Positions 1 to 64,000 of a stretch of 64,000 nucleotides of DNA are shown here, one piece after another. Under the pieces are notes generated by a model, which saw nothing but the letters and a program-made list of their open reading frames with translations, did no database searches and was not told the DNA's origin. Position 1 is the stretch's first letter. Each line of letters starts with the position of its first letter. Both the position numbers and the translations under genes were made by a program. This DNA comes from Novosphingobium sp. CECT 9465 (GTDB taxonomy: Bacteria; Pseudomonadota; Alphaproteobacteria; Sphingomonadales; Sphingomonadaceae), in NCBI RefSeq assembly GCF_920987055.1, contig NZ_CAKLBX010000001.1:1350501-1414500 (forward strand), given 5' to 3'.

Positions 1-239
1 TGCGTAATCTGCTGGCTCCGCTGGCGCTGATCCAGATGGCCAGTCCGGCCCCTGCGCAGGCATCATTCGTGATGGTGCCATCGTGCGGTGGAAGCGGCGG
101 CGCGATACCCATCCGCATTCCCGGAAAGAATGACGGGAACAGCGGGCAGCCCTGCTGCAAAGTTTGCCATATCTCAATGCGCAAGCGGATTGGCGACGAT
201 AGCTGTTGCGGGGAGGAGGATGACCCCGATGTCGGCTGA
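1..239 (+). CDS. Small Cys-rich exported protein, 5' end just outside the window
   Basis: The frame is open from the first base. Bases 1-2 are TG followed by a codon for Arg, so the start ATG probably begins one base before the window and about 79 residues are present. The N-terminus (RNLLAPLALIQMASPAPAQA) looks like a Sec signal peptide ending in an AxA-type cleavage site. The mature part carries a CCKVCH motif, a basic patch (MRKR) and a C-terminal SCCGEEDD. Clustered Cys pairs suggest metal binding or disulfides, but I do not recognise the family. The stop overlaps the hemN start by 11 bases, implying coupling and perhaps a role near haem or microaerobic respiration (inference). Confidence 0.6.
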   Translation, partial: RNLLAPLALIQMASPAPAQASFVMVPSCGGSGGAIPIRIPGKNDGNSGQPCCKVCHISMRKRIGDDSCCGEEDDPDVG

Positions 240-1578
240 AGTGATGCACCGGACCGAAACGTTCGCGAACTGGACCTACTATCCCGAACTGCTGGAACGC
301 CCGGTTCCGCGCTATACCAGCTATCCCACGGCTGCCGAGTTTGTCGAGGAAAGCTTCGAGCAGCGTCAGGGCGAGGCGTTGCAGGCGCTTCGCGGGCCGG
401 TTTCGCTGTACCTTCACATCCCCTATTGCCAGGAAATCTGCTGGTATTGCGGGTGCAACACCGGCGCGGCCAACAAGACCCAGCGTCTTGCCGCCTATCT
501 TGAAGCGCTGCATCACGAGATCGAACTGGTCGCGCGCAATCTCCACCCCTCTGTGCGTATCGCGCGCATTGCCTTTGGCGGCGGCAGCCCCAACGCGATC
601 AAGCCGACCGATTTCGTACGGCTGGTCGATCGGCTGACGGTGAATTTCCGCCTTGCCAGGCCCGTCATCTCGCTGGAACTGGATCCGCGCGGGCTGGCCG
701 CAAACTGGTTCACCGCTATCCGTGGCATCGGCGTGATCAAGGCCAGCCTTGGCGTACAGACGCTGGATGCAAGGGTGCAGGCCGCAATTGGCCGTGTGCA
801 GCCGCGTGAACACATAGAACGCGCCGTTGCCGGGCTTCGTCAAGCGGGGGTCGATTCGATCAATTTCGACCTGATGTACGGTCTGCCGTTTCAGGACGAT
901 GCCGTGCTGGCCGATACGCTCGACCAGTCGGTCGCGATGGGTGCGGACCGGATCGCCCTGTTCGGGTATGCCCACGTGCCGCACATGATCCCGCGCCAGC
1001 AACGCATCGATGCCAGCGAGTTGCCGGATCAGCGGGCGCGCTTCCGCATGGCGGCCGAAGGATACGCCCGCCTGACCGGGGCGGGGTACAAGGCCATCGG
1101 GTTCGATCACTTCGCGCTGCCCGATGATGATCTGGCGCTCGCTGCCACGGGAGGCACGTTGCGGCGCAATTTCCAGGGCTTTACCGATGACCAGTCGCCA
1201 GTCCTGATCGGTTTGGGTGCATCGTCGATCAGCGAATTTCCCGACGTGTTCGTGCAGAATGAAAAGAACGCCGGTCGTTATCGCACATTGCTGGGCGCGG
1301 ACCGCCTGACCGGCAGCAAGGGCGTGGCGCGCACGGACGAAGACCGGCGGCGCGGTGCCATCATCACCGATTTGCTGTGCCGGGGAAGGGCGCGGATCGA
1401 TGGCGATCTGCTTGAAGCCAGTCGCTCCCGGCTGGAGCCGTTCACGGCGATCGGGCTGGCGCGGTTTGACGGCAGCACGCTTGAACTGTTGCCCGGCAGC
1501 GAGCCTTATACGCGCTCCATCGCAGCCGTGTTCGACGCCTATCGTGGCGGAGCGAAGCAATTCAGTTCGGCGGTATGA
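229..1578 (+). CDS. hemN: Oxygen-independent coproporphyrinogen III oxidase (radical SAM)
   Basis: This enzyme decarboxylates coproporphyrinogen III to protoporphyrinogen IX without O2, using a [4Fe-4S] cluster and S-adenosylmethionine. The cluster motif CQEICWYCGC spans residues 67-76 (C67, C71, C74, plus C76), preceded by YLHIPY as in HemN. The FGGGSP stretch is the usual SAM-binding segment. The frame is open further upstream, but ATG 229 is preceded by GGGGAGGAGG at about 210-219 and gives 449 residues, the normal HemN length. It overlaps the small Cys-rich gene upstream. The O2-dependent isoenzyme hemF lies at 14.6 kb, so the cell can make haem with or without oxygen. Confidence 0.95.
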   Translation: MSAEVMHRTETFANWTYYPELLERPVPRYTSYPTAAEFVEESFEQRQGEALQALRGPVSLYLHIPYCQEICWYCGCNTGAANKTQRLAAYLEALHHEIELVARNLHPSVRIARIAFGGGSPNAIKPTDFVRLVDRLTVNFRLARPVISLELDPRGLAANWFTAIRGIGVIKASLGVQTLDARVQAAIGRVQPREHIERAVAGLRQAGVDSINFDLMYGLPFQDDAVLADTLDQSVAMGADRIALFGYAHVPHMIPRQQRIDASELPDQRARFRMAAEGYARLTGAGYKAIGFDHFALPDDDLALAATGGTLRRNFQGFTDDQSPVLIGLGASSISEFPDVFVQNEKNAGRYRTLLGADRLTGSKGVARTDEDRRRGAIITDLLCRGRARIDGDLLEASRSRLEPFTAIGLARFDGSTLELLPGSEPYTRSIAAVFDAYRGGAKQFSSAV

Positions 1579-1676
1579 CGCAAGAATAGCTATGCACCCG
1601 GCCTTAGCAGGTGCACAATAAGGCGGACTCGCGCTAAACCCGATCTCCACAACGGGTAAAGTGCGAGGGAGACGCC

Positions 1677-2291
1677 ATGAAGCCGATCGAAACCATCATG
1701 CGTACCGCGCCGGTCATTCCTGTGCTGGTGATCGAAGATGTCAGCCATGCGCTTCCCATTGCACGGGCGCTGGTCAAGGGCGGTCTGCGCGTCCTCGAAG
1801 TCACCCTGCGCACTCCGGCGGCGCTTGACGTCATTCACGCGATGAAGGCGGTCGAAGGCGCGATTGTCGGCGCGGGCACCGTGACCAATCCCGATGAATT
1901 GAAGGCCGCGATCGACGCTGGCGCCGAATTCATCGTCTCACCGGGATTGACCGACACGCTGGGCAAGGCGGCTGTCGCATCGGGCATACCGTTCCTGCCG
2001 GGCATCGCCTCTGCCGGTGACATCATGCGCGGCATGGATCTTGGCCTCAATCACTTCAAATTCTTCCCGGCTTCCACATCGGGCGGGCTTCCGGCGCTGA
2101 AGGCGCTGGCCGCCCCGTTCTATCAGTGTCGTTTCTGCCCGACCGGCGGGATCACCGCGGCCACTGCGCCTGACTGGCTCGGCTTCGATCCGGTGCTTTG
2201 CGTGGGCGGCAGCTGGGTCGTGGGCAAGGGTGTGCCGGACGAAGCGGCGATCGAAGCGGCCGCACGTGAAGCGGTTGCGTTGGGGCAATAA
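1677..2291 (+). CDS. eda: KDPG aldolase (Entner-Doudoroff pathway)
   Basis: Cleaves 2-keto-3-deoxy-6-phosphogluconate to pyruvate and glyceraldehyde 3-phosphate in the cytosol. The 204 residues match the class I Eda family. E41 lies in LEVTLRT, followed by GAGTV and FIVSPG, and the Schiff-base lysine is K128 in HFKFFPAS. GAGGGAG just upstream is a good ribosome site. A small hairpin (TGCACC/GGTGCA, 1594-1613) lies in the 98-base gap after hemN. The start of ppc follows after 24 bases, so eda and ppc are probably co-transcribed, linking pyruvate formation with anaplerosis. Confidence 0.95.
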   Translation: MKPIETIMRTAPVIPVLVIEDVSHALPIARALVKGGLRVLEVTLRTPAALDVIHAMKAVEGAIVGAGTVTNPDELKAAIDAGAEFIVSPGLTDTLGKAAVASGIPFLPGIASAGDIMRGMDLGLNHFKFFPASTSGGLPALKALAAPFYQCRFCPTGGITAATAPDWLGFDPVLCVGGSWVVGKGVPDEAAIEAAAREAVALGQ

Positions 2292-2315
2292 CTGGCAAAG
2301 GGGACATCTGCGGAT

Positions 2316-5099
2316 ATGAAGACGGTCGCGAAGCTCAGGGCAAGGTTGCAGCAACTCCATGAGCGGACGGCCGAAACGCCGCTGTTCAATCCCGTCTTTC
2401 AATTAAGCCATGACTTGTCGCGCCTTCTCGAAGGCGGCGAACTGATCCTGGACGACATCGACAGTCTGGTGGCCGAAATGGAGTGCGAAGCGCTGCAAAG
2501 CCGCGCCGTGCGCCTGCGCCGCCTGATCGCGCCGACATCCGTTGACGAAAACCTCGCGCGCATTGCGGCGATCAACCCGGAAGAGGCGGGCTTTTCCGAA
2601 TTTCGCGCGCGGTGGGAAAAGCCACTGCTCCATGCGGTGTTCACAGCGCACCCCACGTTCCTGCTCAGCCCGGCACAGTCCGATGCGGTCGCCACCGCTG
2701 CCCTGAACGATGATCCGCAAGCCTCGACTGTCTGCACCGTTCCCTCGGTCGGGCCGAAGATCACGCTCGAATTCGAACACGTCGAAGCATGCTCTGCCAT
2801 TGAACGCGCTGCTGCGGCGCGTGACAGGATCAACGCCACGCTGCTTGCCCATGCGCGCCAGCGCTGGCCGGGCCGGTGGCTCGATTTCCGGCCGTTGCCG
2901 TTCCGCTTCGCCTCGTGGGTCGGTTATGACATGGATGGCCGCACGGACATCGGCTGGACCACGTCCATCGCGTTCCGTCTGCGGGAAAAGGCGCGGCGGC
3001 TGGCCAGCTATGCCGTTGCACTGCGGGCCATCGATGACGCGCACGGGCTTCTGTCAACGCTGGACGCGGCACAGGCCCATTCGGCGGAAATGGCTGAGCT
3101 GTTTTCGTCGAACCTTGAATCGAGCGATGCACTTGCCGCCGCCGCCAACCGTCTTTCCGCCGATGATCCGGCCAAGCTGCTCAGCCTGAAGCCGCTGATC
3201 GAGGTGCTGGAAGCCGAGGCGAAGGCGGCTGCGGGCGACAAGGCGATCCCGCTGGCCACGCTGGCCGCCGCGATGCGCGCCGATGGTCTGGGCATTGGCT
3301 GGATTCACTTCCGCGTGAACGCTTCGCAACTTCACAACGCGCTGCGCCGCCGGATCGACCCGGACGGTACGCTTGACCTTGGCAGCAAGAGCGCGCTTTC
3401 GCGGCTGCGCGAACTGCTGGCCGAAGTGAAGCCGCTGCGCGTCAATTTCGGCGCCCTGGCGATCGAGACAAGCACCGCGATGCGCCAGTTTCTGGTCATG
3501 GCCAAGATGCTCCAGCACATCGATGCTGATGCGCCGATCCGCATGCTGATCGCCGAATGCGAACAGCCGCAGACTGTGCTGGCCGCGCTCTATTTTGCCC
3601 GGCTGTTCGGGATTGACGGTAACGTCGATGTATCCCCGCTGTTCGAGACGGAAACTGCACTGGAACACGGCGGCCGCTTCCTCGAAGCGTTGCTGGCTGA
3701 GGAATCCTATCGCTCCTACGCCCGCCGCCGCGGTCGCGTTTCAATCCAGACCGGTTTTTCCGACGCAGGCCGGTTCATGGGCCAGCTTCCCGCTGCACTG
3801 GCCATCGAACGCCTGCAAGGGCGGCTGGCCGAGGCGATGAAGGCCAATGGGCTGACCGATGTTGCCGCGCTGATCTTTGATACGCATGGGGAATCGATGG
3901 GGCGCGGGGCGCATCCATCGGGCTTTGCCGACCGGCTTACCTGGCCGCTTTCGCAATGGGCGCGCCGCCGGTTTGCGCGCGCCGGGATCACCATCGAACC
4001 CGAAGCCAGCTTTCAGGGCGGCGATGGATACCTGTTTTTCCGCAATGATGAACTCGCGCTCGCCACGCTAACGCGCATCGCTGAAGCAGAAGCCGTCGAT
4101 CTCGATCTTGCCGCCAAGGACCCGTTTTACGACCGCACCGATCTCAGCCTTGATTTCTACCGCTCGATCCGCCGTGTTCAGCGCGAACATCTTGAAAGCG
4201 CGACCTATTCGCGCGCGCTGACCGCGTTCGGGCTGGGCCTGCTCAAGGCCACCGGCAGCCGCGTTTCGCGCCGCCAGTCCGATGTTGGCGCCGATCGCAC
4301 GATGAGCCTGCGCCAGATCCGCGCGATTCCGCACAACGCGATCCTCCAGCAGATCGGCTATCCGGTGAACGTGATCGCGGGCGCGGGCACCGCTGCGGGC
4401 GAGGAAATGGAAGCGCTTGCCGAACTGCTCGGCCGGTCTGATCGTGGCAATCAACTGGTGCGACTGCTGCGAGCGGCGAATGGTCTGGCCTCGATCAAGA
4501 CCGTGGCGGCACACGGCGAACTGTTCAACAGCGCATATTGGGCCAGCCGCCCCTATCGCGGAATGGAAACCGCGATGGAATCGTCATGCCTCGCGCTGGC
4601 GGAATACCTTACGAAGGACGATCGCGCGGGCGTGTTTCGCCGCCTGACGTCACGGTTGCGCGTAGACTGGATGAAGCTCCATCGCCTGCTCTCGCTGGTG
4701 CCGGGCCACCGACAGGGCCGCGATCCGGTGCAGGATGCCGACCGGCGCAGCATCGGCCTGTTGCAATCGGTACGGCTGGCGCTGCTGATGCACATGTTCA
4801 TTCGCGCGGTGCAGGTGCCGCCCTTCGCGCGGTCGAACGATGTCAGCCGCGACGATGTGCTGGAAATGGTGCTGTCCTTGCGGGTGGACGATGCGCTGGC
4901 CCAGTTGCGCCGCGCCTATCCGGTCATCGAGCCGGAAATCACCGATTTCGCGGTGGACGAGGAGACCGATTACCCCGATCATCGCGGTGAGGACTATGGC
5001 GCCATCCGCGCGCGCTTCATCGATCCCATCGAACGGGCGCATTCGCTGAACATCCGCATTGCGGTGGCGATTTCGAATTACTTCGGCGCACACGGGTAG
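2316..5099 (+). CDS. ppc: Phosphoenolpyruvate carboxylase, divergent form
   Basis: PEPC adds bicarbonate to PEP to give oxaloacetate. The 927 residues fit the family length, and several landmarks are present: TAHPT with H112, PLFET, GSR near residue 640, and RAIP (669-672). Others are altered. The GGDRDGNP motif reads GYDMDGRTD (203-211). The SDSxKD segment reads SDAGRF, with Arg at 486 in place of the catalytic-site Lys. The loop normally read HGRGGxxGRGG is HGESMGRGA (524-532), so one of its two arginines is missing. RAIPW is RAIPH. These changes may mark a sphingomonad subfamily that keeps the reaction, or a change of function. Position after eda supports a central-carbon role. Confidence 0.8.
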   Translation: MKTVAKLRARLQQLHERTAETPLFNPVFQLSHDLSRLLEGGELILDDIDSLVAEMECEALQSRAVRLRRLIAPTSVDENLARIAAINPEEAGFSEFRARWEKPLLHAVFTAHPTFLLSPAQSDAVATAALNDDPQASTVCTVPSVGPKITLEFEHVEACSAIERAAAARDRINATLLAHARQRWPGRWLDFRPLPFRFASWVGYDMDGRTDIGWTTSIAFRLREKARRLASYAVALRAIDDAHGLLSTLDAAQAHSAEMAELFSSNLESSDALAAAANRLSADDPAKLLSLKPLIEVLEAEAKAAAGDKAIPLATLAAAMRADGLGIGWIHFRVNASQLHNALRRRIDPDGTLDLGSKSALSRLRELLAEVKPLRVNFGALAIETSTAMRQFLVMAKMLQHIDADAPIRMLIAECEQPQTVLAALYFARLFGIDGNVDVSPLFETETALEHGGRFLEALLAEESYRSYARRRGRVSIQTGFSDAGRFMGQLPAALAIERLQGRLAEAMKANGLTDVAALIFDTHGESMGRGAHPSGFADRLTWPLSQWARRRFARAGITIEPEASFQGGDGYLFFRNDELALATLTRIAEAEAVDLDLAAKDPFYDRTDLSLDFYRSIRRVQREHLESATYSRALTAFGLGLLKATGSRVSRRQSDVGADRTMSLRQIRAIPHNAILQQIGYPVNVIAGAGTAAGEEMEALAELLGRSDRGNQLVRLLRAANGLASIKTVAAHGELFNSAYWASRPYRGMETAMESSCLALAEYLTKDDRAGVFRRLTSRLRVDWMKLHRLLSLVPGHRQGRDPVQDADRRSIGLLQSVRLALLMHMFIRAVQVPPFARSNDVSRDDVLEMVLSLRVDDALAQLRRAYPVIEPEITDFAVDEETDYPDHRGEDYGAIRARFIDPIERAHSLNIRIAVAISNYFGAHG

Positions 5100-5111
5100 G
5101 GCAATCTGCCC

Positions 5112-5190
5112 ATCCCGCTGCGACTAACCTCGCCTCCGGCTCGCTAAGTCTCGCTCCCCCCCCCGTTGATAGGAGGGGTCGGGGGTGGCA
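5112..5190. repeat. Short intergenic repeat, copy 1 (type B interior)
   Basis: CTGCGACTAA at 5118 through TCGCTCCCC matches the sequence starting at 40150, with about 36 of 42 bases identical. It ends in a C-run and G-run arm pair (CCCCCCCCC, then GGAGGGG). The 40.1-kb copy is flanked by 22-bp inverted termini and carries an IS110 insertion; those termini are not visible here. This fills the gap between the convergent ppc and K+ channel genes. Confidence 0.65.
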
Positions 5191-5203
5191 TGTGACCTTG
5201 ACG

Positions 5204-6313
5204 TCAGGAAACAAACGTTCGCCCATGCCTGACCGGAGTCTTGACCGCGCTGAACACCGCACCCGCTGACAGGCGGCTGCCCCGCACGACCAGCATGATG
5301 CGGTCGCCCGGCTCGATGGTCACGTCCTCGCCAGGATGCTGGATCGACTGGCCATTGATCCGGTCAAGCTGCACCACGAAGAACGCCCCGTTGCCCCGGC
5401 GCTCGGCCTCGCCCACCGTCTCTCCGGTCAGCGCGCCGCCCGGCAGGGCTTCGACCACTTCGAGGTCAAGCCCCAGATCATGGAGGTTGCGGCGCGTTGC
5501 GGTCATGCCGCTGTCCTCGCCCAGTGCGTTGCCCGTGGCGGGATAGAGGATCATCTCGACGATACGCTCCGCACCGATATGTGTGGGCATCACCACCTTG
5601 TCGGCACCGGCATGGAACAGCTTGTTTTCCGTGGTCGGCGCTTCGCCGCGGGCGATGATCTCTATGTCGGGATTGAGGTTGCGCGCCGACAGCGTAATGA
5701 ACACGTTCGCGGCATCGTCTGGCAGGACCGAGGCCAGCACTTTGGCGCGCACGATTCCGGCGGCCTTCAGGGTGTGTTCGTCCGTAGCCTCGCCCACCAT
5801 GCACAGGAACCCTTGCGCCTTTGCGTCTTCGGCCTTGGCGTGATCGCGCTCAAGGATCAGGAACGGGCGCTTGGCCTCGGTCATGGCCCTGGCCAGTTGC
5901 ACCCCGATGCGGCCATAGCCGCAGATGATCACGTGGCCGTCCAGCTTTTCGATTTCAGTCATCATACGGTCCAGCCCCAGCAGGCGACGGAATTGAAACA
6001 GGGTGAAGACCTGCACCAGCGCACCGGTCATCACGATCATGCCGGTGCAGCCCAGCATGATCGTTCCGCTGGTCCACAGCCGCAGGAACAGGGTATCGAC
6101 CGGGCGGATTTCGCCATAACCGACGGAGAAAATTGTCAGCAGCACCATGTAGGTGGCGTCGCCCATAGGCCAGCCTGCGAACACGAAGCCGATTGTCGAG
6201 ACGACGAACACCGCCAGTTCGAAAATCAGGGTGCCGGTCAGCATGCGCAGCGGCGAACCGAGCACGGAATTCGCGCCCTGCGTCAGCGCAGACAGTTCGC
6301 CGTCCGGTTCCAT
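5204..6313 (-). CDS. Two-TM potassium channel with RCK (TrkA-N/TrkA-C) domains
   Basis: A membrane K+ channel subunit gated through a cytosolic RCK domain. Two hydrophobic segments lie at about residues 25-48 and 80-110. The pore loop between them has selectivity-filter sequence SVGYGE (63-68), close to the TVGYGD consensus. The Rossmann start GHVIICGYGRIG follows, and TrkA-C-like sequence lies in the last 80 residues. The length of 369 is usual for this single-pore family. It starts 51 bases after the HupE/UreJ-like gene on the same strand, so read-through from that operon is possible. The transported ion and the ligand (nucleotide or Ca2+) cannot be read from sequence. Confidence 0.9.
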   Translation of the reverse strand: MEPDGELSALTQGANSVLGSPLRMLTGTLIFELAVFVVSTIGFVFAGWPMGDATYMVLLTIFSVGYGEIRPVDTLFLRLWTSGTIMLGCTGMIVMTGALVQVFTLFQFRRLLGLDRMMTEIEKLDGHVIICGYGRIGVQLARAMTEAKRPFLILERDHAKAEDAKAQGFLCMVGEATDEHTLKAAGIVRAKVLASVLPDDAANVFITLSARNLNPDIEIIARGEAPTTENKLFHAGADKVVMPTHIGAERIVEMILYPATGNALGEDSGMTATRRNLHDLGLDLEVVEALPGGALTGETVGEAERRGNGAFFVVQLDRINGQSIQHPGEDVTIEPGDRIMLVVRGSRLSAGAVFSAVKTPVRHGRTFVS

Positions 6314-6363
6314 CTTGACCCCTTCGCTGTCAACCTAGAGGGGCGAGGGCGGGCTTGTCCAGA

Positions 6364-7476
6364 TCAGGCGAAGCCCAGACGCTGCGTTAACCAGACAAGG
6401 GCGGCGATTGCCGTAAGCGCGGCCAGCGCAAGCCGCACCTTCGGTCCATGTCGCCACTGCCCCAGGGCGATCAACAGGGGGAGGGCGATCAGTACCACGA
6501 CCAGCTGCACCGCCTCGATGCCAAGGTTGAAGCCGAGTATGGCGGTAGCCCGCGTGGTTGCGCCCAAGCCGAAATTGCTGATCAGCGTGGCAAAGGCAAG
6601 GCCGTGGACCAGCCCGAACAGCCCCGCTACCCATGGTTCGCGCCCCGGAAACACCGGGCGGGCGGCGTGTATGGCCGAAATCAGCACTGACAGCGCAATC
6701 CCCGCTTCCACCGGCTGCGCTGGAAGGCTGAGGCCGAAGAAGGCGGCAAGGATCAGGGTGGTGGAATGGCCGATGGTGAACGCGGTAACGACGAGTGCGA
6801 GGGCCTTGAACGTGTCACGCCGGCTGCGCGCGCCGGTCCAGCGGCCACGAGCGGCAATCAAGGGCGCGGGCAGCAGCAGCGCCAGCAGGAACAGCAAGTG
6901 ATCGTAGCCTTCCGCGATATGGTGTGCGCCCAGCCGGAAGGCATTGGCAAACAGCCCGCCAAGGCTGGCGCTCCCCCGGTCCACCGCAAGTTCGGTGCGC
7001 GTCGCAGTCAGGGCGCCCACCATCTCGCTTTCGCCACGCACACCGCCGGCAAGATCGCCATCGATCACCAGCAGCGCGAAGTGGCTGGGTGCCTGTCGCG
7101 TCACCACATGCCAGCGCCAGCGCAAGCTGCGGTCCGATGCACCCGGCGGCGGGGTCAGCGTCAGGTTCAGGTGGAGATCGGGTGGCCCGGCGATCCGTTC
7201 GAAGGCAATGCGGTCCACCGTTATCGTCCACGGCGCGCCATCGGGCGTCAGCACCGCCATATCGGCCAGCACACGCGCTTTTGCTCGCGCCAGCGTTTCG
7301 GCGCGATTGTCGGTGGCAAGGCCGGTGGCATAGGCGAATTCGGCCTGCGGCACGATCACGTCGGCCTTGACCGAACCCGGCGCGAAATCGAGCCGGATTT
7401 CGGAATTCGGCGTCAGGTGAGCGAGAGCAGGGCGGGCGGCCAGCGCGCAGAGCAATAGCAGGACAGCGCGAAACAT
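6364..7476 (-). CDS. HupE/UreJ-like membrane protein
   Basis: 370 residues from the ATG at 7476; the open frame extends upstream, but that part overlaps the TPR gene. A signal peptide (MFRAVLLLLCALAARPALAH) is followed by a periplasmic beta-rich domain of about 170 residues. Then come six or so hydrophobic segments containing GAHHIAEGYDHLLFLLAL, GHSTTLIL and LVHGLAFA, the His-rich signature of the HupE/UreJ_2 group. Relatives are proposed metal permeases linked to hydrogenase or urease, but no hydrogenase or urease gene lies here. It follows the TPR gene by 4 bases and ends the DUF4331 unit. The substrate is unknown; a transition metal is the obvious guess. Confidence 0.8.
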   Translation of the reverse strand: MFRAVLLLLCALAARPALAHLTPNSEIRLDFAPGSVKADVIVPQAEFAYATGLATDNRAETLARAKARVLADMAVLTPDGAPWTITVDRIAFERIAGPPDLHLNLTLTPPPGASDRSLRWRWHVVTRQAPSHFALLVIDGDLAGGVRGESEMVGALTATRTELAVDRGSASLGGLFANAFRLGAHHIAEGYDHLLFLLALLLPAPLIAARGRWTGARSRRDTFKALALVVTAFTIGHSTTLILAAFFGLSLPAQPVEAGIALSVLISAIHAARPVFPGREPWVAGLFGLVHGLAFATLISNFGLGATTRATAILGFNLGIEAVQLVVVLIALPLLIALGQWRHGPKVRLALAALTAIAALVWLTQRLGFA

Positions 7477-7480
7477 CCGC

Positions 7481-8833
7481 TCAATCGTGCCCGAACCAGA
7501 TATAGCGCGCGGCGGCTTCGGTGGCTTTCGGATTGAGATCGAGCGCATCCTCGCGCGCATCGTCGGCCGCGTCCTCGTCCCCCAGCGCGGTGTGCGTATC
7601 GGCCAGCGCGAGGTACAGCCCGGCCGATCGCCAGCCGGTTTTCTCGGCCCGCTCCAGCGTGGCCAACGCGCCCTTGGCATCGCCGGTCAGCAATTGCGCG
7701 CGGGCGAGCAGGGTCAGGGTCGCGCCGTGCGGGCGGCGGGCGGCATCGGCCCTGGCGATGGGCAGCGCGCGCGCCGGATCGCCCAGCGCGAGTTCGTGTT
7801 CCACCACATGGGCAGCCGCGGCTTCCGGCGCCAGCTTCATCCGCTCTGCCCACAACGTCGCCGCCTTGTCGGCCCAGGCGCGACTTTCCGCACCGCGTCC
7901 TTGCAGGCGCAGGGTGAAAGCCAGCGCATCCATCACTTCGGGCAGGGGGGCCTTGGCGACAATCGCTTCGTAGCGCTTGATTGCACCCGCCATGTCGCCA
8001 TCCAGCGCCTGTGTCTGCGCGACGTAGGCTTGTGCCAGTGGATTGCCGGGAAAGAACTTGTCCGCGAATTGCGACCATGTTCCCGCCGCCTGCCAGTCGC
8101 CCGTGGCATAGGCGATGGTCGCGCGCTGCAGCGCGACTTGCGCCTTCACCCAACGATTGAGCTTTGGTGCGCGCAGGATCGCGTTGACCCGCCGCCGCGC
8201 AAGATCGGCATCGCCACTGCGCAGCGCCAGCATCGACTGGCGCAGCGCGACAGCGGCGTTGTTGTCCAGTTCTTCGGCGCGGGCATAGCCGAGGCGCGCA
8301 GCCTTCATGTCGCCGCGCTGGAACGCCAGATCGCCCTTGATGCTCCACGCCCCTGCGGATTCACCCGCCTCCGGTTCGCCCGCCTGCGCAAAGAACCGGG
8401 CGAGGCCCTTGTCCGCCGCATCGGGCTTGTGCGCCAGCAGCGAGGTTTCCGCGCGGCTCAGGCTAGGCCCTGCTGGTGCGGGCGATCCCGCCATGCCCTT
8501 GTCGAGCAAGGCGTCCGCTTCGGCCAGATCGGCATAGCTGCCTGTCGCGCGGAACCGTTTGACAAGCGTACGGGCGAGCATTTCCTGCCGCAGCCACTCA
8601 TCGGGGGCAAGCGCCAGTCGCGTACGCGCACCGTCTACGGCCACAATGGCAGCCTGTTCCAGTTCAGCCTGATTGCGCGGGCCGAACCACGGCTTGATTT
8701 CGGACGGCAAGGGGTCGGGCGGACCCTGGCGCGATTGCCATTTGTCAAAGGCAATCGCGCCAGCCGCCACCAGCAGCACCGCAACAAGCAGCAGCCAAGG
8801 CCAGCGCGTTGCGCGCGCAGGTGCAGAGGTCAT
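7481..8833 (-). CDS. Membrane-anchored TPR protein
   Basis: 450 residues from the ATG at 8833; a GTG two codons earlier (8839) is also possible. One N-terminal hydrophobic anchor (about residues 12-28) precedes a long helical region with repeated Ala/Leu/Tyr patterns typical of tetratricopeptide repeats, for example GDMAGAIKRYEAIV and GDADLARRRVNAIL. The protein probably sits in the inner membrane with its repeats in the periplasm, as in CcmH/NrfG-type assembly factors, but no cytochrome genes are nearby. Placement between the DUF4331-like lipoprotein and the HupE/UreJ-like gene suggests a scaffold for that system (inference). Confidence 0.75.
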   Translation of the reverse strand: MTSAPARATRWPWLLLVAVLLVAAGAIAFDKWQSRQGPPDPLPSEIKPWFGPRNQAELEQAAIVAVDGARTRLALAPDEWLRQEMLARTLVKRFRATGSYADLAEADALLDKGMAGSPAPAGPSLSRAETSLLAHKPDAADKGLARFFAQAGEPEAGESAGAWSIKGDLAFQRGDMKAARLGYARAEELDNNAAVALRQSMLALRSGDADLARRRVNAILRAPKLNRWVKAQVALQRATIAYATGDWQAAGTWSQFADKFFPGNPLAQAYVAQTQALDGDMAGAIKRYEAIVAKAPLPEVMDALAFTLRLQGRGAESRAWADKAATLWAERMKLAPEAAAAHVVEHELALGDPARALPIARADAARRPHGATLTLLARAQLLTGDAKGALATLERAEKTGWRSAGLYLALADTHTALGDEDAADDAREDALDLNPKATEAAARYIWFGHD

Positions 8834-8847
8834 CGTCACGCTGTCAA

Positions 8848-9591
8848 TCAGGACTTGTCGGCGCAGATCTTCAGGCCAAGGCTGTCCACATCGTCGCCGA
8901 TCAGGTTGTACAGCTTGTTCAGTTCCACAATGAATTCAGCATAGTACTTGTCGCCGGTGACGTCGCCAGTTGGCGTGTCGTCGTTGAAGCTGTTCTTCGT
9001 TGGTGATCCGACAAGAACCGTTGCGATGGCAGGGTTGCCCATGCGGTCCACGCTGACAAAGGCAGAATCAGGATCGGTTCGAAAATTGAAGCCGCTCCCG
9101 GTCCCTGTGGCAACCTGCGGCGTACCGTTCGGCGTGGGCAGGAACGGGAAGGTCAACAGGAAGAACTTGTCGTTGCTCGGTGGATTGAGCGGGACGTTGG
9201 CAATCGTGTTCGGTCCCTGACCGGTTACCGTCATGTCCAGCAGCAGCGTGGCCAGCAGGATATCGACGACCGGGTCAGCCGGATGACGGCCGTTTGGCCA
9301 GCGGGTTGACCGGGTCAAATCAAGTTTGAGTGTATCGGGGATAAGAATTGACCGCAGATTGGCCCCGTTCTGACCCTGGATTGCCTGGGTAAAGCAGCGT
9401 GTGGAATCGAACGTGACGGCGGTTGCGGTTGGTGTCGGGGTTGCCGTGGCGGTCGAGCTTGGCATCGGCGCCGGGACGACGACCTGACCGCCAGCGCCAT
9501 CTTCACCGCAGGCAGTCAACGAAAGGGCCAGCGCCAGAGGCGTGGCGGTAAGGGCGAGGGCGCGCAGGCGCTTGATCGGGTTGATGGTCAT
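8848..9591 (-). CDS. Lipoprotein resembling the C-terminal half of DUF4331
   Basis: 247 residues with a lipobox (LSLTAC) near residue 27 and a Pro/Thr/Ala linker. The body contains RWPNGRHPADPVVDI and VDRMGNPAI, which by eye match the WPNGR-DDVVDI and SRLGNP segments of the second half of full-length DUF4331 proteins. Its ATG overlaps the stop of the upstream DUF4331 gene by one base (TGATG), so the two are translationally coupled. Likely attached to the outer or inner membrane facing the periplasm. Function unknown. Confidence 0.7.
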   Translation of the reverse strand: MTINPIKRLRALALTATPLALALSLTACGEDGAGGQVVVPAPMPSSTATATPTPTATAVTFDSTRCFTQAIQGQNGANLRSILIPDTLKLDLTRSTRWPNGRHPADPVVDILLATLLLDMTVTGQGPNTIANVPLNPPSNDKFFLLTFPFLPTPNGTPQVATGTGSGFNFRTDPDSAFVSVDRMGNPAIATVLVGSPTKNSFNDDTPTGDVTGDKYYAEFIVELNKLYNLIGDDVDSLGLKICADKS

Positions 9592-10262
9592 CAGATATTC
9601 CCCCCGAAGCGAAGTGTCTGTCCCCAGATGCCGAGATTATTGACTCCCGCGCCGAGCTTTTCGTCGGGGATTTCCAGCACGATTGCAGTGTCGTTCTGGC
9701 CATCGAAGAAATTACGATCGTTGCGGATGCGCAAGACCCCGGTCGAACGGGTTTCGCGGAAGCCGATCAGATCGAAGAAGAACGGTTCGTCGAACAGGCC
9801 GACGCGAACCTTGACGCCATCCTTTTCGAGATTGGTCTCGACCGGCCCTTCGACCACGCCGGTCACGCCGGGAATGCCTTCGATGCGTACGCCCCAGTCC
9901 TTGTCGCCCGCGCCCTTGCCGAATCGGTACTTGATTGTGAATTCGGGGGTATTGGCAGGTGCTGCGGTTGAGATATTGATCTTGAAGAGCACATCGCGGT
10001 CATAATAGAGCGGCGTTGTGCCCGCCGCCGAAACGGGACCGGCAAAGGTCATGGCGATTTTTGTCGTTCCATTCGAATGCCAGGCAAACACGTCGGCGAT
10101 GTCGGCCGGAATATCGGGGTTGGCGTCAACCCCGCCATCGGTGCGGCCCGGCGGGTCGAGGTGGTCGGCACTGGTGGCAACGCCGGTCGGCACCAGCAGC
10201 AGCGCGGCGAAACCGGCTGCTCCTGCGCTTCCGGCCAGCAAGGTCTTTATCATGCGGTGCAT
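9591..10262 (-). CDS. Exported half-length DUF4331 protein
   Basis: 223 residues from the ATG at 10262, preceded by GGGAG at 11 bases; the frame is open upstream without a better start. A signal peptide with hydrophobic core GSAGAAGFAALLLVP is cleaved before SADHLDPPGRTDG. That stretch, with IPADIADVFAWHS, is the hallmark opening of DUF4331 proteins. Usual family members are about twice this size, and the other half seems to be the next gene. No catalytic motif is visible. First gene of a four-gene unit (9591-10262 to 6364-7476). Function unknown. Confidence 0.8.
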   Translation of the reverse strand: MHRMIKTLLAGSAGAAGFAALLLVPTGVATSADHLDPPGRTDGGVDANPDIPADIADVFAWHSNGTTKIAMTFAGPVSAAGTTPLYYDRDVLFKINISTAAPANTPEFTIKYRFGKGAGDKDWGVRIEGIPGVTGVVEGPVETNLEKDGVKVRVGLFDEPFFFDLIGFRETRSTGVLRIRNDRNFFDGQNDTAIVLEIPDEKLGAGVNNLGIWGQTLRFGGNI

Positions 10263-10325
10263 GGTGAAACTCCCACAATAAACAGACGAAAGATTGTGCG
10301 ACCAGTCTTTCGCCTCTTTCTGCCC

Positions 10326-10368
10326 GAATCGCTGTGCAAAGCTGCACACTTTGGAAAAATAGCGATTC
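10326..10368 (-). promoter_or_regulatory. Nested inverted repeat upstream of the DUF4331 operon
   Basis: Outer arms GAATCGCT (10326-10333) and AGCGATTC (10361-10368) enclose an inner dyad TGTGCA-AAGC-TGCACA (10333-10348). It lies about 65-105 bases upstream of the DUF4331 start. It could be an operator for a dimeric regulator or a leader hairpin. There is no T-run, so it is a poor terminator. Confidence 0.4.
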
Positions 10369-10427
10369 AGCGGGAGGCCTCAATTCTTATGTAACCGAAA
10401 AAGCCCGCAGAGGTGAAGGGGAAATAC

Positions 10428-11834
10428 TTAGACCAATGCCGAAATTCCCCAGACCACGCCCACCAGCAGGAAAACTCCCGCCAGATCGAGCGCCAGCCCG
10501 GCTTTTATCATGGCGCGCATCGAACAATGGCCCGTGGCCCAAGCCAGTGCGTTCGGCCCGGTTCCGGCGGGCAACATGAAGCCCCAGGTTGCGGCAAAAG
10601 CGGCGGGCAGGGCCAGCAGGACGGGGTCTGCACCCAATGCCGCCACCAGCGCCGCCACCACCGGCATGAACCCGCTGGCGGCCGCGATATTGCTCGCAAA
10701 TTCGGTCACCGCGATCACGAAGGCCACCAGCACCAGCGCCACGATGGGCAGGGGCACGTGCTGCAACGGCAACAGCATCTCGCCCAGCCATCCGGTCAGC
10801 CCGGATTCGGTCATGCTCATCGCCATGGCAAGCCCGCCGCCGAACATCAGCACCACGTCCCACGGCGCGCGGTTCGCTTCGGGCCAGGTCAGCATCGGGC
10901 GGCCGGTGCCATCGGGCAGGAAAAACAGCACCAGCCCGGCAATGGCGGCAATCGTGCCATCGGTCAGCCCGCCTCTGGGGAAGAAACCTTCCAGCCAGGG
11001 CTGCGCGACCCAGGCCATGAAAGCGAGAATCACCACCGGCATCAGCCGACGTTCGGGCACGGTCCAGCGGACGGAGTGTGCGATCGAATCGCGCGCTGCC
11101 ACCGGATCGAAGGCATCCTTGTCCAGCCCTTGCACCCGCGCGATGATCCACGCCGCCAGCGGCACCGCCAGCAGCGCAATCGGCACACCATACATCGCCC
11201 AGCCAATGAACGTGATCCGGGTGCCCAGCGTCTTCTCGATCATTCCAGCGGCAATCGCATTGGTGGGCGTACCGATCATCGTGGCAAGGCCGCCGATCGA
11301 TGCCGCGAAGGCGATTCCCATCGGCAATGCGCCGGCCATGCCCGAAGTCTCGCCCGGCCGGACACCGCCAGCGCCAAGCATGGCCAGCGCCATCGGCATC
11401 ATGATCAGGGCCGTCGATGTATTGGAAATGAAGCTGGAAAGCACCGCCGTTGCCGCCATGACCGCGAACAGCAATTGTGCGGGTCTGGCCCCGGCAAAGC
11501 TCATGATGAACAGCGCGAGCCGGTGGTGCAGGCCAGTGCGCTCGATCGCCAGCGCCAGAAACGCGCCGCCGATGAACAGGAACAGGATCGGCGAGTAATA
11601 GGACGATGCAGTCTTGGCGGCATCTGCAACGCCGGTAAGGGGCAGGACGATGAAGGGAAGCAAGGCCGTGGCTGACAACGGCAGGGCCTCGGTCATCCAC
11701 CAAACCGCCATCCACCAGACAAGGCCTGCTGTCAGCCACGCCGTTTCCGGCATTCCCGCAGGCGCAGCCGCCAGCAGGGTTACCGCCATCCCCGTCGGGC
11801 CGACAATCAATCCGATCCTGCGCGCGTCGATCAC
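10428..11834 (-). CDS. SLC13/DASS-family anion symporter
   Basis: Inner-membrane transporter of the divalent anion:Na+ symporter family (dicarboxylates, citrate or sulfate). About twelve hydrophobic segments are present. Both family signature regions are visible: SNTSTALIMMP followed by GTPTNAIAAG, and EFASNIAAASGFMP followed by PAGTGPNALAWA. The frame stays open far upstream through the 33-bp repeat and the L,D-transpeptidase gene, which cannot be its true N-terminus. GTG at 11834, after a G-rich stretch, gives 468 residues, the usual size. An internal ATG about 16 codons later is an alternative. Substrate cannot be assigned. Confidence 0.85.
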   Translation of the reverse strand: MIDARRIGLIVGPTGMAVTLLAAAPAGMPETAWLTAGLVWWMAVWWMTEALPLSATALLPFIVLPLTGVADAAKTASSYYSPILFLFIGGAFLALAIERTGLHHRLALFIMSFAGARPAQLLFAVMAATAVLSSFISNTSTALIMMPMALAMLGAGGVRPGETSGMAGALPMGIAFAASIGGLATMIGTPTNAIAAGMIEKTLGTRITFIGWAMYGVPIALLAVPLAAWIIARVQGLDKDAFDPVAARDSIAHSVRWTVPERRLMPVVILAFMAWVAQPWLEGFFPRGGLTDGTIAAIAGLVLFFLPDGTGRPMLTWPEANRAPWDVVLMFGGGLAMAMSMTESGLTGWLGEMLLPLQHVPLPIVALVLVAFVIAVTEFASNIAAASGFMPVVAALVAALGADPVLLALPAAFAATWGFMLPAGTGPNALAWATGHCSMRAMIKAGLALDLAGVFLLVGVVWGISALV

Positions 11835-11885
11835 CCGGTTCTGCCCCCGCTTTTCCCGCCAACTGCCTAGCAGAGGTGGGGCAAA

Positions 11886-12008
11886 GCGAAAGGGCTTGCC
11901 CGCCAGCGCATCAAGGAAGCGAAAGGGCTTGCCCGCCAGCGCATCAAGGAAGCGAAAGGGCTTGCCCGTCAGCGCATCAAGGAAGCGAAAGGGCTTGCCC
12001 GCCAGCGC
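11886..12008. repeat. 33-bp tandem repeat, about 3.7 copies
   Basis: Unit GCGAAAGGGCTTGCCCGCCA plus 13 more bases starts at 11886, 11919, 11952 and 11985. The third copy has one C-to-T change, and the fourth degenerates after about 24 bases. The unit is 11 codons long, so it keeps frame on both strands. It lies between the SLC13 start and the L,D-transpeptidase stop and supplies the last residues of the latter. Confidence 0.95.
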
Positions 12009-12685
12009 GTCAGGTATGGTTGGGCATGCAGCGGCGGAAATACGCTTTCGATGGGCTTGCTGTCCGGCAGGACATAGACATAGCCGCCCTTCTTGCCGAA
12101 TTGCTGGCGGATCTTGGCATAAGCCACCTTGGGCACATTGATGCAGCCGAAGGTTATGCGGTTGTCCTCGATTGTTCTGGACAATATCCGTTCCCGCCGT
12201 TTTTCCCTGGGTTTGCCCGGCGGAATGGTGTGGATGGCCACCGAAGTCGCATAATCCACCCACAGCACTTTCTGATTGCCCGCAGCGACGCCGAATTTCG
12301 CGAGAAAGCGTCCGGCAGGGGTGGTTTTTTCAGCGGGTCCGATCTCGGAAAGATCCTTGCTGCCGATGCCGGGGGTCGCATCGTCACCTGCCGCGATGCC
12401 GATCAGCACGGGCGCTGTGGCCAGTTGCTTGCCCTTGGCGTCGAACAGGAACATCGCGGCCGATGGCTTGTCGATCACGATATAGGGCAAGCGCGCGTTG
12501 TCGCCCGACTGGGAAACCCACGTCGTAACTCTTGAGGCAGCTTCCGATCTTTCTGCTTCAACATTTTGAGATTGCACTTTTTCTGCCGAATCCGTGCGTT
12601 TTGCTGCCTGCGCCGGGCCTGTTGCAGTAAATGTCAGCGCAAGACAGGAAAGCGCCAGAATACCGTGGTTCATCGATTGTCGCAC
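11969..12685 (-). CDS. L,D-transpeptidase (YkuD domain), exported
   Basis: Forms 3-3 cross-links in peptidoglycan or attaches proteins to it in the periplasm. After a signal peptide come IVIDKPSAAMFLFD, the YkuD entry strand, then IHTIPP and the active-site segment RITFGCINVP, which carries the nucleophilic Cys. This fits the HX(n)S/TxGCI/VxV pattern in a variant form. A GTG start (12685) gives an Arg-bearing signal peptide; ATG 12673 is an alternative. The last about 11 residues (WRASPFASLMR) are encoded by the 33-bp repeat, so the original C-terminus has probably been replaced or extended. Confidence 0.85.
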   Translation of the reverse strand: MRQSMNHGILALSCLALTFTATGPAQAAKRTDSAEKVQSQNVEAERSEAASRVTTWVSQSGDNARLPYIVIDKPSAAMFLFDAKGKQLATAPVLIGIAAGDDATPGIGSKDLSEIGPAEKTTPAGRFLAKFGVAAGNQKVLWVDYATSVAIHTIPPGKPREKRRERILSRTIEDNRITFGCINVPKVAYAKIRQQFGKKGGYVYVLPDSKPIESVFPPLHAQPYLTRWRASPFASLMR

Positions 12686-12732
12686 TCAAATGTAGAAAGG
12701 GCAGATCGGAAGCTGCGTTCATATAGCTTTCG

Positions 12733-13032
12733 TCAGTTGCGCGGGCGCTTGCGTTGCGCTTCGATCATGCGCTGTTCGACACCATCAACGCGGCCGGTCA
12801 ACTGGTCGAGACGCTGGGTGTTGGTCTGGGCCTGTCCGGCAGCGGCCTGCGCTTCACCGCGGGCGGCGCGGGCGATACCGTCCGTTTCGGCAACGCGGCC
12901 TTCGAGAGCCGCAACGCGCTGGTCGACAACAGCGACCTGTTCGCGGACGTAGCCCTTGGTGGCGCAACCGCCGAGGCCGAGCGAACCAGCCATGATGGCA
13001 ACGGCGGGGATGATCTTGAGAGATGGCATCAT
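12733..13032 (-). CDS. Small coiled-coil lipoprotein
   Basis: 99 residues from ATG 13032; ATG 13029 is adjacent. A hydrophobic signal ends in lipobox LGLGGCAT. The mature chain GYVREQVAVVDQRVAAL continues as a heptad-like Ala/Val/Gln helix, with a basic end RKRPRN. It resembles Lpp-type outer-membrane lipoproteins in design but has no terminal Lys for peptidoglycan attachment. AAGGAA sits upstream. Such proteins are common in sphingomonads and of unknown role. The nearby L,D-transpeptidase makes a cell-envelope role plausible. Confidence 0.75.
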   Translation of the reverse strand: MMPSLKIIPAVAIMAGSLGLGGCATKGYVREQVAVVDQRVAALEGRVAETDGIARAARGEAQAAAGQAQTNTQRLDQLTGRVDGVEQRMIEAQRKRPRN

Positions 13033-13181
13033 GCAAAAATTCCTTTTTTGGCGAACCGCGCATCGAACGTGCAGGAACGACAATCGGGCATGATGGAATC
13101 GGCGGTTCGTGCATGGCGCAAGCTGGATGGACAGTGTTCGGGGGAACGTGCGCCAGCGCGTTTTGGGCGGTCGACAAACCG

Positions 13182-13209
13182 AAAAGGGCGCACCTTCCGG
13201 CGCGCCCTT
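13182..13209 (-). terminator. Rho-independent terminator after infC
   Basis: Arms AAGGGCGC (13184-13191) and GCGCCCTT (13202-13209) form an 8-bp stem. Read on the minus strand it is followed by TTTTC. It sits 30 bases past the infC stop. Confidence 0.8.
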
Positions 13210-13238
13210 CAATCCTTCGGCAATGGTTGCCCTTGCGC

Positions 13239-13781
13239 TTACTTCGGCGCGAGAACCATCAGCATCTGGCGGCCTTCCATGCGGGGGAAGGCTTCGATCT
13301 TGGCAATCTCGGCCACATCGTCCTGGACCTTGCGGAGCAGGTTCATGCCGATCTGCTGGTGCGAAAGCTCGCGCCCGCGAAACCGCAGCGTGATCTTGAC
13401 CTTGTCGCCATCCTCGATGAACCGCACCACGTTACGCATCTTGGTATCGTAGTCATGGTCATCGATGTTCGGACGCATCTTGATCTCCTTGATCTCCTGC
13501 GTCTTCTGGCTCTTGCGAGCGGCGTTGGCCTTCTTCTGCGCCTCGTACCGGAACTTGCCGACATCGAGGAACTTGCAGACCGGAGGATCGGCCGTGGGCG
13601 AAACTTCGACAAGGTCGAGACCGACGGAGGCGGCCTGATCAATCGCTTCGCGGGTGTACATCACACCCAGGTTCTCGCCATTTTCGTCGATCACGCGCAC
13701 TTTGGGCACGTTGATCATCTGGTTGAAGCGAGGCCCGCTCTTGACGGGGGGCGCCATGCTGCGCCGGGGTGGGGGAGCTAT
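13239..13781 (-). CDS. infC: Translation initiation factor IF-3, probable AUA start
   Basis: IF-3 binds the 30S subunit, blocks 50S joining and rejects wrong start codons. The sequence shows the N-domain ([17 protein letters not shown]), the linker helix ([15 protein letters not shown]) and the C-domain ([19 protein letters not shown]). ATG 13757 has no Shine-Dalgarno. Eight codons upstream, in frame, an ATA at 13781-13779 follows AGGAG (13794-13790) with an ideal 8-base spacer, giving 180 residues. A non-AUG start lets IF-3 repress its own synthesis, as with AUU in E. coli. Unusually, rpmI and rplT do not follow; a terminator does. Confidence 0.92.
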
Positions 13782-13794
13782 TGTGCTTTCTCCT
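13779..13794 (-). promoter_or_regulatory. infC ribosome-binding site with AUA start codon
   Basis: AGGAG, 8 bases, then ATA, in frame with infC. The next in-frame ATG is 24 bases downstream and lacks any purine-rich site. This decides the start and implies IF-3 autoregulation. Confidence 0.7.
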
Positions 13795-13896
13795 GCAGTT
13801 TAAACGAATATACGATTGGCGCGCTCATATCACAATGTACGCTTAGATAAAGGGCGCATTGCGCAGCTTATCGCAGCCCTTATCCCGGCCATGCGT

Positions 13897-14571
13897 TCAT
13901 GCCGCTGCGCGCCACAATGCAAAGCGTGCAAGGCGATCTCCCGCCGGAACGATGGCGTCGATTGCCTGGGCGGGTTGCAGCGCGGACAGGATGGCTGGAT
14001 CGGCCGCATCCATTCCGCCGGTCAAAGCGCCGAAAGCAGGCAGGATCAGGCGGTTTTCGCTGGCAACGGCGCAGGCGCGGGCTATTGAGCGGCCACGCAC
14101 CCTGACCCGCAACTTGGGGTGGAAATGGCCTGAAACTTCACATCCTTGCGCACCGGCACGGGCGATATGGCGCAGGGAAAGACCGCGCGTGGACAGTTCG
14201 TCAACGATGGTTCCGCCCGGAGCGCGGGCGTCCTCATCGTGATTTCCGGTGATCCAGACCCATTCTGTCGCGCGCGTCAGGGCATCGAGCATGCCCGCCG
14301 CGTGAGGTTCGAGCCGGTCAACACCGGCCGAGTCGTGGAACGAATCGCCCAGGCAATAGACCCGGCGCGCGTTGGTTTCCCGCAGCGCTTCCGCAAGCCG
14401 CTCCAGCGTGGCGCGGCTGTCATACGGGGGCAGCATCTGGCCGTGGCAGGCAAAGAAGCTGGCCTTTTCCAGATGGAGGTCCGCCACCAGCAACGCGTTT
14501 TCCTCCGCCCAGAACAGCGCGCGCGAAACCGCGAGGCGAAATTCCTGATGTGCGAACGAAAAGGGAACCAT
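13897..14571 (-). CDS. pdeM: Ligase-associated DNA-damage-response endonuclease PdeM
   Basis: Calcineurin-like metallophosphoesterase; the named family acts with LigD-type ligase, Lhr helicase and an exonuclease in DNA repair. Metal-binding motifs are in order: LLVADLHLEK (DxH), VYCLGDSFHD (GDxxHD), WVWITGNHDED (GNHD), and VSGHFHPK (GHxH). ATG 14571 follows GGGGAAG and gives 224 residues, the usual size. The longer upstream frame runs into divergent hemF and was not used. The usual partners (ligase, helicase, Exo) are not in the window. It is divergent from hemF across 45 bases. Confidence 0.88.
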   Translation of the reverse strand: MVPFSFAHQEFRLAVSRALFWAEENALLVADLHLEKASFFACHGQMLPPYDSRATLERLAEALRETNARRVYCLGDSFHDSAGVDRLEPHAAGMLDALTRATEWVWITGNHDEDARAPGGTIVDELSTRGLSLRHIARAGAQGCEVSGHFHPKLRVRVRGRSIARACAVASENRLILPAFGALTGGMDAADPAILSALQPAQAIDAIVPAGDRLARFALWRAAA

Positions 14572-14616
14572 GACTTCCCCTTGCCGTATGCCCTTTCCCT
14601 TGGCAAGTGCCCTCTC

Positions 14617-15498
14617 ATGACCGAAAACCCGATACCTGAAGACTGGACCCGGCAGACTGCGCAAGCCCGCGCGTGGTTCGAATCGCTACGCGACCGCATC
14701 TGTGCCGAATTCGAGGCGATCGAGCGTGAGGCAGGCTCGGATGCGCGCTTTGCCTACACGCCGTGGAACCGCGAACATGATGGTGAGACCGTGCAGAACG
14801 GCGGCGGCGGTGTTCAGGGATTGATGAAAGGCAAGGTCTTCGAAAAGGTCGGCGTCAACGTCTCGACTGTTCAGGGCGAATTTTCCAAGGAATTTGCGGG
14901 CACGATCAACGGAGCGAGCGCGGAAACGCCCGGCTTTACCGCAACGGGCATCAGTCTGGTTGCACACATGGCCAACCCCCACGTTCCCGCCGTCCACATG
15001 AACACGCGCTTCCTGACCACCAGCAAGGCGTGGTTCGGCGGCGGCGGCGATCTCAATCCGCCGATCCCCTACGACGAGGATACGGCAGAGTTCCACGCCA
15101 CCTACCAGGCTGCCTGCGACAAGCATGACTCGGAATATTACCCGCGCTTCAAGAAATGGGCGGACGACTACTTCTACATCCCCCACCGCAAGGTCCATCG
15201 CGGTGTCGGAGGGATATTCTACGATCATCTCGAATGCGCCGATCAGGCCGCGTTCGAGGCAAACTTCGCCTTCACCCGCGATGTCGGCGAAGCCTTCCTC
15301 GCCGTTTTCCCCAAACTTGTCCGCCGCCGCATGGCGATGCCGTTCAACGAGGCCGAAAAGCTCCAGCAACTCCAGTACCGGGGGCGCTACGCCGAGTTCA
15401 ACCTCGTGTGGGATCGCGGCACACTGTTCGGCCTCAAGACCGGCGGCAACATCGACGCCATCCTGATGAGCCTGCCGCCCGAAGCGGTGTGGAGCTGA
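14617..15498 (+). CDS. hemF: Oxygen-dependent coproporphyrinogen III oxidase
   Basis: Cytosolic, O2-dependent conversion of coproporphyrinogen III to protoporphyrinogen IX. Characteristic HemF stretches are present: TPWNREHDGET early, HMNTRFL and the FGGGGDLNP loop in the middle, and GGIFYDHLE with YRGRYAEFNLVWDRGT toward the end. ATG 14617 gives 293 residues, the family norm; the open frame upstream is antisense to pdeM. The stop is 4 bases from the next start, so the GNAT gene is co-transcribed. Confidence 0.96.
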   Translation: MTENPIPEDWTRQTAQARAWFESLRDRICAEFEAIEREAGSDARFAYTPWNREHDGETVQNGGGGVQGLMKGKVFEKVGVNVSTVQGEFSKEFAGTINGASAETPGFTATGISLVAHMANPHVPAVHMNTRFLTTSKAWFGGGGDLNPPIPYDEDTAEFHATYQAACDKHDSEYYPRFKKWADDYFYIPHRKVHRGVGGIFYDHLECADQAAFEANFAFTRDVGEAFLAVFPKLVRRRMAMPFNEAEKLQQLQYRGRYAEFNLVWDRGTLFGLKTGGNIDAILMSLPPEAVWS

Positions 15499-15502
15499 GT
15501 CA

Positions 15503-16123
15503 GTGAAGGTCGCGGGCGAACCGCTGGGCGAGGGCTTCCACAACGTCCGCGCTGGCGACCTTGCCTGCGTGGTTACCGCACTGGAAATGCGCGAGCCGCC
15601 CGCCGATTTGCGCCGCCTGACCCCAGAGGACGATGTGCCGATCCAGCTTGTCCGCTGGAAGGATTGCACGCCCGAAAAGTACCGTGTGCTCTACAAGCGG
15701 GTGGGCGGGCCGTGGCTGTGGTGGGCACGGCTTGTGAAGACCGATGCCGAACTCGTTGAAATCCTGTCTGATCCGCGCGTCCAGCTTTACGCCGTGGTTG
15801 ACCGCGCCCGCGTTGAAATCGGGATCGTAGAACTCGATTTCCGGGTGGAAGGCGAGTGCGAGATCGTGTTTTTCGGCCTCATCCCCGGTGCCACGGGCAA
15901 GGGCCTTGGCAAATGGCTGATGCGCAAGGCGCTTGGGATGGCTTGGATCAAGGGCATTTCGCGCGTCTGGCTGCATTCGTGCACCACCGATGATCCGCGC
16001 GCGGTGCCGTTCTACATGAGCCGTGGCTTCGTGCCCTTTGCCCGTTTTGTCGAAATCTATCGCGACCCGCGCCTGTGCGGGCTGTACCCGGAAGACGCCG
16101 CAAACTTCGCCCTTATCCGATAA
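15503..16123 (+). CDS. GNAT-family N-acetyltransferase
   Basis: 206 residues from a GTG preceded by GGAG. The acetyl-CoA-binding region is FFGLIPGATGKGLGKWLMRKAL (motif A, Q/RxxGxG/A type). It is preceded by GIVELDF and followed by VWLHSCTTDDPRAVPFYMSRGF, the usual end of the fold. The substrate cannot be predicted. Tight packing behind hemF suggests co-expression rather than a shared pathway. Its 3' side is a 73-base gap before the Rel gene. Confidence 0.85.
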   Translation: MKVAGEPLGEGFHNVRAGDLACVVTALEMREPPADLRRLTPEDDVPIQLVRWKDCTPEKYRVLYKRVGGPWLWWARLVKTDAELVEILSDPRVQLYAVVDRARVEIGIVELDFRVEGECEIVFFGLIPGATGKGLGKWLMRKALGMAWIKGISRVWLHSCTTDDPRAVPFYMSRGFVPFARFVEIYRDPRLCGLYPEDAANFALIR

Positions 16124-16196
16124 AGGCGGGAATCATTCGAATTTACGGAGGCTTCCTACTTGCCCTAACCGCCTGCTTGCCTCCATCTAGGGTCAG

Positions 16197-18287
16197 ATGC
16201 TCCGCCAGTACGAACTTGTCGAACGTGTTCTCGCCTACGATCCCGATGCGGATGAGGCGATGCTCAATCGCGCCTATGTGTTTACCGTGCAGAAGCACGG
16301 TACGCAGAAGCGCGCCAGCGGTGACCCCTATTTCTCGCACCCGGTTGAAGTCGCCGGCCTGATGACCGAGCTGAAGCTCGATCAGGACACGATCATTACC
16401 GCGCTTTTGCACGACACGGTCGAAGATACGCTGACCACGGTCGCGGATATCGAGCGCCTGTTCGGTCCCGATGTGGCGCGGCTGGTCGATGGCGTGACCA
16501 AGCTTTCGAAGATCGAGACCCTGAGCGAGAGCGAGCGCGCGGCGGAAAATCTGCGCAAGTTCCTGCTGGCGATGAGCGAGGACTTGCGCGTCCTTCTGGT
16601 CAAGCTGGCCGACCGCCTGCACAACATGCGTACGCTGCATTTCATCCGCAGCGAGGACAAGCGCCGCCGCATCTCGCGTGAGACGATGGAAATCTACGCC
16701 CCGCTCGCCGAGCGGGTGGGCATGTATGAATATATGCGCGAGATGCAGCTGCTCGCGTTCGAACAGCTTGAACCCGAAGCCTATGCCACGATTACCGGGC
16801 GGCTCGCCGCGATCCGCAGCGAAGAAGGCGCGCAAGTCGATTCCATCGCGCTCGAAATCAAGAAGGTTCTGGCCGAAGCAGGTCTGCGTGTCGAAATTTC
16901 GGGGCGTGAAAAGCACCCCTATTCGATCTGGCGCAAGATGGCCGAACGGCACGTGTCGTTCGAACAGATCACCGACATCATGGCCTTCCGCGTACTCACC
17001 GAAAGTGAGGAAGACTGCTACAAGGCGCTGGGGCTGCTTCATCGCGCCTGGCAGATGATACCCGGCCGGTTCAAGGACTACATCTCCACCCCGAAAATGA
17101 ACGGCTATCGTTCGCTTCACACATCTCTCATTTATTCCAATGCGATGCGCGTCGAAGTTCAGATCAAGACTCGCGAAATGCACGAATTGAACGAATACGG
17201 CCTTGCCGCGCACTGGTCCTACAAGCAGGGCGGTACGCAGCCCGATGCACAGATCGGCTGGCTGCGCGATCTGGTCGAAATTCTCGATGCCAGCCACGAT
17301 GCCGAGGAACTGCTCGAAAACACCAAGATGGCGATCTATCAGGACCGCATCTTTGCCTTCACGCCCAAGGGCGCCTTGTTCCAGTTGCCCAAGGGCGCGA
17401 CGCCCATCGACTTTGCCTTTGCGGTCCATACAAATCTTGGCGCGGCGGCAGTTGGCGCGAAGATCAATGGCCGCCATGTGCCGCTGCGTACCGCGCTGGG
17501 CAATGGAGACGTCGTGGAAATCATCAAGAGCCGCAATTCCGAACCGCAGTTGTCGTGGCTCGGCTTCGTCGTCACCGGCAAGGCCCGCGCCGCGATCCGC
17601 CGCTTCGTCCGTCAGAAGGAGCGTAGCGAGGTCGCCGCTATCGGTCGCAAGCTGTACGAGGAAATCGTCGAGCGCCTGCCGACCAAGATCGGCAAGAAGG
17701 CGCTGGCTGATGCGGTCAAGCGGCTGAAACTTGGCACCGAGGAGGACTTCATGTTCGCCATAGGTTCAGCCAAGATCGATGACCGGCAGGTGATGGAGGC
17801 GCTTGTCCCCGGCAGCGCCGCCAACTTGCCACAGGAAGATTGGCCCAGCCAGAAACGCGCCATTGCGGTGCGTGGCCTGACGCCCGGTATGGCGTTCAAG
17901 CTGGCAGACTGCTGCCATCCGGTGCCGGGCGACCGCATCGTTGGCCTGCGCCGCCCGGAAAAAGGCGTGGAGGTTCATGCCATCGATTGCATGAAACTGG
18001 CCGATGGCGTCGATGCCGACTGGATCGACCTGTCATGGGATGCCCGTACCGACGGTGCGATTGGCCGCTTGCGCGCCGAACTCTACAACCGCCCCGGCAC
18101 ACTCGCCGAAATGGCCGGCATCTTCGCCAAGAACCACGCCAATGTCGTCAACCTGGAAATGACCCAGCGCGAAAACCCGTTCCATACTTACGAGGTCGAT
18201 CTGGAGGTACGCGATCTGGCGCACCTCACGCGCATCGTCAGCGCCCTGCGCGCCAGCGATGCCGTGGCGCAGGCGGAGCGGATCTAG
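16197..18287 (+). CDS. Bifunctional (p)ppGpp synthetase/hydrolase (RSH)
   Basis: Makes and degrades the stringent-response alarmone. The domains run in order. The HD hydrolase has HDTVEDT near residue 71. The synthetase has YSIWRKM near 240 and RSLHTSL. TGS starts FAFTPKGALFQLPKGATPIDFAF near 380. A Cys-bearing linker contains DCCHPVPGD. A C-terminal ACT domain has RPGTLAEMAGIFAKN. At 696 residues it is a full-length long RSH, and with both HD and synthetase motifs intact it is likely the main Rel/Spo enzyme of this cell. In many alphaproteobacteria rpoZ precedes it, but not here. The stop overlaps the convergent transglutaminase stop by 4 bases. Confidence 0.95.
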   Translation: MLRQYELVERVLAYDPDADEAMLNRAYVFTVQKHGTQKRASGDPYFSHPVEVAGLMTELKLDQDTIITALLHDTVEDTLTTVADIERLFGPDVARLVDGVTKLSKIETLSESERAAENLRKFLLAMSEDLRVLLVKLADRLHNMRTLHFIRSEDKRRRISRETMEIYAPLAERVGMYEYMREMQLLAFEQLEPEAYATITGRLAAIRSEEGAQVDSIALEIKKVLAEAGLRVEISGREKHPYSIWRKMAERHVSFEQITDIMAFRVLTESEEDCYKALGLLHRAWQMIPGRFKDYISTPKMNGYRSLHTSLIYSNAMRVEVQIKTREMHELNEYGLAAHWSYKQGGTQPDAQIGWLRDLVEILDASHDAEELLENTKMAIYQDRIFAFTPKGALFQLPKGATPIDFAFAVHTNLGAAAVGAKINGRHVPLRTALGNGDVVEIIKSRNSEPQLSWLGFVVTGKARAAIRRFVRQKERSEVAAIGRKLYEEIVERLPTKIGKKALADAVKRLKLGTEEDFMFAIGSAKIDDRQVMEALVPGSAANLPQEDWPSQKRAIAVRGLTPGMAFKLADCCHPVPGDRIVGLRRPEKGVEVHAIDCMKLADGVDADWIDLSWDARTDGAIGRLRAELYNRPGTLAEMAGIFAKNHANVVNLEMTQRENPFHTYEVDLEVRDLAHLTRIVSALRASDAVAQAERI

Positions 18288-19075
18288 GCGAGTTCCACGC
18301 TCACCGCCTGTTCATTGAGGAAGGCGCTGCCGAAGATCGTCAGGAAGGATATGTCCGCGGCATCGCGCCCGATCCCGATGATCGCGGTCTGCGCGGGGTC
18401 GGCCATGCCGGTGGCGTCGACAAGGCGCCAGCCACCTGCGAGCCAGACTTGTACCAGCGCGTGGAAATCGGGCGGATTGACGCCGGGGGCATAGGCGCTG
18501 ACCACGCGGGCTGGAATGCCGATCCCGCGCACCAGAGTGACCAGCAGATGCGCGTAATCGCGGCAAACGCCCTCACGGCTGTGGAAGGTGTCTATCGCGG
18601 TTGTTCCGCCGTGGCTTGCGCCGGGCACGTAGGACAAGTGGCTGCCGATCCAGTCGCATGCCGCTTCCACCGCAGCGCCGCCTGCAAGATTGCCGAACAT
18701 CTCCATCGACGCGGCATGCAAGGTATCGACCGGGCAATAGCGTGAGGGCAGCAGGTATTCGATCGCATCGGCCGGAAGCACGGTCAACGCATCGGCAAAC
18801 AGGTTGGCGAGCGGCAAGGTCTCGCGCGTGATATCGATCTGCGCCTCATAGCGGACCTGCAGCGCGCTGTCGGGCGTCAGCCATGCCCGTTCGCCAACCC
18901 CGCCATGCGCCGCCACATGGATCGCGACCGGCAATCCGCCAATGTCGAGCGTTTCGCCAAGAATGCGCTGGTCGGGCAAACGCGCCACGCCGATCTGCAT
19001 CAGGACCTGTGCCGGAACAGGCAGGGCATAGTCGAGGGTGGTGACGATGTTCAGGCGCTGGGAAGTGACTGGCAT
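18284..19075 (-). CDS. Transglutaminase-like cysteine protease-fold protein
   Basis: 263 residues with an N-terminal beta domain typical of bacterial transglutaminase-like proteins (about 1-110). The core follows with the catalytic Cys in REGVCRDYAHL (C171), the His in DFHALVQVWL and the Asp in LVDATG. No signal peptide is evident, so it is cytosolic. Relatives are often encoded near alpha-E and circularly permuted ATP-grasp genes, which are absent here. The gene is convergent with rel. Substrate unknown; peptide or isopeptide hydrolysis is as likely as cross-linking. Confidence 0.85.
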   Translation of the reverse strand: MPVTSQRLNIVTTLDYALPVPAQVLMQIGVARLPDQRILGETLDIGGLPVAIHVAAHGGVGERAWLTPDSALQVRYEAQIDITRETLPLANLFADALTVLPADAIEYLLPSRYCPVDTLHAASMEMFGNLAGGAAVEAACDWIGSHLSYVPGASHGGTTAIDTFHSREGVCRDYAHLLVTLVRGIGIPARVVSAYAPGVNPPDFHALVQVWLAGGWRLVDATGMADPAQTAIIGIGRDAADISFLTIFGSAFLNEQAVSVELA

Positions 19076-19507
19076 TTGGCCTTAACCGGCTGCGCCCGGA
19101 TGTGCTCCGCGGCGTCAGGAATGAAGATGGAGCGGGCGGGCAGTAGCCACCAATGGAAGCGCGATATGCGTCGGCAAGCCGTTAGTGCCGCATTTTCCTG
19201 GAGAGTTCCAGCGCTGAGGCAGTCGGCTTTGACCTTGGCTCGAAAATGGAGTATTCACGCCTCATCACGACAACAAGGCAGCGCCTGCGAATGGTGCTTT
19301 TGCCGATGTTTGTCATTGCGCTGCTGTTGACGTTGCATTCGAAACCTCCTAAGCGCGCCTTTCACTCTAAACCGGGATGGTTCATTGCAGCCAAGGTCAA
19401 GGCCTTGTTTCTGCCGGAATTTTCCCGTTTTGCAGGGTGTTTTTCGCGATGAGATAGGGCCTGCGGCGTGAGTCGCTTGCGCCCTGTGGAGCAAAACGGA
19501 GAAGCAA
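19076..19507. other. 432-base gap upstream of rpsM
   Basis: Must contain the promoter and leader of the rpsM-rplQ operon. The last 60 bases before rpsM include GGAGAAGC as its ribosome site. Apart from one small minus-strand frame with a perfect Shine-Dalgarno (listed separately) I see no convincing gene. adk and secY, which precede rpsM in many relatives, are not here. Confidence 0.6.
19255..19338 (-). CDS. Possible 27-residue basic peptide
   Basis: A perfect AGGAGG (19350-19345) stands 6 bases before an ATG opening a 27-codon frame. The product is rich in Arg, Gln, His and Lys, with a CC pair near the end (LPCCRDEA). It reads away from rpsM. The ribosome site is the only strong evidence; codon use is not convincing. 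It could be a leader or a regulatory small protein, or chance. Confidence 0.3.
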   Translation of the reverse strand: MQRQQQRNDKHRQKHHSQALPCCRDEA

Positions 19508-19876
19508 GTGGCTCGTATTGCCGGGGTAAACATCCCCACCAACAAGCGCGTGATTATCGCGCTTACCTATATTCATGGTATCGGGGCTCACAAGGCCAAG
19601 CAGATCGCCGACAAGCTGGGTATTGATCACAGCCGCCGCGTTCAGGACCTGTCGGACGCCGAAGTCCTCCAGATCCGCGAAGCGATCGACGCCGATCACA
19701 CCGTGGAAGGCGATCTTCGTCGCGAAGTCGCGATGAACATCAAGCGCCTGATGGACCTCGCGTGCTATCGTGGTCTGCGCCACCGCAAGGGCCTGCCGGT
19801 CCGCGGTCAGCGTACGCACACCAACGCTCGCACCCGCAAGGGCAAGGCCAAGCCGATCGCCGGCAAGAAGAAGTAA
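19508..19876 (+). CDS. rpsM: 30S ribosomal protein S13
   Basis: S13 sits in the 30S head and contacts tRNA and S19. The 122 residues begin [10 protein letters not shown] from a GTG start after GGAGAAGC. The helix-two-turn-helix core ([19 protein letters not shown]) and the basic tail ending in GKKK are intact. First gene of the short rpsM-rpsK-rpoA-rplQ operon; 48 bases separate it from rpsK. Confidence 0.98.
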
Positions 19877-19924
19877 GACCCGCAAGGGCTTTCTTCCGTC
19901 CCAGATTTTCGAGGATAGAAACCA

Positions 19925-20314
19925 ATGGCACGCGAACCTCAGCGCATTAAGCGCCGCGAGCGCAAGAACATCACCAGCGGCGTCGCGCATGTCAACGCCA
20001 GCTTCAACAACACCATGGTGACCATCACCGACGCCCAGGGCAACGCGATTTCGTGGTCCTCGGCCGGCATGATGGGCTTCAAGGGTAGCCGCAAGTCGAC
20101 GCCGTATGCAGCGCAGGTCGCTGCCGACGATGCCGGCAAGAAAGCTGCCGAACACGGCGTCCGCACCCTCGAAGTCGAGGTCAAGGGTCCCGGTTCGGGT
20201 CGTGAAAGCGCCCTTCGCGCGCTGCAGGCGGTCGGTTTCACGATCACTGCAATCCGCGATGTGACAGCGATCCCGCACAACGGCGTTCGCCCGTCGAAGC
20301 GCCGTCGCGTCTGA
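19925..20314 (+). CDS. rpsK: 30S ribosomal protein S11
   Basis: S11 forms part of the 30S platform at the mRNA exit side. The 129 residues show the family opening [26 protein letters not shown], the [17 protein letters not shown] loop, and the end [14 protein letters not shown]. It lies between rpsM and a 119-base spacer that carries a very stable hairpin before rpoA. Confidence 0.98.
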
Positions 20315-20322
20315 TCCTGCCT

Positions 20323-20367
20323 ATTGGTGAGTGACGGCGCAGGTACCGGCGCCATCACTCACCCAAT
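20323..20367 (+). promoter_or_regulatory. Long stem-loop between rpsK and rpoA
   Basis: GGTGAGTGACGGCGC (20326-20340) pairs with GCGCCATCACTCACC (20349-20363) with one C/A mismatch, around an 8-base loop AGGTACCG. Three more pairs form past a bulged C. No T-run follows, so it is not a classic terminator; an mRNA processing, stability or attenuation element is more likely. Confidence 0.6.
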
Positions 20368-20433
20368 ACCTCGACCGGATGCGGACACTTCGTCCGACGT
20401 CCGGCAAGCCCGCACAAACCCCAGGGGAATTCC

Positions 20434-21495
20434 ATGACTGTCAACATCAAGAACTGGCAGGAACTGAAGAAGCCCAACAATCTTGAGATCAAGCCGGGCA
20501 ACGATTCCAAGCGCCGTGTGACTTTTGTCGCGGAACCGCTGGAGCGTGGCTTTGGTCTCACCCTCGGCAACGCGCTGCGTCGTGTGCTGTTGTCGTCGCT
20601 GCAGGGCGCAGCTGTTACCTCGATCAAGATCGAGAACGTGCTTCACGAATTTTCGTCGCTTGCCGGCGTTCGGGAAGACGTGACCGATATCGTTCTGAAC
20701 GTGAAGCAGATCGCATTGCGGATGCAGGGCGAAGGCCCCAAGCGCTTGCAGCTTTCGGCAACGGGTCCGGGCGAAGTCAAGGCTGGCGACATCGCCGTCA
20801 GCGGAGACATCGAAGTCCTCAACAAGGACCTCGTGATCTGCAATCTGGATGAAGGCGCGACCTTCAACATGGAACTGACGGTCGATACCGGCAAGGGCTA
20901 TGTTCCTGCGGTTGCCAACCGTCCCGTGGATGCACCGATCGGCCTCATTCCGGTCGATTCGCTTTATTCGCCGGTTCGCCAGGTTTCGTACAAGATCGAC
21001 AATGCCCGTATCGGTCAGGAGCTTGACTACGACAAGCTCAACCTGACGGTCGAAACCGACGGCACGGTGACCCCTGAAGACGCCGTGGCTTATGCCGCGC
21101 GCATCCTTCAGGACCAGCTTTCGCTGTTCGTCCACTTCGATGATCAGGTTCCGGTCGGTCATGTTCCTTCGGTTGCAGGCGTTGCCTCGCATGCACCGGA
21201 AGAAAGCGATGCCAACCAGCTCAACCGTTACCTCCTCAAGAAGGTCGACGAACTGGAGCTGTCGGTCCGCTCGGCCAACTGCCTCAAGAACGACAACATC
21301 ATCTACATCGGCGATCTGGTTCAGAAGACCGAAGCCGAGATGCTGCGTACGCCGAACTTCGGCCGCAAGTCGCTCAACGAGATCAAGGAAGTTCTCTCTT
21401 CGATGGGTCTGCGCCTCGGCATGGACATCCCCGGCTGGCCGCCGGAAAACATCGAGGAAATGGCCAAGAAGCTCGAACAAGAGCTGCTGGGCTAA
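20434..21495 (+). CDS. rpoA: RNA polymerase alpha subunit
   Basis: 353 residues. The N-terminal dimerisation domain carries the [17 protein letters not shown] signature near residue 37. The C-terminal domain from about 250 has [21 protein letters not shown] and [13 protein letters not shown], the UP-element and activator contact surface. ATG follows GGGGA. Expressed with the S13/S11/L17 genes, as in most bacteria. Confidence 0.98.
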
Positions 21496-21503
21496 CCAAA
21501 TCC

Positions 21504-21530
21504 GGGGCGTTCTTCGGAACGCCCTGTTTT
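21504..21530 (+). promoter_or_regulatory. UUCG-tetraloop hairpin between rpoA and rplQ
   Basis: GGGCGTTC (21505-21512) pairs with GAACGCCC (21517-21524) around the loop TTCG, followed by TGTTTT. The C(UUCG)G loop makes it very stable. It may attenuate or terminate a fraction of transcripts before rplQ, or mark a processing site. Confidence 0.6.
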
Positions 21531-21612
21531 CGGGTGATTTGGCGGCAACCCTTAACAGCCGCCTGGATCGGGGTACCTTGCACGGCCCCCCTACGAACTG
21601 AAGGAAATACCC

Positions 21613-22038
21613 ATGCGTCATAAAATGGGCCAGCGTAAGCTTGGTCGTACCTCCGCTCACCGCCTCGCGATGCTTCGCAACATGGCGGCAGCGCTGATCA
21701 AGCATGAGCAGATCACCACCACCACGCCAAAGGCGCGCGAACTGCGTCCTTACCTCGAAAAGCTGATCACGCTGGGCAAGAAGGGCGGTCTTTCGAACCG
21801 TCGTCTCGCCCACACGCGTCTGGGTGACGATGCACAGCTGACCAAGCTGTTCTCCGTTCTGGCAGAGCGTTATGCGGATCGTAATGGCGGCTATACCCGC
21901 ATCATCAAGGCCGGCTACCGCGCTTCGGACGCTGCTCCGATCGCCGTGATCGAACTGGTTGACCGCGACACTTCGGCCAAGGGCCAGGATTCGGGTCCGG
22001 TGATGACCGCCGATGAGGACGAATACGAAGCCGCATAA
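21613..22038 (+). CDS. rplQ: 50S ribosomal protein L17
   Basis: 141 residues. The family core is complete: [20 protein letters not shown], then [19 protein letters not shown] and [14 protein letters not shown]. The C-terminal 20 residues are an acidic extension ([13 protein letters not shown]), seen in other alphaproteobacteria. Ends the operon; a terminator follows 28 bases on. Confidence 0.98.
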
Positions 22039-22065
22039 TCTGCGCTTCGGTTCGCACCGGAATTG

Positions 22066-22101
22066 AAAACGGGCGGGGCAGCAATGCCACCGCCCGTTTT
22101 T
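22066..22101 (+). terminator. Rho-independent terminator of the rpsM-rplQ operon
   Basis: AAAACGGGCGG (22066-22076) pairs with CCGCCCGTTTT (22090-22100), and a further T follows. The A-run/T-run symmetry also allows termination from the other side. Confidence 0.9.
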
Positions 22102-22105
22102 CATC

Positions 22106-22227
22106 GGTGATCATGGCGTTTGCAAACTTCGTCCGAGGCCCACGAAGCAATCCGGCACGGAGTGTAACGACTCTGGATTGCTTCGTCGGTTTTGCCTCCT
22201 CGCAATGACGAAAGCGGTATCATCGCC
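22106..22227. repeat. MITE-like palindromic repeat (type A), copy 1
   Basis: Left end GATCATGGCGTTTGCAAAC (22109-22127); right end ATCATCGCC (22219-22227). The interior is an imperfect inverted repeat containing GAAGCAATCC and GGATTGCTTC, and CGCAATGACG. The reverse complement of its right arm matches the left arm of the copy at 55.9 kb over about 54 bases with few changes. It lies just past the rplQ terminator and, with it, fills most of the 361-base gap before the next gene; bases 22228-22399 hold only the prolyl-oligopeptidase leader. Confidence 0.8.
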
Positions 22228-22399
22228 TTTCCTTGATGGTCTGACGCGCCGCAAAGGTGCTTGTGCCAACGCGACGTCATCTGGTTCCAAAGGCCTGCGG
22301 ACGCTGAAATCAGTGCAAGGCTGTTCGCCCTACCTTGCATGTCAGCCTATCCGGGCTAGTTTCCAACGCAACCGGAATCACTCCACCGAAAGTCGTCCC

Positions 22400-24538
22400 A
22401 TGCGCCCGTCTCGTTCAATCCTTGCTGCTTCGGCAGCGATCTTCATCGCCGCGCCCGTTGCGGCGCAACCCGGAGATGCTGCGATGACTTATCCCGCCAC
22501 CGAACGCGGAACCGTGGTTGAAGCGGCGTTTGGCGAGCAGGTCGCCGACCCCTATCGCTGGCTTGAAGCAGACGTGCGCGAAGACAAAAAGGTTGCCGCG
22601 TGGGTGGACGCGCAAAGCCGCTTCACCGCCGATTACCTTGCCAGGCTGCCGGAGCGTCCTGCGTTCGAGAAGCGGCTCAAAACCCTGTTCGATTTCGAAC
22701 GCATCGGGATGCCGGTAAAGGCAGGCGGGCAGTTGTTTTTCCGCCACAACACGGGGCTGCAAAACCAGTCCGTCCTGTATGTCCGCCCCGCCGACGATAG
22801 CGGCGAACGCCGGGTGCTGATCGACCCAAATGCGTGGGCAAAGGATGGCGCGACCGCGCTGGACGACTGGGAGCCATCGGACGATGGCGCGCGTTTGGCT
22901 TTCTCGGTTCAGGACGGAGGCACCGATTGGCGCACCATCAAGTTCCTCGACGTTGCGACCGGCACGGTGCTGCCCGACACGCTTGAACATGTGAAGTTTT
23001 CATACATTGCCTGGGCCGGAAGCGGGGGCATTCTATATTCCCGTTTCCCCGCGCCAAAGCCGGGTGAAGCATTCCAGGCAGTCAGTTCCAACCAGTCGGT
23101 CTGGTATCATCAGCTTGGCACCGCACAGTCTGCGGACAAACTGGTCTACGCCACACCGGAAAATCCGCGTCTCTATCATTCCGCCGCCGTAACTCACGAC
23201 CAGCGGTGGATGGTGATCGCGACCAGCACCGGCAGCGAAAAGGGCAATGCCGTCGGTATCGCGCCCATCGGCAAAGGTGACTGGAAGGTGCGCTCGCTGA
23301 TAGCGACGCTGGCAGACGAATGGAGCCTGATCGACGGCATCGGCGACAAGCTGTGGTTCGTGACGAGCAAGGATGCGCCGCGCAAGCAGGTTGTCATGGT
23401 GGACGTGTCCGGCACCCAGCCCGTGTTCACCACCGTTGTGCCTGAGCAAGAGGCGGTGCTCGACGGCGCGAAGATCGTCGGCGACAAGCTGGTGCTGAAT
23501 TATCTGCGGGACGTGAAAGCCGAGCTTCGGCTGGCATCGCTCGACGGCAAAGCCGCCGGAACGCTCGCTTTGCCCGGCATTGGGAGCGTTGGCGGTGTGC
23601 AGGGCAAGCCGGGCGACGGGCAGGGGCACTTTGTGTTCAGCAGCTTCACGCAGCCCGCCACGATCTACGGCTTCGATGCCACCAATCCCGCATCGGCGAA
23701 CATCTGGGCTGCACCGAAGCTGACCTTCGATCCTGCGCGATTCGAGACGCGGCAGGTGTTCTATGCTTCGAAGGATGGCACGAAGATTCCGATGTTCGTG
23801 GTACGGCGCAAGGATTTGACCGGGCCGGTGCCGACAATTCTTTATGGCTATGGCGGGTTCAACATTTCTGTCCTGCCGGGCTTTTCCGCCGCGCGCATGG
23901 CCTGGCTTGAGGCGGGTGGGGCTTATGCCGTGGCCAATATTCGCGGTGGCGGCGAATATGGCGAGGCCTGGCACCTTGGCGGCAAGGGCGCGACCAAGCA
24001 GAACGTGTTCGACGATTTCATTGCAGCCGGAGAGTGGCTCAAGGCCAATGGCATAACGTCCAGCGATGGGCTGGCGGTCGAAGGCGGATCGAATGGCGGG
24101 TTGCTGGTGGGCGCGGTGGTAAATCAGCGCCCCGATCTGTTTGCGGCCGCGCATCCGGCGGTCGGCGTGATGGACATGCTGCGCTTTGACAAGTTTACCG
24201 CCGGGCGCGAATGGGTGTTCGACTACGGCTTCCCGGAAAAGGAGGCCGACTGGCGCCTGCTGCGGTCTTATTCACCCTATCACAACATTGCGTCGGGCAA
24301 GAGCTATCCGGCCATCCTGACCACAACTGCCGATACTGACGATCGGGTCGTGCCGGGGCACAGCTTCAAATATGCCGCTGCGCTGCAAGCGGCCGAGATC
24401 GGTCCGAAGCCCCACCTTATCCGCATCGAAACGCGGGCAGGGCACGGCGCGGGCACGCCGGTTTCCAAGATGATCGAGGAGTCGGCCGATGTTTACGCAT
24501 TTCTTGCGCATTGGACGGGACTGAAATCAAAGGACTGA
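22400..24538 (+). CDS. Prolyl oligopeptidase family serine peptidase, exported (copy 1)
   Basis: Cleaves short peptides after proline (family S9A). ATG 22400 opens a signal peptide ending AAPVAAQ; the open frame upstream crosses the repeat and was rejected. 712 residues: a beta-propeller lid (about 70-430), then an alpha/beta-hydrolase. The nucleophile is S564 in EGGSNGG, the acid is D647/D648 in DTDDRVVP and the base is H682 in RAGHGAG. The family substrate-pocket stretches YGYGGFNIS and ANIRGGGEYG are present. A paralogue follows 53 bases downstream. Periplasmic peptide scavenging is the likely role. Confidence 0.93.
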   Translation: MRPSRSILAASAAIFIAAPVAAQPGDAAMTYPATERGTVVEAAFGEQVADPYRWLEADVREDKKVAAWVDAQSRFTADYLARLPERPAFEKRLKTLFDFERIGMPVKAGGQLFFRHNTGLQNQSVLYVRPADDSGERRVLIDPNAWAKDGATALDDWEPSDDGARLAFSVQDGGTDWRTIKFLDVATGTVLPDTLEHVKFSYIAWAGSGGILYSRFPAPKPGEAFQAVSSNQSVWYHQLGTAQSADKLVYATPENPRLYHSAAVTHDQRWMVIATSTGSEKGNAVGIAPIGKGDWKVRSLIATLADEWSLIDGIGDKLWFVTSKDAPRKQVVMVDVSGTQPVFTTVVPEQEAVLDGAKIVGDKLVLNYLRDVKAELRLASLDGKAAGTLALPGIGSVGGVQGKPGDGQGHFVFSSFTQPATIYGFDATNPASANIWAAPKLTFDPARFETRQVFYASKDGTKIPMFVVRRKDLTGPVPTILYGYGGFNISVLPGFSAARMAWLEAGGAYAVANIRGGGEYGEAWHLGGKGATKQNVFDDFIAAGEWLKANGITSSDGLAVEGGSNGGLLVGAVVNQRPDLFAAAHPAVGVMDMLRFDKFTAGREWVFDYGFPEKEADWRLLRSYSPYHNIASGKSYPAILTTTADTDDRVVPGHSFKYAAALQAAEIGPKPHLIRIETRAGHGAGTPVSKMIEESADVYAFLAHWTGLKSKD

Positions 24539-24591
24539 CGCTAAAGCCATCTCGCCGCCCGCCTGGCAAGGTGCTATAGAGACAAGCAATA

Positions 24592-26838
24592 ATGATGTGG
24601 GAGAAGGAACTGAAAAGGCGACGCGCCATTGGCGCGATCGCGGTGCTGTCACTTCTGGGGGCAGGAGCGCCTTTGCGCGCCGAGAATGCGGAAGAAAGCA
24701 TTGGGGTTTCGGCGTCAAACGGCGGCACATCTGCGGCGCCCGCCACACGGCTGGTCTTTCCCCGCATCGCTTATCCGGCCACCCGGAACGAAGAACTGGT
24801 CGAACAGGCGTTTGGTGAGCGCGTGGCCGATCCGTTCCGGTGGCTCGAAGCCGATCCGCGCAAGGATGCCGATGTGGCGAGCTGGGTTGCGCGGCAGAAC
24901 GCGGTGTCTGCCGATTATCTTGCGAACTTGCCGGGACGTGAGCGTTTTGCGGCCCGAATTCGCAACCTGTACGATTTCGAACGCTACGGCCTGCCGCGCA
25001 AGGCGGGCAGCCGCTACTTCTACACGCGCAATTCCGGGCTGCAGAACCAGTCGGCGCTGTGGGTGCGCAAGGGTGTAGCGGGTGAACAGCGCCTGTTGCT
25101 GGACCCCAACACATGGAGCGCCGATGGTTCGCTGGCGCTGGCCCAGTGGGAACCTTCGCCTTCGGGCAAGTTCCTCGCCTTTGCCGAACAGGAAGCGGGC
25201 AGTGACTGGCGGACCTTGCGCGTGGTGGAGGTGGCCACTGGCCGCGTTCTGGACGAGCGACTGGCCAATGCACACGATACCGATATTGCATGGATCGGCG
25301 ACGAAGGTTTTTTTTATTCGCGCTTCCCCGCGCCGAGGGCCGGGGACGATCCACGCGCGCCGCGCTTCGACAAGGCGGTTTGGTTCCATCGCATCGGCAC
25401 GGCACAGGATCAAGACGAGCAGGTCTTTGCCACGCCCGATCATCCGGCATGGAGTCACAAGGCGCAAGTGACCAGCGATGGCCGCTGGGTGGTGATCGTC
25501 AGCGAGGTGAGCACCGACAAGCGCAACGCGATCAACCTGATCCGTGTGGATGGGCGGCTGCCGGGCCGATGGAATGTTGTACCGCTAGTGCCGGAAATCG
25601 CCGATCACTGGCGGATGGTGGCCGGAATCGGTGACAAGCTGTGGTTCCTCACCGATCGCGACGCGCCAGAGTTCCACCTGGTCAGCATCGACCTGACGCG
25701 GACGGGCGAGGGCTGGAAGGTGGTCGTGCCGCAACGTGCCAACAAGCTGGAAGGCGCGCGCATGATCGGCGACCGCTTCCTGTTGTCTTACCTTCAGGGC
25801 GGCCAGAGCGTGGCGGTGATGGCCGACCGCAAGGGCCGTCCGGGCAAGGCGATAACGCTCAACGGAATCGGGACTGCCAGCGGTTTCGGTGGCCGCCCTG
25901 GTGATGCCGAGACGTTCTATCAGTTCAGCAGCTTCGCCACGCCGCCCGCGATCTACCGCATGGATCTGCGCAGTGGCGCGGTGACGCCGTTTGCAAAGCC
26001 GAAGATGGCGTTCGATCCGGCGGACTATGAAGTGGAACAGCGCCAGTTTCCTTCGAAGGACGGAACGCAAGTGCCTATGTATGTCGTGCGCAATCGCAGC
26101 GCGGCGAAGGCAGGCACGTCTTTGCCGACGCTGCTCTATGGCTATGGCGGATTCGATATTTCGCTGACGCCGGCGTTTTCACCGGTGCGTATGGCGTGGC
26201 TCGAAGCGGGCGGGGCGTTCGCCCTGGCCAATATCCGGGGCGGCGGCGAGTTGGGGCGCAGCTGGCATGAAGCCGGGCGGCGCGAGCACAAGCAGAACAG
26301 CTTTGATGACTTTATTGCGGCGGGCGAATACCTGATCCGCGAAGGCATTGCCACCAAGGGCGCGCTGGCGATCCAGGGTGCTTCGAACGGCGGGTTGCTT
26401 GTCGGTGCGGTGGTCAATCAGCGGCCCGACCTTTTTGCGGCGGCCAATCCTGATGTCGGTGTCATGGACATGCTCCGCTTCGATCGCTTCACTTCGGGCC
26501 GGTTCTGGGTGGATGACTATGGCAGACCCGACCGTGAGGCCGACTGGCGCAACCTGCGCGCCTATTCCCCCTATCACAACATCACATCCGGCAAGGTCTA
26601 TCCCGCGATGCTGGTGACGACCGCAGACAATGATGATCGCGTGGTGCCTGCGCACAGTTTCAAATATGTGGCGGCGTTGCAGGCTGCGCAAATCGGTGAA
26701 AAGCCGCATCTGCTGCGCGTGGAATCACGGGCAGGGCACGGCGCAGGCAAGCCGGTGGACAAGATCATCGATACAGGTGCCGATGTTTTGTCGTTCCTTG
26801 CCTTCTGGACGGGATTGCAGGATGTGGCGACAAAGTGA
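24592..26838 (+). CDS. Prolyl oligopeptidase family serine peptidase, exported (copy 2)
   Basis: Paralogue of the preceding gene, 748 residues, with an N-terminal hydrophobic signal (AIGAIAVLSLLGAGAPLRA) and a 30-residue Ser/Ala spacer that copy 1 lacks. The catalytic triad is S598 (QGASNGG), the Asp of NDDRVVPAH and H716 (RAGHGAG). The two align along their full length, so they arose by tandem duplication, but they are well diverged. The start is ATG 24592 or the next ATG; neither has a strong ribosome site. An eight-T run near 25308 is read in frame (GFFYS) and is not a frameshift. Confidence 0.92.
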   Translation: MMWEKELKRRRAIGAIAVLSLLGAGAPLRAENAEESIGVSASNGGTSAAPATRLVFPRIAYPATRNEELVEQAFGERVADPFRWLEADPRKDADVASWVARQNAVSADYLANLPGRERFAARIRNLYDFERYGLPRKAGSRYFYTRNSGLQNQSALWVRKGVAGEQRLLLDPNTWSADGSLALAQWEPSPSGKFLAFAEQEAGSDWRTLRVVEVATGRVLDERLANAHDTDIAWIGDEGFFYSRFPAPRAGDDPRAPRFDKAVWFHRIGTAQDQDEQVFATPDHPAWSHKAQVTSDGRWVVIVSEVSTDKRNAINLIRVDGRLPGRWNVVPLVPEIADHWRMVAGIGDKLWFLTDRDAPEFHLVSIDLTRTGEGWKVVVPQRANKLEGARMIGDRFLLSYLQGGQSVAVMADRKGRPGKAITLNGIGTASGFGGRPGDAETFYQFSSFATPPAIYRMDLRSGAVTPFAKPKMAFDPADYEVEQRQFPSKDGTQVPMYVVRNRSAAKAGTSLPTLLYGYGGFDISLTPAFSPVRMAWLEAGGAFALANIRGGGELGRSWHEAGRREHKQNSFDDFIAAGEYLIREGIATKGALAIQGASNGGLLVGAVVNQRPDLFAAANPDVGVMDMLRFDRFTSGRFWVDDYGRPDREADWRNLRAYSPYHNITSGKVYPAMLVTTADNDDRVVPAHSFKYVAALQAAQIGEKPHLLRVESRAGHGAGKPVDKIIDTGADVLSFLAFWTGLQDVATK

Positions 26839-26969
26839 CCGATTGTTCATGTTTCATGCCGTTTTGCTGAACGATTGCTGTCCTGTCGGTTCAGCGTCGT
26901 AACACGGCGAATCGGGCAAACCTTCGTTCACGGCGGGAATAGACCCGCCAGACGCGAAGGACCGAACCC

Positions 26970-27557
26970 ATGAAGACGTTTTCCAAGGCCCTCGTCGGAA
27001 CTGTTGCCGCCGCTGCGGTTGCGGTGTCTTCGGCCGCTCCCGCCATGGCGCGGGATCATCGCGGCGGTATTGACGGTGGCGATATCATCGCCGGCGCGCT
27101 GGTGATCGGCGGCATTGCGGCGATTGCCGCGGCTGCCAGCAATAACAACGACCGCTATAGCTACGGCTACGGCGATGACTGGCGGGGCGGCGATGGCTGG
27201 AGCAATGGCCGCAATCGCAATGACTTCTATGGTCGCGGCAACGCGCGCGGAGCGATCGAGCAGTGCGTCCGCACCGCCGAGCGAGCCGCATCGCGTCATA
27301 GCTATGGCCGTGCCGACGTGACCGACGTACGCGACATCCGCCAGACGCGCTGGGGCTATGAAGTGAGGGGCCGCATCGCGGTGAACTCCAACGGCCGCGA
27401 CTGGCGCCGGGGTGATCGTGATTACGGCCGCGGCTGGAACGGCGATTATCGCGGCTGGGACAGTTCGTTGCGCGGATACGACAGCGGATCGTTCAAATGC
27501 AAGGTCGAGCGCGGACGGGTTGTCGACATCGACTACAGCGGCATTCGCGGACTTTGA
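26970..27557 (+). CDS. Exported Gly/Arg/Tyr-rich protein, paralogue A
   Basis: 195 residues. A signal peptide ends at APAMA. The segment GGIDGGDIIAGALVIGGIAAIA follows, a hydrophobic stretch long enough to span a membrane, then a Gly/Arg/Asn/Tyr-rich region. The C-terminal domain has a conserved Cys near 95 (EQCVRTAE) and another in FKCKVE. The same plan recurs in the next gene. The family occurs widely in sphingomonads without known function. AAGGACC is the likely ribosome site. A GCTGAAC/GTTCAGC dyad (26866-26895) lies in the 131-base upstream gap. Confidence 0.7.
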   Translation: MKTFSKALVGTVAAAAVAVSSAAPAMARDHRGGIDGGDIIAGALVIGGIAAIAAAASNNNDRYSYGYGDDWRGGDGWSNGRNRNDFYGRGNARGAIEQCVRTAERAASRHSYGRADVTDVRDIRQTRWGYEVRGRIAVNSNGRDWRRGDRDYGRGWNGDYRGWDSSLRGYDSGSFKCKVERGRVVDIDYSGIRGL

Positions 27558-27637
27558 CAGTCAACCAGGGGCGGGCGGTTCAGGCATCGGAAAGCCTGGA
27601 CCGCCTAGCCTTTCTATCCACAGGTAAGGGGCGGGGC

Positions 27638-28195
27638 ATGATCGGTAAATGGATACGCGCGACAATTGCCGTCGCGGGCATGGCAACGGCACTGCTGCCA
27701 TTGGCGGCGGAGGCACAGGCGCGTCCCGGCTGGGGCGGTGGACGCCATTGGCGCGGCGATCGCGGGATCGATGGCGGTGATGTGCTGGCAGGGATTCTGA
27801 TTATCGGCGGAATCGCGGCGATTGCCAGTGCCGCCAGCAAATCGAGCAATCGGGATGTCCCCCGTGACCCGGACTATAACGATCAAGACTATCGCGAACA
27901 GGATTATCCCTATCGTGACGATCAGGCTCCTTACAACGCACCTGCGCAGGATGACTGGCGTCAGAACGGTGGACAGGGCGCTTTTGCACAAGGCGCGGCG
28001 CGAAGCATCAATGACGCGGTCGACCGCTGTGTAGAGGAAGCATCCCGCACGGGCGAGGTTGACGAAGTGCATGACGCCGCGCGCACAGGCAGCGGTTATC
28101 GCGTTTCGGGGACGTTCCGCAACGGCGACAATTTTTCCTGCGACTTGACCGGCCAGGGTGGCGTGCTGCTCGACATCCGGCGAGGTCGACCCTGA
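27638..28195 (+). CDS. Exported protein, paralogue B of the IDGGD family
   Basis: 185 residues from ATG 27638. The signal peptide ends AAEAQA. RGIDGGDVLAGILIIGGIAAIA repeats the motif of the upstream gene, followed by an Asp/Tyr/Gln-rich linker instead of the Gly/Arg-rich one, then a C-terminal domain with Cys residues in DRCVEEA and FSCDLTG. The two are tandem duplicates 80 bases apart with different low-complexity middles. Function unknown; the shared hydrophobic motif suggests membrane insertion or self-association. Confidence 0.7.
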   Translation: MIGKWIRATIAVAGMATALLPLAAEAQARPGWGGGRHWRGDRGIDGGDVLAGILIIGGIAAIASAASKSSNRDVPRDPDYNDQDYREQDYPYRDDQAPYNAPAQDDWRQNGGQGAFAQGAARSINDAVDRCVEEASRTGEVDEVHDAARTGSGYRVSGTFRNGDNFSCDLTGQGGVLLDIRRGRP

Positions 28196-28317
28196 TCTGG
28201 CATATCTGAAGCCTTCGTGGCGGGCGCGGCCTGCAATTCTTTTGCTGGTCCCTTGCAGCGGGCGCGCGGGCTGACTATCGGCTAAGGGACGAGCTTCTTT
28301 TGAGGATTCATCCGCCC

Positions 28318-28641
28318 ATGACCACGTTCGACGATCGCGAGAAGGCTTTCGAGGCCAAGTTCGCCCGTGACGAAGAAATGATGTTCCGCGTCCATGCCCG
28401 CCGCAACCGCCTGCTGGGCGTGTGGGCCGCAGAGCGCATGGGGCTGGATGCCGCCGAGACCGAGGCTTACGCCAAGTCTGTGGTACAGGCCGATTTCGAG
28501 GAAGCGGGGGACGAGGACGTCGTGCGCAAGCTTCTGGGCGATCTGGTATCTGCCGGTGTCGATGTGGATGAATCCGAGATCCGCCTGGCGATGGACGCAA
28601 AGTCTGTCGACGCGCGCCGCCAGTTGATGGGCGAACCCTGA
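28318..28641 (+). CDS. DUF1476 protein, alphaproteobacterial F1-ATPase zeta subunit
   Basis: 107 residues beginning MTTFDDREKAFEAKFARDEE, the family's typical opening and length. In Paracoccus the zeta subunit binds F1-ATPase and blocks ATP hydrolysis in one direction of rotation. Helices dominate and no export signal is present. TGAGGA precedes ATG 28318; the frame starts slightly upstream at a weaker codon. Its stop overlaps the bolA start (TGATG), which ties it to the BolA-glutaredoxin pair. Confidence 0.88.
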   Translation: MTTFDDREKAFEAKFARDEEMMFRVHARRNRLLGVWAAERMGLDAAETEAYAKSVVQADFEEAGDEDVVRKLLGDLVSAGVDVDESEIRLAMDAKSVDARRQLMGEP

Positions 28642-28874
28642 TGGCAATGGCTGCCGACGAGATCGAAGGCCTGATTCGCGCGGCCTTGCCCGATGCGGAA
28701 GTGGCGATCACCGATCTGGCCGGTGACGGTGACCACTATGCCGCGCACGTCGTATCGGCAAGCTTTGCCGGTGTTCCGCGCGTCAAGCAGCACAAGATGG
28801 TCTACGATGCATTGGGTGGCCGCATGGGCGGAGTTCTTCATGCCTTGCAACTGACCACCGCCGTTCCCAATTGA
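28641..28874 (+). CDS. BolA-family protein
   Basis: 77 residues with the BolA fold pattern: EGLIRAALPDAEVAITDLAGDGDHYAAHVV, SASFAGVPRVKQHKMVY and a C-terminal helix. It carries no Cys; such proteins bind [2Fe-2S] with a monothiol glutaredoxin, and the glutaredoxin gene is next. The set is translationally coupled to the ATPase zeta subunit. Likely role: iron-sulfur cluster handling or iron sensing. Confidence 0.88.
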   Translation: MAMAADEIEGLIRAALPDAEVAITDLAGDGDHYAAHVVSASFAGVPRVKQHKMVYDALGGRMGGVLHALQLTTAVPN

Positions 28875-28902
28875 GACCGGCGCGAAAGGAACAAGATCCC
28901 CG

Positions 28903-29232
28903 ATGTCCAGCACCACCGAAGAACGTATCGCCAAAATCGTCAACGGCAACGATGTCGTGCTGTTCATGAAGGGCACACCGCTGTTTCCGCAATGCGGGTT
29001 TTCGAGCAAGGCCATCGCCATTCTCGAACATCTTGGCGTGGAATATTCCAGCGTGGATGTGCTGCAGGACATGGAAATCCGTGGCGGCATCAAATCCTTC
29101 TCGGATTGGCCGACCATCCCGCAGCTTTACGTCAAGGGCGAGTTCGTGGGTGGATCGGACATCATGATGGAGATGTTCCAGGCCGGCGAACTGCAACAGT
29201 TGATGGAAGATTCAGGCGTGAAGCCTGCCTGA
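28903..29232 (+). CDS. grxD: Monothiol glutaredoxin (Grx4 type)
   Basis: 109 residues with the active site CGFS (C31) in PLFPQCGFSSKA, and the glutathione-binding WPTIPQLYV and GGSDIM segments. CGFS glutaredoxins carry [2Fe-2S] clusters as homodimers or with BolA rather than acting as thiol reductases. A terminator follows directly, ending the zeta-bolA-grxD unit. Confidence 0.95.
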   Translation: MSSTTEERIAKIVNGNDVVLFMKGTPLFPQCGFSSKAIAILEHLGVEYSSVDVLQDMEIRGGIKSFSDWPTIPQLYVKGEFVGGSDIMMEMFQAGELQQLMEDSGVKPA

Positions 29233-29268
29233 CCGACCTTCAGGCCAGCACGGCCTGATCAATATCGC

Positions 29269-29303
29269 AAAGCGCGGTCGGCATTGTGCCGGTCGCGCTT
29301 TTT
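29269..29303 (+). terminator. Rho-independent terminator after grxD
   Basis: AAAGCGCG (29269-29276) pairs with CGCGCTTT (29294-29301), inner GTCGGC/GCCGGT pairing shortens the loop, and more T follow. Confidence 0.9.
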
Positions 29304-29330
29304 CATGTTTGCGAAGTGAAGGCCCGGGAA

Positions 29331-29370
29331 GAGGCGGAACCAGGAAGACCGGGGGGACTGGCTCCGCCTC
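29331..29370. other. Strong hairpin in the grxD-Nudix gap
   Basis: GAGGCGGAACCA pairs with TGGCTCCGCCTC (one A/C mismatch) around a 16-base purine-rich loop, GGAAGACCGGGGGGAC. GAAGA/TCTTC pairing follows at about 29373-29388. The 305-base gap (29233-29537) holds no convincing gene, so a small RNA or a leader of the Nudix gene is possible. No terminator follows. Confidence 0.35.
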
Positions 29371-29537
29371 AGGAAGAAGCTACTCTTCGGGACGCCAGCA
29401 TTTATGCATGACCCGTGCCAAATCGTCAGATTGGCTGAAACCCGACATTTTCGTACAGGTGCGGTCTCGGTTCATCAAAGGGGTTGTAAAATGTTCCGAC
29501 AGGCTCTGCCCCCTTGGCAGGCAGCGCGCAGGCAGAC

Positions 29538-30335
29538 ATGATAGGCACAATGGAAACTCGCGATCTCGACCCGCAGGAACTGCAAGCCAGGACCGTTCGC
29601 GCGGCCACGCTCGTCATCTATCGCCGCAACCCGGCCGGAGGAGCGGCGCAGATATTGTTGGTAGAGCGCAACGCGACCCTCAATTTCGCCGGAGGCGCAA
29701 CCGTGTTTCCCGGTGGAAAGGTTGATCCGGCGGATCGCGATCTTGCGGCCACGCTGGGCGGGGAAATTGAAGTGACCGCAGCCCGGATCGCAGGGGTGCG
29801 TGAAACGCTGGAAGAGACCGGGCTGGTCGTGGGAGTATCCGGGCCGATCGACGGCGGGGTTGCGGCTGATGCGCGACGAATGCTGTTATTACACGGAAAA
29901 CTCGCCCCGGTCCTTGATGCCTTCGGCTGGACGCTGAACCTCGATCAATTGGTGCAGTTTGCCCGATGGTGGCCACGCCACCGCGCTGAAAGAATTTTCG
30001 ACACCCGCTTTTTCCTGGCCGATCTCGGCACGGGGGCCGTCGATATCGAAGTCGATGCCACCGAAAACCGGCATATGTTCTGGGCAAGTGCGAATGAAGC
30101 GCTTGAACTGGCGGCAGCAGGCCGGATCAGGGTGATTTTCCCGACGCGTCGGAATCTTGAGCGGCTGGCCCTGTTCGACACATTTGAAGCGGCGCGCGAC
30201 CATGCTCTGGCTTTCGGTGCTGAAACGATCAGTCCGTTTATCGCCGAGCGTGACGGCAAGCCGTGGTTGATGATCCCCGATGGTCGCGGATATCCCGTGC
30301 TGGGCGAACCGCTTTCGACCGCGCAGCGCACATAG
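29538..30335 (+). CDS. Nudix hydrolase-like protein
   Basis: 265 residues from ATG 29538; TTG 29514 and ATG 29550 are alternatives. The fold opens with RAATLVIYRR and ILLVER. A Nudix box with an insertion reads GGKVDPAD, then AGVRETLEETGLVVG, so the REXXEE core is intact. The long C-terminal part, with RWWPRHRAERIFDTRFFLA and FPTRRNLERL, matches NUDT19/NUDT7-like acyl-CoA or nucleotide-sugar hydrolases in general build. Substrate unassigned. Confidence 0.8.
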   Translation: MIGTMETRDLDPQELQARTVRAATLVIYRRNPAGGAAQILLVERNATLNFAGGATVFPGGKVDPADRDLAATLGGEIEVTAARIAGVRETLEETGLVVGVSGPIDGGVAADARRMLLLHGKLAPVLDAFGWTLNLDQLVQFARWWPRHRAERIFDTRFFLADLGTGAVDIEVDATENRHMFWASANEALELAAAGRIRVIFPTRRNLERLALFDTFEAARDHALAFGAETISPFIAERDGKPWLMIPDGRGYPVLGEPLSTAQRT

Positions 30336-30404
30336 GGTTTTGTCGTGCGGACAGTTGACTCAAGGTTAATGAATTGGGGCGTAAGGTTTTTGCGAGGTGT
30401 TGCC

Positions 30405-30704
30405 ATGTCTCGTCTGAAAACTCTTACTGCCGATCCCGATGAGCCAGCAATCAGCATACCTGTCGTCACCGATCCGGTGGCGCGGGGGCCGCGCATTGCC
30501 GCCGATATCGACCAGCCGTTCGGCTCGCCCGTTCATGCTTTGCAGGAACAGTTGCAGAAAATTGGCGATGTGAACGGTCCTGCCGAAACCGCATATCCCT
30601 TTGCCGAGGACAAGGCGCCCGGCTGGGTGAGGATGGGCTTGCCGATCGCTTTGTCAGTGGTGCTCTGGACGGTTATCCTGCGGGTAACAGGGGTGCTCGG
30701 TTGA
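30405..30704 (+). CDS. Small single-TM protein
   Basis: 99 residues from ATG 30405, behind GAGG; the frame begins at GTG 30345, but the N-terminus from there is less plausible. A soluble Pro/Asp-rich part (about 75 residues) with a short helix HALQEQLQKIG precedes one C-terminal membrane span, LPIALSVVLWTVILRVTGVLG. Tail-anchored topology is likely. I do not recognise the family. Confidence 0.6.
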   Translation: MSRLKTLTADPDEPAISIPVVTDPVARGPRIAADIDQPFGSPVHALQEQLQKIGDVNGPAETAYPFAEDKAPGWVRMGLPIALSVVLWTVILRVTGVLG

Positions 30705-30736
30705 ACGTAACCAATTGTTGACCTCCTGCGGATTAC

Positions 30737-31213
30737 ATGGTGTCCATGCGTAGTCCTCTCGACAAATTGACTCCCGGCCAGATCGCCGGTTCGGCTGGTA
30801 TCGTCGCCGTGGCGACCGCTATTGCGCTTGGCTATGGATATGTAACCGGCCTGCTGACGCCTACTCTTGGCGGGATAGCGTTCTTCCTGCTGGCCTGTTC
30901 GCTGCTGCTGGCGGCACCCCGCCAGCGAGCGAGCGAATTGCTGGGCGCGGCGACGGTGTGGATGTGCTTTGCCGAGTTTCTTTCCACCATTCAAACCGGC
31001 GAGTTTGCGATGTGGCGGCTGGCGGTATCGGTGGCGACTCTGGGCTGCGTCATGGCGGTCATCCGTGTGCAGCACTTGCGCGATCTTAGCCGTCGCGCAC
31101 CGAACACCCCTCTTGCGGATCTCGACCGGCGCATTGCGGGCGGGTTTGGCATCGTGCCGCATACAGAAGCACAGCTTGCCACACTTCGCCATGAGGACGT
31201 ACCGACTGCCTGA
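30737..31213 (+). CDS. Small membrane protein, four hydrophobic segments
   Basis: 158 residues with hydrophobic stretches at about 18-38, 42-60, 68-85 and 92-110 and a hydrophilic C-terminus ending HEDVPTA. No known motif is visible. It follows the tail-anchored gene by 32 bases on the same strand and may be co-transcribed. The next gene is convergent. Confidence 0.6.
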   Translation: MVSMRSPLDKLTPGQIAGSAGIVAVATAIALGYGYVTGLLTPTLGGIAFFLLACSLLLAAPRQRASELLGAATVWMCFAEFLSTIQTGEFAMWRLAVSVATLGCVMAVIRVQHLRDLSRRAPNTPLADLDRRIAGGFGIVPHTEAQLATLRHEDVPTA

Positions 31214-31264
31214 TAGCCTTCGGTGCGATCAAGGATATTGCCCGGCCCAGCCGTGCCGCTGCGA

Positions 31265-31645
31265 TCAGGATTTCTGGCTGATCCGGGGTTCGGGCAGCAT
31301 TGCCTTGGCCAGCGCCGCATAATCCGCGCAATCCGACGTGCCGTGCACCTTCGCCTGAAGCGCACGATAGTGGCCGAGCACCGCTTGTCCGTAAGGCGTT
31401 ACTCTGGCCCCGCCACCTTTGGCGCTTCCCGGCGCGGTTTCTACCAGCGGTTCGCCCCAGCAGCGGTTCATGGCGTCTGTCAGCAGCCAGGCCCGGCGAT
31501 AGCTCATGTCCATGGTACGGGCAGCGCCGGAAATCGAGCCTTCGCGGGCAATGGCGTCGAGCAGATCGGCCTTGCCAGGACCCATCGCAATTTCAGTGCC
31601 GCAATAAAGCTGGATCTTGAGTTTCAGCCGTTGTGCCATGGCCAT
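31265..31645 (-). CDS. ModE/LysR-type winged-helix regulator without ligand domain
   Basis: 126 residues. The HTH part reads KADLLDAIAREGSISGAARTMDMSYRRAW, then GKADLL upstream and GGGARVTPYGQAVL, the ModE N-terminal pattern. The TOBE molybdate-binding domain is absent, so any ligand sensing must differ. No mod transport or molybdopterin genes are in the window. It is divergent from the aminotransferase, the simplest candidate target besides itself. Confidence 0.8.
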   Translation of the reverse strand: MAMAQRLKLKIQLYCGTEIAMGPGKADLLDAIAREGSISGAARTMDMSYRRAWLLTDAMNRCWGEPLVETAPGSAKGGGARVTPYGQAVLGHYRALQAKVHGTSDCADYAALAKAMLPEPRISQKS

Positions 31646-31706
31646 CAGGCTTAGGCGCTGGGGGGCGGGCCTTGCAACGCAATTTCGCAGGCCCTAGGCC
31701 TTTGCA

Positions 31707-32861
31707 ATGATTGCTCAGGTCGAACCGTTCCACGCCATCGCCGTCAGCCGCCTTGCCCATGAAATGGAGGCGGCGGGGCACAGCGTGATCCATATGGAGT
31801 TCGGGCAGCCGTCCACGGGAGCGCCGGCAAGGTCGATCGCGCTGGCCCACGAGGTGCTCGACCGCGAGGCAATGGGATATTGGGAAAGCGTCGCCCTGAA
31901 GGACCGGATCGCGCAGTCCTATGCCGACAACTATGGCGTAACGGTAGATCGCGAACAGGTGATCCTGACCTGCGGCGCTTCTCCTGCGTTCGTCATGGCG
32001 CTGTCCTGCCTGTTCCGGCCGGGTGCGCGCGTTGCGCTGGCGCGGCCGGGGTATGTTGCCTACCGCAACACGCTGAAGGCCATGTACCTTGAACCGGTGG
32101 AGATGGCCTGCGGGCCGGACGAGCGGTTCCAGGTGACCGCGGCGGCGGTTGATGCACTTGATCCGGTGCCCGATGGACTGATCGTGGCAAGCCCCGCCAA
32201 TCCCACCGGAACGATCATCGCGCCCGATGAACTTGCGGCGATTGCCGCGGTGTGCCGGGCCAGAGGCATCCGTGTGGTTTCGGACGAGATATACCACGGT
32301 CTCAGCTATGGCGCGCGGGCGGCTTCGCTGCTGGAACACCTGCCAGAGGCATTGATCGTCAATTCCTTCTCCAAGTATTTCAGCATGGCCGGGTGGCGGC
32401 TGGGCTGGCTGGTGGTGCCGCCCGACCTGATCGACGCGGCGCGCGCGCGCATGGGCAACCTGTTCCTGACGCCGCCCGTGCTGGCGCAGAAAGCCGGACT
32501 GATGGCATTCGAGTGCGCGGACGAACTTGAGGGCCACGTCGAGACTTACGCCCGCAACCGCGCGCTTCTGCTTGAGGCGTTGCCAAAGCTGGGGCTGGGA
32601 CGGATCGCGCCGCCGGACGGTGCATTCTATATCTATGCCGACGCCAGCGAGTTTACCGATGACAGCCTGGCGTTTTGCGAACGATTGCTGCGCGACACTG
32701 GCGTTTGTGCCGCACCGGGGATCGATTTTGACCCGGTGGACGGGCGCCGCTTCATCCGCTTCAGTTTTGCGGTATCTACGCCGCTGGTGGAAGAGGCCGT
32801 GCGGAGACTGATACCCTGGTTCGCCGCGCGAAGGGCAGAGGCGGTCCAATCCGTGGCATGA
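31707..32861 (+). CDS. PLP-dependent class I/II aminotransferase
   Basis: 384 residues. Fold-type I landmarks are present: GQPSTGAP near the start, TCGASPAFVMAL for phosphate binding, ASPANPTGTI, DEIYHGLSYG, the Schiff-base Lys in NSFSKYFSMAGWRLGW, and a C-terminal Arg in RRFIRFSFA for the substrate carboxylate. Within the aspartate aminotransferase superfamily the exact amino acid cannot be told. Divergent ModE-like regulator upstream (61-base gap). Confidence 0.9.
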   Translation: MIAQVEPFHAIAVSRLAHEMEAAGHSVIHMEFGQPSTGAPARSIALAHEVLDREAMGYWESVALKDRIAQSYADNYGVTVDREQVILTCGASPAFVMALSCLFRPGARVALARPGYVAYRNTLKAMYLEPVEMACGPDERFQVTAAAVDALDPVPDGLIVASPANPTGTIIAPDELAAIAAVCRARGIRVVSDEIYHGLSYGARAASLLEHLPEALIVNSFSKYFSMAGWRLGWLVVPPDLIDAARARMGNLFLTPPVLAQKAGLMAFECADELEGHVETYARNRALLLEALPKLGLGRIAPPDGAFYIYADASEFTDDSLAFCERLLRDTGVCAAPGIDFDPVDGRRFIRFSFAVSTPLVEEAVRRLIPWFAARRAEAVQSVA

Positions 32862-32869
32862 ACGGATCG

Positions 32870-33002
32870 GTGCAAAAAGTTCATCTAAAATTCATTCATA
32901 AATTTTACCTAACTAAGTGATAAAATACTTATAAGGGTAAGACTCTGGCAACTCCTTCTGTTGCTTCTGGCAGGATCGTCAGCAGCAGAAGTTGGGTAAA
33001 AA
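32870..33002 (+). promoter_or_regulatory. AT-rich promoter region and leader hairpin of the Tad-like operon
   Basis: Bases 32870-32940 are far richer in A+T than the surroundings, with TATAAG-like hexamers (TTATAAGG near 32929). A hairpin follows: CAACT..TTCTGTTGCT (32949-32965) against AGCAGCAGAAGTTG (32981-32994). It probably contains the promoter and structured leader of the three pilus-like genes. Confidence 0.45.
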
Positions 33003-34958
33003 GTGACCGGGTTCCTTTCTCGCCTACATCGCAATTCGCAAGGCAGTGTGCTGCCGCTTGCAGCGATCAGCGTACCCGTGATCGTTGCGCTGGTCGGTGG
33101 CGGCTTGGATATGAGCCGTGTGTACAAGGCGCGGAACCGCCTGCAATCAGCATGCGATGCCGGGACGCTGGCAGGCCGCCGCGCGGTTACGACCGATGGC
33201 TATGGCACGACCGAAAAGGCGCAAGCCGCTACGTATTTCAATACCAATTTCAACGAGGATGAGATCGGCGCAACCGATACCTCGTTCGTCACCGATTCCA
33301 CCGATGCCGGCAACATGGTGACAGGCACCGCCTCAACCACGGTCAACATGGCCGTGATGAACATGCTGGGCGTGGATACGCTGGATGTTTCGGTTGAGTG
33401 CAGCGCGACGATGGGCGTGGGCAACAGCGATATTACCATGGTGCTCGATACCACCGGATCGATGGCCAGTACGCTTCCCAATTCCACCCAGACGCGCATC
33501 CAGGCGTTGCGTGCTGCCATGAAGAACTTCTACACGACCGTTGCGACGGCGACGCAAAGCTCGAACGCGCGCGTGCGCTATTCGTTCGTGCCGTACAGTT
33601 CATCGGTCAATGTCGGGCGCCTGATCTACAATCTCGATCCCGATTATCTTGCAGACCAGTGGCCGATCCAGTCGCGCGAGCCGGTGTTCAACACGATCAC
33701 CGAACAGGTCTTCGTCGGCTGGGACGATCCGGTCTATACCAGCAATTCTGGCTACAGTTCGGAAACGTCGGGTTCGTCGACGCAATACAGTTCCACCAAT
33801 TACACATCGCAAACAAACTGCAACAATGCCAAACCGGCAGATACTGCCTGGGCAAACAATGGTTCGTCATCCAGCAGCAACAGCACGACGACCAATGGCG
33901 ACGGCCAGCAGGTTGTAACTACGACGACCACGCAACCACAACGAAAAACGAAATATACCTGTACGAGGTTGAGCAGCGGATCACGGCCATGGCGTGTGTA
34001 TTACTACTATGTAAACAGAAACTATTATACTTACCAATATGCAACTTCTGATCCCGTTTATGAGACGCGGACCCGGCAGGAGTTTAGCCATTTTGCCTAC
34101 AAGCGGGTCATGTACAACACCGGAACGTACAAGACTTTCGTGGCTGCTTCCGTCCCCAACGGCAGCAATGGCACCAGCGTAAGCTACACCTGGAAAGGCT
34201 GTATCGAGGAGCGCGACACCGTCGCTTCCGGGAGTGTCAGCTATTCCAATGTAACCGGCATGTCTCCATCGGACGCGCTGGATCTCAACATCGACATGGT
34301 GCCCGCTGACGATGACGAGGCGACCAAATGGGGACCGATGTGGCCGGAGGTTGCCTATTACCGGACCGTTTATTCCAACGGCTACACCTATCTGACGAAC
34401 GCGGACGAAACGACGCGCGGATCGAAGGCGGGTTCCTATTGCCCCTATCAGGCGCAATTGCTCCAGACGATGACCAAAGATGCATTCGATTCTTATGCTG
34501 ACTCGCTTGTGGCCGAAGGTTCAACTTATCATGACCTGGGCATGATCTGGGGTCTGCGGCTCAGTTCGCCCGATGGCCCGTGGCAGAACACGGTCAATAT
34601 CGCGCCGAGCAACGGCGGCAAGGTTTCGCGTCACATCATCTTCATGACGGACGGCGAAATGGCGCCCAGCAACACGATCCAGTCCACATACGGCATCGAA
34701 TACCATGATCGGCGCATCACGGATGATGGCAGCAGCAATCAGTCGTCGCGTCATACCGCCCGTTTCAAGGCACTTTGCGATGCTGCAAAGGACAAGGGAT
34801 TCCGCGTGTGGGTGATCGCTTTCGGATCGTCATTGACCTCTGACCTGACGTACTGCGCATCGTCGAACAGTTCGTACCTTGCGAACAACGCAGCGCAGCT
34901 CAACACCGCGTTTCAGGAAATTGCGAAGAACGTGGGCGAACTCCGGGTCTATCAGTGA
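33003..34958 (+). CDS. TadG-like protein with von Willebrand factor A domain
   Basis: 651 residues from a GTG start. The N-terminus (QGSVLPLAAISVPVIVALVGGGLDMSRVY) is the TadE/TadG membrane helix with a type IVb-pilin-like processing region. A VWA domain begins at about 145 with MIDAS sequence DTTGSM, and further acidic residues lie at DIVGS-like positions. Between about 245 and 330 lies a long Ser/Thr/Asn/Gln insert, lower in GC than the rest. The C-terminus has FMTDGEMAP and VIAFGSSLT, the VWA end. In Tad systems TadG is a pilus-associated surface protein. The two TadE-like genes follow with overlapping stops and starts. Confidence 0.85.
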   Translation: MTGFLSRLHRNSQGSVLPLAAISVPVIVALVGGGLDMSRVYKARNRLQSACDAGTLAGRRAVTTDGYGTTEKAQAATYFNTNFNEDEIGATDTSFVTDSTDAGNMVTGTASTTVNMAVMNMLGVDTLDVSVECSATMGVGNSDITMVLDTTGSMASTLPNSTQTRIQALRAAMKNFYTTVATATQSSNARVRYSFVPYSSSVNVGRLIYNLDPDYLADQWPIQSREPVFNTITEQVFVGWDDPVYTSNSGYSSETSGSSTQYSSTNYTSQTNCNNAKPADTAWANNGSSSSSNSTTTNGDGQQVVTTTTTQPQRKTKYTCTRLSSGSRPWRVYYYYVNRNYYTYQYATSDPVYETRTRQEFSHFAYKRVMYNTGTYKTFVAASVPNGSNGTSVSYTWKGCIEERDTVASGSVSYSNVTGMSPSDALDLNIDMVPADDDEATKWGPMWPEVAYYRTVYSNGYTYLTNADETTRGSKAGSYCPYQAQLLQTMTKDAFDSYADSLVAEGSTYHDLGMIWGLRLSSPDGPWQNTVNIAPSNGGKVSRHIIFMTDGEMAPSNTIQSTYGIEYHDRRITDDGSSNQSSRHTARFKALCDAAKDKGFRVWVIAFGSSLTSDLTYCASSNSSYLANNAAQLNTAFQEIAKNVGELRVYQ

Positions 34959-35551
34959 TGAGTGCCTTGCGTCGCCATATCGGACGGCTGCGTGGCAGCA
35001 AGTCCGGGGTTACCACGGTCGAGTTCGCGATCGTTGCGCCGGTATTCCTGTTGGTGATCATCGGCTCGCTCGATCTGGGGCAGATGGTCTATGCAACGGG
35101 TGTGCTGGACGGTGCAGTGGAGAAGGCTGCGCGCGATTCCACGCTGGAAACCGGCAATACCGCGCAGGCCGATGAGATAGTGGAGAATGTGATCGGCAAA
35201 GTCCTGCCCGGTGCAACCATCAGTTCCACGCGCAAGAGCTATTTCGATTTCACCGACGTGAAGCGGGCAGAGCCGCTACAAGACACAAATAGCGACGGCG
35301 AATGTTCGACCGGCGAAAAGTACGTGGATGAAAACAACAACGGTCGTTACGACGAGGATGTGGGTTTGGGTGGCAATGGCGGCGCAAACGACGTCATCGT
35401 CTATACCGTGAACGTCAGGTACACGCCGACATTCGCCATGCCGCTTGTGCCGCTGGATTGGTCTGAGCGTGAACTTACGTCGACCACAGTCAAGCGCAAT
35501 CAGCCGTTCGCACTGCAGGATGGGCAAGGTTCTGGAGAGGGTACGTGCTGA
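34958..35551 (+). CDS. TadE-like pseudopilin with Asp-rich loop
   Basis: 197 residues from the ATG in TGATG overlapping the previous stop. GVTTVEFAIVAPVFLLVIIGSLDLG is the TadE-like membrane helix with the conserved Glu five residues into it. An unusual hydrophilic insert (about 108-134) carries DTNSDGE and DENNNGRYDED, which resemble Ca2+-binding dockerin or EF-hand loops. Likely a minor pilin whose assembly or adhesion depends on calcium (inference). Confidence 0.82.
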   Translation: MSALRRHIGRLRGSKSGVTTVEFAIVAPVFLLVIIGSLDLGQMVYATGVLDGAVEKAARDSTLETGNTAQADEIVENVIGKVLPGATISSTRKSYFDFTDVKRAEPLQDTNSDGECSTGEKYVDENNNGRYDEDVGLGGNGGANDVIVYTVNVRYTPTFAMPLVPLDWSERELTSTTVKRNQPFALQDGQGSGEGTC

Positions 35552-36213
35552 GCCTTCCGGCAAACCGCAGGTCGTCGAAATTGCGCAGGCTTTTGCGCTG
35601 CAAGTCGGGCGTCTCCACTGTCGAATTTGCGCTGGTGATGCCGGTAATCCTGTCGATTGCCCTTTACGGGATCGAAGTAACGCAGTTCACCACTGTCGAC
35701 ATGAGGCTGAGCGAGATCGCCTTGTCGCTGGCCGACAACGCTTCGCGCCTTGGACAGACGGACAACAGCGCAATCACCCCAAGCATCAGCGAAACCGACA
35801 TCAATGAAGTGATGCGCGGCGCGCAGGAACAGGCAGGTACGCTCGATTTCGCCACACGCGGGAAAATCATCCTGACCAGCCTTGAACGCGACACTGCAAC
35901 CGGCAAGCAATATATCCACTGGCAACGGTGCTATGGAACCCTCGCGCGACAATCAGCCTATGGCAACGACAGCACACGCAATGGATTGAACGGTGCGGTG
36001 ATTACCGGGATGGGCAAAGGTACGACCAAGGTCACGGCCAGTGCCGGCAGCGCGGTGATGTTCGTGGAGGTCTTCTACAACTATGAAGGCCTTCTGGGAG
36101 ACATGTTCGTCAACAACCGTGTCCTTAACAAGGAGGGTGCGTTCCTGATCCGTGACGATCGCGACCTGACGCTGGGCGTGACCGGCGGCAACGGGCTTTA
36201 TCCCTGCACGTGA
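35545..36213 (+). CDS. TadE/TadF-like pseudopilin
   Basis: 222 residues from a GTG overlapping the upstream stop by 7 bases. KSGVSTVEFALVMPVILSIALYGIE is the TadE-type helix. The remainder is a globular periplasmic part with two Cys (QRCYG and YPCT) that may pair. Third of the set. No tadA ATPase, tadB/C platform, rcpA secretin or flp pilin gene is present, so the machine must be elsewhere or is not used. Confidence 0.8.
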   Translation: MLSLPANRRSSKLRRLLRCKSGVSTVEFALVMPVILSIALYGIEVTQFTTVDMRLSEIALSLADNASRLGQTDNSAITPSISETDINEVMRGAQEQAGTLDFATRGKIILTSLERDTATGKQYIHWQRCYGTLARQSAYGNDSTRNGLNGAVITGMGKGTTKVTASAGSAVMFVEVFYNYEGLLGDMFVNNRVLNKEGAFLIRDDRDLTLGVTGGNGLYPCT

Positions 36214-36240
36214 CAGCAAGCCGGCTGTGGCTCTCCCGGA

Positions 36241-36258
36241 CAGTCACATAACTGAACC
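36241..36258 (+). promoter_or_regulatory. Possible PhoB box upstream of the TonB receptor
   Basis: CAGTCAC-ATAA-CTGAACC partly matches two 7-mer CTGTCAT-type half-sites at the correct 11-base period (5/7 and 4/7). It lies about 100 bases before the receptor start. Weak by itself; the downstream phosphatase gene makes it worth noting. Confidence 0.25.
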
Positions 36259-36356
36259 ATTGTAATTTCAGCGCCATCGAACTGTCAGGAGGATGTCGCT
36301 CTGCTCCCCTAGCGCCCCCCTCGCGACCGCAGCGGTCGCCCACAATGGGGGGCAGC

Positions 36357-39023
36357 ATGATTCAACGTTTTTCCGCCGGTTGCGCCATGGCAACCATCGC
36401 CATTGCCACGCTGGGAGCCGCTCCGGCGTTCGCGCAAGCCGCGCCATCGACCGTTGCGGCTGACGAACCCGTTGCCGCCGAGGCTGATGCAGGCGAGCAG
36501 ATCGTCGTGACCGGCGCCATTGCCGAATCGCAGGCTGCTTCGATCCGCGAAAAGCGCATCGCCGTAAATCTTGTCGATGTTGCCGCCGCTGACGCGGTTG
36601 GCCGCTTCCCGGATCAGAACAGCGCCGCTGCGCTTTCGCGCCTGCCCGCCGTGGCAGTGCAGCGCGATCAGGGGCAGGAACGCTACATCCAGATCCGCGG
36701 CGCGCCCAATCGCTGGACGTCGGTGATGATCGACGGCGTACCGATGATCGGCGTGGACGAAGGCGGCGATACGCGCGCCTTCCGCTTCGATGCGGTGCCT
36801 GCGGTGCTGCTTTCATCGATGGTCATCAACAAGTCGCTCACCCCGGAAATTCCGGCCGATGCCATCGTTGCCAATGTCGATCTGCGCACATGGTCACCGC
36901 TGGAGCGCAAGGGTCTGCATGTTGTCGGCGATCTCGGCTATGGCTTCATGGATCTGGGCAAGGGCGAACAGCGCCAGGGTTCGTTGCGTGTCAGCTGGGC
37001 CAACGACAGCTTCGGCGTGGTGCTGGGCGGGTCGCATTACCGCCGCAAGCAATTGACCGACAACCGCGAGGTAGGCGCTTACGATGCCCCTTCAAGCAGC
37101 ACGGACACCACTTTTGGCCCGACCGAATTTGACATCCGCCAGTATGAGATCGAGCGCTGGAACAACGGTCTGTTCGGCGGCATCGAATATGAGCCTGTCG
37201 AAGGACAGCGCATCTGGGCCAAGGCGATCTTCACCGAATTCAACGATGACGAACAGCGCAACCAGTACGAACTGCGGCTTGACCGTGCGGTCAGCGGTAC
37301 GCGCAACCTTGATGAAGGCAACCTGGTTAGCGTGCCGATGCGCGGTTCGTTCAATTACGGCGAATACCGCAACCGCAACTATATCGGCGCGATTGGCGGC
37401 GATTACACGACGGACGATGGCTTTACCGCCAATGTCCGCCTCAACTATGCCCGCACCGACAACACATCATATCTCCCGCTGGTGCAGTCGAGCACGTCGG
37501 GCCTGAACTCGCCGTCGCTGACCTATGACCGCTCGGACCCGCTGTTCCCGGTGGTCACGCTTTACAACACGGTCAGCAATGGCGGGGTGCGCGCGCGGGG
37601 AACCACCGTTCTGAGCGCGTTCGACCAGACAACGCTGAACAACGCCGACACGATCCTTATCGCCGCGCGCCAGCGCACCGTTTCGGACAGCTACACCGTC
37701 AAGCTTGACCTCAGCCAGAAACTTGATCGGCTGACGCTGTCTGCGGGCGGATTCTATGCCGACCGCACGATTGCGGGCAACAACTTCTCCTTCGTAAACC
37801 TCGTGCGAATCGGCGCGCTGGGTGCCAGCGTGGGCCAGCCTTTCGACGTCAACAGCTTCGTCACCGACACGCCGTGGGACACCGGCTTCCCGCTGGGCTT
37901 CACGCTGAACTATGCTGATAATCGCGCGATGCGCGATGCGCTTGATACACTCCTGCCCAAGCTGGCCGCAGCGGGGTTTTACAACCCCGCTGACGACGTT
38001 CCGGTGACCGACCGCTATCGCCAGATGGAAAAGACGCTGGCGGGCTATGTTATGGCCAGCGCCGATCTTGACGATCTGTTGCTGACCGGCGGTGTACGCG
38101 TGGAGCACTATCGCCTGATCAACGGCGGTACGGCGGTCATCGACAAAGTCCAGACGCCACTTTCGGTGAAGCAGACGCGCACGGACCTGTTCCCCAGCGT
38201 CAACGCCCGCCTGTCGTTGGGTGAAAGCTTTGTTGTGCGCCTTTCGGGCCAGCGCGGCGTTTCGCGTCCGGCCTATGGGGCGATCCGCGTGGGGTCTTCG
38301 ATCAACGGTACGACCTCGCCCGGTACGATCACGGGAGGCAATCCGGGGCTTGAACCGGAATATACCTGGGGCGTGGACGGCAGCGCGGAATATTACCTGC
38401 CGGGCAACGGCCTGATCTCGGTCGCGGCGTTCCACCGCTGGGTTGACAACGTGTTCTACCAGAACGCGCAAGTGGTTGGCAGCGACGTGTTCGACAGCAA
38501 TGGGGTGGACCGTTCGGGCTATCTGCTGACGTCGACCTTCAACGGGCAGAACGGCAAGCTCTATGGCGTGGAACTGTCCTACCAGCAGCAGTTCAGCTTC
38601 CTGCCTTCGCCGCTCGACGGTCTTGGCTTTCAGGGCAACGTGACCCTGCTGGACGGCAAGTTCGACACGCAGGTCGTCGACGGCGCGCAGCAGAAGGGCA
38701 TCGCGTTCCAAGGGCTGTCCGACACCATCTGGAACGCATCGGCCTACTATGAAAAATACGGGCTTTCGGCGCGGGTCAGTTATCAGTGGCGCTCTGACTG
38801 GCTCGACAGCCTTGGCGGTTTCGGCAGCGGGGAATCGCGCAAATCCTATGGCAACCTCGACGTGTCTCTGCGCTACCAGGTGAACGAGAACTTCACCCTG
38901 TTTGCTGACGCGGCCAATCTCACAAATGAAAAATACATCGCCTATCAGGACACGCTGGAACAGCCGACCGAAGTAGAGCAGATCGGTTCGCGCTACATGT
39001 TCGGCGTCCGGTTCAACTTCTGA
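36357..39023 (+). CDS. TonB-dependent outer-membrane receptor
   Basis: 888 residues from ATG 36357, preceded by GGGGGG; an ATG four codons earlier is possible. The signal peptide ends APAFAQA. A TonB-box-like EQIVVTG follows, then a plug domain with FPDQNSAAALSRLPAVAV and IQIRGAPNRWTSVMIDGVP, the Xanthomonas-Caulobacter receptor type. The barrel runs to a terminal aromatic (GVRFNF). A GCGACCGC/GCGGTCGC dyad (36323-36339) lies just upstream. The exported phosphatase gene follows after 22 bases, so the imported ligand may be the phosphatase product, or the pair may take up a phosphorylated compound. Confidence 0.9.
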   Translation: MIQRFSAGCAMATIAIATLGAAPAFAQAAPSTVAADEPVAAEADAGEQIVVTGAIAESQAASIREKRIAVNLVDVAAADAVGRFPDQNSAAALSRLPAVAVQRDQGQERYIQIRGAPNRWTSVMIDGVPMIGVDEGGDTRAFRFDAVPAVLLSSMVINKSLTPEIPADAIVANVDLRTWSPLERKGLHVVGDLGYGFMDLGKGEQRQGSLRVSWANDSFGVVLGGSHYRRKQLTDNREVGAYDAPSSSTDTTFGPTEFDIRQYEIERWNNGLFGGIEYEPVEGQRIWAKAIFTEFNDDEQRNQYELRLDRAVSGTRNLDEGNLVSVPMRGSFNYGEYRNRNYIGAIGGDYTTDDGFTANVRLNYARTDNTSYLPLVQSSTSGLNSPSLTYDRSDPLFPVVTLYNTVSNGGVRARGTTVLSAFDQTTLNNADTILIAARQRTVSDSYTVKLDLSQKLDRLTLSAGGFYADRTIAGNNFSFVNLVRIGALGASVGQPFDVNSFVTDTPWDTGFPLGFTLNYADNRAMRDALDTLLPKLAAAGFYNPADDVPVTDRYRQMEKTLAGYVMASADLDDLLLTGGVRVEHYRLINGGTAVIDKVQTPLSVKQTRTDLFPSVNARLSLGESFVVRLSGQRGVSRPAYGAIRVGSSINGTTSPGTITGGNPGLEPEYTWGVDGSAEYYLPGNGLISVAAFHRWVDNVFYQNAQVVGSDVFDSNGVDRSGYLLTSTFNGQNGKLYGVELSYQQQFSFLPSPLDGLGFQGNVTLLDGKFDTQVVDGAQQKGIAFQGLSDTIWNASAYYEKYGLSARVSYQWRSDWLDSLGGFGSGESRKSYGNLDVSLRYQVNENFTLFADAANLTNEKYIAYQDTLEQPTEVEQIGSRYMFGVRFNF

Positions 39024-39045
39024 TCCCCTGCGAGAGGAAACATCC

Positions 39046-40104
39046 ATGCGCAAGACAATCGCCGCCAGTGTTTCGCTCCTCGTCATCGCCGCTGCCACTC
39101 CGGCAGCGGCGATTGACCGGGCAGCGGTTACCCGAATCGATGCGGGCCACGTCGCCGTCGAATGGAGCGATGCCGATCCCGTCACCGTGCTGGCGGCGGC
39201 CGATCCTTCCGCCTCGCCCGAAACCGCCGAGATCATCGCGAAGGCGGATCGTTCCGGGCGGATCGTCGTGGTATCTCCGGCATCGCAGCGGCGCTACTTC
39301 GTGCTGCGCGATGGCGGCGATGGATCGGTCCGGCGCGTCGCGGAACGCGAACTGCCGCTTCAGCAAGGTTCGAACTTTCGCGACGTGGGTGGTTATATCG
39401 GCGCCGATGGCAAGCAGGTGGCGTGGGGACGGATTTTCCGATCCGGTGCCATGCCGCTGCTGACGGAAGCGGATTATGGCCTGCTGAGCACGCTCAAGAT
39501 CGCCACCATCGTCGATCTGAGATCAACGGACGAACGGATGATCGCGCCAACCATGCTGGATGATCGCACCGGAGCAATGTTTCTCAGCAACGATTACTCG
39601 CTCAAGCCGCTGATGGCCGAATTGGCCAAGAACGGCGGCGATTACATGTATGCCGGGTTGGGAGACATGCTCAAACCGCAACTCAAGGCGGTGTTCCGGT
39701 CTTTGATCAAGGCTGAAGGTCCGGTGATGTATCACTGCTCGGCGGGGCAGGACCGCACCGGAATTACCACGGCACTTGTCCTCAGCGCGCTTGGCGTGGA
39801 TCGCAAGACCATTCTTGAAGACTACCACTTGTCGACCGCGCTGCGCCGTCCGCAGTTCGAAATGCCGCCGCTTGATCCCGCTGATTGGCCGGGCAATCCG
39901 ATCGTCCCCTATTATGTCGCATCGGCAAAGAAACCGGGCGGCCCGAAAGCTGAGCCACTTTATGCTCCTACGGGCGTTTCCCATCTCGTCCAGCTGTTCG
40001 AGGTGATCGAGCGCGATTATGGCAGCGTGGAACGCTACCTCGACAAGGAACTGGGCGTCGGGCAGCCGGAAATCGCGCGCCTGCGTACCTTGTATCTCAA
40101 CTGA
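39046..40104 (+). CDS. Exported tyrosine-phosphatase-fold phosphatase
   Basis: 352 residues with a signal peptide ending TPAAA. After a beta-rich N-domain (about 25-105) comes FRDVGGY, the usual entry of the bacterial Y_phosphatase3 family. The P-loop is HCSAGQDRTG with nucleophile C231 and R237, and IVDLRSTDER upstream. Relatives dephosphorylate phosphotyrosine or phosphoinositides; being periplasmic, this one more likely releases phosphate from an organic substrate. Coupled to the TonB receptor. Repeat DNA begins 2 bases after its stop. Confidence 0.88.
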   Translation: MRKTIAASVSLLVIAAATPAAAIDRAAVTRIDAGHVAVEWSDADPVTVLAAADPSASPETAEIIAKADRSGRIVVVSPASQRRYFVLRDGGDGSVRRVAERELPLQQGSNFRDVGGYIGADGKQVAWGRIFRSGAMPLLTEADYGLLSTLKIATIVDLRSTDERMIAPTMLDDRTGAMFLSNDYSLKPLMAELAKNGGDYMYAGLGDMLKPQLKAVFRSLIKAEGPVMYHCSAGQDRTGITTALVLSALGVDRKTILEDYHLSTALRRPQFEMPPLDPADWPGNPIVPYYVASAKKPGGPKAEPLYAPTGVSHLVQLFEVIERDYGSVERYLDKELGVGQPEIARLRTLYLN

Positions 40105-40227
40105 TGGCGATTATGGCGTTTGTAAACACGGGCGCAGCACACCCTCCCTGCTGCGACTAATTTCGCCGTCGGCTCAATAAGTCTCGCTCCCCTCCCTTAA
40201 GGGAGCGACTATCTGACAGGTCAAGTG

Positions 40228-41157
40228 TCACTGACCAATTTCAGCTCTTGTTTCGCGTGCTTTTGCGTTGAGTCGGACGAGCAGTTTTCGGGCGAGGGCG
40301 ATGCGGACGACCATTTTGGGTTTACCTTGGTCGAGCAGGCGTTGGCGGAACTCTGCCATGGCCGGATCGAATTTTCGCACGATGTCGGCGACGAGGAAGA
40401 GGATCGAGCGGACAGAGCTTCTTCCACCACGGATAGATCGGGCACCGGATCGTTTGCCGCTGTCGTTCGCGATGGGCGCAAGGCCTGCAAGTTTGGCGAT
40501 GGCCTTGTTCGACAGGGTTCCGATTTCGGGCAGTTCGGCCAGCAGGGTGGCAACGGTGCGATCTGCCACGCCCTTGACCGAGCGCAGTGTGCGATCAAGC
40601 GCGGTCCAGACGGGATCGTGTTCGATCAGGCCTGCGATTTCACGGGCCAGCGCTTTGGCTTGGGTATTGAAGAAGGCGATGGCCTCTTTCAGGCTGGCAA
40701 GGGCAAGCGGATCGCGGGTGGAATGCAGGCGCTGCTTTTGCACCGTGATATCGCCTGTCACTTGCCGCAACCGGGCAGAAAGCGCGCTAAGCCTTTGTTG
40801 TTCGTCGCAAGGTGGCGGCGTTGGCCGTAGCCGCCGTGCCGCAGCAAAGCAGGCGATGACCTCTGCATCGATACGGTCGGTCTTCTCCAGCCGCCCCATC
40901 GCCTCGGCAAAATGCCGTACCGCTCTGGGATTGGTCAGGGCACAGGGCATGCCTGCGCGCCACAGCGCCAGGAATGCGTCCTGTTCGAGCCCGCCACTGG
41001 ATTCCATCACCACCAGTCCCGCGCCATGGCGACCGGCCCAGTCCGCCAACGCAGCAATTCCCGCCTCATCATTGGCGAACCGGCGATAGCCGCCGGCCTC
41101 GATCCAGCCATCAAGCCAGGCCTTGCTAACATCCACTCCACAAATCGTTTCGATCAC
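40228..41157 (-). CDS. IS110-family transposase (DEDD recombinase)
   Basis: 309 residues from a GTG start. The N-terminal RuvC-like DEDD domain has D9 in GVDVSK, E52 in VMESSGG, and D94/D97 in EKTDRIDAE. The C-terminal Tnp20 domain has VKGVADRTVATLLAELPEIG and LAGLAPIANDSGKRSG, with the conserved Ser, then RGGRSSVR. The frame is intact, so the element may be active. A longer 5' than 3' non-coding region places it in the IS110 rather than the IS1111 group, which predicts a bridge RNA upstream. Confidence 0.93.
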   Translation of the reverse strand: MIETICGVDVSKAWLDGWIEAGGYRRFANDEAGIAALADWAGRHGAGLVVMESSGGLEQDAFLALWRAGMPCALTNPRAVRHFAEAMGRLEKTDRIDAEVIACFAAARRLRPTPPPCDEQQRLSALSARLRQVTGDITVQKQRLHSTRDPLALASLKEAIAFFNTQAKALAREIAGLIEHDPVWTALDRTLRSVKGVADRTVATLLAELPEIGTLSNKAIAKLAGLAPIANDSGKRSGARSIRGGRSSVRSILFLVADIVRKFDPAMAEFRQRLLDQGKPKMVVRIALARKLLVRLNAKARETRAEIGQ

Positions 41158-41164
41158 GGTAACC

Positions 41165-41315
41165 TGCCTTGTCCGTACGGTTGAGACACCTGCCGACTAT
41201 TCGGTCGTGCGTGACAAGCGGTGCTGGTCCCAGGCTCCCTTACGGTTACTGCCTGAGTGGTGACGGGCGACAGCAGCGCAGCGCCGGGGTGGGTGGCCAC
41301 CCACCCCGGCGATCA
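41165..41315 (-). ncRNA. Candidate bridge RNA of the IS110 element
   Basis: Non-coding stretch 5' of the transposase. Read on the minus strand it shows, in order, three things. A perfect 15-bp palindrome (41311-41282) could be a 5' stem-loop. A hairpin CAGGC..GCCTG (41255-41231) has a 15-base loop; TAAGGGAG (41242-41235), spanning that loop and its 3' arm, matches the target flank at 40192-40199. Then ATAGTCG (41200-41194) matches the element end at 40206-40212. This is the target-loop, donor-loop, recombinase order described for IS621. Inference from short matches; ends approximate. Confidence 0.45.
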
Positions 41316-41430
41316 GCCGATTACATCGCAATCAACCAACAACGTCCAGATACAAGGGGGTGGGGGTGGGTTTACGACCGCTGTGTTTACAAAAGATATA
41401 GTCGCCTAACTTGATGGGCGCGGTGCATGA

Positions 41431-41706
41431 TCACGCTGTCGCGTCGATGGCGTGATTGCCTGCCTCGGCGTCCAATATCGTCTTGATCAGCACATCCGCC
41501 GCACCTGCTTCATCGGCAAGCTGGCGCAGTGTCTTGGCAGTGTCTTTCAAAAGACCGTCTCCGATGGGCCGTTCGCCGTTGATGAACCGGCGGATGGCTC
41601 TTTCGTCTATGCCGAGGCGGCGGGCAGCAGAAGTGGTGCCACCAAACAATTGCACACAATAGGCAAAATGTTCACGCCGATCGTGGATTGAATTTTCCGC
41701 TGCCAT
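41431..41706 (-). CDS. Small helix-turn-helix protein
   Basis: 91 residues from ATG 41706, behind GAGGG; an ATG at 41730 is in frame. The HTH region is LFGGTTSAARRLGIDERAIRRFINGERPI, followed by a helical tail with LKDTAKTLRQLADEAG. Similar short Cro/C1-like or AlpA-like proteins are common on integrated elements. It sits between the IS110 composite and a tRNA gene, so it may be a remnant of an integrated island. Target unknown. Confidence 0.65.
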   Translation of the reverse strand: MAAENSIHDRREHFAYCVQLFGGTTSAARRLGIDERAIRRFINGERPIGDGLLKDTAKTLRQLADEAGAADVLIKTILDAEAGNHAIDATA

Positions 41707-41795
41707 GTTGCCCTCGGTGGTCAGTATCATTGTCAGGTCAGCGATCCCGCGAGCGAGACCGCGGCGCGCTGGAAAGCAATTCGTGAATTTGCAAG

Positions 41796-41872
41796 TGGCG
41801 CGCCCGGCAGGACTCGAACCTGCTGCCTCAAGATTAGAAGTCTCGCGCTCTATCCAGATGAGCTACGGGCGC
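41796..41872 (-). tRNA. tRNA-Arg (anticodon UCU)
   Basis: 77 bases including an encoded CCA. The acceptor stem is GCGCCCG/CGGGCGC with G discriminator. D-arm GCTC..GAGC, anticodon loop CTTCTAA with TCT at 41838-41836, and T-arm CAGGTTCGAGTCCTG are all present. Decodes AGA/AGG, rare codons in this genome, and such tRNAs often serve as integration sites. No duplicated tRNA end is visible within the window. Confidence 0.97.
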
Positions 41873-41932
41873 GCGCTGCCTGCCCCATAAGCTGCTTTTC
41901 GCCGTGTGCAAACCGGGTTAGCAAAGGCACCC

Positions 41933-42658
41933 ATGAGCGATCCCCAACTTTCGAGACTCGACGGCACGTCCAGCGCCCGTCGCCACTTCCGCTATTTCGA
42001 TTACGTGATGGCATCGTTCGTCGCGATCCTGCTGCTGTCGAACCTGATCGGCGCGGCCAAGCTGGCGCAGGTCGGTGGCTTCACCTTCGGCGCGGGCATC
42101 CTGTTCTTCCCGGTTTCCTACGTGATCGGGGATGTGCTGACCGAGGTCTACGGTTATTCCAACGCGCGGCGCTGTGTCTGGATGGGGTTTTTCGCGCTCA
42201 TCTTCATGGCTTTCATGAGCTTTGTTGTGGTCGCCATGCCGCCCGCGCCCGGTTGGAATGGACAGGCTTCGTATGAAAGCGTGTTCGGATCGACCTGGCG
42301 GATCGTTCTGGCATCGGTCACGGCCTTCTGGGCGGGCGAATTCGTCAATTCGTTCGTCCTGGCGAAGATGAAGATCCTGACGGCGGGCAAGCACTTGTGG
42401 AGCCGGACCATCGGATCGACCGTATTCGGGCAGGCGATCGACAGCATGATTTTCTATCCCGTAGCCTTCCTTGGCACATGGACGACGGAGCAGGTGCTTA
42501 CCGTGATGGTCACCAACTGGCTGATGAAGGTGCTGTGGGAAGCGGCGCTGACTCCCGTTACCTATGCCGTAGTCGGATGGCTGAAAAAGCGTGAAGGCAC
42601 CGAAGTGTTCGATACCGGGACCGACTTTTCGCCATTCGCCAAGGCACCGCAGGTCTGA
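41933..42658 (+). CDS. Queuosine precursor transporter (YhhQ/VUT family)
   Basis: 241 residues from ATG 41933, with six or so membrane spans. Family marks are ILLLSNLIGAAKLAQVGGFTFGAGILFFPVSYVIGDVLTEVYGY near the start and FGQAIDSMIFYPVAFLG later. YhhQ imports preQ0/preQ1 for queuosine in tRNA anticodons. No preQ1 riboswitch is evident in the 60-base leader between the tRNA gene and the start. A GTG further upstream is in frame but less likely. Confidence 0.88.
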   Translation: MSDPQLSRLDGTSSARRHFRYFDYVMASFVAILLLSNLIGAAKLAQVGGFTFGAGILFFPVSYVIGDVLTEVYGYSNARRCVWMGFFALIFMAFMSFVVVAMPPAPGWNGQASYESVFGSTWRIVLASVTAFWAGEFVNSFVLAKMKILTAGKHLWSRTIGSTVFGQAIDSMIFYPVAFLGTWTTEQVLTVMVTNWLMKVLWEAALTPVTYAVVGWLKKREGTEVFDTGTDFSPFAKAPQV

Positions 42659-42664
42659 CGAAAA

Positions 42665-42697
42665 GCCCCGCCTCTCCGGGGGCGGGAGAGGCGGGGC
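42665..42697 (-). terminator. Terminator of the PspC-domain gene
   Basis: A 13-bp stem, GCCCCGCCTCTCC (42665-42677) with GGAGAGGCGGGGC (42685-42697), has a 7-base loop. On the minus strand it is followed by TTTT. It lies between convergent genes. Confidence 0.9.
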
Positions 42698-42721
42698 AGG
42701 TTGGGCCTCGTGCGGAAAGGG

Positions 42722-42946
42722 TCAGTCCGCAATCAGGCCGATCAGCAGATACACGATGATCGCGGTGCCGAAGCCGAGCACGGTGGCAAGGCCGAAGGCC
42801 ACGCGCACCAGCGTTACATCAACGCCGAAGTAATTGGCGATCCCGGCGCAAACGCCCATGATCTTGCCACGTGACTTGTCGAGACGGAATCCGCCGGACT
42901 TTGCCATCGGCTTCACTGGCGAATCATCGAAACGAAGCTGCGTCAT
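42722..42946 (-). CDS. PspC-domain membrane protein
   Basis: 74 residues from ATG 42946, behind AGGAG. RLDKSRGKIMGVCAGIANYFGVD is the PspC domain opening, followed by hydrophobic segments TLVRVAFGLATVLG and TAIIVYLLIGLIA. PspC is an inner-membrane sensor of envelope stress in the phage-shock response. Its start overlaps the stop of a small exported peptide (TGATG). A sigma-54-type promoter lies upstream of the pair, and a strong terminator follows. Confidence 0.88.
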   Translation of the reverse strand: MTQLRFDDSPVKPMAKSGGFRLDKSRGKIMGVCAGIANYFGVDVTLVRVAFGLATVLGFGTAIIVYLLIGLIAD

Positions 42947-43074
42947 CAGATCATCTCCTGCATGGCGGCGGGGGTGCCCATCGGGGCAGGGGTGTGAACG
43001 GTGCCGGCAATCAGCGCGAGGCTGAGCGCGAAAGCTGTGGCTGCGGCGGTTATGCGCTGGGCGAGAGTGGTCAT
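42946..43074 (-). CDS. Small exported peptide upstream of the PspC gene
   Basis: 42 residues with a Sec-like N-terminus (MTTLAQRITAAATAFALSLA) and a short mature part (TVHTPAPMGTPAAMQEMI). TGAGGA stands 8 bases before ATG 43074. The stop overlaps the PspC start by one base, so it is translated as part of the same unit. I do not recognise the family. A periplasmic or membrane-held regulator of the PspC protein is a reasonable guess. Confidence 0.65.
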   Translation of the reverse strand: MTTLAQRITAAATAFALSLALIAGTVHTPAPMGTPAAMQEMI

Positions 43075-43140
43075 GGAAATTGTCCTCAAGTTCGGGTCGC
43101 TGTAACTGTGTGAGACCGTTTCGGCTCATGTCCCGTTCAT

Positions 43141-43157
43141 TGCACAGGGTGTGCCAA
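43141..43157 (-). promoter_or_regulatory. Sigma-54-type (-24/-12) promoter
   Basis: Reads TTGGCACACCCTGTGCA on the minus strand, with GG and GC exactly 10 bases apart and near-complete agreement with YTGGCACGNNNNTTGCW. It lies about 67 bases before the small exported peptide. An inverted repeat, GGAAATGGCG/CGGCGTTTCC (43163-43187), just upstream could bind an enhancer protein such as PspF. Confidence 0.6.
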
Positions 43158-43187
43158 ATTGCGGAAATGGCGGAAAACGGCGTTTCC

Positions 43188-43436
43188 ATCGCCAGCACTG
43201 CCGAATTTCTGATGGGACGGATGCAAATGATTGGTGTTTTTCACCAAGAGTTGGCGGCGAACTTTCCTGATCACTTCCCTTTGTCGATTGCGGCTTGCAA
43301 ATTTTCCAAATCGCGCTTATTTGGCGCTCATCCAGACATTGTGAAAGCAAGGTCAGGCTGGAACCAGATGGTTCCGGCTCGGCTCCGCTTTTGCATATCC
43401 TGTTCAGTCAGGGATGGAACGGCAACCGGAGAGAGT
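43188..43436. other. Rest of the divergent gap before rimP
   Basis: The 362-base gap 43075-43436 holds the sigma-54-type site on its left side. The right part must carry the promoter of the rimP-nusA-infB operon. No further gene or RNA is convincing. Confidence 0.5.
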
Positions 43437-43997
43437 ATGGCGGATATTGCGCGCATTACCGAAGTTATCGAGCCTGAGGTCAAAGCCCTCGGCTTCGATC
43501 TTGTGCGTGTGCGCTATTTCAAGGGTGGAGAGATCGGTGACGAGGAGCATACGCTCCAGATCATGGCTGAACGCCCGGAAACCGGCCAACTGGTGATCGA
43601 GGATTGCGCCGCGCTTTCGCGCCGTGTTTCGGATCGTTTCGACGAACTCGAAGAAGCAGGCGAAAATTTGATCGTCGATGCTTACCGCCTCGAAGTATCA
43701 TCCCCCGGAATTGACCGTCCGCTGACCCGCGCTAAGGATTATCTCGCGTGGGCAGGTCATGAGACGCGCTTCACCCTGTTTGAACCTGTCGACGGCAACC
43801 GCAAGTCGCTGACCGGCGATCTTGTCGGCCTTGAAGGTGACATCGTGACGCTGGATGACCGCAAGTCCGGGCGCGTCACCTTTCCGCTGTCGAATGTGCA
43901 ATATGCCAAGCTTGTCCTGACCGACAGGCTCATCGCTTCTACCAGGCCGCTCGAAACCGACGGCGTTGATGAAATCCTCGAAGAACAGGAAGACTGA
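43437..43997 (+). CDS. rimP: Ribosome maturation factor RimP
   Basis: Assists 30S assembly. 186 residues from ATG 43437, behind GGAGAGA; the long upstream extension of the frame is not coding. Typical stretches are VKALGFDLVRVRYFKGG, IEDCAALSRRVSDRFDE and YRLEVSSPGIDRPLTR, followed by the C-terminal SH3-like domain. First gene of rimP-nusA-ylxR-infB, with 3 bases to nusA. Confidence 0.95.
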   Translation: MADIARITEVIEPEVKALGFDLVRVRYFKGGEIGDEEHTLQIMAERPETGQLVIEDCAALSRRVSDRFDELEEAGENLIVDAYRLEVSSPGIDRPLTRAKDYLAWAGHETRFTLFEPVDGNRKSLTGDLVGLEGDIVTLDDRKSGRVTFPLSNVQYAKLVLTDRLIASTRPLETDGVDEILEEQED

Positions 43998-44000
43998 CCC

Positions 44001-45635
44001 ATGGCCAGTGCGATTTCCGCCAATCGTGCAGAACTGCTTGCGATCGCCAATGCGGTCGCCACCGAGAAGATGATCGACAAGTCGATCGTCATCGAGGCGA
44101 TGGAAGAAGCGATCCAGAAGTCGGCCCGTAACCGTTACGGCGCTGAAAATGATATTCGTGCAAAGCTCGATCCGCGCACCGGCGACTTGCGCCTGTGGCG
44201 CGTGGTCGAAGTGGTCGAAGTGGTCGAGGACTACTTCAAGCAGGTCGATCTCAAGCAGGCTGAAAAGCTGCAGCCGGGTGCTGCCGTGGGTGACTTTATC
44301 GTCGATCCCCTGCCTCCCGTCGATCTTGGCCGCATCGATGCGCAGTCGGCCAAGCAGGTGATCTTCCAGAAGGTTCGCGATGCCGAGCGTGACCGCCAGT
44401 TCGACGAGTTCAAGGACCGTGCGGGCGAAGTCATCACCGGCGTGATCAAGTCGGTCGAGTTCGGCCACGTGATCGTCAACCTTGGCCGCGCCGAAGGCGT
44501 GATCCGCCGCGATCAGCAGATCCCGCGCGAAGTGCCGCGTGTCGGTGAACGGGTCCGCGCGCTGATCCTCAAGGTCGAGCGTCAGAACCGTGGTCCGCAG
44601 ATTTTCCTCAGCCGCGCGCACCCTGAATTCATGAAGAAGCTGTTCGCGCAGGAAGTGCCTGAAATCTACGACGGCATCATCACGATCATGGCCGCCGCCC
44701 GCGATCCGGGCAGCCGCGCCAAGATCGGCGTTATCAGCCGTGACAGCAGCATTGACCCGGTCGGTGCCTGTGTCGGCATGAAGGGCAGCCGCGTTCAGGC
44801 CGTCGTGCAGGAATTGCAGGGCGAAAAGATCGACATCATCCCGTGGAGCGAGGACACCGCGACGTTCGTGGTCAACGCGCTTCAGCCAGCCACCGTCAGC
44901 CGCGTTGTGATCGACGAGGAAGAAAGCCGCATCGAAGTCGTCGTGCCTGATGACCAGCTTTCGCTCGCCATCGGTCGTCGCGGCCAGAACGTGCGCCTTG
45001 CCTCGTCGCTGACCGGTTCTGCCATCGACATCATGACCGAAGCGGAAGCATCGGAAAAGCGCCAGAAGGAATTTGCCGAGCGTTCGAAGATGTTCGAGGA
45101 AGAACTCGATGTCGACGAAACCCTGTCGCAGCTGCTGGTGGCCGAAGGCTTCAGCGAACTCGACGAAGTGGCCTATATCGACCTTTCCGAACTCGCGGCC
45201 ATCGAAGGCTTTGACGACGAATTGGCCGAGGAACTGCAAAGCCGCGCCACTGAAGCGATCGAGCGCCGCGAAGAAGGCCTGCGCGAACAGCGCCGTTCGC
45301 TTGGTGTGGAAGATGCGCTTTCGGAACTGCCGCGCCTGACCGAAGCAATGCTGGTCACGCTCGGCAAGGCGGGCATCAAGACGCTCGACGATCTGGCCGA
45401 TCTTGCCACCGACGAACTCATCGCCAAGAAGCGCGTCGAACAGCGCCGCCGCAACGACAAGGCCCCGCGCGAGCGGACCGAGCGTTCGGAGCGCAGCGAG
45501 GACAAGGGCGGCGTTCTGGGCGAATACGGCCTGAACGAAGAACAGGGCAACGAGATCATCATGGCCGCCCGCGCTCACTGGTTCGAGGATGAGCCACAAG
45601 CTGAGGAGGCCGCCCATGCGGAACCCTCACAATGA
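44001..45635 (+). CDS. nusA: Transcription factor NusA
   Basis: Modulates pausing, termination and antitermination. 544 residues. The N-terminal RNAP-binding domain is followed by S1 ([24 protein letters not shown]) and two KH domains with [24 protein letters not shown] and [18 protein letters not shown]. Two acidic C-terminal AR-type repeats with helix-hairpin-helix pattern ([32 protein letters not shown]) end the chain. The 3' end overlaps the next gene by 20 bases. Confidence 0.97.
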
Positions 45636-46349
45636 GCCGCTAAGCTCCGACATCATTGATCGCACAGCGGCGGGGAAGACCCCGCCGGAGCGGAAATGTG
45701 TGCTGACCGGGCGTCACGATGCGCGGGGGGATCTGATCCGCCTCGCCATCTCGCCCGATGGTGACGTGCTTCCCGATGTGCTGGCACGTGCCCCAGGGCG
45801 CGGCGCGTGGATCGGCGTGTCGCGCGCAGACCTTGAAGCCGCTGTTGCCAACGGGAAACTCAAGGGCGCGCTGGCGCGTGCGTTCAAGGGCGCGAAGCTG
45901 CACATCCCCGATGATCTCGGCGAACGCACCAAGCTTGCGCTGCGGCGCGCCTTGACCGACCGGCTGGGGATCGAACTGCGGGCGGGCAACGTGTTGCTGG
46001 GCACCGAACGGATCGCGCAAGGCGCGCGTTCGGGGGCGGTCACTTTCCTTGGCCATGCATCCGATGCGGGCACCGACGGGCCTAACAAGCTGGCACAGGC
46101 ATGGCGCGTGGGCGAGGGGGCCGAAGGCTCCGGGCTGAAGGGTGTCATCTTGCCGCTGGACCGCGCGGCGCTGTCTGTGGCATTGGGCCGCGACAACGTC
46201 GTACACTTGGCGCTGACCGATGCCATCGCGACCGCACGAGTCGCAGGGCCGCTGCAGCGCCTGTTGCATTTTCTCGGGCACGAGACCGATGACGCTGCCG
46301 AGCCGGATGACGGCATGGCAGCAGACGACGATATTGATACGAAGGGCGA

Positions 46350-46353
<4 letters not shown>
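45616..46353 (+). CDS. YlxR-family (DUF448) RNA-binding protein
   Basis: 245 residues from ATG 45616, behind AGGAGG. The YlxR domain has PPERKCVLTGRHDARGDLIRLAISP and GRGAWIGVSRADLEAA. A second alpha/beta part (about 110-225) with AGNVLLGTERIAQGARSGA and NVVHLALTDAIATARV resembles the L7Ae-like domain that in Gram-positives is a separate gene (ylxQ). So it is probably a natural YlxR-YlxQ fusion, typical of alphaproteobacteria. The ATGA overlap with infB shows coupling. Confidence 0.88.
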
Positions 46354-48980
<2,627 letters not shown>

Positions 48981-48995
48981 GGTTAAGGATTTGCG

Positions 48996-49109
48996 ATGGC
49001 CTGCCAGCCTGATGGCAATACCAAATTTGGTATTGTTGTTGTGCTGGCAGGCCTTGCTGCCATAGTGGGGGCAGTTTCGCTTTTCATTTGTCGTATAGCG
49101 GCGAACTGA
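48996..49109 (+). CDS. Single-helix membrane peptide 1 (37 residues)
   Basis: ATG 48996 follows AAGGA at a good distance. The product has a polar start (MACQPDGNTKF), one membrane span (GIVVVLAGLAAIVGAVSLFI) and a short basic end. The first half of the gene folds into a large hairpin. GGCCTGCCAGC (48998-49008) pairs with GCTGGCAGGCC (49043-49053), and the centre is the perfect palindrome AATACCAAATTTGGTATT (49017-49034). Not a known family. It sits 15 bases after infB and may be expressed from that operon or from its own promoter. Confidence 0.55.
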   Translation: MACQPDGNTKFGIVVVLAGLAAIVGAVSLFICRIAAN

Positions 49110-49145
49110 ATCCTTCTGAACCAACTCAATTTTGCCTCTTCCGAG

Positions 49146-49223
49146 GTCGCTACCAGCGACAGAAGGGAAGGTGATTTTTGTGGATTTGGATACAGTAGTG
49201 GTTCTGGTTCTCGGCGTAGCGAC
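49146..49223 (+). promoter_or_regulatory. Alternative RNA structures around the start of peptide 2
   Basis: GTCGCT-ACC-AGCGAC (49146-49160) forms a local hairpin just before the Shine-Dalgarno. The same 5' arm, GTCGCTAC (49146-49153), is also complementary to GTAGCGAC (49216-49223) inside the peptide gene, extendable to about 10 pairs. That longer pairing would enclose the ribosome site and start. Such switchable folding is usual in type I toxin mRNAs. Confidence 0.45.
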
Positions 49224-49281
49224 TTTTGTGGTCGGGTTCGTCGGTCTGGTGATCAAGCTCATCGAGCTTAGTCGCAAGTAA
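49180..49281 (+). CDS. Single-helix membrane peptide 2 (33 residues), holin-like-toxin pattern
   Basis: GTG 49180 follows AGAAGGGAAGG at 9-10 bases; a GTG three codons earlier is too close to that site. The product is a hydrophobic helix (VVVLVLGVATFVVGFVGLVI) ending KLIELSRK. The short start, single span and VxKLIE-basic end resemble the putative holin-like toxins of the TxpA/BsrG type I group from Firmicutes; this is by-eye resemblance only. Flanked by structured RNA on both sides. Confidence 0.5.
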   Translation: MDLDTVVVLVLGVATFVVGFVGLVIKLIELSRK

Positions 49282-49289
49282 GCCAGTGA

Positions 49290-49353
49290 GGGGGCGCTGT
49301 AGCAGCGGCGCTCCCGATACCAAAAGAGCCCAGACGTAGCAGCGCCTGGGCTC
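49290..49353 (+). other. Twin hairpins exposing the same nine-base loop
   Basis: First: GGGGCGCTG (49291-49299) with CGGCGCTCCC (49306-49315, one bulged T). Second: GAGCCCAG (49326-49333) with CTGGGCTC (49346-49353). Each loop region carries GTAGCAGCG (49299-49307 and 49336-49344). No T-run follows, so they look like a regulatory or antisense-interaction element rather than a plain terminator. Another small hairpin, TGAAAT/ATTTCA, lies at 49362-49377. Confidence 0.5.
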
Positions 49354-49424
49354 CGGGATGGTGAAATGGATATTTCAACCGTAGTGGTCCGTCTTCAATA
49401 ACACTTCTGCCGGAAAATGCAAGA

Positions 49425-49961
49425 ATGACCCGCTATGTCGCCCTGTTCGGTTCCATCAATGTCGGCGGCAATCGCCTGAAGATGGCGGATTTGCGCCATG
49501 CGTTCGAGAGGGAAGGACTGACCGGACTTGAGACCGTCGTCGCCAGCGGCAACCTGCTGTTCGATTATGATGATCGTCCGCTGGATGGGCTTGAAGACAT
49601 GTTCGCCCATGTCATGCAGGACCGCTTCGATTTCGACAGCTTCGTCGCCGTCCGCAACCGCGAGGCTATGGCAGAGGCCATCGAAGGCAATCCGTTCACT
49701 GGCATCGGCGCAGACAATCTGGTCCACACCATGTTCCTGGGCAAGCAGCCCGACCAAGCCGCGTTCGACAAGCTGGCAGCCGATCAGGCGATGCGCGGCT
49801 TCGAAAAGTTGGCAATCGGCAACCGCAGCATCTATATAGATTTTGCCAACGGCGTGGGGGAAAGCAAGCTTACCGGCGCTTTCATCGAACGCCGTCTCGG
49901 CACGCGGGGCACCGCGCGCAATGTGCGCTCGATTGCCCGTATCCTAGCTAAAATGAGTTAG
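49425..49961 (+). CDS. DUF1697 protein
   Basis: 178 residues. [25 protein letters not shown] and [13 protein letters not shown] are the DUF1697 signature, and the rest follows the family through [13 protein letters not shown] at the C-terminus. Cytosolic; no enzyme motif and no known function. It interrupts the usual infB-rbfA neighbourship and ends 2 bases before the rbfA start. Confidence 0.88.
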
Positions 49962-49963
49962 AC

Positions 49964-50368
49964 TTGGCCAAGCAGACCACCCCCGAAACCCGCTCCGTCC
50001 GCCTGCTCAAGGTGGGGGAACAGGTGCGTCATATCCTGTCCGAACTGCTGATGCGGCAGCAGGTGCATGACGATGTGCTGAGCGCGCACACGGTTTCTGT
50101 AACAGAAGTGCGCATGTCGCCTGACCTGCAACACGCATCGGTATTTGTGAAAGCGCTGCTGGGCGAGGACGAGGAGCTGGTGCTCAAGGCATTGCGCACG
50201 CACACCGCCTATTTCCAGCGCGAAGTGGCCCAGCGCCTGCGCCTGAAATTCGCGCCCAAGGTCAAGTTCCTGCCCGACGAGAGCTTCGATGTGGCAAGCC
50301 GCATTGAATCGATCCTGGCCGATCCCAAGGTCAAGCGCGACCTTGGCCCTGCCGACCCCGAAAGCTGA
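49964..50368 (+). CDS. rbfA: Ribosome-binding factor A
   Basis: 30S maturation and cold-shock factor. 134 residues from a TTG start ([20 protein letters not shown]). The KH-like core has [19 protein letters not shown], and the end [27 protein letters not shown] is the family's usual finish. The rare TTG start may keep expression low. Next is a thymidine kinase gene, so the standard rbfA-truB link is broken by three inserted genes. Confidence 0.95.
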
Positions 50369-50381
50369 CCGGCCGGGCGGA

Positions 50382-50969
50382 ATGGCCAAGCTCTATTTCT
50401 ACTATGCCAGCATGAATGCCGGCAAATCGACCAACCTGCTCCAAGCAGAATTCAATTACCGCGAGCGGGGCATGGCGACGATGCTGTGGACCGCATCGAT
50501 CGATGATCGGGGAGGCGACCGCGCCATCGAGAGCCGTATAGGCCTTCACGCCCAAGCCAATCGCTTCGACGCTGAAACCGATCTGTGGGCGCGCGTCAGC
50601 GCGGCCCACGCCGTCCAGCCCTTATCGTGCGTGCTGGTCGATGAAGCGCAGTTCCTGTCAAAGCACCAGGTGTGGCAATTGGCGCGGATTGCTGATGCTG
50701 CGGGGATTCCCGTGCTCTGCTATGGCTTGCGTACCGATTTTCAGGGTGAGCTGTTTGAAGGGGCGGCAGCGCTGCTCGGCATTGCGGATTCGCTGGTTGA
50801 ACTCAAAGCCGTTTGCCATTGCGGGCGCAAGGCGACGATGAACTTGCGCGTCGACGATGGCGGTGCGGCGGTGCGCGCGGGAGACCAGACAGAGATCGGC
50901 GGGAACGACCGCTATGTCGCGCTGTGCCGCAAGCATTTCAGCGAAGCCATGGAAGGGATGCCGTCTTGA
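50382..50969 (+). CDS. tdk: Thymidine kinase (type II)
   Basis: Phosphorylates thymidine for salvage. 195 residues from ATG 50382. P-loop YASMNAGKST near residue 10, LVDEAQFL, the lasso-type YGLRTDFQGELFEGA, and VCHCGRKATMNLRVD with two of the Zn-binding Cys; a third Cys is in ALCRKHF. The stop overlaps the next gene by 4 bases. Confidence 0.95.
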   Translation: MAKLYFYYASMNAGKSTNLLQAEFNYRERGMATMLWTASIDDRGGDRAIESRIGLHAQANRFDAETDLWARVSAAHAVQPLSCVLVDEAQFLSKHQVWQLARIADAAGIPVLCYGLRTDFQGELFEGAAALLGIADSLVELKAVCHCGRKATMNLRVDDGGAAVRAGDQTEIGGNDRYVALCRKHFSEAMEGMPS

Positions 50970-51523
50970 TCCATGATGATCCGATGGGGCTGTTGGCTGT
51001 GCTGGCCGACGGCGATGTTCGGCTCGAACCGCTGCGCGAAGATCACCGCGCTGGCTTGCAGGCGGTGTGCGCCGAGGATCTGGACATCTGGCAGATGTAT
51101 GGCGTGAGCTATGGCCCAGACCATTTCGATGCTTCGTTCGACATGTTGCTGGGAAATTCGCCGCGCCTGCCCTTTGCCATCGTGTCGGGTGGCGAACTGG
51201 CGGGCGTGACCGCTTGGATTGACCCGAACCCGCGCTGGCTTACCGCTGAAATCAGGAATACTTATCTGTCGCCGCGTTTTCGCCAGAACAAGGTCAACGG
51301 CCGCATGAAGCGATTGATGATTGCGCACGGTTTTGCGTGTGGGCTGAAGCGGATTCATTTTTCGATCGATGTGCGCAACGAGCGCTCGCAAGCCGCATGT
51401 CGCAAGATCGGCGCGACCTTCGAGGGCATCTTGCGTAACCACATGATCACATGGACCGGGCACCTGCGCGACAGTGCGATCTTCTCGATCGTCGAGCGCG
51501 ACCGCGAACGACTGGGCTACTGA
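50966..51523 (+). CDS. GNAT-family acetyltransferase (RimJ/RimL type)
   Basis: 185 residues if the TTG at 50966 is used, which GGAAGGGA supports and which makes a TTGA overlap with tdk; ATG 50984 is the alternative. VRLEPLREDHRAGL is the opening strand-helix. TYLSPRFRQNKVNGRMKRLMIAH is the acetyl-CoA region, and RNERSQAACRKIGATFEGILRNHMI with DSAIFSIVE ends the fold. Similar proteins acetylate ribosomal protein N-termini or small molecules. Confidence 0.85.
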   Translation: MIHDDPMGLLAVLADGDVRLEPLREDHRAGLQAVCAEDLDIWQMYGVSYGPDHFDASFDMLLGNSPRLPFAIVSGGELAGVTAWIDPNPRWLTAEIRNTYLSPRFRQNKVNGRMKRLMIAHGFACGLKRIHFSIDVRNERSQAACRKIGATFEGILRNHMITWTGHLRDSAIFSIVERDRERLGY

Positions 51524-51524
51524 C

Positions 51525-52232
51525 ATGAACCCCGAAAGCCTGATCTGGACCATCGCCACGGTGGCGATTCCGATGATCCTTGCCATCGTGTTCCACGAAG
51601 TGGCGCATGGCTGGATGGCGCGGGCGCTGGGCGATCCCACGGCGGCAGAGGCAAAGCGCCTCAGCCTCAACCCGTTGCGCCATGTCGATCCGTTCGGCAC
51701 GATCATCCTGCCCGGCCTGCTCAAGCTGACCGGCGCCCCCGTTTTCGGCTGGGCAAAGCCGGTGCCGGTGGATTTCCGCCGCTTGCGCAATCCGCGCTGG
51801 GGCATGGTCGCGGTTGCCGCTGCCGGGCCGGGGGTCAATTTCATTCTTGCAGCCATGGCAGCCATCAGCCTGGGATTGCTTGTCCGCGCCACCGACAGTT
51901 CCATCGAGCCGGGGCTTCCCGTGCTGTTCCTTGCGGACAATTTGCGCAATTTCCTGCTGGTGAACCTGTTTCTGGGCACGTTCAACCTGCTGCCGATCCC
52001 GCCATTTGACGGTTCGCGGATTGTCATGGGCATTCTTCCGGCACCACTTGCCCGCGTGTACGGCAGGATCGAACCGTTCGGGCTGATCGTTGTCTTCGCG
52101 ATCCTTGTAATCCTGCCATATCTGATGCCCGAACTTCGTCTGGTGGAGCGTGTGGTCCTGCCCCCGGTCGAATGGATGGTCGCCCATCTGGGCCAGCTTG
52201 CCTCGGCGGTGGCCGGCCCGGAGCCGATGTGA
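51525..52232 (+). CDS. Site-2 protease-family metallopeptidase (M50)
   Basis: 235 residues from ATG 51525. Intramembrane Zn protease: HExxH at FHEVAHGW (H24, E25, H28) in the first span, and the third ligand region NLLPIPPFDGSRI (a variant of NPDG) later. Five or so spans, no PDZ domain, so it belongs to the short group (FwdE/SpoIVFB-like). Substrates unknown. Tightly packed between GNAT and truB. Confidence 0.9.
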   Translation: MNPESLIWTIATVAIPMILAIVFHEVAHGWMARALGDPTAAEAKRLSLNPLRHVDPFGTIILPGLLKLTGAPVFGWAKPVPVDFRRLRNPRWGMVAVAAAGPGVNFILAAMAAISLGLLVRATDSSIEPGLPVLFLADNLRNFLLVNLFLGTFNLLPIPPFDGSRIVMGILPAPLARVYGRIEPFGLIVVFAILVILPYLMPELRLVERVVLPPVEWMVAHLGQLASAVAGPEPM

Positions 52233-53152
52233 AGCCAATGGTCGATGGCTGGATCATTCTCGACAAGCCGCTGGGGCTTGGATCGACGCAGGGCGTGGCG
52301 GCGGTAAAGCGCAATTTGCGGCAGGCAGGCTTCGGCAAGGTCAAGGTCGGCCACGGCGGTACGCTCGATCCGCTGGCAACGGGCGTGCTGCCGATCGGCA
52401 TCGGCGAGGCGACAAAGCTGTGCGGGCGGATGCTCGATGCGAGCAAGGTCTACGCCTTCACCGTCCAGTTTGGTGCAGAAACCGACACGCTCGATCTTGA
52501 GGGCAGGATCGTGACGGAAAGTCCGCATCGGCCCGCGCTGTCCGATCTTGAATCTGCGCTGGGTGCCTTTCGCGGCCCGATCGAACAGGTTCCACCCGCC
52601 TATTCCGCGCTGATGATCGATGGCGAACGCGCCTATGATCTGGCGCGGGCAGGGCAGGTCGTCGAACTCAAGTCGCGCAGTGTCACGATTCACACGCTGA
52701 CGCTCGATTGCACTGACGGACCACCGCAGGCGCTCCAGTCCGCAACGCTCACCGCGCATGTCTCCAAAGGCACGTATATTCGCAGCCTTGCGCGCGATAT
52801 TGCGCGGGCGCTGGGCACCGTGGGCCATGTCACCATGCTGCGCCGCTTGCGTGCGGGGCCGTTCGACTTGTCGGGGGCGATTTCGCTGGACAAACTGAAC
52901 GAGGTCGGCCAAGGCGCGCCCCTTGAACACGTACTCTTGCCGCTGGAGGCAGGGCTGGTCGACATCCCGGCTCTCAACCTCGATCCTGAGCAGGCAAGGG
53001 CGGTCCGACAGGGCCGCGTTCTGACGGGATTGCCCTTTGATGACGGGCTTTACTGGGCGCGGGCAGGCAATGTGCCGGTCGCGCTGGTTGAGCTTTCAGG
53101 CGGAAGCCTGAGCGTCACGAGGGGGTTCAACATCGCCGATGTCGCGGAGTGA
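52229..53152 (+). CDS. truB: tRNA pseudouridine-55 synthase
   Basis: 307 residues from GTG 52229, which overlaps the upstream stop (GTGA); ATG 52238 is possible. [18 protein letters not shown], the catalytic Asp in [15 protein letters not shown], the KxYxFTVQFG strand and [20 protein letters not shown] are the TruB series. A C-terminal PUA-like part ends at SLSVTRGFN. Followed by rpsO. Confidence 0.95.
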
Positions 53153-53157
53153 ATGAT

Positions 53158-53427
53158 ATGTCGATTACCGCAGAAAAGAAGCAGGAAGTCATTGCGAGCC
53201 ACGCCCGCGCCGAAAACGACACCGGTTCGCCGGAAGTTCAGGTCGCGATCCTGACCAGCCGCATCCAGACCCTGACCGAGCACTTCAAGTCCAACCACAA
53301 GGACAACCACTCGCGTCGCGGCCTGCTGATGATGGTCAACAAGCGTCGTTCGCTTCTCGATTACCTGAAGAAGAAGGATGTGGCGCGGTATAACGCCCTC
53401 ATCCAGAAGCTCGGTCTTCGTAAGTAA
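53158..53427 (+). CDS. rpsO: 30S ribosomal protein S15
   Basis: 89 residues, the exact family length, from ATG 53158. [18 protein letters not shown] and [23 protein letters not shown] are the S15 core contacting 16S helix 22. The usual truB-rpsO-pnp order is kept, with a terminator between rpsO and pnp. Confidence 0.98.
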
Positions 53428-53435
53428 CCAAGCGG

Positions 53436-53459
53436 AGCGGCCCCTAGCGGGCCGCTTTT
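53436..53459 (+). terminator. Terminator after rpsO
   Basis: AGCGGCCC (53436-53443) pairs with GGGCCGCT (53449-53456) around a 5-base loop, then TTTT. The 130-base stretch from here to pnp is its leader; PNPase is known to process its own leader in E. coli, and GGGGC/GCCCC pairing is visible at 53498-53517. Confidence 0.85.
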
Positions 53460-53588
53460 GCGTTTAGGCTTGCCTGCAATTCGGCAGGACGCCTTCGGGG
53501 CACGATAAACGGCCCCACACCGGACCGGGACGGAAACCCCGGCAGCAAAAACCCGCGCGCAATAGGGCCGTGGGCTGAAGGAAATCAA

Positions 53589-55904
53589 ATGTTCGACGTC
53601 AAAACCGTATCGCTGGAATGGGGCGGAAAAACCCTCACTCTGGAAACCGGCCGTGTTGCCCGCCAGGCAAACGGCGCTGTGCTCGCCACTTATGGCGAAA
53701 CCGTTGTCCTGTGCGCGGTCACCGCTGCCAAGTCGGTCAAGGAAGGCCAGGATTTCTTCCCCCTGACCGTCCACTATCAGGAAAAGTTCTCCGCCGCCGG
53801 ACGTATTCCGGGTGGCTTCTTCAAGCGTGAGCGCGGTGCGACGGAAAAGGAAACGCTGGTTTCCCGTCTGATCGACCGTCCGGTCCGCCCGCTGTTCCCC
53901 GAAGGTTTCTACAACGAAATCAACGTGATCTGCCAGGTTCTCAGCTATGATGGTGAGACTGAGCCAGACATTCTTGCGATGATCGCGGCATCCGCTGCGC
54001 TGACCATCTCCGGCGTCCCCTTCATGGGTCCGATCGGCGCTGCCCGCGTCGGCTTCAAGGATGGCGAATACCAGCTCAACCCGTCGCTTTCGCAGGTCGC
54101 CGAAGGCCGCCTCGATCTCGTCGTGGCGGCAACCGATTCTGCCGTGATGATGGTGGAGTCTGAAGCCAAGGAACTGACCGAGGAAGAAATGCTCGGCGCG
54201 GTCATGTTTGCGCATGACGAAATCCGCAAGGTCGTCGGCGCGATCATCGATCTGGCCGAAAAGGCCGCAAAGGAGCCTTGGAACGTCGATCTGTCGGACA
54301 ACACGGCTGACATCAAGAAGAAGCTCAAGGACATCGTCGGCAAGGATGTTGCTGCGGCCTACAAGCTGACCGACAAGTCGGCCCGTTCGAACGCGCTCAA
54401 CGATGCGCGTGCAAAGGCGAAGGCTGCGTTCTCGGACGAAACCCCGCAGACCCAGATGGTCGCCATGAAGACCATGAAGAAGGTCGAGGCGGACATCGTT
54501 CGCGGCGCCATCCTCAAGGACGGCACCCGCATCGACGGCCGGACCACCACGCAGGTCCGCCCGATCGAAGCCATGGTCGGCTTCCTGCCGCGCACACATG
54601 GTTCTTCGCTGTTCACGCGCGGTGAAACGCAGGCGATCTGCACCACCACGCTGGGCACCAAGGACGCCGAGCAGATGATCGACGGTCTCGATGGCCTGTC
54701 GTACCAGCGCTTCATGCTGCACTACAACTTCCCGCCCTATTCGGTCGGTGAAGTCGGGCGCTTCGGCGCTCCGGGCCGTCGCGAAGTGGGCCACGGCAAG
54801 CTGGCATGGCGCGCGCTGAACCCGGTGTTGCCGACCAAGGACGCGTTCCCCTACACGATCCGCGTTCTGTCGGACATCACCGAGTCCAACGGCTCGTCCT
54901 CAATGGCGACCGTGTGCGGCGGTTGCCTTTCGATGATGGACGCTGGCGTTCCGATCGACCGTCCGGTTTCGGGCATTGCGATGGGCCTGATCCTCGAAGG
55001 TGATGAATTCGCCGTCCTGTCGGATATTCTTGGCGATGAAGATCACCTCGGCGACATGGACTTCAAGGTTGCCGGTACTGCCAACGGCATCACCACGATG
55101 CAGATGGACATCAAGATCGCGGGCATCACGCGCGAGATCATGGCCAAGGCACTGGAGCAGGCCAAGGAAGGCCGCGCGCATATCCTGAACGAGATGACCA
55201 AGGCCCTGGGCGAAGCGCGTACCGAACTTTCGGCACACGCCCCGCGCATCGAGACGATCACGATCGACAAGTCGAAGATCCGTGACATCATCGGCACCGG
55301 CGGCAAGGTGATCCGCGAGATCGTTGCCACCACCGGCGCCAAGGTCGATATCGACGACGAAGGGATCATCAAGATCTCGTCGTCCGACACTGCCCAGATC
55401 GATGCCGCCAAGGCATGGATCCTCGGCATCGTGGAAGAAGCCGAAGTCGGCAAAATCTACGACGGCAAGGTCGTCAACATCGTTGATTTCGGCGCTTTCG
55501 TGAACTTCATGGGCGGCAAGGACGGTCTCGTCCACGTGTCTGAAATGAAGAATGAGCGCGTTGAAAAGCCGCAGGATGTCGTGAAGGAAGGCCAGGCCGT
55601 AAAGGTCAAGGTTCTTGAAATCGATCCGCGCGGCAAGGTTCGCCTGTCGATGCGCGTCGTCGATCAGGAAACCGGCGCTGAACTGGAAGATACCCGTCCG
55701 GCACGTGAACCGCGCGAACCGCGTGGTGACCGTCCTGACCGTGGTGGCGGTGATCGTCGCGGACCGCGCAGCAATGACCGTGGCCCACGTCTTGAAGGCG
55801 GTGACCGTGGTCCGCGTCGCGAAGGCGGCGACCGCCCGCGCCGTGACCGTGATGATGGTCCGGCTCCCGATCACATGCCAGCGTTCCTGAAGTCTGACGA
55901 CTGA
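53589..55904 (+). CDS. pnp: Polyribonucleotide nucleotidyltransferase
   Basis: Phosphorolytic 3'-5' exoribonuclease of the degradosome. 771 residues. Two RNase PH domains ([11 protein letters not shown] early; [16 protein letters not shown] with the catalytic region later) with an all-helical domain between. Then KH ([20 protein letters not shown]) and S1 ([15 protein letters not shown]). The C-terminal about 65 residues are an Arg/Asp/Gly-rich repeat tail ([19 protein letters not shown]), like an RGG region, ending [11 protein letters not shown]. That tail may add RNA or RNase E binding. Confidence 0.97.
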
Positions 55905-55928
55905 GGCCGCTAACTCCAACAAAAGAAG

Positions 55929-56088
55929 GGTGATTATACCCTTTGCAAACATCATTTCGTCATTGCGAGGAGGCGAAGCGGACGAAGCAATCCAGTGTCG
56001 TTACACACCGCTCTGGATTGCTTCACCTCGCTGTGCGAGGCTCGCAATGACGAAGCGAGAGCTTGTGTTTGCAAAAGCCATAATCGCC
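55929..56088. repeat. MITE-like palindromic repeat (type A), copy 2
   Basis: A 160-base imperfect palindrome. Termini GATTATACCCTTTGCAAAC (left, 55932-55950) and, in reverse complement, GATTATGGCTTTTGCAAAC (right, 56067-56085). Arms contain CGTCATTGCGAGG and CGAAGCAATCCAG, with their complements on the right. It lies between the pnp stop and the pnp terminator. It would fold into a long hairpin in the pnp 3' UTR. Confidence 0.85.
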
Positions 56089-56095
56089 AGAAAAC

Positions 56096-56126
56096 GGCCC
56101 GGTTCGCGAGAACCGGGCCTTTCTTT
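56096..56126 (+). terminator. Terminator downstream of pnp and the repeat
   Basis: GGCCCGGTTC (56096-56105) pairs perfectly with GAACCGGGCC (56110-56119) around GCGA, a GNRA-type loop, followed by TTTCTTTT. Bases 56127-56312 contain the cellulose operon promoter region, including TTAACCAT (56264-56271), a CtrA half-site-like word. Confidence 0.9.
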
Positions 56127-56312
56127 TATGCGGTGGTAAGCAATGCTCTCGTCTTGCAGCGTCATCCGGGTTTCAAGCTGTGCCGGGCTGTATTGGTGCA
56201 TTGCGCAGGTGCCCGTTCCTTTGTGTGTTCAAGCCCTTCAATCTGCACCATTTTGGCGAAATCTTAACCATTCGATGCGAGGCCTTAGGCAGGGTTACTA
56301 AGGGCACGCCGC

Positions 56313-56636
56313 ATGCGTACGGATATCAAGACACTGCTCGACCGGCTTGGCCGCAACGACTTTCAGTATCGCGAATTCGCGGACAGGTTTTCCGATCTCG
56401 AAACCTGGCCGATCTTCGAGGCCGTGCTGAAGGATCGCCGAGTACATCAGCATGCCGCGGTAAAGAGGCCTGAAGCCGAGGCCCGCGCCGATGATCCGGT
56501 GCAGTCGCGAGCACCGCTGGGGGCTGCTCTTGCCCGCAAATATGGTGGGCGGACGGCCGACGCATCGAGCCAGCCGCAGGACGTGCGCAGCCTCCTGGCA
56601 AAGCTTTCCACCGCTGTCGACAAAGGGGCGCTCTGA
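56313..56636 (+). CDS. BcsR/BcsP-like small cellulose-operon protein
   Basis: 107 residues. The N-terminal 45 residues (DIKTLLDRLGRNDFQYREF, then TWPIFEAVL) follow the short BcsR/BcsP pattern of a Tyr-x-x-Phe helix and a Trp-Pro-hydrophobic helix. The rest is Ala/Arg/Pro-rich and probably disordered. These proteins bind BcsQ and support BcsA assembly. The stop overlaps bcsQ (TGATGG). Assignment rests mainly on position and this short pattern. Confidence 0.65.
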   Translation: MRTDIKTLLDRLGRNDFQYREFADRFSDLETWPIFEAVLKDRRVHQHAAVKRPEAEARADDPVQSRAPLGAALARKYGGRTADASSQPQDVRSLLAKLSTAVDKGAL

Positions 56637-57373
56637 TGGCTCTCGTCATGCTGCATTCGCCGCGCGGGGGCGCTGGAACGACGTTTATCACTGCCAATCT
56701 CGCAATCGGGCTGGCGCAAGCCGGGAAGCCGGTGGTCGTGCTGGATTTCTGTGATCGCAGTACGCTGGGCCTGCATTTCGGCATCGCGCAGGACACAGCC
56801 ATTCCGGCGTTTGATGGACCGGCGATGGGACGAGAGTCGTTTCACGGGGTAACCTTGCTGCAAACGCGGGACATGGTCGGCCGCGGCGATTTCTTCGACG
56901 GGCTTGCCGAGGGGCATTTCGGCTTCGAAGGCGATACGCTGTATCTTGCCGATATGGGTGCCGCCGATCAGGCAGTGCGTCAGGCACTCGGCGCCTATGC
57001 AGCCTTGGACCTGTGCGTACTCACCCCGTCAGCCGAAGCGCTGGCTGCGATTCCCCCATTGCTGGCGCAGGGAGGACCGGACAGCTTCTTCGCCCTCAAC
57101 AAGGTTGACGATACGCGGCGGTTCGGTCGGCATGCTGCCAGCCTTCTGCGCGAATTGCTGGGCGACCAGCTGCTTGCCGCAATCCGCAGCGACGAGGCCG
57201 TGGTGGAGGCGGCGGCCATGATGCAGCCGCTGGCGCGCCATGCTCCGGCAAGTGCGGCATTGCACGACGTCAACGCGCTGGGCGCATTGATCGCAGAACT
57301 GGCGCAGGCGCGCCAGTTGCCGATCCCTTCGGGCGAGGCGATCTTCCCCGCTGACCGGAGCAATGCTGCGTGA
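56636..57373 (+). CDS. bcsQ: Cellulose biosynthesis ParA-like ATPase BcsQ
   Basis: 245 residues of the MinD/ParA fold. The P-loop HSPRGGAGTTFITANLA has Thr where most ParA proteins have Lys, which is normal for BcsQ. VVVLDFCDRSTLGLH and ALNKVDDTRRFG follow. It acts at the cytosolic face to position or assemble the cellulose synthase. Its stop overlaps the bcsAB start by 4 bases. Confidence 0.9.
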   Translation: MALVMLHSPRGGAGTTFITANLAIGLAQAGKPVVVLDFCDRSTLGLHFGIAQDTAIPAFDGPAMGRESFHGVTLLQTRDMVGRGDFFDGLAEGHFGFEGDTLYLADMGAADQAVRQALGAYAALDLCVLTPSAEALAAIPPLLAQGGPDSFFALNKVDDTRRFGRHAASLLRELLGDQLLAAIRSDEAVVEAAAMMQPLARHAPASAALHDVNALGALIAELAQARQLPIPSGEAIFPADRSNAA

Positions 57374-60300
57374 ACGCCTTGGCTGAACGGGTCCTGCCGT
57401 GGATAAAGACTGGCAGCGTAGTGGTTGCGATGATCTTCGCCACTGCCGTCGTCGTGGGTGTGCCGCTCGATCTGCAGCAACAGTGGATGATGGCAGGCGG
57501 CACGATCATCGGCACGATGGTGCTGAGCCGCCGCAAATCGCGCAGAGCGGGCCTGACGCTGGGCATTCTCGCGATCCTCGTATCCACGCGCTACATGTTC
57601 TGGCGCACCACGCAGACGCTTTCATTCGATACCCTGCCCGAATTCCTGTTCGGTTCGGGGCTTTACCTGGCAGAACTCTACGCCTGGGTGCTGCTCCTGC
57701 TGGGCTTCCTGCAAACGAGCTGGCCGCTGGAACGCCCGGTGGTGGAGATTGCGGGCGAGCCTGCACAATGGCCGACGGTCGATGTCTATGTGCCGACCTA
57801 TAACGAGAGCCTGGAGATTGTGCGCAACACGGTCTACGCGGCGATGGACATGGATTACCCGGCGGACCGTTTCCGGGTGTTCATCCTCGATGACGGTCGC
57901 CGCCCGGAATTCCGCGCTTTCGCGCGTGAAGCAGGTTGCGGCTACATCACGCGGGACAACAACCTTCACGCAAAGGCGGGCAACCTCAACGCCGCGATGA
58001 AGAAGACCGATGGCGAACTGATCGCCATCTTCGATTGCGATCACGTTCCGACGCGCCCCTTCCTGCAATTGACGGTCGGCTGGTTCCAGAAGGACCCGAT
58101 GCTGGCGCTGATGCAGACGCCACACTTCTTCTATTCGCCCGATCCGGTGCAGCGCAATCTGGCCCCGGTCAGCGATATGCCGGGCGAGGGCGACCTGTTC
58201 TACAACCCGGTTCAGGACGGAAACGACCTGTGGAACGCCACGTTCTTCTGCGGATCGTGCGCGGTGATCCGCCGTGAAGCGCTGATGCAGACCAACGGCT
58301 TTGCAGGTGAGACGGTGACCGAGGACGCGCACACCGCGCTGAAGCTGCAACGCATGGGGTGGAACACCGCCTATATCTCGGCGCGGCTTTCGGCGGGCCT
58401 GGCCACTGAACGCCTTGTCGTCCATGTTGGCCAGCGCATCCGCTGGGCGCGCGGGATGACGCAGATCATGCGCATCGACAATCCGCTTACGGGCAGGGGT
58501 CTGAAGTGGCAGCAACGGCTTTGCTATCTCAATGCCATGCTGCACTTCCAGTTTCCGCTGCCGCGCATCGTGTTCCTCACCAGCCCGCTGGCATACCTGA
58601 TCTTCGGGCAGAACATCATTCAGGCCTCGGCCTCGCTGATCTTCGCTTATGCTTTGCCGCATCTGTTCTGTTCGCAAGTTTCGGCAGAACGGCAGCAGGG
58701 CGGCTGGCGTCGCCCGTTCTGGGGCGAAATCTACGAAACGATCCTGGCGTTCCACCTCGTCGCGCCCACGGTGATGACGTGGTTCCAGCCACGCAAGGGC
58801 AAGTTCAACGTGACCGACAAGGGCGCGCTGCTGGACCGGACCTATTTCGATTGGGCGATCGTCAAGCCGCACCTGATCACGGTTGCGCTGATGCTGGGCG
58901 GGATTCTGCTCGCTATCGGCAAGTACCTGTTCTTTCCGTCCTATTTCAACGTCCAGATCGATACGCTGGTGCTGAACGTCGCCTGGGCCAGCTTCAGCCT
59001 GATCCTGCTGTTGGCAGCCGTATCGGTTGCGCGCGAAACCCGGCAGGCGCGGCAGGAAATCCGCGTTGCGGCACAATTGCCGGTCGAGGTCCACTTTGCT
59101 TCGGGCCATGTCGCCTATGGCAGGACGGCCGACATATCGATGGGCGGCGCGGCCATCCGCCTGCCATCGGGCGCAGCGCCTGCCGATACCGTGGCAACGC
59201 ACGTGGTGCTTTCGATGGGTTCGGAAAATCTCGCCATTCCGGTCTCGGTTGTGCGGCACAAGGATCAGGCGCTGGCCGTCCGCTTCGGTACGCTGGACAA
59301 CCTCGCATCGCGCCATCTGGTGCGCGCCATCATGGGGCGCAGCGATGCCTGGCAGCGGGTTGCGCCGCCAGAGCCGGTGCAAGGCCTGCGCTCTCTTCAG
59401 GATATTATCGTGATCGATTTCCAGACCGTGAAGCGGGCGTTGAGACTTAATCTTGCCGAGCGGCGCTTGGACAAAGCTGAGCGCAAAGCCGAGCGCGCTG
59501 CCGCAGAGGCCCCGAAGAAGGACGGCAAAGGCATTCCCGCGCTTGCCAAGGCCGCAGCGATCACGCTGCTGCTGGCTTCGGCGGGCCTGTCATTTGCGCC
59601 GCAGTTCGCCCACGCAGCCCCGGTCGCCGCGCCTGCCGTGGCCCGCGCGCCCACTTCTGGCGGGATCATAGCCAAGCGCTTGACGTTCAAGGACTTGCGC
59701 ATCCGCAACGCCATTCGCCTGCAGGGCACGCGTGGCGAGATCAGCATTCCGTTCGGGGTGCGTCAGGATCAGGTGGTCAGCGCGGCGTCGATCACGCTGC
59801 AGGCGGCATGGTCGCCCGCGCTACTGGGTGATCGCAGCCAGCTTGTGGTGATCGTCAATGGTGAAGTGGCGCAGATCGTGCCGCTTACGCCCGAAAATTC
59901 GGGCGGGCAGGTCATCACCGTGCCGGTCAATCCGGCGCTGTTCCTGCCGGGTGACAACCAGCTCAACCTTCGGCTGATCGGCCACTATGCGCGCGATTGC
60001 GAGGACCCGTTCAGCAGTCTGCTGTGGGCGAATATCAGCAATACGCGGTCATGGCTGGACCTGACGATGCAGTCCTTGCCCAACCGCCCGGACCTTGCCC
60101 GCCTGCCTGCGCCGTTCTTCGAAAAGAGCGTCAATTCGGTGCTGCGCGTACCGTTCGTGTTTGCAGGCCAGCCAAAGCATGGCGAGCTTGAGGCCGCCGC
60201 GAGCACCGCGTCATGGCTGGGCAGCCTTGCCAGCTATCGCGGCTATGCATTCAAGCCACTGTTCGGCACGCTGCCCACTGGCAATGCGGTGGTGTTTCTC

Positions 60301-61797
60301 AACCGCGCAGGTGCAATGCCCGAACTGGGTCTTGCCGTCAGCGGTCCTTCGGCGGCGGTCATCACCAATCCGCGCGATCCCTTCGGCACATTGCTGGTCA
60401 TCATGGGACGCGACAATGCCGAACTGCGCCTTGCCGCCGCCGCCATTGCCACGGGCAAGGGTGTGTTCGGCGGTGCGCAGATGAGCTTTGACGGCGCGCG
60501 CATCCCTTCGTGGCCGCGCTATGCCGCGCCCCGCTGGCTTTCGACCGACCGTTCGGTGAAGCTGGGCGAACTGGTTGAACCTTATGCGCTGCAAGGCATG
60601 GGCCTGCCGCCGGGGCCGCTGGCCGCGCGCTTCCAGGTTGCGCCAGACCTGTTCTTCTGGCCGCGTCAGGGTGGCGAGGTGAACTTGCGCTATCGCTATC
60701 CGGTGGCACCGTGGCTGGATCGCGATGCCTCGCGCCTCGATGTTTCGCTTAACGGGCAATACCTCAAGACCCTGCCGCTGACCGGAAGCTGGTGGGGCAG
60801 CCTGTTCGGTGGAAAGGGTGCCAGCAGCCATGATGGCAGTGCCAGCGTCATCCTGCCGCGCTATGCCCTGTTCGGCCAGAACGAACTGGTGTTCGATTAC
60901 AACCTGATCATGGGCAACAAGCAGAAGTGCACCGGCATGCTGCCCGACAATGTGCGCGTTTCGGTGCTGCCGGATTCGACACTGGACCTGACGGACGCCT
61001 ATCATGGGCTGGAAATGCCCGATCTGGCGCCGTTTGCGGGCGCGGGCTATCCGTTCACCGTCCGCCCCGATCTTTCCGAAACCACGGTGCTGATGGTGGG
61101 CAATCCCACGCCCGCGTCGGTCGAGGCGTTCCTGCAATTGATGGGCCGGTTCGGGGATTCGACAGGCTTGGCGGCGACCGGCGTTACCGTGACGGACCGG
61201 GTCGAACCGGGTCGTCTCAAGGATCAGGACATCCTTGTGATCGGCGGGTCGACGCTGGCGGGTGCGAAGGCCCTGTTTGCCGATGCGCCGGTGGTTTACG
61301 ACGAGGGCGGTTTGCAGGTGATCCAGAAGACTGCCCTGCAATCCATCGGCGGCTTCTTCACCAACCGGCCACAGGCGGACATGGATGATGCCGCAGCAAC
61401 GGTGCGCAGCACACGCGGCTTTTCGGGTATCGTCAGCTTCCGTTCGCCATTCGGCAATGATCGCACGGTCGTTGCCGTGCTGGCCGATGATGCCGGCGCA
61501 CTGCCGCAACTGGTCGATGGCATGGCAGACAGCAAGATCAACGCGCAGATCCAGGGCGATCTCTCGGTCGTATCGGGCGAAGGCATGGTCAGCTATGCCG
61601 TAGGACCGACCTACTGGGTGGGCAATGTACCTTCATGGATGAAGGTGGCGTACTGGTTCAGCAAGCGGCCATTCCTGATGGCGCTGTCGATGCTGGTCCT
61701 TGCGCTGGTGCTGACCGGGCCGGTCTACCTGTTCTTCCGCCGACAAGCGCGCGCGCGTCTTTCTGCGGTGAATAACGCTGGCAACAAGGGTGAATGA
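57370..61797 (+). CDS. Fused cellulose synthase BcsA-BcsB
   Basis: 1475 residues joining the catalytic and periplasmic subunits. The BcsA half has N-terminal spans, the GT2 motifs LDDGRRPEF (about 174), FDCDH (222-224), TED (317-319) and QRIRW (Q355-W359), more spans, then a PilZ c-di-GMP domain with DISMGG at about 588. From about residue 725 a hydrophobic signal-like segment leads into BcsB, with two carbohydrate-binding/flavodoxin-like repeats and a final membrane anchor (PFLMALSMLVLALVLTGPVYLFF). Fusion resembles AcsAB of Komagataeibacter and fixes 1:1 stoichiometry. c-di-GMP should activate it. Confidence 0.93.
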   Translation: MNALAERVLPWIKTGSVVVAMIFATAVVVGVPLDLQQQWMMAGGTIIGTMVLSRRKSRRAGLTLGILAILVSTRYMFWRTTQTLSFDTLPEFLFGSGLYLAELYAWVLLLLGFLQTSWPLERPVVEIAGEPAQWPTVDVYVPTYNESLEIVRNTVYAAMDMDYPADRFRVFILDDGRRPEFRAFAREAGCGYITRDNNLHAKAGNLNAAMKKTDGELIAIFDCDHVPTRPFLQLTVGWFQKDPMLALMQTPHFFYSPDPVQRNLAPVSDMPGEGDLFYNPVQDGNDLWNATFFCGSCAVIRREALMQTNGFAGETVTEDAHTALKLQRMGWNTAYISARLSAGLATERLVVHVGQRIRWARGMTQIMRIDNPLTGRGLKWQQRLCYLNAMLHFQFPLPRIVFLTSPLAYLIFGQNIIQASASLIFAYALPHLFCSQVSAERQQGGWRRPFWGEIYETILAFHLVAPTVMTWFQPRKGKFNVTDKGALLDRTYFDWAIVKPHLITVALMLGGILLAIGKYLFFPSYFNVQIDTLVLNVAWASFSLILLLAAVSVARETRQARQEIRVAAQLPVEVHFASGHVAYGRTADISMGGAAIRLPSGAAPADTVATHVVLSMGSENLAIPVSVVRHKDQALAVRFGTLDNLASRHLVRAIMGRSDAWQRVAPPEPVQGLRSLQDIIVIDFQTVKRALRLNLAERRLDKAERKAERAAAEAPKKDGKGIPALAKAAAITLLLASAGLSFAPQFAHAAPVAAPAVARAPTSGGIIAKRLTFKDLRIRNAIRLQGTRGEISIPFGVRQDQVVSAASITLQAAWSPALLGDRSQLVVIVNGEVAQIVPLTPENSGGQVITVPVNPALFLPGDNQLNLRLIGHYARDCEDPFSSLLWANISNTRSWLDLTMQSLPNRPDLARLPAPFFEKSVNSVLRVPFVFAGQPKHGELEAAASTASWLGSLASYRGYAFKPLFGTLPTGNAVVFLNRAGAMPELGLAVSGPSAAVITNPRDPFGTLLVIMGRDNAELRLAAAAIATGKGVFGGAQMSFDGARIPSWPRYAAPRWLSTDRSVKLGELVEPYALQGMGLPPGPLAARFQVAPDLFFWPRQGGEVNLRYRYPVAPWLDRDASRLDVSLNGQYLKTLPLTGSWWGSLFGGKGASSHDGSASVILPRYALFGQNELVFDYNLIMGNKQKCTGMLPDNVRVSVLPDSTLDLTDAYHGLEMPDLAPFAGAGYPFTVRPDLSETTVLMVGNPTPASVEAFLQLMGRFGDSTGLAATGVTVTDRVEPGRLKDQDILVIGGSTLAGAKALFADAPVVYDEGGLQVIQKTALQSIGGFFTNRPQADMDDAAATVRSTRGFSGIVSFRSPFGNDRTVVAVLADDAGALPQLVDGMADSKINAQIQGDLSVVSGEGMVSYAVGPTYWVGNVPSWMKVAYWFSKRPFLMALSMLVLALVLTGPVYLFFRRQARARLSAVNNAGNKGE

Positions 61798-61798
61798 C

Positions 61799-64000
61799 AT
61801 GATTGCCAGCAACAGGCGCATGAAACTTGTGCTGAAAGGCGGGCTGATGGCCGGTCTGCTTGCCGGAGCAGCCATGCCCGGCATCGCCGTGGCGCAAGTC
61901 GCGGGTGTCAAGGAACTGGTCACCCAAGCAACATACTGGCGTTCGAAAGGGCGCAACGATCTGGCAGACAAGGCGCTTCGCCGCGCACAGGCGCTGGACC
62001 CGTCGAATGCCGAGGTGAAGCGCGCCCTGTCCGGGCCAGCGCCCAAGGCGGTGGGGAAGCCCGCGGCGAAGTCTGCCCCAAAGGCAGCGCAGGTTGCACC
62101 CAAACCTGCCCCCGCAGCGGCGCGGCAGACCGCAGCAGCGCGCCCCGCAGCAAAACCCGCAGCGGCCGATACAGTTGGTCAAACCCGCGTTGCCGCTTTC
62201 GACGCGCTCGATTCCGGCGATCTGACGACCGCAGCAAAGCGGTTCGAGCGAGCGTTGGCGGCCAATCGCAACGATGGCGATGCGCTGGGCGGGCTGGGCA
62301 TCGTCCGCTTGCGGCAGGAGCGTTTTGCCGAAGCGCGCGATCTGCTGGAGCGGGCATCGCGGCAGGCAGGTGCGCAACGCTGGGCCGAAGCGCTGGCCTC
62401 TGCCCGCTATTTCGGGGGCATCGCCGATGCGCGCGAGGCTCTTGCGCGGGGCTTTACCGACAAGGCGCAGGCGATTGCCGAGGATGTGGTGCGTTCCGGC
62501 TTCAAGACCCCGCAACCGGGCCTTGAACTGCTGGCGGACATTTATGAACGGCAGGGCCGCTATGCCGATGCCGCCGACCTGTTCCGGCAGGCGAGCGAAA
62601 GCGCGAGCGGCGATGCCGATGACATGCGCCTGCTCAGCCGGGCGGCGCGCGGGCGGGCTATGGCCGCGATTGCGCGCGGTGATGATTTCGGCGCCGAACA
62701 GGAGTTCCATAACGGATTGCTGATCGACCGCGACGATCCGTGGATCCGCTATGAATTCGCAAGGTTCATGATCAGCAAGGGGCGACGGGCCGAGGCGGAA
62801 TCGCTGCTGGCCTCGCTGACGCAATCCAGCGATCCCGAAGCACTTTACGGCGCGGCGCTGGTCCATCTGGAACTGGGCAATCTGGTGCAGGCAGGTGCCT
62901 TGGTTGATCGGATTCCCGAAGGCCAGAGAACGCCCGCGATGCGCAACTTCGCCATTGGCGTGAAGACCGAAAGCGCTATCGCGCGGGCAAAGGCTCTTGC
63001 GGAAACGGGGCAGAAGGCCGCAGCGGTCGCGGCGCTGCGCCAGATCGGCAGCATGCCTTCACTTCCGGCGGCGCGGCGCGCACAAGTGGCCGGAGCGTTG
63101 CTCGATCTTGGTGACACGGTGACGGCGGCGAGCTTCGCGCGTTCTGCGCTCGATGGCGATATTGCCGACCTTGGCGGGTATGACGCGGTGGTGCGCGTTC
63201 TGGCCCGGACCGGGCGGGACGATCTGGCCCGACAGGCCTTGCAGAAGGCATCGGCGCTGGGCGGAGGATCATTGGAATCCCAGCAGGCACTTGGCCGGAT
63301 GAATGCCGGACTGGCGGTCGCGCAGGCTGATCGCTTGCGTCTGGCCGGGCAAAATGCAGCTGCGTTCGATGTGTTGCAGGGCGCATGGGGGGCATCGCCT
63401 GACAGCCCCGAAATCCTGATGGCGCTGGCCCGCCTTTATCAAAGCGGCGGTATGGCCGCGCGTGGCGCACAGGCGTTTCAACTGGTGCTGGCCAAGGATT
63501 CCCGCAACCGCGACGCATTGCTTGGCCTTGCCGAAACCGCCCAGGCGGCGGGCGATCGTTCGCTTTCGTCCAGTGCAGCGGACAAGCTGCTGGCCGCATG
63601 GCCTGAGGATTATCAAGTCCGCCTTTCGCTGTCCCGCCTTGCGCAGCAGCGTGGCGACAAGGGTGAAGCGGTGCGGCTGCTGAAGCAGGCGCGCGAATTG
63701 TATGCGCGGCAGAATGGTGGGACGAGTACGGCAGTGATGCCGGGCGGCAATCCGTTTGCAACGGGCGGGGGCGCAGGCGATGGCAATCCCTTCCGTGCGC
63801 AGGGCGCCGCCATTGCCGCGCCGGCGCCGGTCAATCCGTTCGCACTCGGTGGCGGAACCCGGTTGCCATCCGCTGCGCCGCCACAGCAGAGCTTTGCCTA
63901 TTCCCAACCGTTGGTGCCGGGAACCGTGGCGCAGGCGCCGTCTGGATGGGGTAATACGTCCGCCGCGATTGATGGTCCTGCGATGGGGTACGGCGATGCC
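61799..64000 (+). CDS. bcsC: Cellulose export TPR protein BcsC, 5' part (runs off the window)
   Basis: Open from ATG 61799 to the window end, at least 734 residues. The signal peptide has core GGLMAGLLAGAAMPGIA and ends AVAQ. A Lys/Ala/Pro linker (KPAAKSAPKAAQ) leads to many TPR units, for example GDLTTAAKRFERALAANRND and GDKGEAVRLLKQARELY. A Gly/Pro/Asn-rich linker with repeated NPFA words begins near residue 640. The outer-membrane barrel expected at the C-terminus lies beyond the window. It forms the periplasmic scaffold and exit pore for cellulose. The start is 2 bases after the bcsAB stop. Confidence 0.88.
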   Translation, partial: MIASNRRMKLVLKGGLMAGLLAGAAMPGIAVAQVAGVKELVTQATYWRSKGRNDLADKALRRAQALDPSNAEVKRALSGPAPKAVGKPAAKSAPKAAQVAPKPAPAAARQTAAARPAAKPAAADTVGQTRVAAFDALDSGDLTTAAKRFERALAANRNDGDALGGLGIVRLRQERFAEARDLLERASRQAGAQRWAEALASARYFGGIADAREALARGFTDKAQAIAEDVVRSGFKTPQPGLELLADIYERQGRYADAADLFRQASESASGDADDMRLLSRAARGRAMAAIARGDDFGAEQEFHNGLLIDRDDPWIRYEFARFMISKGRRAEAESLLASLTQSSDPEALYGAALVHLELGNLVQAGALVDRIPEGQRTPAMRNFAIGVKTESAIARAKALAETGQKAAAVAALRQIGSMPSLPAARRAQVAGALLDLGDTVTAASFARSALDGDIADLGGYDAVVRVLARTGRDDLARQALQKASALGGGSLESQQALGRMNAGLAVAQADRLRLAGQNAAAFDVLQGAWGASPDSPEILMALARLYQSGGMAARGAQAFQLVLAKDSRNRDALLGLAETAQAAGDRSLSSSAADKLLAAWPEDYQVRLSLSRLAQQRGDKGEAVRLLKQARELYARQNGGTSTAVMPGGNPFATGGGAGDGNPFRAQGAAIAAPAPVNPFALGGGTRLPSAAPPQQSFAYSQPLVPGTVAQAPSGWGNTSAAIDGPAMGYGDA

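Follow-up and report, generated by a model that had tools for sequence, protein, structure and literature searches.

A putative bridge-RNA-guided insertion sequence of the IS110 group in a dispersed palindromic repeat of Novosphingobium sp. CECT 9465, with one copy altered in its target loop

Analysis of the window (the whole stretch of 64,000 nucleotides from Novosphingobium sp. CECT 9465) revealed an IS110-group insertion sequence lying inside a MITE-like dispersed repeat (Table 1). The preliminary description of this DNA had assigned the element to 40106-41406, an interval that does cover the repeat together with the insertion; the element alone occupies 40204-41356. Its termini were defined by comparison of 12 differently flanked copies from the same genome and an empty repeat. 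The element is 1,151 bp long with one CT core counted (1,153 bp with both), and its left end (CTTGTATCTG) and right end (GATAGTCGCT) are identical in all 12 copies. Each copy has CT at both ends, the core dinucleotide being common to the target and the element ends. A second ATAGTCG motif, near 41400, was rejected as an element end, since it sits in the repeat flank.

The recombinase gene is preceded by 197 nt and followed by 22 nt of the element (cores not counted), and the only inverted repeat is a short sub-terminal one (ATA...TAT, around the donor core). The features that define the IS110 group (a long left end with an upstream RNA, a short right end and a short inverted repeat) are given in PMC11208160. 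Judged by its long left end with the RNA 5' of the gene, the element belongs to the IS110 group as against IS1111.

Table 1. Positions of the identified features (window coordinates, except for the three matches located elsewhere in the genome)
Feature	Position	Strand	Remarks
IS110-group element	40204..41356	-	ends set by 12 differently flanked copies of the same genome and an empty repeat
CT core, right end	40204..40205	-	from comparison of copies
CT core, left end	41355..41356	-	from comparison of copies
DEDD recombinase gene (309 aa, GTG start)	40228..41157	-	PF01548, PF02371, NF033542
Bridge RNA 5' hairpin (perfect 30-nt palindrome, 15-bp arms)	41282..41311	-	13/15 pairs covary
Target-loop stem, 5' strand	41271..41279	-	private G-to-C change at 41276 breaks the stem here
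Target-loop stem, 3' strand	41218..41226	-	
Left target guide, TCACCA + core CT (TCACCACT)	41256..41263	-	private C-to-A change at 41258
Right target guide, TAAGGGAG	41235..41242	-	7 of 8 bases used; covaries with right flank +1 to +5
Left donor guide, ATAGTCG	41194..41200	-	equals the last 7 bases before the core at the right end; putative role, by analogy with IS621
Right donor guide, ACAAG	41168..41172	-	complementary to CTTGT of the left end; putative role, by analogy with IS621
Left donor half, ATAGTCG (right end)	40206..40212	-	
Right donor half, TGTATCT (left end)	41348..41354	-	
-35 half, TTGACC	40219..40224	-	promoter-like junction sequence, 16/16 elements
-10 half, TATCTG	41347..41352	-	17-bp spacing in the circle
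Core and right target, CT-CCCTT	40199..40205	-	pairs with the right guide
Left target, CCC	41357..41359	-	adjoins the core
MITE-like repeat, one part	40106..40205	.	88% identity to empty copy G000:C1:580545-580705
MITE-like repeat, other part	41355..41400	.	87% identity to the empty copy
L013-L015	G000:C1:900905-901321, C1:1272257-1272691, C3:132785-133084		IS110-type transposase matches

A family search of the genome yielded 15 IS110-type matches, 12 of which represent this element (the window copy and 11 sisters). The other three (L013-L015) are transposase matches outside the 12-copy family. Copies L007 and L012 (main contig and contig C2, 193 kb) have very similar flanks, which suggests that a segment has been duplicated or that a second repeat exists. 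The nearest named relative, from Sphingobium terrigena, shows 70% identity. Among plasmids, one record encoded a protein relative at E <= 1e-60 and six displayed some DNA similarity, while among viral contigs 22 stretches fitted a pattern and none of them encoded a relative. A search of Rfam with 39900-41900 (E up to 1) gave no match to the element; it recorded a tRNA (41799-41872) and, on the other strand, a 'Plastid-ycf2' match below the gathering score, both unrelated to the element. In the IS110, bridge RNA and seekRNA literature, judged by titles and the opening parts of abstracts, no paper on this element was found among the matches listed.

The DEDD transposase had been described as intact, and the open reading frame indeed carries both IS110 domains, PF01548 (E 1.5e-22) and PF02371 (E 4e-15), each above the cut-off, and matches NF033542 ('IS110 family RNA-guided transposase') with 183.3 bits against a cut-off of 140. 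The closest solved structure by sequence is that of the ISCro4 transposase (9t56; E 2.2e-23). The alignment with IS621 (8wt6; E 2.8e-21, 79.8 bits) spans residues 7-293 of the recombinase, and the D, E and TD..D residues, as well as the serine of GGRSSVRS, are aligned with identical letters in both structures. We take these residues to be the catalytic ones. By its sequence, the protein is thus a member of the IS110 family, with a RuvC-like DEDD N-terminal domain and a serine C-terminal domain.

Upstream of the gene, the palindrome, the target loop and the donor loop follow one another in this order. The perfect 15-bp palindrome noticed earlier was found at 41282-41311, and so was the reported succession of TAAGGGAG (41235-41242) and ATAGTCG (41194-41200) before the gene; the left target guide (41256-41263) and the right donor guide ACAAG (41168-41172) had been overlooked. 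A check of the RNA by a covariance model, as proposed in the preliminary description, was run as an analysis of covariation in an alignment of 13 of the 17 upstream regions (L078, L083, L089 and L092, which are close to included rows, were omitted). The consensus structure had 96.5% of its cells paired, with changes on both sides in 19 of 42 pairs among the 13 sequences. In none of 500 shuffles was a value as high obtained on any of the five measures, and sliding the alignment by 1-3 columns left at most 43.2% of the cells paired. Changes on both sides were present in 13 of the 15 consensus pairs of the palindrome helix and in 5 of the 6 pairs of the target-loop stem. These compensatory changes support, at the level of sequence comparison, the 5' hairpin and the target-loop stem as helices of the putative RNA. 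The pairs of the donor loop are mostly invariant, and we infer a donor stem-loop from this conservation. In the upstream region of L083 the left end of the element is duplicated next to an assembly N, which is probably an artefact of the assembly.

The match of ATAGTCG with the element end at 40206-40212, reported previously, was confirmed, as the motif equals the right end adjacent to the core. After the left donor guide, this lineage has GC in place of the core CT; there is little donor variation, and the second base of the guide differs from the element end in several relatives. The ACAAG motif is invariant in all 13 aligned sequences. When the ends were joined into a virtual circle, the junction contained TTGAC(A/C), 17 bases and TATCT(G/A) in each of the 16 elements examined, two of which are sister copies from the same genome. 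Such promoter-like junctions fit the circle-junction promoters of ISEc11 and ISEc21 (PMC11187229) and the -35 box of IS621, which is lost once the joined ends are shortened (PMC11208160). The promoter is split in the inserted element; expression would thus depend on the circle or on the neighbourhood.

The repeat that received the element is known in an empty form at another locus (C1:580545-580705), where the sequence is continuous at the insertion point; both window flanks match it, and the earlier view of the target as a dispersed repeat is therefore correct. When the empty copy was used as the query, with 40 of 43 candidates scored, at least 29 places matched; some of these are halves split by the element. 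The host repeat (40106-40205 and 41355-41406) is MITE-like, with inverted ends GGCGATTAT..TTTGTAAAC / GTTTACAAA..ATAGTCGCC. Several fetched copies have another palindromic centre (e.g. CCCGCAAGCGGG), for which a full guide match is not expected. BLAST of the joined flanks against the repeat reference gave a match for 6 of the 12 copies (L001, L002, L005, L008, L009 and L010).

The target centre, CTCCCTTAAGGGAG, is itself a palindrome, so that the letters of TAAGGGAG appear on both of its arms. The preliminary description had recognized TAAGGGAG in the loop and paired it with the flank at 40192-40199. The motif is present; the partner was wrong, because comparison of the 12 copies locates the crossover in the CT core 40204-40205, which places the pairing at 40199-40205. 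The register at 40192-40199 was accordingly rejected. The far arm of the palindrome (40189-40198, plus strand) constitutes a perfect unoccupied target, CCCCTCCCTT, directly beside the element. A palindromic target may offer two landing sites that overlap and have opposite orientations, and a second copy could land at 40189-40198, in the opposite direction.

In the genome, 5 unoccupied places carry the perfect 10-mer CCCCTCCCTT; of these, two overlap on a single palindrome and another is the far arm in the window. An enrichment of the genome in this 10-mer was rejected, as the reversed control also gave 5 places. The exact 10-mer is occupied by six copies (L001, L002, L003, L005, L008 and L009), i.e. 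6 of the 11 perfect sites are filled. The remaining six deviate on the right side, with mismatches to the right guide at +4, +5 or both positions in L004, L006, L007, L011 and L012, and with a wobble at +2 in L010. The preliminary description had stated that loops identical among copies with unrelated targets would speak against guidance. Among the 12 places, occupied by the window copy and 11 copies with identical guides, six lie in the repeat and six show no match to it; CCC-CT-C is shared by all 12, CCC-CT-CC by 11 and the full CCC-CT-CCCTT by 6.

The comparison of guides with flanks, also proposed at the outset, was extended to 36 insertion sites representing 12 guide types: the 12 own sites and 24 in relatives (12 from named records, 7 in genome G491, 1 in G546 and 4 in G994). 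The named records belong to Sphingobium, Mesorhizobium, Rhizobium, Bradyrhizobium and an unassigned alphaproteobacterial MAG, and 12 of their 18 loci were used, L086, L087, L088, L090, L091 and L093 being without a guide end. Three loci with readable target loops were omitted: L047 (no ends) and L048 (no right end), both read by pattern, and L121 (left end not found), read by eye. L110, truncated upstream, was not counted, and duplicates were dropped (L094-L107 repeat named-record loci; L111, L113, L115, L117 and L119 repeat own copies). Loci L049-L075 lay outside the guide analysis, with at most 41% identity over the gene, or as fragments (L060 is an 88%-identical fragment). The more distant IS110 copies include multicopy sets in genomes G047 and G084. 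L076, missed by the guide pattern, and L122-L125, which it did not yield, were added with hand-set anchors.

Watson-Crick matches between guide and flank were observed in 35, 33 and 35 of the 36 sites at left positions -3 to -1, and in 35, 34, 35, 29 and 30 at right positions +1 to +5. The outer left positions (-6 to -4) matched in 4, 20 and 18 sites. Position +6 matched in 2 of 36, and an eighth matched base of the guide was therefore rejected as coincidental; the right guide in use comprises the core and five bases. The left mismatches comprise L080 at -3, L077 and L108 at -2, and L092, whose guide mismatches at -2 a target that is matched by its relatives. L080 and L081, sisters in the protein tree, share the same right target with guides one base apart, with a G-U wobble in L080. 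Another near-copy of the site's own target 10-mer (at most one mismatch) was present within 300 bp at 21 of the 36 sites; the mean was 0.69 near-copies per site, against 0.07 for shuffled flanks, which indicates that many of the targets lie in palindromic or repeated DNA. The four copies L122-L125 (G994), from a relative at 43% identity, are located in another repeat, whose other arm holds a near-copy of the same target.

The one left mismatch at -1 belongs to the window copy. Only two positions, both in the target loop, are private to this copy and set it apart from all 11 sisters: element position 81 (window 41276), where G to C breaks a pair of the target-loop stem, and element position 99 (window 41258), where C to A alters the left guide at -1. 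The target base at -1 is C in 36 of 36 sites, and the guide has C at -1 in the other 35 rows. Since the sister states complete the stem and agree with these rows, they were taken as ancestral. The locus had been presented as a self-readable example of guide, donor and target, which it is not, as the private C-to-A change mismatches the copy's own target. Two random changes would both fall within this stretch in about 0.3% of cases (62 of 1,151, squared), a figure to be read as that of a pattern noticed post hoc.

Folding predictions gave -91.0 kcal/mol (z -2.22) for the sister RNA, whose fold shows the expected stem-loops, and -83.5 kcal/mol (z -1.20) for the window RNA, in whose minimum-energy fold the target stem-loop is absent. 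For the stem pairs, the predicted probability is 0.83-1.0 in the sisters. The guide change by itself gives 0.81-1.0, and the stem change by itself gives 0.76-0.91 for the pairs other than the broken one; the two together lower the probability to 0.26-0.32. As far as such predictions go, the window copy has most likely drifted since its insertion and been weakened. The two private target-loop changes and the fall in predicted folding energy make it fairly probable that the copy is decaying, with a weak or non-functional bridge RNA, and is kept as a passenger, although its recombinase gene is intact, folding predictions ignore the bound protein, and the sisters could supply the RNA in trans. That the C-to-A change is instead a natural re-aiming, giving a working bridge RNA that would prefer CCA-CT-CCCTT, appears rather improbable. 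The change is private to one of 12 copies and adjoins the core, the genome contains four unoccupied CCACTCCCTT sites, and the stem is predicted to survive the guide change alone; against this, the second private change breaks the stem, the two changes together bringing the predicted pair probability down to about 0.3 (0.83-1.0 in the sisters), and no CCA-CT site is occupied by any of the 12 copies.

The dependence of the match on the guide was assessed in 20,000 permutations, in which the 12 guide types were reassigned among lineages; the permuted lineages are related, so that the resulting numbers overstate independence. On the right (+1 to +5) the mean match was 4.71 of 5, against a null mean of 2.91 and a null maximum of 4.25, and was reached in none of the permutations; the flank thus covaries with the loop in the homologous copies. 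An earlier right-side test with 32 sites gave 1 of 720 permutations, the identity alone. The left side was weaker: positions -3 to -1 gave 2.71 of 3 (null 2.34; reached in 184 of 20,000) and positions -6 to -4 gave 1.24 of 3 (null 0.82; reached in 409 of 20,000). Single left positions displayed a weak signal or none, -1 being reached by every permutation, because there is little variation among the left guides. The match in register was 9.39 of 10 positions (3 + CT + 5, with the constant CT included), and no more than 5.17 when the register was slid by 1-3 bases. Five of the 15 inner branches of the protein tree are open forks, with a long-branch warning, and no count of guide switches was drawn from it.

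These comparisons show, from sequence, guides complementary to the bottom and top strands of the target and overlapping at the core, strongly on the right and more weakly on the left. It is very improbable that the protein alone picks C-rich palindromes, with the loop match a by-product of shared C-rich composition: every target is rich in C and has a CT core, the left guide shows little variation and no excess over permutation at -1, and in L080/L081 and in L092 versus its sisters the guides differ while the target is unchanged, but the right guide tracks the flank across seven distinct five-mers among the 36 sites (0/20,000 permutations), a slide by one base leaves about 5 of the 10 positions matched instead of 9.39, and the match ends at +6.

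We therefore regard the element as a bridge-RNA-guided insertion sequence of the IS110 group, with a probability of about 0.95; the bridge-RNA reading first suggested by the IS621-like order and location is supported by the guide/flank covariation and by the RNA helices. Excision at the CT cores would release the element as a circle, as in its family, and the joined ends, to judge from their sequence, would rebuild a sigma-70-like promoter for the bridge RNA and the recombinase. The RNA would consist of the 5' hairpin and the target loop (helices supported by covariation) and the donor loop (supported by conservation). The target loop would select CCC-CT-CCCTT through a left guide of mainly three bases plus the core and a right guide of the core plus five, as the covariation with the flanks indicates (with a strong signal on the right and a weaker one on the left), and the donor loop may pair with the element's own ends, ATAGTCG-CT-TGT, which it matches in sequence. 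Recombination at CT would then place the circle between the two target halves, at the point defined by the 12 copies and the empty repeat. The guide would address the palindromic centre of some copies of the MITE-like repeat and similar sites elsewhere, and the window copy appears to have gained its two target-loop changes later, which probably weakened it or altered its aim.

The element is a well-supported instance of the known IS110 bridge-RNA type. The same architecture, with guide/target covariation over 5,511 pairs, is described in PMC11208160. Like IS621 of E. coli, it encodes a DEDD recombinase with PF01548 and PF02371, carries the putative RNA in its left end with a 5' hairpin followed by the target loop and the donor loop, and has a CT core; it also shares with IS621 the short ATA/TAT inverted repeat around the donor, a promoter (predicted here) needing both ends, and insertion in dispersed palindromic repeats, REP in the case of IS621 (PMC11208160). 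The two differ in that the proteins are distant (79.8 bits to 8wt6) and in that the published analysis of IS621-type loops used a nine-base left and a four-base right guide, core included, against about 3 + CT + 5 here; longer right guides occur in some orthologues (PMC11208160). Similarity to the ISCro4 transposase, the closest solved structure, was established at the protein level. The putative upstream RNA is shared with ISEc21, and the predicted circle-junction promoter and natural re-aiming between relatives with ISEc21 and the ISEc11/ISXne4 seekRNAs, whereas in IS1111-group elements the RNA lies downstream (PMC11187229). The re-aimings reported for seekRNAs concern proteins 72% identical (PMC11187229), and the change described here affects one of 12 near-identical copies within one genome. 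Insertion sequences in dispersed palindromic repeats, including those of Sinorhizobium meliloti, were described by Tobes and Pareja in 2006 (PMC1525189), in work published before such guide RNAs were known; the preference of such elements for REP-like repeats is established (PMC1525189, PMC11208160).

What the present analysis adds is (i) the multi-copy natural experiment, (ii) the corrected register, (iii) the right-weighted use of the guide, and (iv) the drifted window copy. The 12 copies of one genome and their relatives, with seven right-guide five-mers, form a compact data set in which guide and target change together, and they indicate that elements of this subfamily use a guide of about 3 + core + 5. 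The window RNA and the sister RNA are a natural pair, two bases apart, for the study of how guide drift begins. One may speculate that the subfamily shifts between palindromic repeat families through point mutations acquired by the guide after insertion, and that the window copy has been caught in the act; we consider this unlikely. If it is true, guide drift of the kind seen in one of the 12 copies (CCC to CCA) may supply the variation from which a new target specificity arises.
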